Positions 1 through 36,071 of a stretch of DNA of 36,071 bases are shown here, in pieces. The notes under the pieces are model-generated. The model made no database searches. It was not told the origin of the DNA and saw only the letters and a list, made by a program, of their open reading frames with translations. The first letter of the stretch is position 1. Each line of letters starts with the position of its first letter. This DNA comes from Actinomycetota bacterium. Lineage in GTDB: Bacteria > Actinomycetota > Actinomycetes > Actinomycetales > Microbacteriaceae. Location of the stretch: the NCBI GenBank assembly GCA_005778835.1, contig SXMG01000128.1:1-36071 (forward strand), given 5' to 3'. The position numbers and the translations under genes were made by a program.

Positions 1-225
1 CGGCGTCTTCAAGATGAACGTGAACGAACGGTCTTCGTAGACGGAGATCTCGACGGGGAAGACGTTGCCGCGCTGCGACTCGGTCGCCGCGGGGTAGGCC
101 TTGCAGAACTCCATCATGTTGACGCCGGGCTGACCCAGCGCCGGCCCGCTGGGCGGGGCGGGGTTGGCGGCGCCGGCCTGGATCTGCAGCTTGATCAGAC
201 CCGTGACCTTCTTCTTCGGTGCCAT
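1..225 (-). CDS. rplK: 50S ribosomal protein L11 (N-terminal part, truncated by window edge)
   Basis: Reverse-strand translation from ATG at 225: [46 protein letters not shown]..., the typical L11 N-terminus; located after nusG. Confidence 0.97.
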
Positions 226-246
226 ATTCTTCTTCTTTCGTGTCGA

Positions 247-268
247 GCAGCATCCGGGTGGATGCTGC
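247..268 (-). repeat. Perfect inverted repeat GCAGCATCC-N4-GGATGCTGC in the nusG-rplK intergenic region
   Basis: 9-bp perfect arms with a 4-nt loop read directly from sequence. Confidence 0.85.
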
Positions 269-313
269 GCTCCCGCCTGCACGCCCGTTGCGTGCCGCGG
301 TCATCTAGAGGTG

Positions 314-1258
314 TTACAGCTTGGTGACCTGGTCGAAGCTGAGCTCGACCGGGGTCTCGCGCTCGAAGAGCGAGACGAGCACGGTGAGCTTGCCGCTCTC
401 GGGCTTGATCTCGCTGATCGTGCCGGGGAGCCCGGCGAACGAGCCCTCCTTGATGGTGATGGTCTCGCCGACCTCGAAGTCGATCTCGGCGGGAATGACG
501 CGAGCCGCGAGGCCGCCGCCCTTCGAGCCGCCCGCCTTGGCCGGAGCCTCGGCGATCTGCACGGTCGACTTGAGCATCTGGAAGGCCTCGTCGAAGCGCA
601 GCGGGGTCGGGTTGTGGGCGTTGCCCACGAAGCCCGTGACGCCCGGCGTGTGCCGCACGACCGACCAGCTGTCTTCGTTGAGCTCCATGCGCACGAGCAC
701 GTAGCTGGGAATGCGCACGCGCGTGACGAGCTTGCGCTGACCGTTCTTGATCTCGACGACGTCTTCCATCGGAACCTGAACTTCGAAGATGCTCTCTTCC
801 ATGTTCATCGAGATGGTGCGGTTGTCGATGTTCTGCTTGACGCGCTTCTCGAAGCCCGCGTACGAGTGCACGACGTACCACTTGCCCGGCTTCATGCGCA
901 GTTCGAGCTTGAAGTCTTCGTAGGGGTCGACCTCGACCTCGTCGGCCTCGCTCGCCTCGTCATCGGCCTCGTCGTGCGTCGCCTCGGCGGCCGCATCGGC
1001 CTCGTCGGGCGAGTCGATGTCGAGGGCGTCGTCGACGATCGAATCGGCCTCGGGGTCGACGGCGGCCTCGAGCGCGTCGAGCAGGCCCTCGAAGTCGGGC
1101 TCGGCGTTGTCGTCGACGAGGTGCATCGCGTTGTGCTCGGCGGCGTCGGCCGAATGCAGCTGGGCGTCGATCACGTTGCCCTCTTGAGCCTCGTCCTCCT
1201 CAGACGACTGCTCGGCGGCAGTCGAGAGGTCGAGCTCGCTGGGCAGCTTCTCAGTCAC
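314..1258 (-). CDS. nusG: Transcription termination/antitermination protein NusG with long acidic N-terminal extension
   Basis: Core [22 protein letters not shown]...; C-terminal KOW-like region ([24 protein letters not shown]); between secE and rplK. Confidence 0.96.
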
Positions 1259-1303
1259 GGTTTCTCTTTCCTTGCAGTGCGGGTGGGCAGTCGGGGTGCC
1301 GGC

Positions 1304-1591
1304 CTACTGGCCGAGCACAGCCGATCCGTCTCCGAAGATGAATGACACGAGCCACCCGAAGACGATGTCGAGGCCCGACACGATCGCCATCATGATGATC
1401 ACGAACACGAGCACGACCAGCGTGTAGGTGATGAGCTCGCGGCGGGTGGGGGTGACCACCTTGCTGAGCTCGTTGAGCACCTGGCGGATGAACAGCGCGA
1501 AACGACCGAAGGGGCCGCGCTTCTCAGCACGGTCGCGCTTCGCCTTGGCGACGACATCTTCGCCGCCCTGGTCGTCGATCACACTGCTCAC
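1304..1591 (-). CDS. secE: Preprotein translocase subunit SecE (GTG start inferred)
   Basis: ...[57 protein letters not shown]: single TM SecE signature; position upstream of nusG. Confidence 0.92.
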
Positions 1592-1662
1592 GTGATGCTC
1601 TACCTTCGTCGCTCGCACGGTTTGCTCGGTCTGGTGGTGCACACCGCCTGACCCGGCGCACG

Positions 1663-1680
1663 CTCTCGATGAATCGAGAG
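1663..1680. repeat. Inverted repeat CTCTCGAT-GA-ATCGAGAG between tRNA-Trp and secE
   Basis: 8-bp perfect arms, 2-nt centre. Confidence 0.7.
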
Positions 1681-1703
1681 AATGCACCGAGCCGGCGACT
1701 GTG

Positions 1704-1776
1704 CAGGGCGGACAGGACTCGAACCTGCAACCTGCGGTTTTGGAGACCGCTGCTCTACCAATTGAGCCACCGCCCT
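1704..1776 (-). tRNA. tRNA-Trp (anticodon CCA)
   Basis: Reverse complement AGGGCGGTGGCTCAATTGGTAGAGCAGCGGTCTCCAAAACCGCAGGTTGCAGGTTCGAGTCCTGTCCGCCCT folds as a cloverleaf; loop CTCCAAA. Confidence 0.97.
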
Positions 1777-1851
1777 CTGCGGTGGGCGGCTGATCCCGGG
1801 CATGCCAAAGCATGGCAGGAATCAACTACCGCCTCCCAGTGTAAGCGACAC

Positions 1852-1884
1852 CGGATGCTCTGCAAATCGGCGGGCGAGCATCCG
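1852..1884. repeat. Inverted repeat CGGATGCTC-N15-GAGCATCCG
   Basis: 9-bp perfect arms, read directly. Confidence 0.8.
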
Positions 1885-1935
1885 CGCACCCCGGCACTCG
1901 CTCGCGACCTGCCCGGCCGCCGTAGAATCGGGGCC

Positions 1936-3144
1936 GTGACCGCCGACTCAGCACGCATCGCCCGCCGCATCGCCGCCATCAGCGAATCTGCGACCCTCAA
2001 GGTCGACGCCAAGGCCAAGGCCCTCAAGGCCGCCGGACGCCCCGTCATCAGCTATGCCGCGGGCGAGCCCGACTTCGCGACGCCCGACCACGTGGTCGAG
2101 GCCGCCGTCGCTGCCGCGCGCGACCCGAAGAACCACCGTTACACCCCCGCCGCGGGCCTGCCCGAGCTGCGCGAGGCGGTCGCCGAGAAGACGGCGCGCG
2201 ACAGTGGGCTGGAGGTGTCCGCCGGGCGGGTCATCATCACCAACGGCGGCAAGCAGGCGGTCTTCCAGGCCTTCGCGACGATCGTCGACGAGGGCGACGA
2301 GGTGCTGCTGCCCGCGCCGTACTGGACCACCTACCCCGAGGTCGTGCGTCTCGCCGGCGGTGTTCCCGTCGAGGTCTTCGCCGGCGCCGACCAGAACTAC
2401 CTCGTCACGGTCGAGCAGCTCGAGGCCGCGCGCACCCCGCGCACCAAGGTGCTGCTGTTCGTGAGCCCCTCGAACCCGACCGGCTCGGTCTACAGCCCCG
2501 AGCAGACGAAGGCCATCGGCGAGTGGGCCCTGCAGCACGGCATCTGGGTCATCAGCGACGAGATCTACCAGGCGCTCACCTACGACGGCGTGCGCGCCGT
2601 GTCGATCGTCGAGGCCGTGCCCGAGCTCGCCGAGCAGTGCATTCTCGTCAACGGCGTCGCCAAGACCTACGCCATGACGGGCTGGCGCGTGGGGTGGATG
2701 GTCGGCCCTGCCGACGTCATCGCCGCGGCCTCGAACCTGCAGTCGCATCTCTCGAGCAATGTGGCCAACATCTCGCAGCGCGCCGCGATCGCTGCCCTCA
2801 CGGGGCCGCAAGATGCGGTCGCCACCATGCGCGAGGCCTTCGACCGGCGACGCACGGTCGCGGTCGCCGAGCTCAACCGCATCCCCGGCATGGTCACGCC
2901 GACGCCGACAGGCGCGTTCTACGTGTACCCCGACGTCACGGGGCTGCTGCACCGCGAGTGGAAGGGCTCGACTCCCGCGACCTCGCTCGAGCTGGCCGAC
3001 CTGATTCTCGAGCACGCCGAGGTCGCAGCCGTGCCCGGTGAGGCGTTCGGGCCCAGCGGCTACCTGCGCTTCAGCTACGCGCTCGGTGACGCGGACCTGC
3101 TCGAGGGCATCCAGCGCCTGCAGTCGCTCTTCGGCACGAACTAG
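1936..3144 (+). CDS. aspC: Pyridoxal-phosphate-dependent aminotransferase (class I/II, aspartate-aminotransferase-like)
   Basis: GTG start at 1936; [45 protein letters not shown] (PLP lysine motif). Confidence 0.9.
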
Positions 3145-3169
3145 CCGTGCGGGGCGCTGTGACGGCGGC

Positions 3170-3829
3170 GTGCTCGTGAGCGTGCTGCTCGCGGGCATGG
3201 GCCTCGGCCTCTCGCTCATCATCGCCATCGGCGCGCAGAACGTCTTCGTGCTGCGCCAGGGCATCCGGCGCGAGCACGTGCTCGCCGTCGTCATCGTGTG
3301 CGCGGTCTCCGACGCCGTGCTCATCGCCGCGGGCATCGCCGGCATTGGCGCGGTGCTGTCGGCGATTCCCTGGCTCGTCGAGGTGGTGCGCTGGGTGGGT
3401 GCGGCCTTCCTCGTCGGGTACGGGATGCTCGCCGCGCGCCGCGCCTGGCGCCCCCGTGCCGCGCTCGTCGTCGATGAGTCGAGCACCACCGAGTCGGGCG
3501 CGACCACGGGTGCCGCGACTGCTGTCGCTCCCCCTCAGGCGCGGCTGCGCACTGTCGTGCTCACGGCGCTCGCGCTGACCTGGCTCAACCCGCACGTCGA
3601 CCTCGACACCGTCTTCCTGCTCGGGTCGATCGCCGGCACGCACGGCGATGCGCGCTGGCTGTTCGGCGCGGGCGCGATGGCGGCGAGCGTCGCGTGGTTC
3701 ACCGCGCTCGGCTTCGGTGCTCGCTACCTCTCGCGCTGGCTGTCGACCCCGCGCGCGTGGCGGTGGCTCGATGCGGGCATCGCCGTCGTCATGGTCGCGA
3801 TCGGCCTGTCGCTCGTGCTCGTACGCTAG
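3170..3829 (+). CDS. LysE/ArgO family amino-acid exporter (GTG 3170 or 3176)
   Basis: [71 protein letters not shown]: LysE signatures. Confidence 0.93.
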
Positions 3830-4161
3830 CGCTGCGCGGCGGCGTAGGCCTCGCGGATCTCGGCCGGAATGCGGCCGCGGTCGCCCACCGTGTAGCCGTT
3901 GCGCTGCGCCCACTCGCGCACGGCGGCGGTGTCGCCGCTGGCCGTCGACCGCTTGCGCGGGGCAGCGCCAGAACGACGGCCGGTCGAGCGCGCCTTCGCG
4001 ATGAACGGCGCGAGAGCATCCCGCAACGCCTGCTGGTTCGCGCGGCCGAGGTCGATCTCGTAGCTCGCGCCGTCGAGGGCGAAGGTGACGGTGCCGCCGT
4101 CGGCCGGCCCGATGACGGTGCCGTCGAGGTCGTCGACGAGTTCAGTCGTAATGCGTTTCAT
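3826..4161 (-). CDS. lsr2: Lsr2-family nucleoid-associated protein
   Basis: [17 protein letters not shown]...[35 protein letters not shown]...[31 protein letters not shown]. Confidence 0.96.
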
Positions 4162-4303
4162 GGAATTTCTCCCCCTCATAGTGCGCGGCTTTATGCGCAG
4201 AGGGAGTTTATCGCGCTATGGCGTTCGCAATTCAGGCTGAAAGGAATTATGTGCGCGCGAAATACGGCACAGGTGTCATTTCTGACTGAGTTACGAGCAC
4301 GGG

Positions 4304-4321
4304 GTCCACCGATCGGTGGAC
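4304..4321. promoter_or_regulatory. Perfect 18-bp palindrome GTCCACCGATCGGTGGAC upstream of the ABC operon (candidate operator)
   Basis: Sequence equals its own reverse complement; 57 bp upstream of the ATG at 4379. Confidence 0.75.
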
Positions 4322-4378
4322 GCAGACTCGGGCCGACCGGCCGTTGTGACCGGCGGATCGAACGCGCAGAGTGGGGGC

Positions 4379-5278
4379 ATGACAATCACCGAAAACGTCG
4401 TCGAGGTGCGAGACCTGCGCAAGACGTACGGCGACTTCACCGCCGTCGACGGCATCAGCTTCGATATTCACCGCGGCGAGACCTTCGCCCTCCTCGGCCC
4501 CAACGGCGCCGGCAAGTCGACCACCATCGAGATTCTCGAGGGGTACCGCGACCGCACGAGCGGCGAGGCCCGCGTGCTCGGCACCGACCCCGGTCGAGGC
4601 GGTCTCGACTGGAAGGCCCGCATCGGCATCGTGCTGCAGTCGAGCGGCGAGAGCGGCAACGTCACCGTCGCCGAGCAGCTGCGGCACTTCGCGGCCCTCT
4701 ACCCGAACCCTCGCGACGTCGACGAGGTGATCGCCGCCGTCGGGCTCGAAGAGAAGGCTGGCTCGCTCATCCGCAAGCTGTCGGGCGGCCAGCGACGCCG
4801 CGTCGATGTGGCCGTCGGCATCGTCGGCGCGCCCGAGCTGCTCTTTCTCGATGAGCCGACGACGGGCTTCGACCCCGAGGCCCGCCGCAGCTTCTGGAAG
4901 CTGATCCGCACGCTGCAGAGCGAGGGCACGAGCATTCTGCTCACCACCCACTACCTCGACGAGGCCGCTCAGCTGGGCGACCGCGCCGGCATCATCGCGG
5001 GCGGCCGCATGGTCGACCTCGCGCCGATCGATGAGATCGGCGGGCGCGAGTCGCGCGTGCCGCTCGTGCGCTGGCTCGAGAACGGCGAGCGCCGCGAGCA
5101 GCGCACGACGACCCCGGCGACCCTGGTCACCGAGCTCGTGAGCCGCCTGGGCGCCGAGCCCGACTCGCTCGAGGTCATCCGACCCAGCCTCGAAGACGTC
5201 TACCTCGACCTGGTCGGGCACGAGCACGCGAGCGACCTGAGCGCTGAAGCGCTGAATGAGACGGAGGCAGCACGATGA
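4379..5278 (+). CDS. ABC transporter ATP-binding protein
   Basis: Walker A GPNGAGKST, signature LSGGQRRR, Walker B LLFLDEPTTG; start MTITENVVEVRDLRKTYGDFTAVDGISF. Confidence 0.96.
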   Translation: MTITENVVEVRDLRKTYGDFTAVDGISFDIHRGETFALLGPNGAGKSTTIEILEGYRDRTSGEARVLGTDPGRGGLDWKARIGIVLQSSGESGNVTVAEQLRHFAALYPNPRDVDEVIAAVGLEEKAGSLIRKLSGGQRRRVDVAVGIVGAPELLFLDEPTTGFDPEARRSFWKLIRTLQSEGTSILLTTHYLDEAAQLGDRAGIIAGGRMVDLAPIDEIGGRESRVPLVRWLENGERREQRTTTPATLVTELVSRLGAEPDSLEVIRPSLEDVYLDLVGHEHASDLSAEALNETEAAR

Positions 5279-6132
5279 CGACAACGATCAGCCCGGCCCG
5301 GGCATCCCGCACAGAATCCTCGATCGGCCGCGCCGTGCGCCTGGGGCTGCTGCGCATCGGCTACGAGGTGCGCGCCTACTTCAGGCAGGGCGACACCGTG
5401 TTCTTCACCTTCCTCTTCCCGGTGGTGATGCTCACGATCTTCTCGGTCTCGTTCAGCGAGGCGAGCTTCGGCCAGACCGCCGACGGCGACGAGATCACGG
5501 CCGCCTGGTTCTTCCTTCCCGCCATGCTCGCCGCGGGCGTGCTGCTGAGCGGCCTGCAGAACCTCGCGATCGACATCGCGGTGGAGAAGAGCGACGGCAC
5601 GCTCAAGCGCCTGGCGGGCTCGCCCTTGCCGGTCGTGAGCTACTTCATCGGCAAGCTCGGCCAGTCGTTCACGACGGGCCTCCTGCAGGCCGGCGTGCTG
5701 CTGCTGCTCGGCTTCACGGTCTTCCAGGTGCCGCTGCCTGAGAACGCCGAGAACTGGGTGACGTTCGCGTGGGTCTTCACGCTCGGCGTGTTCTGCTCGG
5801 CCATTCTGGGCATCGCGCTCAGTGCCGTGCCGCGCAGCGGCAAGAGCGCGACGGCCGTCGTGATTCCGATCACGCTCGTGCTGCAGTTCATCTCGGGCGT
5901 GTACCTGCGCTTCAGCGACCTGCCCGAGTGGCTGCAGAATGTGGCCTCGGTGTTCCCTCTCAAGTGGATGGCGCAGGGCATGCGCAGCGTCTTCCTGCCC
6001 GACGAGCTCGTCGTGCTCGAGCAGAACGAGTCGTGGGATCTGCCGGGCATCGCCCTGGTGCTCGCGATCTGGCTCGTGGCGGGCCTCGTCATCACGAGCG
6101 TCACCTTCCGCTGGATCCGCAAGGACTCGTGA
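5275..6132 (+). CDS. ABC-2 type transporter permease
   Basis: ATGA overlap with the ATPase; six predicted TM segments, ABC-2 motif SVPRSGKSATAVVIPITLVLQFISGVYLRFSDLPEWLQNVASVFPLKWMAQGMR. Confidence 0.93.
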   Translation: MTTTISPARASRTESSIGRAVRLGLLRIGYEVRAYFRQGDTVFFTFLFPVVMLTIFSVSFSEASFGQTADGDEITAAWFFLPAMLAAGVLLSGLQNLAIDIAVEKSDGTLKRLAGSPLPVVSYFIGKLGQSFTTGLLQAGVLLLLGFTVFQVPLPENAENWVTFAWVFTLGVFCSAILGIALSAVPRSGKSATAVVIPITLVLQFISGVYLRFSDLPEWLQNVASVFPLKWMAQGMRSVFLPDELVVLEQNESWDLPGIALVLAIWLVAGLVITSVTFRWIRKDS

Positions 6133-6162
6133 GAGTCAGGATGCTGCGCCCGAGTCTGGCCC

Positions 6163-6177
6163 TGACCGAATCGGTCA
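6163..6177. promoter_or_regulatory. Palindrome TGACCGA-A-TCGGTCA overlapping the putative -35 of the histidine-kinase gene
   Basis: 7-bp perfect arms; followed by TAGGCT at 6186-6191 and ATG at 6199. Confidence 0.65.
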
Positions 6178-6198
6178 CCCGTGGCTAGGCTCGGGCGC

Positions 6199-7347
6199 AT
6201 GACCGCCCGTCGAGTGTGGAGCGCCGCCGTGCTGGGCATGGCGGCGCTGCTCGGCGTGCTGCTCGTCATCACCGGCCGCGATGCCGTCGACGCCGTGCTG
6301 GGCACGGCCGGCATCGCGTTGCTCGTCACCGGATGGTTCAGCCTCGGCCTGCCGCGCCTCGATGACCCGCGCGGCGCTCCGGTCTTCGTCGGGGTCGTGG
6401 CTGTCGCCGTCACCCTCATGGTCTCCGCCTCGCCCACACTCGCGATCGTGCAGGGCATCGCCTACCCGATCGCGTGGGTGTTCTGCTCGTCGGTGCGCCG
6501 CGCGGTGGTGCAGAACATCGTCATCGCAGCGGGGGTCGCGATCGGGTTCATGGTGAGCCTCGGCACGACGCCCGACGCCCTGCTGCAGACCGCCTTCACG
6601 ATGGTCATCTCGCTCGGCTTCAGCCTCGCCATGGGCTTCTGGATCGCCCACATGACCGAGCTCGGCGACCGCAACGGCCGACTGCTCGCCGAACTGCAGG
6701 GCGCGCAGACCCAGATCGCGACTCTGCACCGCGAGGCGGGCGCGACCGCCGAGCGCGAGCATCTCGCCCGCGAGCTGCACGACACGATCGCGCAAGACCT
6801 CACCGGGCTCGTCATGCTCGCTCAGCGCGCCCGGCGAGAGATCGGCGAGAGCGAGACGCTGCGCCTCATCGAAGAGAACGCGCGGGCGACGCTCGCCGAG
6901 ACGCGCGCACTGGTCGCGTCGGGCGCTGCCCTCGGCGACGAGTCGACCGACCTCGCATCGGCCCTGCACCGACTGGCCGAGCGCTTCTCGCGCGAGACCG
7001 GCGTCGAGGTGACGTGCGATGTCGACGCCGAGCTCGAGCTCGACCGCGGCGCCGAGGTCGTGGTGCTGCGCTGCGTGCAGGAGGCGCTCGGCAATGCGCG
7101 CAAGCACGCGCGAGCATCCCGCATCGCGATCGCAGTCACCGCACCCGACGACGACACGCAGCGGGTGCGTGTCGAGATCACCGATGACGGCATCGGATTC
7201 GACCCCGCCTCGGCGCGCGACGGCTTCGGGCTCTCGGGAATGACTGATCGCCTGGCGCTCGTGCGCGGCACGCTCGAGGTGCGCAGCGCGGCGGGCGCGG
7301 GCACGACGCTCGTCGCCGAACTGCCTGCTGAGGGGGTGACGGCGTGA
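6199..7347 (+). CDS. Sensor histidine kinase (HisKA_3/NarL-type)
   Basis: N-terminal TM helices; EREHLARELHDTIAQDLTGLVMLAQRARREIG; HATPase motifs VQEALGNARKHARAS, DDGIGFDP, FGLSGMTDRL. Confidence 0.95.
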   Translation: MTARRVWSAAVLGMAALLGVLLVITGRDAVDAVLGTAGIALLVTGWFSLGLPRLDDPRGAPVFVGVVAVAVTLMVSASPTLAIVQGIAYPIAWVFCSSVRRAVVQNIVIAAGVAIGFMVSLGTTPDALLQTAFTMVISLGFSLAMGFWIAHMTELGDRNGRLLAELQGAQTQIATLHREAGATAEREHLARELHDTIAQDLTGLVMLAQRARREIGESETLRLIEENARATLAETRALVASGAALGDESTDLASALHRLAERFSRETGVEVTCDVDAELELDRGAEVVVLRCVQEALGNARKHARASRIAIAVTAPDDDTQRVRVEITDDGIGFDPASARDGFGLSGMTDRLALVRGTLEVRSAAGAGTTLVAELPAEGVTA

Positions 7348-7970
7348 GCGAGGTGATCCGCGTTCTGGTGGCCGACGACCACGCCGTCGTGCGTGCCGGC
7401 ATCGTGGCGCTGCTGGCGGCAGAGCCCGGCATAGAGGTCGTGGGCGAGGCGGTCGACGGAGAGGACGCCGTCGAGCAGGCGCTCGCGCTCCGGCCCGACC
7501 TCGTCGTCATGGACGTGCGGATGCCCCGCCTCACGGGCGACGCCGCGACCGCCGCCATTCGCGCGCAGGCCGACGAGGTGCGCGTGCTCGTGCTCACGAC
7601 CTACGAGTCTGACGCGAGCATCCTCTCGGCGATCGAAGCGGGGGCGAGCGGCTACCTGCTGAAGGCTGCGCCGGCCGACGAGCTTATCGCCGGCGTGCGG
7701 TCGGTGGCCGCGGGCGAAGTGGCGCTGTCGCCCGCGATCGCTGCCCAGCTCGTCGCGCGCATGCGCGAGCCCTCGCCCGCCGCTCTCACACCGCGCGAGA
7801 CCGAGGTGCTGCGCCTCGTGGCGGAAGGGCTCTCGAACCGCGAGATCGGCGAACGCCTGTTTCTCGGCGAGTCGACCGTCAAGACCCACTTGCTGCGCAC
7901 GTTCGAGAAGCTGGGCGTCAACGATCGCACGCGGGCCGTGACCCTCGCGATGCAGCGCGGCCTGCTCTAG
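7344..7970 (+). CDS. LuxR/NarL-family response regulator
   Basis: VLVADDHAVVRAGIVALLAAEPGIEVVGEA; DLVVMDVRMP; C-terminal HTH LTPRETEVLRLVAEGLSNREIGERLFLGESTVKTHLLRTFEKLGVNDRTRAV. Confidence 0.97.
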   Translation: MSEVIRVLVADDHAVVRAGIVALLAAEPGIEVVGEAVDGEDAVEQALALRPDLVVMDVRMPRLTGDAATAAIRAQADEVRVLVLTTYESDASILSAIEAGASGYLLKAAPADELIAGVRSVAAGEVALSPAIAAQLVARMREPSPAALTPRETEVLRLVAEGLSNREIGERLFLGESTVKTHLLRTFEKLGVNDRTRAVTLAMQRGLL

Positions 7971-9079
7971 AGGGGCTGGTTCACGAAGACGGGCTCGGGG
8001 TGCAGCACGACCCCGAACTCGCTCATGACGCGGGTCTGGATGTAGCTCGCGAGTTGCGCGATCTCGGCAGCGGTCGCACGACCGCTCGCGTTGGTGAGGG
8101 CCAGGGTGTGCTTCTTCGAGACGGATGCGGCAGAACCGGGCAGGGCGAACCCGCGGGTGACGCCCGAGTGCTCGATGAGCCAGGCGGCGCTGAGCTTCAC
8201 GGTCGACTCGACGGGTGGCGGCGGGCTCGCGGGCTCGGCGCCCAGCGGCACGGCGAGGGCGGGCGGCTCAGGCTGCTGCGGCCAGCGAGGGGCCTCAACC
8301 GGCAGCGTGCGCGCGAAGCTCTCGCTGACGATCGGGTTCGTGAAGAACGAGCCGGCGCTCACCGAGTCGGGGTCGTTCTCGTCGAGAACCATGCCCTTGC
8401 TCGCCCGCAGCGCGAGCGTCGCAGCGCGCACGCCGACGAGCGGTGCGCGGTCGCCGATGTCGACACCGAGCGCATCGGCGAGCTGCGCGTAAGCGACCGG
8501 ACGGCTGCGCGCGCCGTCGACGCGCTCGAGCGCGAGGTCGACACTGAGCACGATGGCCGACCAGCCCTGCTTGATCGCACTCGTGCGGTAGCCGAGCCGC
8601 AGCTCGGGGGCCGGCACTCGGCGACGCTCGCCCGACGCGACGTCGAGCACCTCGACCGCCACGAGGCTCTCGGCGAGCTCTTGCCCGTAAGCGCCGATGT
8701 TCTGAATGGGTGCGGCGCCGGTCGACCCGGGCACCCCGCTCAGCGCCTCGATTCCCGCGAAGCCGTTCTCGACCGTGTAGGCCACGAGCTCATCCCACGG
8801 CTCGCCCGCCTGCACACGCAGGCGCACCGGGCGGCGCGAGCTCTCGACGTCGGGCAGGCGCTCGATACCGCGCGAGCGCACGAGCACGACCGTGCCGGGC
8901 ACGCCCTCGTCCCCGACGAGCACGTTCGAGCCGCCGCCGAGCACGATCCACTCGTGCCCCGCGGCATCGGCCTCGAGCACGGCGTCGACAATGCTCTCGG
9001 CCGTCGTCGCCTCGACGAGCCGGTCGGCGGGGCCGCCGACGCGCAAGGTGGTGAGCTCGGCGAGCTGCATGCCGGTCAC
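7967..9079 (-). CDS. murB: UDP-N-acetylmuramate dehydrogenase
   Basis: LAELTTLRVGGPADRLVEA; GHEWIVLGGGSNVLVGDEG; ALSGVPGSTGAAPIQNIGAYGQE; SAGSFFTNPIV. Confidence 0.97.
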   Translation of the reverse strand: MTGMQLAELTTLRVGGPADRLVEATTAESIVDAVLEADAAGHEWIVLGGGSNVLVGDEGVPGTVVLVRSRGIERLPDVESSRRPVRLRVQAGEPWDELVAYTVENGFAGIEALSGVPGSTGAAPIQNIGAYGQELAESLVAVEVLDVASGERRRVPAPELRLGYRTSAIKQGWSAIVLSVDLALERVDGARSRPVAYAQLADALGVDIGDRAPLVGVRAATLALRASKGMVLDENDPDSVSAGSFFTNPIVSESFARTLPVEAPRWPQQPEPPALAVPLGAEPASPPPPVESTVKLSAAWLIEHSGVTRGFALPGSAASVSKKHTLALTNASGRATAAEIAQLASYIQTRVMSEFGVVLHPEPVFVNQPL

Positions 9080-9492
9080 GCCAGGGTCGTGACGCGCACC
9101 TGCGCCTTGCCGAGCACCGTCTGGTCGCCGTACGTCACCGTGAGGTCGATGCGCGCTGCGTCGTCATCGACCGCCGCCACCTTCGCGGTGATCGTGAGGT
9201 CGGCACCGAGCGCGGGATCGACCACGACCGGGCGCGTGAAGCGCACCTGGTAGTCGCTGACCCAGCCGCGAGCATCCGCCCAGTCGATGACCGGCTGCAC
9301 TGCCACACCCATCGTCAGCATGCCGTGAGCGAGAACGCCCGGCAGCCCGACCTGCGCAGCGACGTCGTCGCGGTAGTGAATGGGGTTGAAGTCGCCGCTC
9401 GCGCCCGCGTAACGCACCAGGCTGTCGCGCGTCAGGTGCACCGTGCGCTCGGCCACGATCTGGCCGATCTCGAGGCCGTCGAGCAGGCTCAT
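9076..9492 (-). CDS. MaoC-family (R)-hydroxyacyl dehydratase, HadB-like
   Basis: YAGASGDFNPIHYRDDVAAQVGLPGVLAHGMLTMG: MaoC hydratase active-site motif. Confidence 0.92.
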   Translation of the reverse strand: MSLLDGLEIGQIVAERTVHLTRDSLVRYAGASGDFNPIHYRDDVAAQVGLPGVLAHGMLTMGVAVQPVIDWADARGWVSDYQVRFTRPVVVDPALGADLTITAKVAAVDDDAARIDLTVTYGDQTVLGKAQVRVTTLA

Positions 9493-9938
9493 GACTCGTC
9501 TCCTCTGATGACGAGCGTCGAGATGCTCGTGACGACGTGCGCACCCGCAGCGTCGGTCATCGCCGACTCGCTCGTGACCATGCTGTTGCCGCCGAGCGTC
9601 TTGATGCTCGTGACCCGCAAGGTCGCGGTGAGCTCGTCGCCCGCGACGATCGGACGCGAGTAGCTGAAACGCTGATCGCCGTGCACGACACGGCTGAAAT
9701 CGATGCCGGCATCGGGCTCGGCCAGTAGCTGCTGCAGCGTCGCCTCGGCGATGACGATCGGAAAGGTGGGGGGCGCCACGACGTCGGCGAAGCCGGCCGC
9801 GCGGGCCGCCTCCGGGTCGTGGTGCAGGGGCGCGGTGGCGAGCACGGCGCGCGCGAACTCGCGCACCTTCTCGCGCCCCACCAGGTACGGCGCGGTCGGG
9901 GTGAACGCGCGCTCGGTCAGTTCAGGGTTCACGGGCAC
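9489..9938 (-). CDS. FAS1-like/MaoC N-terminal dehydratase domain protein, HadA-like
   Basis: YLVGREKVREFARAVLATAPLHHDPEAARAAGFADVVAPPTFPIVIA...VVHGDQRFSYSRPIVAGDELTATLRV. Confidence 0.9.
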   Translation of the reverse strand: MPVNPELTERAFTPTAPYLVGREKVREFARAVLATAPLHHDPEAARAAGFADVVAPPTFPIVIAEATLQQLLAEPDAGIDFSRVVHGDQRFSYSRPIVAGDELTATLRVTSIKTLGGNSMVTSESAMTDAAGAHVVTSISTLVIRGDES

Positions 9939-9976
9939 CCGCCCAGTCTAGGCGCGGGGTCGCTGCCGCAGTCGGT

Positions 9977-10912
9977 CTAGAAGAGCGTCGCGCCGAGCAG
10001 CCGGTCGAGCATGCCGCGGCCGAGGGCGCGCTCGGCGGCGTGACCGCGCGCCTCGCCGCGCACGAGCAGCTCGAGGCCCCGCGTCGCCGCAATGGCGCGC
10101 AGCGCGAGCTCGTCTCGCTCGGTCGGAATGCGGCCGTAGCCGTGCAGGAAGGCCGCCCGCAGCCACGGCTCGTCGCGCCACGGCCCGTACTCGAGCCACA
10201 CCAGGTCGGTGATGCGCGGCTCGAAGCGCACCTGGCTGAAGTCGATAAGGCGCACGCGCCCACCGGGGTCGATGATCCAGTGGCGGGGCTCGAAGCGCCC
10301 GTGCACGGGCACGTGGTCGAACTCGCCGAGGTCCATGGCCGCGACGATGCACTCGCGTGCTCGGGCGCGCTCGTCGGCGAGCCGCTGGCCGCGCGCGTCC
10401 GCGGGGTCGCTGCCGTCGCCCCAGAGCTTCTCGGCCGCGACGCTCCAGCGCTCGAACTCGGCGGCGATCGACGGGCCGAAGAGCGCGTGCCGGCGGGGCG
10501 GCTCGGCATCGTGCAGCCGGCGCAGCAGGTCGCCCGCGCGCTGGTGGATGTCGGCGTCGCGCTCGTGCGGCGTGCCCGCGGCGGCCTCACCGAGTAGCCG
10601 CGACAGCGCGAGCAGGCGCAGTGCCGGGTCGCTGAGGGAGACGCGAGGGGCATCTCCGCCGAGCGCCACGGCGTACTGCTGCAGAGCTGTCGATTCGCGG
10701 TGGTGGGGCGCAGCATCCCGATGCCACTTGACGACCGCCTGCTCACCGCCCCGTGTCATGACGTGCAGCACGCGCGACGCGCGGTCGGCGCCCCAGTGCT
10801 CGTCGACCACGTCGACGGGGCCGAGGGTGCGATGCACGCGGTCGAGCACTTCGGCGTCGCTCGCCAGGCGCGCGCGGGCGTCGGCGGTCACGGCATCAGC
10901 GGCGATGCTCAT
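9977..10912 (-). CDS. Aminoglycoside-phosphotransferase-like (APH fold) kinase
   Basis: FDHVPVHGRFEPRHWIIDPGGRVRLIDFSQVRFEPRITDLVWLEYGPW: APH-like catalytic loop and DFG-like segment; SD AAGGAGGG. Confidence 0.85.
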   Translation of the reverse strand: MSIAADAVTADARARLASDAEVLDRVHRTLGPVDVVDEHWGADRASRVLHVMTRGGEQAVVKWHRDAAPHHRESTALQQYAVALGGDAPRVSLSDPALRLLALSRLLGEAAAGTPHERDADIHQRAGDLLRRLHDAEPPRRHALFGPSIAAEFERWSVAAEKLWGDGSDPADARGQRLADERARARECIVAAMDLGEFDHVPVHGRFEPRHWIIDPGGRVRLIDFSQVRFEPRITDLVWLEYGPWRDEPWLRAAFLHGYGRIPTERDELALRAIAATRGLELLVRGEARGHAAERALGRGMLDRLLGATLF

Positions 10913-10945
10913 GAACCCTCCTTCGAGCCGGTGGCCCGGTCATGC

Positions 10946-10983
10946 GAAACCCCGGCCCGCCTTCATCGGCGGTCCGGGGTTTC
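10946..10983 (-). terminator. GC-rich hairpin GAAACCCCGG...CCGGGGTTTC downstream of the 27-aa peptide gene
   Basis: 10-bp perfect outer stem plus inner CCGCC/GGCGG; lies between the peptide stop and the APH start. Confidence 0.8.
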
Positions 10984-11022
10984 GACTGAAGCTGGGTGAC
11001 CGCGGGTGCAGTCAGCGGGCTG

Positions 11023-11106
11023 CTACTGGCAGCTCTCGCACTGCAGCATGTCCATCGGGTCGACGGGCACGGCGTAGCCACCGATGGTCTCGTTGTCGTT
11101 GTCCAT
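11023..11106 (-). CDS. 27-aa peptide MDNDNETIGGYAVPVDPMDMLQCESCQ (absent from ORF track because of length)
   Basis: ATG 11106, stop TAG at 11023-11025; SD AAGGAGG at 11113-11119 spaced 6 nt from ATG; canonical promoter and terminator flank it. Confidence 0.75.
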   Translation of the reverse strand: MDNDNETIGGYAVPVDPMDMLQCESCQ

Positions 11107-11155
11107 GTCGGACCTCCTTCTACTGAATTCTCCGCCCCCGGCGGCTAGGGGTCTC

Positions 11156-11185
11156 ACTATATACATGGAATGACACCGATGTCAT
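11156..11185 (-). promoter_or_regulatory. Sigma70-like promoter: -35 ATGACA (11180-11185), 18-bp spacer, -10 TATAGT (11156-11161)
   Basis: 5/6 matches in each hexamer; 18-bp spacer; drives the 27-aa peptide gene. Confidence 0.7.
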
Positions 11186-11188
11186 TCC
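11167..11188. promoter_or_regulatory. Candidate operator GGAATGACA-CCGA-TGTCATTCC overlapping the -35 and spacer
   Basis: 9-bp perfect arms with a 4-nt centre, directly on the promoter. Confidence 0.75.
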
Positions 11189-11285
11189 CCTAGATGTTGT
11201 GGTTTCGGCGTGTCGCGAACAATTCTGCGAGTGCCTGGTCGCGGCCTGCTCGCAGCAGCAGCGCTCTAGGCTGAGCACGCGCCTC

Positions 11286-11894
11286 GTGACGCAGAGAGAC
11301 CCCATGCGATTCCTGCCTCCCTCCCCGGCCGCCGACGCCGCCGATGCTCAGATCTCGCGCGAGATTCTCGAGCAGCACGTGCGCGAAGGCGAGCTCGTCG
11401 TGCGCTCAGCGCTGCGTCTCGCGGTCAAGAACGGCGTCATCATGTCGGTGCTGCGGGATGCTCGCCCCTGGAGCACGGACGAGGTCACGGTGCTCGCCCG
11501 CGAGGCCGTCGACTCGCTCATCGCCGAGCTCAGCGCGACGGCTGAGCGTCTCGACGCCGAGGCCGAGGCTCGGCCCGCGCGCGGACGCGGCAAGAAGCGG
11601 CGCGACGCCGAGCTCGAGCTTTCACGACTCGAGCTGCGGGCACGCACGGCGCGCGGCGTCGTGCAGCGCCTCCGCCGGATGCGCGACGACGACCTCGCGA
11701 TCGCCCGGCTCGTCGAGACAGCGCGAGACGACACGCTCACCGAGCTCACGAAGGCGCGGCTGGTCGCCGAGCACGAGTTCGCGAACCAGTCGGACGACGA
11801 GCGTCGCCGGGCCATGGAGGGCGTCGCGGCCGACCTGCTCGAGCTGCGAGGGCGCCTCGACGCGATGCGCGAGCTCGGCGACAGCGGCTGGTAG
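11286..11894 (+). CDS. Uncharacterised, charged, probably coiled-coil protein (start GTG 11286 or ATG 11304)
   Basis: MRFLPPSPAADAADAQISREILEQHVREGELVVRSALRLAVKNGVI...RTARGVVQRLRRMRDDDLAIARLVETARDDTLTEL; no family recognised. Confidence 0.65.
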   Translation: MTQRDPMRFLPPSPAADAADAQISREILEQHVREGELVVRSALRLAVKNGVIMSVLRDARPWSTDEVTVLAREAVDSLIAELSATAERLDAEAEARPARGRGKKRRDAELELSRLELRARTARGVVQRLRRMRDDDLAIARLVETARDDTLTELTKARLVAEHEFANQSDDERRRAMEGVAADLLELRGRLDAMRELGDSGW

Positions 11895-11921
11895 AGGTGG
11901 GCTGCACCGTCTACGAAACGG

Positions 11922-11995
11922 TAGCGAGGGCGGGACTCGAACCCGCGACACCACGATTATGAGCCGTGTGCTCTAACCACCTGAGCTACCCCGCC
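11922..11995 (-). tRNA. tRNA-Met (anticodon CAT, probably elongator)
   Basis: Reverse complement GGCGGGGTAGCTCAGGTGGTTAGAGCACACGGCTCATAATCGTGGTGTCGCGGGTTCGAGTCCCGCCCTCGCTA; loop CTCATAA. Confidence 0.93.
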
Positions 11996-12030
11996 GGGCA
12001 GGACTACCGACCAGGAGCCGGTCGTACCAG

Positions 12031-12102
12031 AGCCCCGAGTCAGGATTGAACTGACGACCCCTTCCTGACCATGGAAGTGCTCTACCACTGAGCTATCGGG
12101 GC
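12031..12102 (-). tRNA. tRNA-Thr (anticodon GGT)
   Basis: Reverse complement GCCCCGATAGCTCAGTGGTAGAGCACTTCCATGGTCAGGAAGGGGTCGTCAGTTCAATCCTGACTCGGGGCT; full cloverleaf; anticodon loop ATGGTCA. Confidence 0.93.
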
Positions 12103-12147
12103 GTTGCCGGGCGCGCGAACGCGATCGGCACCAGAGAAGATTATCAC

Positions 12148-13983
12148 CTAGTCGAACGGCCTCACTCCCGGCAGTCGCCACGCGGTGAAGGCCATTCCGG
12201 TCGAGCGCACGCGCGTGCCGTCGAGGGTGCCGGTGCCGATCAGCCGCTCTCCCGCCCCCGCGATCGCGCCGATCGGCAGGGTCACGTCGACGTCGTCGCG
12301 AGCGGCGAGCACGAGCACGCTCTCGTCGGCCGCCTCGCGCACGAAGATCAGGCTGTCGTCATCGACGTGCAGCCAGCGCAGGCCGCCGTGGCTGAGTGCC
12401 GGATGCTCCCGCCGCACCCGCACGAGCGTGGCGTAGAGCTCGATCTGCTCGTTGTAGTCGCCGAGTCGATCCCACGGCATGGTGGTGCGCGAGTGCTCGC
12501 CATTCTCTCCGGTCGCGCCGAGCTCGTCGCCCGCGAAGACGACGGGGATTCCCGGCAGCGTCATCGACAGCCCCGCGGCGACGGGAACGGCCCCGGGCAG
12601 CGCGCGGTTGGCGAAGCGCGCCGTGTCGTGCGTGTCGAGAGCGTTCATGCCGTGGATGCGCGTGCGCCACGGCATCGCGGCGGTGAACCGGCGGTGCGCG
12701 TGATGCACCTGCCGCGCCGTGTACTGCGGCATCACGGGGTACGGCAGGCCGAAGAACCAGTCGGTCGGGCCGGGGCTGCTGAGCCACGCCCACACGGGCC
12801 GCGTGAAGTTGGCGTAGGTCATCGCCCCGTGCCAGCCGTCGCCCTGCAGGTCTTTCGCCGCGTCGTTCGTGTACTCGGCGAGCAGCAGGGTGTCGGGGTC
12901 GACCTCGATCATGGTCTGGCGAATCGTGCGGCGCACGGCCTCATTGAGGTCATCGTCGCCGAAGCGCCCCGTCATGTTGGCGACGTCGATGCGCCAGCCG
13001 TCGAGGTCGAACGGCGGCTTCATCCAGTGCGCGACCACCGAGTCGGGCCCCTCGATGAAGCGTCGACGCAGCTCGCGCGAGTTCCAGTTGAGCTTGGGCA
13101 GGCTCGGCACGCCGAGCCACGACTCGTAGGTCTGCTGCTCGTCGTCGAGCCAGTAGTAGAACTCGCTCTCGGGGGTGCCGGGCCGGCCGTGCGCGGCGCG
13201 GAACCACTCGTGGGCATCCCCCGAATGGTTGCTTGTGAGGTCGCCCATGACGCGGATTCCGCGCTCGTGCGCCGCGGCCGTCAATCGCGCGAGCGCCTCA
13301 TCGCCGCCCAGCAGCTCGTCGACCTGGTCGAAGCGATGGGCGTCGTAGCGGTGGTTCGAGCGCGCCGGGAAGAACGGGGTGAGGTAGAGCAGGTTCACGC
13401 CGAGCCGCTCGAGGTGGTCGAGGTGCTCGGTCACGCCGTCGAGGTCGCCGCCGTAGAACTGCAGCGGCGTCGAGGGGCCTTGGTAGATCGGCTCGTCATC
13501 CCACTCGGCGGGCTCAGCCCACTCGGGCAGCGCCCGCGCGTCGGCAGCGGCCGAGCGGGCGAAGCGGTCGGGAAACACCTGGTACATGACCGTCTCGGCG
13601 CCCCAGGCGGGCGCGGGCGGGTGGGTCACGAGTTTGAAGTCGTCATCGTCGCGCGTCTCGATGTCGCTCAGCCCCGCGTTGCAGAGCCAGACGACCCTCC
13701 CGTCGGCGTGCTCGATGACGAAGCGGTAGCCGTGCACAGGGTTGCCCACCTCGACCTCGGCCTGCCACCACTGGGCGCCGTCGCGCTCGCCCAGCAGGGT
13801 CGCGGTCGACCACCGCGGCTCGTGATCGGGGTTCGACCTCGTGCGCACGGCCGCGACCGCGCCGTAGGCGAGCGGGATGCGCACTCGCACCTGCACCGCG
13901 TCGCCGAGCGCTGGTGTCTGCGTCGAGACGTAGAGCGGCGAGCCGTCGTGGTGGGGTTCGAGGGCGAGGGCCGGCGTGCTCAC
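12148..13983 (-). CDS. GH13-family alpha-glycosidase (neopullulanase/cyclomaltodextrinase-like)
   Basis: VMYQVFPDRFARS, GVNLLYLTPFFPARSNHRYDAHRF, FDLDGWRIDVANMTG, MNALDTHDTARF. Confidence 0.93.
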   Translation of the reverse strand: MSTPALALEPHHDGSPLYVSTQTPALGDAVQVRVRIPLAYGAVAAVRTRSNPDHEPRWSTATLLGERDGAQWWQAEVEVGNPVHGYRFVIEHADGRVVWLCNAGLSDIETRDDDDFKLVTHPPAPAWGAETVMYQVFPDRFARSAAADARALPEWAEPAEWDDEPIYQGPSTPLQFYGGDLDGVTEHLDHLERLGVNLLYLTPFFPARSNHRYDAHRFDQVDELLGGDEALARLTAAAHERGIRVMGDLTSNHSGDAHEWFRAAHGRPGTPESEFYYWLDDEQQTYESWLGVPSLPKLNWNSRELRRRFIEGPDSVVAHWMKPPFDLDGWRIDVANMTGRFGDDDLNEAVRRTIRQTMIEVDPDTLLLAEYTNDAAKDLQGDGWHGAMTYANFTRPVWAWLSSPGPTDWFFGLPYPVMPQYTARQVHHAHRRFTAAMPWRTRIHGMNALDTHDTARFANRALPGAVPVAAGLSMTLPGIPVVFAGDELGATGENGEHSRTTMPWDRLGDYNEQIELYATLVRVRREHPALSHGGLRWLHVDDDSLIFVREAADESVLVLAARDDVDVTLPIGAIAGAGERLIGTGTLDGTRVRSTGMAFTAWRLPGVRPFD

Positions 13984-14960
13984 TTGACCGACCCGGCGGT
14001 GAGGCCGCCGATGATGTACTTCTGCAGGTACAGGAAGAGCGCCATGACGGGGATCGCGGCGAGCACGGCTCCCGCCGAGAACAGCGTCCAGTTCGACGAG
14101 GTCTCCTGCGAGACGAACTGGTAGAGGCCTACCGCCAGGGTCTGCGTCTGCGGGTCGGTCAGCACGATCGAGGCGATGACGAACTCGCTCGTCGTTCCGA
14201 TGAACGAGAGCAGCCCGACGACCGCGAGAATCGGCGCGACCAGTCGCAAGATGATCGTGAAGAAGATGCGCGCATGGCTCGCACCGTCGATCTTGGCGGC
14301 CTCGTCGATCGACACCGGCACGGTGTTGAAGAACCCGTACAGGAGGTAGGTGTTCACGCCGAGAGCCCCGCCGAGGTACACGAGAATCAAGCCCGCCTGG
14401 GTGCCGATGCCGATCTGCGGAAACACTTCGCCGATGCCGCTCATGAGCAGGAAGATCGCGACGACACCAAGGAGCTGCGGGAACATCTGCACGAGCAGCA
14501 GGGTGAGGAGCCCGACGCGGCGCCCGCGGAACCGCATGCGAGAGAACGCGTATGCGGCCAGGGCCCCGAGGAAGACGGTGCCGGCCGCGGCGATGAGCCC
14601 GATGACCATGGTGTTGATGAACCAGGCGGCATAGGGCTGCTGCGGCAGCTGGAACAGCTCGATGTAGTTGCTGAAGTCGATCGTGCGGAAGAGCGTGTTC
14701 GACCCCACGAGCGTGCCCGTCGGATTGAGCGACGCCGACAGCACGTAGAGCAGCGGGAAGGCCGCGAAGACGAGCATCACCAGGCCGATGAAGTGGCGCC
14801 AGCCCGTGTCGCGGAACCAGAACCAGAGGCCACGACGGCGGCGCTCGGGAATGACGCGAGGCGCCGGGCTCTCACCGGGTGCGGTCTCAGCGCCCGCGAC
14901 CGCCGGGTTGAGCCGACTGCTGACCTCGGCGCCCTCGGCGGGGTTGAAGGGATTCGTCAT
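13980..14960 (-). CDS. malG: Maltose/maltodextrin ABC transporter permease, MalG-like
   Basis: EAAKIDGASHARIFFTIILRLVAPILAVVGLLSFIGTTSEFVIASIVL: EAA-loop permease; adjacent to MalF-like and SBP genes. Confidence 0.9.
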   Translation of the reverse strand: MTNPFNPAEGAEVSSRLNPAVAGAETAPGESPAPRVIPERRRRGLWFWFRDTGWRHFIGLVMLVFAAFPLLYVLSASLNPTGTLVGSNTLFRTIDFSNYIELFQLPQQPYAAWFINTMVIGLIAAAGTVFLGALAAYAFSRMRFRGRRVGLLTLLLVQMFPQLLGVVAIFLLMSGIGEVFPQIGIGTQAGLILVYLGGALGVNTYLLYGFFNTVPVSIDEAAKIDGASHARIFFTIILRLVAPILAVVGLLSFIGTTSEFVIASIVLTDPQTQTLAVGLYQFVSQETSSNWTLFSAGAVLAAIPVMALFLYLQKYIIGGLTAGSVK

Positions 14961-14961
14961 G

Positions 14962-16575
14962 TCAGTTCAGCTCCTCGAGGGCCTTGGTCTGCCGGAAGCT
15001 GATGATCGACACCGTCGCGACGATGAAGAAGATCAAGATCGCGAAGGCACTAGCGAGCCCGTAGTCGCGCCCCGTGCCTTCACCGAAGGCCACCTTGTAC
15101 ACGAGCGTGATGAGAATGTCGGTCGCGCCGGCATCGACCCCGGCGCTGACGTCGCGCGGGCCGCCACCGGTGAGCATGTAGATGATGTTGAAGTTGTTGA
15201 AGTTGAAGGCGAACGACGAGATGAGCAGCGGCGCGACGGAGACCAGCAGCAGCGGGAACTTGATGAGTCGGAACACCGCCCACGGCTGCGCGCCATCGAC
15301 CGTGGCGGCCTCGGTGAGCTCTTCGGGAATCGACTGCAGGGCCCCCGTGCAGATGAGGAACATGTAGGGGAACCCGAGCCACAGGTTGACGAGCAGCACG
15401 CTGAACTTGGCCAGCCAGGGATCATTGAGCCAGGGGATCGATGCCCCGCCGAACAGCACCTGGTTGATGTAGCCGAAGTCTTCGTTGAAGAGACCGAGCC
15501 AGACGAGCCCCGAGAGGAACCCCGGAAAGGCGTAGGGCAGGATCATGATGAGCCGGTAGGCCTTCTTGCCCCGCATGTTCGGCTTGTTGAAGACGATGGC
15601 GAGGAAGAGCCCCAGGGCGAAGGTCGTCGCCACCGAGAGGATCGCGAAGGCGAAGGTCCAGATCGTGACGCTGATGAGCGGGCCGCGGATGTTCTCGGTC
15701 GTGAAGGCCTTGACGAAGTTGTCGAATCCGACCGTGATGGTCCAGCCGGGGATGAGCTCGCGACCGCTGTCATTGACGAAGGCACCGTCACCGCCGTCGC
15801 GGTAGACCGTGCCCTGCCGATCGACGAAGGTGTCGGTCGCGGCGTCGTAGCTGAGCGATGAGAGGTAGAGGTACGCGTTCGAGCCGTCGGGCGTGCGCAG
15901 CGCGCCGTCGTTCGGGTCGTCGCTGACCTGCACGGCGAGATCGGTGATCGCGCGCTGGTTGCCCAGGAGGTCGGCGAAGCCGAGTGTCGTGAAGCCCGGC
16001 ACCGAGTCGGCCCGGCCCGTGGAGTCGGTGCCGAAGTCGGTGACGCGCTCGAGGGGGCTGTCAGCGCTACCGAGAGAGACCTCGCCCTCGGGGTCGGTGA
16101 CGAGGAAGAAGTACTCGCCGAACTGCTCGAGCACCGTGACGCGATAAGTGGGCGAGTCGGGCACGCGCTCTTGCGCCGTCAGCAGAATGGTGCTGATCGC
16201 ATCGTCTTTCGTACCGTTGCGGCCGTCGCCGTAATTGGTGAACGCGATGTACCCGCTGTAGACCACGACGAAGATCTGGAAGACCGCAAGAAAGAGAAGA
16301 CCCGGGGTGAGGTACTTGGCCGGCAGCCAGCCGGGCGTCAGATAGATCCAATTGACGAGCACTGTGACGGCCAGGACGATCGCGAACGGAATCCACGACT
16401 CCTGCAGGAAGAGCATGAAGAGACCGAAGACCGCGATGGCATCGATGATGCTCAAGAGGGCGATCTTGATCAGGATGCCCCGCGTGCTGCTGCTCGACCG
16501 CGGCGGCTTCAGAGCGCCGGCAGGAGCGGGGGGCACGGGGGCGGCGAGCGGACTCGCCGGGCTGGGGTGGCTCAT
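14962..16575 (-). CDS. malF: Maltose/maltodextrin ABC transporter permease, MalF-like
   Basis: Large extracytoplasmic region; SIPEELTEAATVDGAQPWAVFRLIKFPLLLVSVAPLLISSFAFNFNNFNIIYMLTGGGP. Confidence 0.92.
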   Translation of the reverse strand: MSHPSPASPLAAPVPPAPAGALKPPRSSSSTRGILIKIALLSIIDAIAVFGLFMLFLQESWIPFAIVLAVTVLVNWIYLTPGWLPAKYLTPGLLFLAVFQIFVVVYSGYIAFTNYGDGRNGTKDDAISTILLTAQERVPDSPTYRVTVLEQFGEYFFLVTDPEGEVSLGSADSPLERVTDFGTDSTGRADSVPGFTTLGFADLLGNQRAITDLAVQVSDDPNDGALRTPDGSNAYLYLSSLSYDAATDTFVDRQGTVYRDGGDGAFVNDSGRELIPGWTITVGFDNFVKAFTTENIRGPLISVTIWTFAFAILSVATTFALGLFLAIVFNKPNMRGKKAYRLIMILPYAFPGFLSGLVWLGLFNEDFGYINQVLFGGASIPWLNDPWLAKFSVLLVNLWLGFPYMFLICTGALQSIPEELTEAATVDGAQPWAVFRLIKFPLLLVSVAPLLISSFAFNFNNFNIIYMLTGGGPRDVSAGVDAGATDILITLVYKVAFGEGTGRDYGLASAFAILIFFIVATVSIISFRQTKALEELN

Positions 16576-16609
16576 GGTTCTCCGAACATCGTCGTCGCGG
16601 CACCGTGGC

Positions 16610-16659
16610 GGTGCCGGGAGCCTACCGGGGCGCTGAGCGCTCCGGCAGGTCCCGGCACC
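16610..16659 (-). repeat. Long imperfect hairpin in the malE-malF intercistronic region
   Basis: GGTGCCGGGAGCCTACCGG ... CCGGCAGGTCCCGGCACC. Confidence 0.75.
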
Positions 16660-16677
16660 AACTGTTGCGAGAGGCTG

Positions 16678-17904
16678 CTAGCCGTCGATCTTCGACTGGA
16701 TGCTCTCGACCATCGCGCGCCACAGCTCGACCGGGTCGCCCTGGCCGTTGATGATCGCGACCTCGGTCGAACCCCAGTCAGACCACACGACGTCCATCGC
16801 GGGCACGTTCGGCATCGGGTTGCCATTGGCACCCACCTCGCCGAAGGCGGCGACGTCGGCGTTCGACTTCGCGGCCTCGAAAGCGGTCAGCAGTGCGGGT
16901 GCACGGCCGCCGACCTCGTAGAGCGCGGTCTGCACGGCCTCGGTGCCGATGTAGTTCACGAGGAACTCGTTGGCGGCAAGGGTGTTCTCGCTGCGCGAGC
17001 TGATGAAGAAGCCCTGCACGCCGACGAACGGCGATGCGGTCTCGCCACCGGCCGAGGGGATCGGGTCGATCGAGTAGTTGATGCCCGCCTCCTGGATGGC
17101 CGGCAGGTTCCACGGGCCGGTCAGGAAGAACGGCGACTTTCCTGCGACGAACTCTTCACGAGCGATGTCGCCCGAGATGTTCGTGTTCAGAATGCCGGCA
17201 GCGCCCCACTCGGCGAGCTGGATGGCGAAAGCCTCGCCGCCCTCGTTGCCGAGCGCCAGAGCGGTCGGGTCGTAGGTGCCGTCAGCGGTGATCTCGAAGA
17301 CGGGAGCACCGAACGACGCCTGCAGCGGGTACAGGTGGTAGGGGTCGGCAGCTGCCGGGTCGAGCCCGACGAGGAACGGGTACTCAGCGCCCGAGGCCTC
17401 GCCCGCGGCGATGAGGTCGTCGAACGTGGCGGGCTCGTCGGCCGCGAGGTCGACGTTGCGCAGCATGGCGATGTTCTCGACCGAGTAGGGCAGACCGTAG
17501 TTCTGGCCCTCGTAGCTCATGGCCGTGATCGCGACCTCTTGGAACTCGCCAGCCTTGTCGCCGAGCTCGAGCGGTGCGACGACGCCGTTCTGAACGAGCT
17601 TGCCGAGCCAGTCGTGCGCGCCCACGATGATGTCGGGGCCGTTGCCGGTCGGGGCCTGGGTGATGAAGTCGTCGCGGATCGCACCGAAGTCCTTCGTCAC
17701 GAGCTCGACGGTCACGCCGCGCTCCTCTTCGAACTGCGCGGCAATGTCTTCGAGCACGCCAGCGCGGTCGGCGTCGACCCAGACCGTGAGCGAACCTTCG
17801 AACATCGGAGCCTCGGGCTCAGCGGCCGCGCATCCGGAGAGAACGATCGCCGTTGCTGCGGCCATCGCTCCCGTCATCATCAAGCTGCGTGATGTCACCT
17901 TCAT
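16678..17904 (-). CDS. malE: Maltose/maltodextrin-binding lipoprotein, MalE-like
   Basis: Lipobox VLSGC; LTVWVDADRAGVLEDIAAQFEEERGVTVELVTKDFGAIRDDFITQAPTGNGPDIIVGAHDWLGKLVQNG. Confidence 0.94.
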   Translation of the reverse strand: MKVTSRSLMMTGAMAAATAIVLSGCAAAEPEAPMFEGSLTVWVDADRAGVLEDIAAQFEEERGVTVELVTKDFGAIRDDFITQAPTGNGPDIIVGAHDWLGKLVQNGVVAPLELGDKAGEFQEVAITAMSYEGQNYGLPYSVENIAMLRNVDLAADEPATFDDLIAAGEASGAEYPFLVGLDPAAADPYHLYPLQASFGAPVFEITADGTYDPTALALGNEGGEAFAIQLAEWGAAGILNTNISGDIAREEFVAGKSPFFLTGPWNLPAIQEAGINYSIDPIPSAGGETASPFVGVQGFFISSRSENTLAANEFLVNYIGTEAVQTALYEVGGRAPALLTAFEAAKSNADVAAFGEVGANGNPMPNVPAMDVVWSDWGSTEVAIINGQGDPVELWRAMVESIQSKIDG

Positions 17905-18022
17905 CGGTGGTCACCCTTTCGTGTGCGGACGGCCCCGACGGCGGCACTCGAACGCGACCCTGCACCGTCGGTGCGTCGTCGCCCGAGAGTCGTGGAGCCG
18001 ATCTCTTGGTGTGCTCGCGGAG

Positions 18023-18037
18023 TGCAAGCGCTTCCAT
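18023..18037. promoter_or_regulatory. LacI/MalR-type operator copy 1, TGCAAGCGCTTCCAT
   Basis: Identical 15-mer repeated at 18060; core AAGCGCTT palindrome typical of LacI-family operators. Confidence 0.8.
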
Positions 18038-18059
18038 TAGGCCACAGGGCGGGCTATTC

Positions 18060-18074
18060 TGCAAGCGCTTCCAT
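18060..18074. promoter_or_regulatory. LacI/MalR-type operator copy 2, TGCAAGCGCTTCCAT
   Basis: Second exact copy, 37 bp from copy 1, in the divergent malE/alpha-glucosidase intergenic region. Confidence 0.8.
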
Positions 18075-18201
18075 AGTCGTCGTCACGAATTTGTTATGCA
18101 GAGAGCGAGATCGCCCATGAACAGGCCCAGAACGGCACAAAAATGCGCCCCGTGCATGGAACCGGTCTCACGCGACGGCTGGGTGTCATAAAGTGGCGCA
18201 C

Positions 18202-19908
18202 ATGCCTCACGACACGACGATCCCTTCGGCGCGCGCCGTCGAGCACGACGAGACCTCGACCCCCGGAGCCGAATGGTGGCGCTCGGCGGTCATCTACCAG
18301 ATCTACCCTCGCTCGTTCGCCGACGCGAGCGGCGACGGCATCGGCGATCTCGCCGGCATCACGGAGCGGCTGCCCGCGCTCGCCGACCTCGGCGTCGACG
18401 CCGTCTGGCTCTCGCCGTTCTTCCGGTCGCCCCAGCGCGACGCGGGCTACGACGTGAGCGACTACTGCGATGTCGACCCCATCTTCGGCACTCTCGACGA
18501 CTTCGACGCGTTGCGCGATCGCGCGCACGAGCTCGGCCTGCGCGTGATCGTCGACCTCGTGCCCAACCACTGCTCGAGCGAGCATCCGTGGTTCCAGCAG
18601 GCTCTCGCCGCCGGGCCGGGCTCGGCCGAGCGCGATCGCTTCATGTTCCGCGAGGGCAAGGGTGAGAACGGCGAACTGCCGCCGAACAACTGGCAGTCGG
18701 TCTTCGGCGGCAACGCCTGGACCCGCATCACCGAGGCCGACGGCACGCCGGGCCCCTGGTACCTGCACATCTTCGACAGCTCGCAGCCCGACTTCAACTG
18801 GAAGAACCCCTGGGTGTGGGAGCAGTTCCGGCAGATTCTGCGCTTCTGGCTCGACCGAGGGGTCGACGGGTTCCGCGTCGACGTCGCGCACGGCCTGATG
18901 AAGAAGGAGGGCCTGCCCGACATCGTCGAGAAGGCTGAGGCCGGCGGGCTCGCCGACGCCATCTCGTCGCCCGACGACGTGCCCTACTGGGCGCAGCCCG
19001 AGGTGCACGAGGTCTACCGCGACTGGCATCAGGTGCTCGCCGAGTACAGCGGCGACCGCGTGCTCTGCGCCGAGGCGTGGGTCGAGCCGCTCGAGAAGGC
19101 GGCCCTCTGGGTGCGCCCGGACGAGATGCACCAGGCGTTCAACTTCAGCTACCTCGGCACCCCGTGGGAGGCCGAGCGACTGCGCTCGGTGATCGACGAG
19201 TCGATCGCGGCCTTCACGGGCGTCGGCGCACCGAGCACGTGGGTGCTCTCGAACCACGACGTCGTGCGCCACCCCAGCCGCTACGGCCTCTCGACCTACG
19301 GCGCGGCGCCCGCGAGCGGCATCGGCCCCAAGACCGAAGACAAGCCCGACGACGAGCTGGGCCTGCGCCGCGGCCGCGCCGCGACTGCGCTCATGCTCAG
19401 CCTGCCGGGCCGCGCCTACCTCTACCAGGGCGAAGAACTGGGCCTGCCCGAGGTCATCGAACTCGACGACCACGTGCGCGAAGACCCGACCTTCCACCGC
19501 ACGAACGGCGAAGTCTACGGACGCGACGGATGCCGAGTGCCGATTCCGTGGGAGTCGGCTGCACCGGCGTTCGGGTTCAACACCTCAGGCGACAGCTGGC
19601 TGCCGCAGCCCCCCCTGTTCGCGCACTACGCGCGCGACGTGCAGCAGGGCGTGCCCGGGTCGACGCTCGAGCTCTACCGCGCCGCGCTACGGCTGCGCGC
19701 CGAGCACGACCTCGGCATGGGCTCTGTGCAGTGGGTCGAGGGCTTCGATGCCGACGTCGTCGCCCTGCGCAACGGCTCGATCACCGTCATCGCCAACGTC
19801 GGCGCGGCGCCGGTCGAGCTGCCGGCCGGCGACATCGTGCTCGCGAGCGGAGCTCTCGACGGCCGCACCCTGCCGGTCGACACGACCGTGTGGATGCTCG
19901 TCGGCTAG
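18202..19908 (+). CDS. GH13-family alpha-glucosidase (oligo-1,6-glucosidase-like)
   Basis: WWRSAVIYQIYPRSFADASGDGIGDLAGITERLPALADLGVDAVWLSPFFRSPQRDAGYDVSDY; GVDGFRVDVAHG; WVLSNHDVVRH. Confidence 0.95.
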   Translation: MPHDTTIPSARAVEHDETSTPGAEWWRSAVIYQIYPRSFADASGDGIGDLAGITERLPALADLGVDAVWLSPFFRSPQRDAGYDVSDYCDVDPIFGTLDDFDALRDRAHELGLRVIVDLVPNHCSSEHPWFQQALAAGPGSAERDRFMFREGKGENGELPPNNWQSVFGGNAWTRITEADGTPGPWYLHIFDSSQPDFNWKNPWVWEQFRQILRFWLDRGVDGFRVDVAHGLMKKEGLPDIVEKAEAGGLADAISSPDDVPYWAQPEVHEVYRDWHQVLAEYSGDRVLCAEAWVEPLEKAALWVRPDEMHQAFNFSYLGTPWEAERLRSVIDESIAAFTGVGAPSTWVLSNHDVVRHPSRYGLSTYGAAPASGIGPKTEDKPDDELGLRRGRAATALMLSLPGRAYLYQGEELGLPEVIELDDHVREDPTFHRTNGEVYGRDGCRVPIPWESAAPAFGFNTSGDSWLPQPPLFAHYARDVQQGVPGSTLELYRAALRLRAEHDLGMGSVQWVEGFDADVVALRNGSITVIANVGAAPVELPAGDIVLASGALDGRTLPVDTTVWMLVG

Positions 19909-19972
19909 CGACCCGCAGGCCGCACCGGCCTGAGGAACGCGACCCCGCTCGGCGCGCGAGCGCCGGGCGGGT

Positions 19973-21115
19973 CTAGCTCGCGTTGGCCTGCAACCAGGCG
20001 AAGGGGTCGATCGCGATGTCGTCGATGCGAATCTCGAAGTGCAGGTGGGCACCGGTCGAGGTGCCCGTGCTGCCGACGGTGCCGACGAAGTCGCCGACGA
20101 GTATCTGCTGACCGACGACGAGCGGCGAGCTGGCCGTCGTCATGTGCGCATAGGTGCTCGTGACGCGCTGACCGTTGATGGTGTGCTCGATGATCGCGTG
20201 GTTGCCGAAGCCGCCGCTGTGCTCGGCCTTGATGACGACGCCGTCGGCGATCGCGAAGATCGGGGTGCCCGCACCCGGGTTGAAGTCGAGACCCTGGTGG
20301 TAGCTCGAGCAGTAACGGCAGGGCGCGACGCGCTCGCCGAAGCCCGAGCTGATCGGCACGGCGGCCGGGAACGGCCAGCGCACGGCGCCCGACCCGCTCG
20401 TCGAGTAGGAGAAGTCGCGACTGCCGTACTTGAGACGCAGCATCTCGGCGTACGAGGTCACGCTCCACTCGTCGCGCGAGGCGACGGCCGCGGTCAGATC
20501 GGCGCCCGCCTCGACCTCGACGACCTGCTCTTCGGTGAGCGCGGGATCGGCGGCGGCCTCGTCTGCGGTGGCGATCGACGCCATGACGGTGGATGCCGGA
20601 GGTGCGTCGGGGTCGAACAGCGCCGTCGCGGGCACCGATGTGCCGACGAGCAGGGCAGCCGCGGCGAGCATGACGACGGGCGGGAAAGTCTTCTGGGCGA
20701 TGCGCCGGCGCAGCGAGGGGCGCGGCGCGGAGGGGCGCGTCACCACGGGCCCGGCGGGCGGAGAGGCGACCGCGCGCGGCACGGGTGTCGCTGCGACAGT
20801 CTCGGTCGCACCGAACGTCTGCGTCGCTGCGACGGCGGGCTCGCTCTCGGCGGGGCGGCGACCGCGCCGGCTCGTCGGCCGCGAGCGCTCTGCCTCGCGC
20901 AGCGCGCGGCGGCTCAGGGGCACGAGGTCGGTCGAGTGACCCGAGGGCAGCTGCTCGAGTGCGGCGGTCGGCACGTCGGCGGAGTTCGACACGACGGGCG
21001 CCTGAGCAGAGGATTGCTCGGTGAAGGAGAAGCCGAGAGACTCGAGCGCGTCGTTCGCGGTCGCAGGGGAATTCTGGTCAGAACCCTCTGCGGCCCACGG
21101 GAACTCGTTCGTCAC
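19973..21115 (-). CDS. M23-family (LytM) metallopeptidase with N-terminal TM segment
   Basis: SSGFGERVAPCRYCSSYHQGLDFNPGAGTPIFAIADGVVIKAEHSGGFGNHAIIEHTING...STGTSTGAHLHFEIRIDD. Confidence 0.94.
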   Translation of the reverse strand: MTNEFPWAAEGSDQNSPATANDALESLGFSFTEQSSAQAPVVSNSADVPTAALEQLPSGHSTDLVPLSRRALREAERSRPTSRRGRRPAESEPAVAATQTFGATETVAATPVPRAVASPPAGPVVTRPSAPRPSLRRRIAQKTFPPVVMLAAAALLVGTSVPATALFDPDAPPASTVMASIATADEAAADPALTEEQVVEVEAGADLTAAVASRDEWSVTSYAEMLRLKYGSRDFSYSTSGSGAVRWPFPAAVPISSGFGERVAPCRYCSSYHQGLDFNPGAGTPIFAIADGVVIKAEHSGGFGNHAIIEHTINGQRVTSTYAHMTTASSPLVVGQQILVGDFVGTVGSTGTSTGAHLHFEIRIDDIAIDPFAWLQANAS

Positions 21116-21258
21116 GGTCGTCGTCAGCCTCAGATGTCAGTTGCTCAGGTCAGTGGTCGTCTCGCAGAGCGCGATTATCACGGATTGGTAAAGACTACCG
21201 GCTGCGCGTCGACAGCGAAAGTCGGTGAACACAATTCGCAGTTCGTACCGAGGTGCGG

Positions 21259-22104
21259 TCACGGCGAGGCATCGGTCGTGTCGCGCGGCACGGCCTCGAC
21301 CTCGCCGAGCACGCGCTCGAGCGCGACCGCGAGCTCGGGATGCGCTGCGAGCAGGAACCGGTGGTCGGCGCGCAGACCCGGCAGGCCCGTCACCCGGGCG
21401 CCGGCCTCGGCGGCGATGAGGGCTCCGGCAGCGTGATCCCACGGGCTCAGAGTTCGCTCGAAGTAGGCGTCGACGCGACCGCTCGCCACCGCGCAGAGGT
21501 CGAGCGAGGCGGTGCCCATGCGCCGAACATCCCGCACCAGGGGCAGCAGGCGCGCGACGGCCGCACCCTGCTCGGCACGCGTCTGCGCCGCGTAGGCGAA
21601 GCCCGTCGCGACGAGCGCCTGCGACAGGTCGACCGGAGGATTCACCTGCAGCGCACGGTCGCCGAGAGAAGCGCCGCCCCCCGCGGTGGCCGAGAAGAGC
21701 TCGCCCGTCGCCGGGTTGACGACGACCCCGGCGAGCGCCCTCCAGCGCTGCGGGTCGGCCTCGCCCTCGACCACGGCGATGCTCACGGCGTAGTGCGGAA
21801 TGCCGTAGAGAAAGTTGACGGTGCCGTCGATGGGGTCGACGACCCAGGTGAGCCCGCTCGTGCCCGAGGCACCGCCGCTCTCCTCACCGAAGAAGCCGTC
21901 GTGGGGCCGCGCCTCGGCCAGGCGGCCGCGGATCAGCGCTTCGGCGTCGCGGTCGACCTGCGTGACGACATCGACCGACGACGACTTGCGGTCGGCGACC
22001 TCGACGACCCCGCGCCGCGCCTCGAGAACGAGTGCGCCGGCCTCGAGGGCGACAGCGCGCGCCAGCGAGAGCAGTTCGGTGGTCGAGCTCGAGGGAGGAG
22101 TCAT
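21259..22104 (-). CDS. Inositol-monophosphatase-family protein
   Basis: GFFGEESGG, WVVDPIDGTVNFLYGIPHYAVSIAVV, SPWDHAAGALIAAEAGARVT motifs; ATG at 22104. Confidence 0.95.
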   Translation of the reverse strand: MTPPSSSTTELLSLARAVALEAGALVLEARRGVVEVADRKSSSVDVVTQVDRDAEALIRGRLAEARPHDGFFGEESGGASGTSGLTWVVDPIDGTVNFLYGIPHYAVSIAVVEGEADPQRWRALAGVVVNPATGELFSATAGGGASLGDRALQVNPPVDLSQALVATGFAYAAQTRAEQGAAVARLLPLVRDVRRMGTASLDLCAVASGRVDAYFERTLSPWDHAAGALIAAEAGARVTGLPGLRADHRFLLAAHPELAVALERVLGEVEAVPRDTTDASP

Positions 22105-22188
22105 GGTGGCGAGTGAGGGATTCGAACCCCCGAATGCTGAGCAGTCTGATTTACAGTCAGATCCCTTTGGCCGCTTGGGTAACTCGCC
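22104..22188 (-). tRNA. tRNA-Tyr (anticodon GTA) with encoded CCA end
   Basis: Reverse complement GGCGAGTTACCCAAGCGGCCAAAGGGATCTGACTGTAAATCAGACTGCTCAGCATTCGGGGGTTCGAATCCCTCACTCGCCACCA; class II variable arm. Confidence 0.95.
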
Positions 22189-22343
22189 AGGTGCGCGCCC
22201 GACCCGTGTGGTCACCGACCGGAGGCGCCCCACAAGAATACAAGAGCGGCGGGGTCGGCGGTACCACGCTCGCGGCGCCGCATCCGGCACCGGGGCCGCG
22301 TGCGGTTATTCTGGCCACAGGGGAGAGAGCGAGGCCACGACGC

Positions 22344-23381
22344 ATGGTCGGCATCGACGACGTCGCCCGTCGTGCGGGAGTCTCGACGGCGACCGTGTCG
22401 CGCGCTCTGAGTGGTCGCGGGCACGTTGCCGCCACCACCCGCGAGCGCGTCGAGGCCGCCGCCGCCGAGCTCGGCTACGTCGTCTCGGCGAGCGCCTCGA
22501 GCCTCGCGACAGGGCGCACGCGCAACATCGGCGTCGTCGTGCCCTTCCTCAACCGCTGGTTCTACACCTCGGTCATCGAAGGCGCGCAGCGGCGTCTCAT
22601 GCAATACGGCTACGACCTGACGCTCTACAACCTCTCGGGCGACGATCGCGAGCGGGAGAAGGTCTTCACCGATCACCTGCTGCGGCAGCGGGTGGATGCT
22701 GTGATCGCCGTGAGCCTCGAACTGACGGTCGCCGAGATCACCTCGCTGCATGCGCTGAGCAAACCCCTCGTCGGCGTGGGCGGGCCGCTGCGGGGGGTGC
22801 GCACCCTCAGCATCGACGACGTGGCGGTCACGAAGCTCGCGACCGAGCACCTGCTCTCCCTCGGGCACACGCGCATCGGGCACATCGGGGGCGACGTCGA
22901 TCGCGAGCTCGCGTTCCACCTGCCGACCAACCGGCGCCTCGGCTACGAGGCCGCGCTGCGGGGCGCCGGGCTCATTCCCGAGCGCGACCTCTACTTTCCC
23001 GCCGTCTTCACGATGGAGAGCGGCTACACCGCGGCCAAGCAGATGCTCGGCACGCCTCGCTTGCGCCCGACGGCCATCGTCGCGGCGAGCGACGAGATGG
23101 CCATCGGAGCGATTCTCGCGGCGCGCGACATGGGGCTCGACGTTCCGGGCGAGCTCTCGGTGATCGGCATCGACGACCATGAGCTCGCCGCGTTCTTCGG
23201 GCTCTCGACCGTGGCCCAGTACCCGGGCCTTCAGGGCGAGCGCGCGGTCGAACTGCTCATGGAAGAGCTGCAGCCGAGCGGCAGCGACGATCTCGATGAC
23301 GAGAACACTCCCCTGCCGTTCGAGCTCATTGTGAGATCGACGACCGCTCGGCCGCAGCGGCGTAGCCCTGCGAGGCGGTAG
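22344..23381 (+). CDS. LacI-family transcriptional regulator
   Basis: MVGIDDVARRAGVSTATVSRALSGRGHVAATTRERVEAAAAELGYV; C-terminal LPFELIVRSTT. Confidence 0.96.
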   Translation: MVGIDDVARRAGVSTATVSRALSGRGHVAATTRERVEAAAAELGYVVSASASSLATGRTRNIGVVVPFLNRWFYTSVIEGAQRRLMQYGYDLTLYNLSGDDREREKVFTDHLLRQRVDAVIAVSLELTVAEITSLHALSKPLVGVGGPLRGVRTLSIDDVAVTKLATEHLLSLGHTRIGHIGGDVDRELAFHLPTNRRLGYEAALRGAGLIPERDLYFPAVFTMESGYTAAKQMLGTPRLRPTAIVAASDEMAIGAILAARDMGLDVPGELSVIGIDDHELAAFFGLSTVAQYPGLQGERAVELLMEELQPSGSDDLDDENTPLPFELIVRSTTARPQRRSPARR

Positions 23382-24111
23382 CCACGGCGTCGAGATAGCT
23401 GCCCGCGTCGTTGTACGCGGCGATGCCCGCACGCCACGACGCCTCGTCGCCGAGCGTCGGCACCGCCCGGCACAGGTAGTTGGCTGCGGCGAGCGACGCG
23501 TCGTCGATGTTGTGGGGGTCGGCGATGCCGTCGCCGCTCGCGTCGACGTACCAGTTCGCCCAGCTGCCCGGAATGAACTGCATCGGGCCGAGCGCCCGGT
23601 CGAACTCGGCGTCGCCGTCGAACTCGCCGCCGTCGGTGTCGGTGATGAGGTTGGTCGTCGAACCGTCGAGCGCGATGCCGATGATCGGCGGGCTGACGGT
23701 GCCGTCGTCGGCGACGGATGCTCCCCCGTAGCTGCCGTGGCGCGACTCGACCCAGCCGATGCCCGCGAGCGTGTTCCAGCCGAGGTCGCAGTCGGGGCGC
23801 TCGGCGTTCTTCGCGAGGGCGGCGCCCGCGTAGGCGGCTAGCACCCGCTCGGGAATGCCCGATTCCGCAGCGACGGCGGTGACCCAGGCCGGGCCGACCA
23901 GGCCCGAGACTCCAGGCCGGGTCGCGGTGGCTGCGGCGGGAGGGAGGGGCGCCGGCTCTGCCCAGCGCGGCGCGGGGGTCGCGGTCGGCTCGAGCGCAGC
24001 ATCCGGGATCGTTGTCGACGAGGGGCGCAGCAGCAGGAGCACCAGGGCGGCGACCACGAGAGTGCCGAGCGCGAGTCCGATGCTCAGTCGGGCGATCGCG
24101 GCGGGGCTCAT
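23326..24111 (-). CDS. Lytic transglycosylase (SLT/MltB-like)
   Basis: TLAGIGWVESRHGSYGG...RALGPMQFIPGSWANWYVDASGDGIADPHNIDDASLAAANYLC. Confidence 0.93.
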   Translation of the reverse strand: MSPAAIARLSIGLALGTLVVAALVLLLLRPSSTTIPDAALEPTATPAPRWAEPAPLPPAAATATRPGVSGLVGPAWVTAVAAESGIPERVLAAYAGAALAKNAERPDCDLGWNTLAGIGWVESRHGSYGGASVADDGTVSPPIIGIALDGSTTNLITDTDGGEFDGDAEFDRALGPMQFIPGSWANWYVDASGDGIADPHNIDDASLAAANYLCRAVPTLGDEASWRAGIAAYNDAGSYLDAVATASQGYAAAAERSSISQ

Positions 24112-24114
24112 GGT

Positions 24115-24120
24115 TACGAT
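24115..24120 (+). promoter_or_regulatory. -10 element TACGAT, 6 nt before the ATG of yajQ (leaderless promoter)
   Basis: TANNNT hexamer; the intergenic gap to the divergent gene is only 15 bp. Confidence 0.6.
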
Positions 24121-24126
24121 GGTCGC

Positions 24127-24615
24127 ATGGCTGATGCATCGTTCGACATCGTGAGCAAGGTCGACAAGATGGAGGCGGAGAACGCCGTCAACCAGGCGCA
24201 GAAAGAAGTGGCGCAGCGCTACGACTTCAAGGGCGTCGGGGCGTCGATCGAGTGGAGCGGCGAGAAGCTGCTGCTCAAGGCCAGCGCCGAAGAGCGCGTC
24301 AAAGCCGTGCTCGAGGTGCTCGAGTCGAAGATGATCAAGCGCGGCATCGGCATCCGCAGCCTCGACACGGGCGAGCCCTATGCGAGCGGCAAGGAGTTCC
24401 GCATCGAGGTGGGGCTCAAGAACGGCATCTCGAGCGACGACGCGAAGAAGATCGCGAAGATCATCCGCGACGAGGGGCCGAAGAGCGTCAAGAGCCAGAT
24501 TCAGGGCGACGAGCTGCGGGTGCAGTCGAAGAGCCGTGACGACCTGCAGGCGACCATGGCGCTGCTCAAGGGCAAAGACCTCGACGTCGCGCTGCAGTTC
24601 GTGAACTTCCGCTGA
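24127..24615 (+). CDS. YajQ-family nucleotide-binding protein
   Basis: ASFDIVSKVDKMEAENAVNQAQKEVAQRYDFKG...KDLDVALQFVNFR. Confidence 0.97.
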   Translation: MADASFDIVSKVDKMEAENAVNQAQKEVAQRYDFKGVGASIEWSGEKLLLKASAEERVKAVLEVLESKMIKRGIGIRSLDTGEPYASGKEFRIEVGLKNGISSDDAKKIAKIIRDEGPKSVKSQIQGDELRVQSKSRDDLQATMALLKGKDLDVALQFVNFR

Positions 24616-24649
24616 CGACCCCCGCCCCGCCGACGTGACCGCGCGTCAC

Positions 24650-24655
24650 TAGACT
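24650..24655 (+). promoter_or_regulatory. -10 element TAGACT, 6 nt before ATG 24662
   Basis: Matches the recurrent TAGACT-N6-RTG arrangement in the window. Confidence 0.6.
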
Positions 24656-24661
24656 GCGGCC

Positions 24662-26152
24662 ATGTCGGAACCGAGCACGACGAGCGGCCTGGGCGCCCTG
24701 ATCGTGCTGATCGTGGCGATTCTGGTGCTCGCCACGGTCGTCATCATCGCGATCGTCTCGCTCGTGGTCGTGCCGCGCAATCGACGACCGCAGAGCGCGC
24801 TCGCGTGGCTGCTGCTCATCTACATCTTGCCGCTCATCGGGTTCTTGCTCTTCGTCACCTTCGGCTCGCGTCGGCTGCCGAAGCGCCGCCGAGACCAGCA
24901 GGACGAGATCAACACCTACATTCTCGAGACGACCGAGGGCATGGACAGGGTCGCGAAAGACCCGCCGTGGCCGCCGTGGCTCGAGCCGATCGTCGAGCTC
25001 AACCGCAATCTCGGCGCAATGCCTCTCGTCGGCGGCAACACGGCGCACCTGTACACCGACTACTCGTCGTCGATCGCGGCCATGACGAGCGCCGTGCAGA
25101 CCGCCACTCGCTCGGTGCATGCCGAGTTCTACATCATGTCGGTCGACGACGAGACCGAAGAGTTCTTCCAGGCCCTCGAAGCGGCGGTCGAGCGCGGGGT
25201 CGTCGTGCGCGTGCTCTACGACCACGTGGCCTCGCTGCGCGTGCCGGGCTACCGCCGTCTGCGTCGTCGGCTCACGGCGATGGGTGCTCAGCACCAGGCG
25301 ATGCTGCCGATTCGACCCTGGCGCGGTCAATGGCAGCGCCCTGACCTGCGCAACCACCGCAAGTTCTTGATCGTCGACGGGTCGACCGCTTTCACGGGGT
25401 CGCAGAACCTCATCGAGCGCGGCTACCATCGGCGCTCCCGCCGCGACGGCTCGCGACTCGAGTGGCGAGAGCTCATGGTGCGCTTCGACGGCCCGATCGC
25501 GGCGGGCATCGAAGCGCTGTTCGCGACCGACTGGTACAGCGAGACGAACGAGCTGCTGCTGCGCGAGGCCGTCATTCCTCCCGAGATCGATCCGGGTCAA
25601 GGCCTCGATGCTCAGGTGGTGCCGAGCGGCCCTGCGTTCGAGGGCGAGAACAACCTGCGCCTCTTCAACTCGCTCGTCTACGCGGCGCAGGAGCAGGTGC
25701 AGATCTGCTCGCCCTACTTCGTGCCCGACGAGTCGATGCTCTACGCGATCACCACGGCGGCGCAGAGCGGTCTCGACGTGCAGCTCTTCGTCTCCGAGGT
25801 GGGCGACCAGACGCTCGTCTTCCACGCGCAGCGCTCGTACTACGAAGAGCTGCTGCGCGCCGGGGTGCGCATCTGGCTCTACCGCTCGCCGACCGTGCTG
25901 CACGCCAAGCACTTCACGATCGACGACCAGGTGGCCATCATCGGCTCGAGCAACATGGACATGCGCTCGTTCAGCCTCAACCTCGAGGTGTCGGTCATGG
26001 TGCGGGGCGAGTCGATTCTTCGCGAACTGCGGGCCATCGAGCAGACCTACCGCGAGAACTCCCGCGAGCTGACGCTCGACGAGTGGCTGCGCCGCCCCGC
26101 CCACATGCGCGCCTTCGACGATCTGGCTCGCGTCACTGCCGCGCTGCAGTAG
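24662..26152 (+). CDS. cls: Cardiolipin synthase (PLDc_N plus two HKD motifs)
   Basis: SALAWLLLIYILPLIGFLLFVTFGSRRLPKRR; HRKFLIVDGSTAFTGSQN; HAKHFTIDDQVAIIGSSNMDMRS. Confidence 0.96.
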   Translation: MSEPSTTSGLGALIVLIVAILVLATVVIIAIVSLVVVPRNRRPQSALAWLLLIYILPLIGFLLFVTFGSRRLPKRRRDQQDEINTYILETTEGMDRVAKDPPWPPWLEPIVELNRNLGAMPLVGGNTAHLYTDYSSSIAAMTSAVQTATRSVHAEFYIMSVDDETEEFFQALEAAVERGVVVRVLYDHVASLRVPGYRRLRRRLTAMGAQHQAMLPIRPWRGQWQRPDLRNHRKFLIVDGSTAFTGSQNLIERGYHRRSRRDGSRLEWRELMVRFDGPIAAGIEALFATDWYSETNELLLREAVIPPEIDPGQGLDAQVVPSGPAFEGENNLRLFNSLVYAAQEQVQICSPYFVPDESMLYAITTAAQSGLDVQLFVSEVGDQTLVFHAQRSYYEELLRAGVRIWLYRSPTVLHAKHFTIDDQVAIIGSSNMDMRSFSLNLEVSVMVRGESILRELRAIEQTYRENSRELTLDEWLRRPAHMRAFDDLARVTAALQ

Positions 26153-26185
26153 CGGCCGCACGCTCCGCGCGCGTACCGTTCTGGC

Positions 26186-26596
26186 ATGACGCAGAAGACG
26201 CTGCCGACCGACGTGCCCGTCGACGAGTTCCTGGCGACACTCGACCCGCGACGAGCGGCCGAAGGGGCGGAGCTCGTGCGCATCTACGCGTCGGCGACGG
26301 GAGCAGAGCCTGTCATGTGGGGCCCGTCGATCGTCGGATTCGGCACCTACGCATACCGCTACGCGAGCGGTCAGGAGGGCATCTGGCCGCGGACCGGCTT
26401 CTCGCCGCGCAAGGCGAAGCTCACGCTCTACGGCCTGACCGAGCATCCCGACGCGCCTGCCCTGCTCGCCCGGCTGGGGCCGCACTCGGCGACCGTCGCG
26501 TGCGTCTACGCGACCCGGCTCGACGCCCTCGACGAGAGCGTGCTGCGCGAACTCATCGCCCTGGGCTGGACGGTGACTGCCGACACCGCCGTGTGA
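26186..26596 (+). CDS. DUF1801-like protein
   Basis: VDEFLATLDPRRAAEGAELVRIYASATGAEPVMWGPSIVGFGTYAYRYASGQEG...GFSPRKAKLTLYG. Confidence 0.88.
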   Translation: MTQKTLPTDVPVDEFLATLDPRRAAEGAELVRIYASATGAEPVMWGPSIVGFGTYAYRYASGQEGIWPRTGFSPRKAKLTLYGLTEHPDAPALLARLGPHSATVACVYATRLDALDESVLRELIALGWTVTADTAV

Positions 26597-26629
26597 GCGT
26601 CACCGCCTGCCGATCACAGGGGCGGATGC

Positions 26630-27982
26630 TCAGTCGCGCGAGATGCGGATCATCTCGTCGCGCGGCACGACCTTGACGCGCTCGCGACCCTGCGGCTTGC
26701 CGAGGGCGACCTCGTGGGCGTCCAGGCGGTGCCAGCCGTCGAGGTTCGTGTAGAGCACGCCGCGCGAGTCGAGCAGGTCGACGACCGACTGCTCGTCGGG
26801 GTCGCTCGGGCTCCACCACGAGCCCTGGTCGACCACGAGATGCTGAATGGTCTCCATGGCGTCGCTCTTCGTGTGGCCGATGAGGCCGACCGGGCCGCGC
26901 TTGATCCAGCCCGTGGCGTAGACGCCGGGCAGTTGGCGGTTGTCGTCGCCGAGCACCTGGCCCTCGTGGTTCGGGATCACGCCGTGGCGCTCATCGAACG
27001 GGATGCCGTCGAGCGGCGACCCGAAGTAGCCGACTGCGCGGTACACGGCCTGCACCGCGACCTCGCGCAGCTCGCCCGTGCCGCGCACGCCACCGGCGCC
27101 GTCGGGCTCCGTGCGCTCGTAGCGGAAGCCGGAGACGCGACCCTCGTCGTCGGTCAGAACCTCGAGGGGCTTCGCGTAGAAGTGCAGGTGCAGCCGGCGC
27201 GACGCCGTGCCCGTCTCGCGCGCCCGCCACTGCGTGAAGATGCGATCGATGACCGTGATCTGCTTGTTCGAGGTGATCGCGTCGCGCGAGGCCTGGTCGT
27301 AGTCGAAGTCCTCGTCGTGCACGACGATGTCGACATCGCGCAGCTCGCCGAGCTCTCGCAGCTCGAGCGGCGTGAACTTCACCTGCATCGGGCCCCGGCG
27401 GCCGAAGACGTGCACGTCGGTGACCGGCGACGCCAGAAGGCCCTCGTAGACGTTGTCGGGCACCTCGGTCGGCAGCAGGTCTTCGGGGTGCTTCGCGAGC
27501 ATGCGGGCCACGTCGAGCGCGACATTGCCATTGCCGATCACCGCGACCGACTCGGCCTCGAGCGGCCACTCGCGCGGCACGTCGGGGTGGCCGTCGTACC
27601 AGCTGACGAAGTCAGCGGCACCGTAGCTGCCGAGCGCATCGATGCCGGGAATCTCGAGCGCAGCATCCCGAATCGCGCCCGTCGAGAAGATGACCGCGTG
27701 ATAGTGGCGCTTGAGGTCGTCGAGCGTGATGTCGGTGCCGTACTGCACGTTGCCGAAGATGCGGATGTCGCCCGAGTCGAGCACCTCGCGCAGAGCGTTG
27801 ATGATGCCTTTGATGCGCGGGTGGTCGGGCGCGACGCCGTAGCGCACGAGACCGTACGGGGCGGGCAGCTGCTCGAAGAGGTCGATCGAGACGTCGAACG
27901 AGCGCTCATGCTTGAGCAGGATGTCGGCGGCGTAAATGCCGGCTGGTCCGGCACCGACGATGGCGAGCCTGAGCTTGGTCAT
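26630..27982 (-). CDS. FprA-type ferredoxin/adrenodoxin-NADP+ reductase
   Basis: LRLAIVGAGPAGIYAADILLKHE; YGLVRYGVAPDHPRIKGII; VAVIGNGNVALDVARML; GVYATGWIKRGPVGLIGHTKSDAMETIQHL. Confidence 0.96.
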   Translation of the reverse strand: MTKLRLAIVGAGPAGIYAADILLKHERSFDVSIDLFEQLPAPYGLVRYGVAPDHPRIKGIINALREVLDSGDIRIFGNVQYGTDITLDDLKRHYHAVIFSTGAIRDAALEIPGIDALGSYGAADFVSWYDGHPDVPREWPLEAESVAVIGNGNVALDVARMLAKHPEDLLPTEVPDNVYEGLLASPVTDVHVFGRRGPMQVKFTPLELRELGELRDVDIVVHDEDFDYDQASRDAITSNKQITVIDRIFTQWRARETGTASRRLHLHFYAKPLEVLTDDEGRVSGFRYERTEPDGAGGVRGTGELREVAVQAVYRAVGYFGSPLDGIPFDERHGVIPNHEGQVLGDDNRQLPGVYATGWIKRGPVGLIGHTKSDAMETIQHLVVDQGSWWSPSDPDEQSVVDLLDSRGVLYTNLDGWHRLDAHEVALGKPQGRERVKVVPRDEMIRISRD

Positions 27983-28031
27983 GCGGGGTGGGGTGCTTTC
28001 TGTGCGGGGAGTCGGTCGCGGTCGACCACGA

Positions 28032-29096
28032 TCACGTGCTGCGGTCGACCACGGCCTCGGCGAACTTGGTCAGGGCGAGCTTGACCGGACCATCGGGCAG
28101 CGGCGCGAGCGCGGCGACGGCCTCGTCAGACCAGCGGCGGGCCTCGTCGAGAGTCTCGATCGTGACGTCGTGGGAGCGGAGCTCGGCGATCGCCGCGGCG
28201 AGTTCCGACTCGTCGCCGTCGATCTCGACGTGCAGCTCGATGCGGGCGAGCAGGGCAGCGGCGTCGGCGTCGGTGAGGGCGGCGCGGCGCAGGAACAGCA
28301 GCGGCAGGGTGGCGACCCCGCTGCGCAGATCGGTGCCCTGCGGCTTGCCGGTGTCAGACTCGGGCTCGGCGAGGTCGATGACGTCGTCGATGAGCTGGAA
28401 GGCCACACCGATCTTCTCGCCGAACGCGACGACCGGGGCCGCGTACTCTTCAGGCGCGTTCGAGAAGATCACGCCCATCTGCGCCGCGGCGGCGATGAGC
28501 GACCCGGTCTTGTCGGCGAGCACGCCCAGGTAGTGCTCGATCGGGTCGTCATCGATGCGCGGACCGATGGTCTCGTGCAGCTGCCCGAGGCAGAGCCGCT
28601 CGAAGGTGTCGGCCTGCAGCTTGATCGCGCCCTCGCCGAGACTCGCGACGAGCTTGCTGGCGCGTGCGAAGAGCAGGTCGCCCGTGAGGATCGCGACCGA
28701 GTTGCCCCAGACGCTCTGCGCCGAGGGAACCCCGCGGCGCATCTCCGCTTCGTCCATGCCGTCGTCGTGATACAGCGAGGCGAGGTGGGTGATCTCGACG
28801 GCCTGAGCAGCCGTGATGACCGAGGGGTTGTTGCCCTCGCCGAGCTGCGCGGTGAGCAGCGTGAGCACGGGGCGGATGCGCTTGCCCCCCGCTTCGAGCA
28901 GGTAGCGCGACGTGACATCAGCCATGTCGTCGGCGAACGACACCTCGCGCAGCAGGCCCTCTTCGACCTCGACGAGGCCCGTCTCGATCGCGTCGGCAAA
29001 GCGACGTTCTTCGCTCGAGGCGAAGAGCTTCTCACCGAGGCCGAGCGACGCGCTGAGCGTCTTGCTGCGGCGGGCGAGCGGTGGAAGGCGGGTCAA
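28032..29096 (-). CDS. Polyprenyl diphosphate synthase
   Basis: LLEAGGKRIRPVLTLL; LASLYHDDGMDEAEMRRGVPSA; FQLIDDVIDLAEPESDTGKPQGTDLRSGVATLPLL. Confidence 0.96.
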   Translation of the reverse strand: MTRLPPLARRSKTLSASLGLGEKLFASSEERRFADAIETGLVEVEEGLLREVSFADDMADVTSRYLLEAGGKRIRPVLTLLTAQLGEGNNPSVITAAQAVEITHLASLYHDDGMDEAEMRRGVPSAQSVWGNSVAILTGDLLFARASKLVASLGEGAIKLQADTFERLCLGQLHETIGPRIDDDPIEHYLGVLADKTGSLIAAAAQMGVIFSNAPEEYAAPVVAFGEKIGVAFQLIDDVIDLAEPESDTGKPQGTDLRSGVATLPLLFLRRAALTDADAAALLARIELHVEIDGDESELAAAIAELRSHDVTIETLDEARRWSDEAVAALAPLPDGPVKLALTKFAEAVVDRST

Positions 29097-29827
29097 CGTT
29101 TCGCCGATCTGTCAGAGAGTGAAGAGGCCGAATCGAGGGGCTTGCGGCCGCGGTGCAGGGCCACCACCCCGGCAGAGAAGTTGCGGTAGCCGACGCGCTC
29201 GAAGCCCGCGGAGCGCAGCCACTCGCTCAGCACGGGCTGCGCGGGCCAGGCCTCGATCGACTCGAAGAGGTAGCGGTAGGCGTCGGGGTTCGAGCTCGCC
29301 GCACCCGCGATGAGAGGCATGACGTGCTTGAGGTAGGCCTGATAGGCGGCGCGCAACGGAGCGAACGGGGGTCGCGAGAACTCGCAGATCACGACCCGGC
29401 CACCGGGCTTGAGCACGCGGTGCATTTCGGCGAGCGCCACCTCGGGGTGCTGCACGTTGCGCAGGCCGAAGCTGATCGTCACGGCGTCGAACTCGGCATC
29501 GCCGAACGGCAGCTTCTCGGCGTCGCCCTGCACGAACTGCAGGTCAGGGTGGCGTCGGCGGCCCTCGTCGACCATGCCAGCAGAGAAGTCGAGAGCGACA
29601 ACCTCGGCGCCGGTCTTCGCGAGGGCGACCGAACTCGTGCCCGTGCCCGCGGCGATGTCGAGAACGCGCTCGCCCGGCTTCGGGTCGACCGCCTTCACGG
29701 TCGCGATGCGCCACAACGCCGCATTGCCCACCGACAGCACGGCATTCGTGCGGTCGTAGCCGCGGGCGACGCCGTCGAACATCGCGGCGACGTCTCGCGG
29801 AGTCTTCGACAGATCGGCCCTCGTCAC
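29093..29827 (-). CDS. menG: Demethylmenaquinone methyltransferase
   Basis: FDGVARGYDRTNAVLSVGNAALWRIATVKAV; GERVLDIAAGTGTSSVALA; ITISFGLRNV; KPGGRVVICEFSRP (UbiE/MenG signatures); GTG start. Confidence 0.95.
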   Translation of the reverse strand: MTRADLSKTPRDVAAMFDGVARGYDRTNAVLSVGNAALWRIATVKAVDPKPGERVLDIAAGTGTSSVALAKTGAEVVALDFSAGMVDEGRRRHPDLQFVQGDAEKLPFGDAEFDAVTISFGLRNVQHPEVALAEMHRVLKPGGRVVICEFSRPPFAPLRAAYQAYLKHVMPLIAGAASSNPDAYRYLFESIEAWPAQPVLSEWLRSAGFERVGYRNFSAGVVALHRGRKPLDSASSLSDRSAKR

Positions 29828-29834
29828 AGGATCG

Positions 29835-29840
29835 AGTCTA
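29835..29840 (-). promoter_or_regulatory. -10 element TAGACT, 7 nt before GTG of menG
   Basis: Read on the reverse strand as TAGACTCGATCCTGTG. Confidence 0.6.
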
Positions 29841-29908
29841 GTGAGCGTCGGCCCGGGGTTCGCCGTGAGCGACCTGGGGGACTGTCGGGCGCGGAGTACC
29901 CTGAGCAG

Positions 29909-31171
29909 GTGCCTGAATCCGCCGCGCCCGCGGTCGCTGTACCCGTCATGGCGGTGCGGGCGGTCACCGCGGCGGTGGCCTCCCACGATGTGCTGCTCGA
30001 GCACGCCGACGCGCGCCACCCGCTGGTTGCGCTGCGGCGGGACGACGGCATCATCGGCATCGGTGAACTGCTGCGGCTCGAGTTCACGGGCGCTGACCGC
30101 TTGACCGATGCCGCCGCCGCGTGGCGGCGCATCGCCGCTGCCGCCGAGGTGGTCGACGAGGTGCACCTCGCCGGTTGCGGCCTCGTCGCATTCGGCACCT
30201 TCGCTTTCGCCGACACTTCGACGGCGGCGAGCGTGCTCGTCATTCCGCGCTTGGTCGTCGGCCGCCGTGACGGCGTGAGCTGGGTCACCCGCATCACGCG
30301 GCTCGACGAACCCGATGCGACCGAAGTGGTCGAACCGCAGCCGATCGGCGAGCGCCCCCGCGCGACCCTCGCCGCGGCCTCGTTGAGCCGCGAAGGCTTC
30401 ACGGCGGTAGTCGGCAGTGCCGTGCAGGCGATCCGCGAGGGGCGAGTCGAGAAGGTGGTGATCGCGCGCGATGCCACAGCGAGCATCCCGCCCGATGCCG
30501 ACCGGCGCGCCCTGCTGAGCGAACTCGCCGATCGCTACCCCGACTGCCTGACCTTCGCGGTCGACGGCCTCATCGGCGCGAGCCCCGAGACGCTCGTGAG
30601 CGTGCACGCGCACGAGGCGAGCGCCCGAGTGCTCGCCGGCAGCACGGCCCGCGGCGCCGGATCGGCCGACGATGCGGCCGCGGCCGCCACGCTCGCGACG
30701 AGTCAGAAAGACCTCGACGAGCACGCCTTCGCCGTGCGCAGCGTGCTCGACGCCCTGCAGCCGCACGTGCGGGCGATCACGGCGAGCGAGCTGCCCTTCA
30801 CGCTCAAGCTGCCCAACCTGTGGCACCTCGCGACCGATATCGAGATGCAGCTCGGCGACGGGGCGAGCGCGCTCGATCTGGTCGCGGCGCTGCATCCGAC
30901 CGCGGCGGTCGCCGGTTCGCCTCGGGATGCTGCGCTCGAGCTCATCGCCGAGCTCGAGCCCTTCGATCGCGGGCGCTACGCCGGGCCGGTCGGCTGGATC
31001 GACCAGGACGGCGACGGCGAGTGGGTCATCGCGCTGCGGTGCGCGCGCATTGACGACGACGGGCTGCTCACCGCCTATGCCGGGGCAGGCATCGTGATCG
31101 ACTCGGACCCCGACTCGGAGCTCGCCGAGACCCGCATGAAGTTCCGGCCAATAGCAGACGCACTGCGCTAG
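29909..31171 (+). CDS. menF: Isochorismate synthase
   Basis: VEKVVIARDATASIPPDADRRALLSELADRYPDCLTFAVDGLIGASPETLVSVH; STARGAGSADD; LWHLATDIEMQL; LHPTAAVAGSPRDAAL; chorismate-binding domain. Confidence 0.94.
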   Translation: MPESAAPAVAVPVMAVRAVTAAVASHDVLLEHADARHPLVALRRDDGIIGIGELLRLEFTGADRLTDAAAAWRRIAAAAEVVDEVHLAGCGLVAFGTFAFADTSTAASVLVIPRLVVGRRDGVSWVTRITRLDEPDATEVVEPQPIGERPRATLAAASLSREGFTAVVGSAVQAIREGRVEKVVIARDATASIPPDADRRALLSELADRYPDCLTFAVDGLIGASPETLVSVHAHEASARVLAGSTARGAGSADDAAAAATLATSQKDLDEHAFAVRSVLDALQPHVRAITASELPFTLKLPNLWHLATDIEMQLGDGASALDLVAALHPTAAVAGSPRDAALELIAELEPFDRGRYAGPVGWIDQDGDGEWVIALRCARIDDDGLLTAYAGAGIVIDSDPDSELAETRMKFRPIADALR

Positions 31172-31992
31172 GACGCGGCGAGGCGCTTCTTCTCGGCCTC
31201 GACGTCGAAGTCGGCCACGGGCCACTGCGGGTCGATGCGCTCGAGCGCGTCGAGCAGCAGCGTCTGCACCGCGAGACGCGCGTACCACTTGCGGTCGGCG
31301 GGCACGACGTACCAGGGGGCGTCGTCGTTGTCGGTGCGGGTGATCGCGAGCTCGTAGGCGCGCTGGTACTCGTTCCAGAGCATCCGTTCGTCGATGTCGC
31401 CCGGCCGGTACTTCCAGTGCTTGTCGGGTCGGTCGAGGCGCTCGGCCAGCCGCGCCTTCTGCTCGTCGGCGCTGAGGTGCAGCATGACCTTGATGACCGC
31501 GATGCCGCTGTCGACGACGCGGCGCTCGAACTGGAGGATGTCGTCGTAGCGCTGCTCGATCTCGTCGGCGGGAGCCAGCTGGCGCACGCGCCCGATGAGC
31601 ACGTCTTCGTAGTGCGAGCGGTCGAAGACGCCGATCTTGCCGGGCGCCGGCAGCTGCTTCTCGACCCGCCACAAGAAGTGGTGGGCGAGCTCTTCGGGCG
31701 TGGGCTTCTTGAACGCCGCGAGCTGCACGCCCTGCGGGTCGACCGCGCCGACAACGTGGCGCACGATGCCGCCCTTGCCCGCAGTATCCATGGCCTGGAT
31801 CACGAGCAGCACGCGCTCTGTGCCACCCGCCGTGCTGGCCGCGAACAGCCGCTCTTGCACCTCGCTGAGGCGCTCAGCACCCTCGGCGAGCGCCTTCTCT
31901 GCCTCGTCTTTGTCGCCCCCGAACCCCGGGGTCGACCTCGTGTCGATGTCGGCGAGGCTCAGGTCGGTCGTCGCTCTCAACAGTTCGCGCAT
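31168..31992 (-). CDS. Polyphosphate kinase 2 family protein
   Basis: VLLVIQAMDTAGKGGIVRHVVGAVDPQGVQLAAFKKPTPEELAHHFLWRVEKQLPAPGKIGVFDRSHYEDVLIGRV. Confidence 0.96.
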   Translation of the reverse strand: MRELLRATTDLSLADIDTRSTPGFGGDKDEAEKALAEGAERLSEVQERLFAASTAGGTERVLLVIQAMDTAGKGGIVRHVVGAVDPQGVQLAAFKKPTPEELAHHFLWRVEKQLPAPGKIGVFDRSHYEDVLIGRVRQLAPADEIEQRYDDILQFERRVVDSGIAVIKVMLHLSADEQKARLAERLDRPDKHWKYRPGDIDERMLWNEYQRAYELAITRTDNDDAPWYVVPADRKWYARLAVQTLLLDALERIDPQWPVADFDVEAEKKRLAAS

Positions 31993-32018
31993 GACTCGGA
32001 TGCTACCCGGGGGGCCCG

Positions 32019-33710
32019 CTACGGCTCGAGCGGCACCTCGACGAGCAGCAACGGCTCGGGCGCAGTCATGGCGTCGTCGAGCTCGGCACGCGTGGCCGCG
32101 CGGCGGTACGCCCACCCACCGGCGGCGGCGAGCGCCGCGAAGTCGGCGCGGTGCGGTGTGCGCATGACCGTCGCGAAGTCGTCGGGCTCGGCCGTCTGCG
32201 CGACCTCGAGCGCGTCGAAGATCGTGCCCCCGCCGTCGTTGCCGACGATGACATGAAGCCGGATGCCCTCCGGCAGCGGCACGAGCAGCGCCCCCGCGTC
32301 GTGCAGCGCAGCGAGGTCGCCGACGAGCGCGCGGGTCGTGCCGGTCGAGCCGTCGCGCGCCGCCGCGAGCGCGATGCCTGTCGCGGTCGAGATGGTGCCG
32401 TCGATGCCCGCGAGGCCCCGGTTGGCGTGCACCGAGATGGCCTTGCCGGGCACGATCGCATCGGCGACCCGGATGAGGCGAGAGGCCGCCAGCACCAGGC
32501 GATCGTGCGGCCAGGTGGATGCCCACAGAGCCCGCGCGAGCATCCGCCGGTCGATCGGGGCGCGAAGCACGGCCAGCTCGGCCTGCGCGAAGGCGGCGCG
32601 CACGCCGCGGTCGCCCGGCACGGCGAGCGACAGGTCGGGAGCGGGGTCGTCGGGTGCCTCGCTCTCGAGCACGGCGCGCGACATGCTCACCCAGCCGCCG
32701 ACCCAGCGCCGCACGACCGCAGGGTCGGGGGTTCCCAGCACGCGCACGTCGTCGACGATGCGGGCGCGGCGGCCGGGGTTGTAGTCCTCCACCCCGGGGG
32801 TGCGCACGACGATGACCTCGACATCGCCGCGCTCGAGCAGTTGCGGCACCTCGCGGCTGAGCGTGGGGTGGCCGAGCACGACCGCGCGTCCGACGGCGTC
32901 ACCGTGCGGGCCGCGCAGCACGTCGCGGTAGGCGACGACGGCGTGACGGCCGAAGCGCGCGCCGCTCGACACCTCGGCGATGAGCGGGGCGCCGAGCTCG
33001 ACGGCGAGCTGCTCGGCGCGGGAGCCTGCGCCGTGGCCGGCGATGACGACCGTCGCGTCGTCCGGTCGCAGGTCGACGACGGCAGCGGCGGCCGCCTCGC
33101 GCACAGGAGGGTCGCCAGGCGTCAGGCCGGTATCGATCGTCAGCAGCCCGCTGAGCGGCTCGCGGAAAGCGAGATTGACGTGCACCGGCCCTTCCGTGCT
33201 CGCGCGCACGGCGAGCACGGCGAGCTCGCGGGCATCGTCGAGCTCGCCGGGCGCGCCCGTCGGGGCAGGAACATCCCAGTCGGCACGCACGAGGTCGCCG
33301 AAGATGCCCGGCTGCTGCGTGGTCTGGTTGGCGCCGATGCCGCGCAGCTCGGCCGGCCGGTCAGCACTCAGCACGATGATGCCGACACCGCTGTGGTGCG
33401 CCTCGAGCACCGCGGGGTGCAGATTGGCTACGGCCGTGCCCGAGGTGCAGATGATCGCGACCGGGCGCCCGCTCTCGACCGCGAGCCCGAGCGCCGTGAA
33501 CCCGGCGACGCGCTCGTCGATGCGCACGTGCAGCGTGACGGCGCCCGACCGGGCGAGCGCGGCGGCCGTGAGCGCGAGCGCCTGCGAGCGAGAGCCGGGG
33601 CTCAGCACGATGTCGGCGACACCGCGGCGCACGAGCTCGTCGAGCAGCGCGCCCGCCGCCGCACTGGCCGGCGAAGCGGTCTCAGCGCTCGGGGTCGGCG
33701 GGGGTGTCAT
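32019..33710 (-). CDS. menD: 2-succinyl-5-enolpyruvyl-6-hydroxy-3-cyclohexene-1-carboxylate synthase
   Basis: LLDELVRRGVADIVLSPGSRSQALALTAAAL; DERVAGFTALGLAVESGRPVAIICTSGTAVANLHPAVLEA; ANRGLAGIDGTISTATGIALA. Confidence 0.96.
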   Translation of the reverse strand: MTPPPTPSAETASPASAAAGALLDELVRRGVADIVLSPGSRSQALALTAAALARSGAVTLHVRIDERVAGFTALGLAVESGRPVAIICTSGTAVANLHPAVLEAHHSGVGIIVLSADRPAELRGIGANQTTQQPGIFGDLVRADWDVPAPTGAPGELDDARELAVLAVRASTEGPVHVNLAFREPLSGLLTIDTGLTPGDPPVREAAAAAVVDLRPDDATVVIAGHGAGSRAEQLAVELGAPLIAEVSSGARFGRHAVVAYRDVLRGPHGDAVGRAVVLGHPTLSREVPQLLERGDVEVIVVRTPGVEDYNPGRRARIVDDVRVLGTPDPAVVRRWVGGWVSMSRAVLESEAPDDPAPDLSLAVPGDRGVRAAFAQAELAVLRAPIDRRMLARALWASTWPHDRLVLAASRLIRVADAIVPGKAISVHANRGLAGIDGTISTATGIALAAARDGSTGTTRALVGDLAALHDAGALLVPLPEGIRLHVIVGNDGGGTIFDALEVAQTAEPDDFATVMRTPHRADFAALAAAGGWAYRRAATRAELDDAMTAPEPLLLVEVPLEP

Positions 33711-34038
33711 CGTCGAGGTCGGCGAGCTCTTGCTCGAGCCGACGCAGTCGTTCGTCTTGCTCGGCGCGCTTCGCGATCTCGTCACGACTCAGCGTGCTGA
33801 GAAAGCCCGGGTCGTCATCGGGAGCGACCGGGCGGGCCATCGACGCGGCCGTGCGCCGCACCTTGCCGACGAAGAGCCAGAGCAGACCGCCGATGACGGG
33901 CAGCAGGATGACCACGAACGCCCACAGGGCTTTCGGGAAGGCGCGCACGCGCGAACGCTCGGTGAGCAGCACATCGACGAACGTGTAGATCGTGAACGCG
34001 ATGGCGATCACGAGAAGCACGATGAGCACCCTGGTCAT
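33682..34038 (-). CDS. PLDc_N-domain small membrane protein
   Basis: TERSRVRAFPKALWAFVVILLPVIGGLLWLFVGKVRR. Confidence 0.88.
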   Translation of the reverse strand: MTRVLIVLLVIAIAFTIYTFVDVLLTERSRVRAFPKALWAFVVILLPVIGGLLWLFVGKVRRTAASMARPVAPDDDPGFLSTLSRDEIAKRAEQDERLRRLEQELADLDDDTPADPER

Positions 34039-34098
34039 GCCCGAAGTCTACGCCGGGGGTCTGGGCGGGCACCGAGAAGGCCCTCGTAGACTGCACTC

Positions 34099-34395
34099 GT
34101 GAGCCCCTGGATTCGATACACGCTGGTGCGCCTCGGCATCTTCGCTGCGGCCTTCACCGTGCTCTACCTCGTGCTGCCGGCCCCGCTCGCTTCGGTGGAT
34201 GTGTTCGGCTTCGCCGCCATCGTGGTCGTCACCCTGGTCGCCGCCATCATCGCGCTCACCCTGTCGTACATCTTCCTGGGGCCGCTGCGCGACGCCGTTG
34301 CGCTCGATCTGGCCTCGCGTCGCGCGCGACCCTCGATCGATCCGGATGCTGATGCCGAAGACGCGGCCGTGCGGGGCGACTCGACCGAGGGCTGA
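34099..34395 (+). CDS. DUF4229-like two-TM membrane protein
   Basis: WIRYTLVRLGIFAAAFTVLYLV...ALTLSYIFLGPLRDAVALDLASRRARP. Confidence 0.85.
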   Translation: MSPWIRYTLVRLGIFAAAFTVLYLVLPAPLASVDVFGFAAIVVVTLVAAIIALTLSYIFLGPLRDAVALDLASRRARPSIDPDADAEDAAVRGDSTEG

Positions 34396-34505
34396 CGCTC
34401 TGTAAGGATCTGTAATCGTCTCGCCCTGTGCGCGGCGGTCGCCCGCACCTACAGTCGACTCATCGGTCGGGCATCGTCGGCCAGAAACAACGAGAGGTGC
34501 GGGGA

Positions 34506-34982
34506 ATGCGCAACACGACACTCATCGCCGCGGTAGCGGTCACCATGCTGCTGGCGGGGTGCGCGACGGGTGGGGGCCCGGATGCAGCGCAGACACCTCC
34601 TGTTGTCTCCACGCCGACGACGCCCGACCCGACCCCGACCGACGAGGCGCCTGTCGAGGCCGAGCCGGCCGTGCAGCCGGGCGACTACGTCGAGTACTAC
34701 GACGGCGCGATCGCCGAGACAGCGGGCACCAAGGTGCTCTTCTTCCACGCCTCGTGGTGCCCCAAGTGCCGTGCGCTCGAAGAAGACATTCTCGCCAACA
34801 CGATTCCCGACAACTTCACCGTCTTCAAGGTCGACTTCGACACCGCGACCGAGCTGCGCCAGCGCTATGGCGTGACCCTGCAGACCACGATCGTCTACGT
34901 CGATGACGACGGCGACGCGCTCGCCAAGGGCGTGCTCTACGACGACACCACTCTCGACGCGCTGCTCGCCGCGGCGCCGTAG
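34506..34982 (+). CDS. Thioredoxin-fold lipoprotein (WCPKC motif)
   Basis: Lipobox MLLAGC; TKVLFFHASWCPKCRALEEDILANTIPDNFTVFKVDFDTATELRQRYGVTLQTTIVYVD. Confidence 0.92.
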   Translation: MRNTTLIAAVAVTMLLAGCATGGGPDAAQTPPVVSTPTTPDPTPTDEAPVEAEPAVQPGDYVEYYDGAIAETAGTKVLFFHASWCPKCRALEEDILANTIPDNFTVFKVDFDTATELRQRYGVTLQTTIVYVDDDGDALAKGVLYDDTTLDALLAAAP

Positions 34983-34991
34983 GCCGACGCG

Positions 34992-35735
34992 ATGGAAGGC
35001 TTGATCTTCGTCAGCCTCGCCGCGGGTGTGCTCACGGTCGCCGCCCCGTGCGTGCTGCCTCTGCTGCCGGTCATCGTCGGCGGCTCGATCGTGGCCGACG
35101 GGGCCGATTCGCGTCGCGCACGCTGGCGCCCTTACGTCATCGCCGCCTCGCTCGCGGTGAGTGTCATCGCCTTCACCCTGCTGCTCAAGGCGACGACAGC
35201 GCTGCTCGGAGTGCCACCGCAGGTCTGGCAGATCGTCTCGGGCGTCATCGTCATCCTGCTCGGCATCAATCTGCTGTTCCCGGCGCTGTGGGAGTCGCTC
35301 TCGACGCGCCTCGGGCTGGGCAACCGCAGCAACAGGGTGCTCGACTCGTCGGTGCAGCGGCAGTCGGTCTGGGGCGACGTGCTCACGGGGGCCGCGCTCG
35401 GGCCGGTGTTCAGCAGCTGCAGCCCCACCTACGCCCTCATCGTCGCCACCGTGCTGCCCGTGTCGTTCGGCGAGGGGCTGCTCTACGTCACGCTCTACGC
35501 GATCGGCCTCGCCGTGCCGCTGCTGCTCATCGCACTCGCGGGGCGCACGGCCGCCCGGCGTCTCGGCTGGCTCGCCGACCCGCGCGGATGGTTCCGTCGA
35601 ACGATGGGCGTGCTGTTCATCATCGTCGGCATCGTCGTGATCATCGGCGCCGACAAGGCGCTGCAGACGCTCATTCTCGACCTGGGCTGGTACGACCCGA
35701 TCGCCGACCTCGAAGGCGTGCTGCGCGGTGGCTGA
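34992..35735 (+). CDS. CcdA/DsbD-like cytochrome c biogenesis membrane protein
   Basis: FVSLAAGVLTVAAPCVLPLLPVIVGGSI; ALGPVFSSCSPTYALIVATVLPVSFGEGLLYVTLYAIGLAVPLLLIALAG. Confidence 0.93.
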   Translation: MEGLIFVSLAAGVLTVAAPCVLPLLPVIVGGSIVADGADSRRARWRPYVIAASLAVSVIAFTLLLKATTALLGVPPQVWQIVSGVIVILLGINLLFPALWESLSTRLGLGNRSNRVLDSSVQRQSVWGDVLTGAALGPVFSSCSPTYALIVATVLPVSFGEGLLYVTLYAIGLAVPLLLIALAGRTAARRLGWLADPRGWFRRTMGVLFIIVGIVVIIGADKALQTLILDLGWYDPIADLEGVLRGG

Positions 35736-36071
35736 CGCGTCGCACACGGGTGCTGCTGATCGACCGCTCGACGGTCGACGGGTGCTCGTGGTCGACGACG
35801 ACCCGACGCTGCTCGAGATCGCGGCGGCCTACCTCACCGCCGCGGGCAGCGTCGTCGACGTGGCGCCCGACTCCGTGACGGCCCTCGAGCTCGCGAGTGC
35901 GCGGCCGCCCGACCTCGTGGTGCTCGACCGCATGATTCCCGGCGTCGACGGCCTGACGGTGGCGCGTCGGCTGCGCGAAACCTCGGCCGTGCCGATCATC
36001 ATGCTCACGGCGCTCGGCGAGCCCGAACACCGCATCGAAGGTCTCGAGGCGGGCGCCGACGACTATCTCAC
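35728..36071 (+). CDS. Response regulator receiver domain protein (truncated by window end)
   Basis: GTG 35728; RVLVVDDDPTLLEIAAAYLTAAGSVVDVA; PDLVVLDRMIPGVDGLTVARRLRE; VPIIMLTALGEPEHRIEGLEAGADDYL. Confidence 0.92.
   Translation, partial: MADASHTGAADRPLDGRRVLVVDDDPTLLEIAAAYLTAAGSVVDVAPDSVTALELASARPPDLVVLDRMIPGVDGLTVARRLRETSAVPIIMLTALGEPEHRIEGLEAGADDYL

Follow-up and report, generated by a model that had tools for sequence, protein, structure and literature searches.

A 27-residue peptide of Microbacteriaceae as a probable detached redox tail of class I ribonucleotide reductase

Introduction

In class I ribonucleotide reductases (RNRs) a pair of active-site cysteines is oxidised at each turnover and is re-reduced by a C-terminal cysteine pair. 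The small CxxC electron donors of RNR, NrdH, glutaredoxin and thioredoxin, are folded domains of about 75–110 amino acids. In phage Aeh1 the class I alpha subunit, NrdA, reportedly occurs in more than one chain, its catalytic core having been split by a mobile element. Of 2022 class I RNR sequences, 1737 carry a C-terminal CXXC (PMC9531940). Pseudomonas aeruginosa has a split class II RNR in which active-site re-reduction falls to a chain of its own, NrdJb, which is required in vivo (PMC4520616).

The locus considered here lies in a stretch of 36,071 nucleotides (the window; contig SXMG01000128.1) from an actinomycetote of the family Microbacteriaceae and carries an open reading frame (ORF) for a peptide of 27 amino acids. 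The peptide resembles the C-terminal tail of NrdA (R1) in its homologous motif with a CxxC(Q) end and in its expected role in active-site disulfide re-reduction, and it differs in being a separate product, usually in at least two copies of which at least one is unlinked to nrdA, and in being also phage- and plasmid-borne. As with NrdJb, a catalytic subunit without a tail would depend on a separate polypeptide for C-terminal cysteines and thiol-disulfide exchange; NrdJb, however, is a class II component, is larger and is encoded adjacent to its partner gene, no dispersed or phage copies are described for it there, and no homology is claimed. As in the split NrdA of Aeh1, a class I alpha subunit is divided between chains, although here it is the redox tail that is detached and not the core that is split. 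Like NrdH, glutaredoxin and thioredoxin it is a small CxxC product but it shows no homology to them and would stand between these donors and the active site. Detached class I tails, dispersed copies and phage-borne tails were not described in the literature searched, a coverage that mostly excludes subscription journals.

The peptide gene and its conservation

A first-pass annotation of the window had described a micropeptide gene with its own promoter, palindromic operator, ribosome-binding site and terminator. Direct reading placed the ORF, AAGGAGG, -35, 18-bp spacer, -10, palindrome and hairpin all at the positions claimed, and they are listed below with the elements added by comparison with relatives.

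9977–10912, reverse strand: APH-like kinase, a weak match to PF04655; neighbour of the tail gene in Microcella and almost nowhere else
10946–10983, reverse strand: GC-rich hairpin 3' of the ORF, a probable terminator without a U-tract; similar hairpins follow orthologues
11023–11106, reverse strand: ORF, with its stop, for the 27-aa detached NrdA redox tail MDNDNETIGGYAVPVDPMDMLQCESCQ; read directly
11113–11119, reverse strand: Shine-Dalgarno sequence AAGGAGG, 6 nt before the ATG; an AGGAGG-like site is retained in orthologues
11154–11169, reverse strand: NrdR box 2, TCCATGTATATAGTGA, over the -10; its centre lies 33 bp from that of box 1
11156–11161, reverse strand: -10 element TATAGT
11167–11188, no strand assigned: palindrome GGAATGACA-N4-TGTCATTCC, between the NrdR boxes; perfect in 21 of 49 orthologues
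11180–11185, reverse strand: -35 element ATGACA, with an 18-bp spacer to the -10
11187–11202, reverse strand: NrdR box 1, CCACAACATCTAGGGG, abutting the -35; paired box in 49 of 49 orthologous promoters and in nrdA promoters
11207–11215, reverse strand: conserved CGACACGCC element, next to NrdR box 1 and common to nrdA promoters

On folding, the hairpin region gave z = -4.8 and none of 200 shuffles was equally stable; no U-tract follows it.

The peptide was sought in 40 related genomes, of which 24 were sampled mates from the genus of the window genome, Microcella (Yonghaparkia included). It is present at 85–100% identity in the window genome and in 23 of the 24 genus mates, the exception (G020) being a genome that is 75% complete. 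In these genomes it is nearly always accompanied by a second copy, 63–82% identical to the window peptide. For 24 orthologous coding sequences the mean dN/dS was 0.18 (mean dN 0.034, mean dS 0.19); 14 codons were invariant, 6 showed synonymous change only and 7 an amino acid change. The occurrence of the gene is well beyond chance, and the claim that this is a genuine micropeptide gene, with its own regulated promoter and under purifying selection, is upheld.

Homology to the C-terminus of NrdA

No match was obtained when Pfam and NCBIfam were searched with the 27-aa peptide, and the first-pass annotation had recognised no family for it. The tail peptides share the motif Y-x-VP-x-DPMD-x-L-x-C(E/D)SCQ, with the CxxC retained in every tail examined, and one-piece NrdA proteins in other families of the order end with the same motif (e.g., ...EMVGGVACPVDPMERLQCESCQ, from a protein whose sequence matches solved structures of the RNR large subunit). 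Since the motif forms the very C-terminus of one-piece NrdA, the window peptide is the detached redox-active tail of that protein and, by this homology and its CxxC ending, the peptide family is assigned to the C-terminal tail of class I RNR subunit alpha. In a phylum sample of 397 genomes there was one other motif match, within a 909-residue frame that is presumably a one-piece NrdA. The tail is a separate ORF, not a covalent part of NrdA, at every Microbacteriaceae locus examined, and the corresponding split NrdA passes the cut-offs of TIGR02506 and PRK06539 (the NrdE_NrdA model being over its cut-off). Sequence comparison indicates that Microbacteriaceae NrdA has lost its CxxC tail, which is encoded by a short ORF between nrdA and nrdB, by an unlinked gene, or by both.

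Three earlier suggestions, a RiPP precursor, a regulatory leader peptide or a small RNA, drew on the small size, the CxxC and GG motifs, the strong promoter, the hairpin and the adjacent kinase gene. Taken together they now seem exceedingly unlikely. Conservation extends beyond the RNA to the peptide itself, the reverse of what a small RNA with a conserved hairpin or palindrome would show, and the peptide matches the end of one-piece NrdA. The kinase linkage is kept within the genus but, of 26 orthologous loci in other genera, 25 have no such kinase nearby, the conserved linkage to a modifying enzyme expected for a RiPP is thus not seen, and other genera keep the peptide with a different downstream gene. 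The RiPP, leader and kinase-partnership proposals were rejected on NrdA-tail homology and synteny. Of the further idea of a Cys-pair metal- or redox-responsive peptide, a probably redox-active cysteine pair survives while a sensor role finds no support.

Promoters and NrdR boxes

The regions upstream of stand-alone tail genes and of nrdA share a common layout consisting of CGACACGCC, CACWASATNTAG, about 20 bp and TATATAGTG. This promoter block occurs exactly once per genome in 25 of 26 genus genomes, with no occurrence of a reversed control pattern, and lies upstream of the tail ORF in all 24 comparable genus genomes.

The NrdR consensus is acaCwAtATaTwGtgt. Box pairs were scored against it over 32 positions per pair, and a pair was found in all 49 stand-alone tail promoters with scores of 21–25, an imperfect consensus match; random pieces of the window had a mean score of 13.8 and about 0.3% of them reached 22, probably those over the box site itself. 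Box centres are 33 bp apart in 48 of the stand-alone promoters and 32 bp in the other, and 32 bp apart in 32 of 36 nrdA promoters; one genome (G052) has a near-perfect NrdR box within a 32-bp pair. An NrdR gene is present in 30 of 30 genomes tested. The pairs of 16-bp boxes overlie the promoters with spacers of 16–17 bp, within the measured NrdR binding range of 14–17 bp (PMC12051234). In the window, the -10 lies within box 2 and the -35 directly adjoins box 1, which fits the placement expected for a repressor site.

The palindrome is present in the window as originally described but does not hold as the main conserved operator: its left arm, which includes the -35, occurs in 43 of 49 orthologous promoters whereas it is perfect in only 21, and it was rejected in that role. 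On present evidence the main conserved operator is the predicted NrdR-box pair around it, and the tail gene and the enzyme are apparently under the same control sites.

Linked tails and NrdA in the Microbacteriaceae

The second tail copy is located exactly between nrdA and nrdB. The nrdA product ends in ...RKGFGFGG.., its stop codon usually overlaps the ATG of the linked tail (TGATG or TAATG), and nrdB (MGILGTGIQEGLLLKPVTYKWAMDLYDQAV...) follows the tail. Variant tails occur at L110 (G170), one ending in ...DPMDDLNCEACE and another in ...DPIEGSQCDSCQQAASTG.

The same 150 family genomes were scored for NrdA (E below 1e-40) and for tails, the two lists being matched by hand. Tail matches were found in all 65 genomes with the tail-less type of NrdA and none in 84 of the 85 genomes lacking it, which carry only a roughly 24–29% identical NrdA relative, probably class Ib NrdE. 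The exception is G167, whose only RNR is NrdE-like and which gave one weak tail match.

The overlap with the nrdA stop might suggest that the linked tail is fused to NrdA by frameshifting or readthrough, with the unlinked copy left as a vestige or a minor spare. Counted from the nrdA stop, linked tails mostly start at an offset of 2 modulo 3; the value is 0 in L029, L065 and L114 and 1 in L117, and TAA, TGA and TAG are all in use as nrdA stops. Offsets in three frames and all three stops point to separate initiation and disfavour a fusion product; moreover, the unlinked copies are under purifying selection and have their own conserved promoter, and some genomes have unlinked tails only. Overall, we rate this explanation as very improbable and favour a separately initiated tail, with initiation at the linked copies probably coupled to nrdA translation.

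Genomes with unlinked tails only

In four genomes (G088, G150, G052 and G164) nrdB directly follows nrdA with no tail ORF between, and their NrdA proteins have zero cysteines beyond the core; those of G088 and G150 have four cysteines in the whole protein, 225, 439, 443 and 454, all at conserved core positions. A single RNR large-subunit gene is present in each of G088, G150 and G052, and G164 has a second one. Unlinked tails of the window type are present in G088, G164 and G150, the last having a second unlinked tail, and G052 has a diverged one. Split NrdA keeps the active-site cysteines in LSNCF, NLCTEI and VCNLA, as expected of a partner; in the L152 NrdA the LSNCF pattern is unmatched, yet Cys225 is present. 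A tail-less NrdA accompanied only by unlinked tails implies that the peptide serves NrdA in trans, unless the enzyme needs no tail, and the peptide very probably does work in trans.

Phage, plasmid and extra chromosomal copies

Tail ORFs are present in Clavibacter phages CN1A (MNNDNEYTVPIDPMDELICEGCQ) and CMP1 (MGDGEYTVPQDPMDEFQCDSCQ), in Pontimonas phage phiPsal1, by match, and in a phage that bears the label Pseudanabaena phage Pan2 and whose host is doubtful; with so short a query, their tblastn E-values are weak. Others lie on Clavibacter, Leifsonia and Gryllotalpicola plasmids (L138–L143). Most phage and plasmid tails are unannotated or "hypothetical"; one 33-aa plasmid tail goes under the wrong name of "ribonucleotide-diphosphate reductase subunit beta". 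The Clavibacter plasmid tails adjoin genes for an ArdC-like ssDNA-binding protein and a single-stranded DNA-binding protein.

At least 112 IMG/VR contigs matched a DNA pattern built on the motif, and none matched its reversed form. Tails are free ORFs in all of the 80 contigs examined (L242–L321), with no nrdA within 900 bases upstream, and sampled neighbours include genes for terminase, a DNA polymerase exonuclease subunit, holin and endolysin. The phage tails (L134–L137, L242–L321) have about 22–35 codons and several lie in or near lysis or DNA-replication genes.

Extra chromosomal tails without NrdR boxes also occur (L128 in G022, L120–L122 in G076, L115–L119 in G087, L123–L127 in G153, and L036, L037 and L042), up to six per genome, and the proximity of an integrase to the G022 copy suggests an origin from a mobile element. 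No convincing NrdR boxes were found before phage, plasmid or extra chromosomal tail copies. The RNR tail could be an exchangeable mobile subunit, such that phage and plasmid tails outside NrdR control would maintain or increase dNTP synthesis in the host while infection or transfer is under way, with tails of differing origin competing for one NrdA; we see the chances for and against this scenario as evenly balanced.

Proposed mechanism

It is highly likely, in our assessment, that the window gene encodes a detached C-terminal redox tail of class I NrdA acting in trans. Support at the sequence level comprises the NrdA-tail homology, the split, the co-occurrence, the purifying selection, the promoter layout and the unlinked-only genomes; from these we infer translation, docking, electron transfer and NrdR binding. 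The family NrdA retains its active-site cysteines and has given up the CxxC tail for disulfide re-reduction. Class I tail chemistry, together with the NrdJb precedent (PMC4520616), leads us to propose docking by the Y-VP-DPMD segment and electron shuttling by the CxxC: the 27-aa peptide would dock on NrdA, its C23 and C26 would reduce the active-site disulfide, and a thioredoxin- or NrdH-type protein would re-reduce the peptide. At plentiful dNTPs NrdR would repress the tail promoter jointly with the nrdA operon. An AdoCbl-dependent NrdJ partner and NrdJb homology, which would mark a split class II system, are both lacking and the partner is NrdA with NrdB; by analogy the Microbacteriaceae tail is best viewed as a class I counterpart of NrdJb in its working, and not as a member of the NrdJb family.

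Three considerations weigh against this model, namely that 22–50 amino acids offer little surface for tight docking, that genomes holding both linked and unlinked copies show no evident division of labour between them, and that the NrdR boxes fit their consensus imperfectly. The free tail might instead be mainly a regulator, vying for the docking site on NrdA or sequestering reductant, with NrdA re-reduced by another route such as direct reduction by a small redoxin. Several tail copies per genome, some with divergent N-termini, and the phage and plasmid copies would accord with regulation, but the CxxC kept in every tail examined, the retention of exactly this peptide in genomes whose sole RNR is a tail-less NrdA, and an nrdA-like promoter layout that fits a subunit better than an inhibitor all make a mainly regulatory role improbable.

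Implications

An otherwise unexplained micropeptide thus probably belongs to an essential enzyme as a subunit, and may rank with the smallest subunits known. Of the class I RNRs that seemingly have no C-terminal CXXC, some may be accounted for by detached tails, which also offer a natural system in which the electron step from tail to active site can be added or removed at will. Such tails further represent a gene of phages and plasmids, some 22–50 codons long, that has been overlooked because annotation misses or misnames it.
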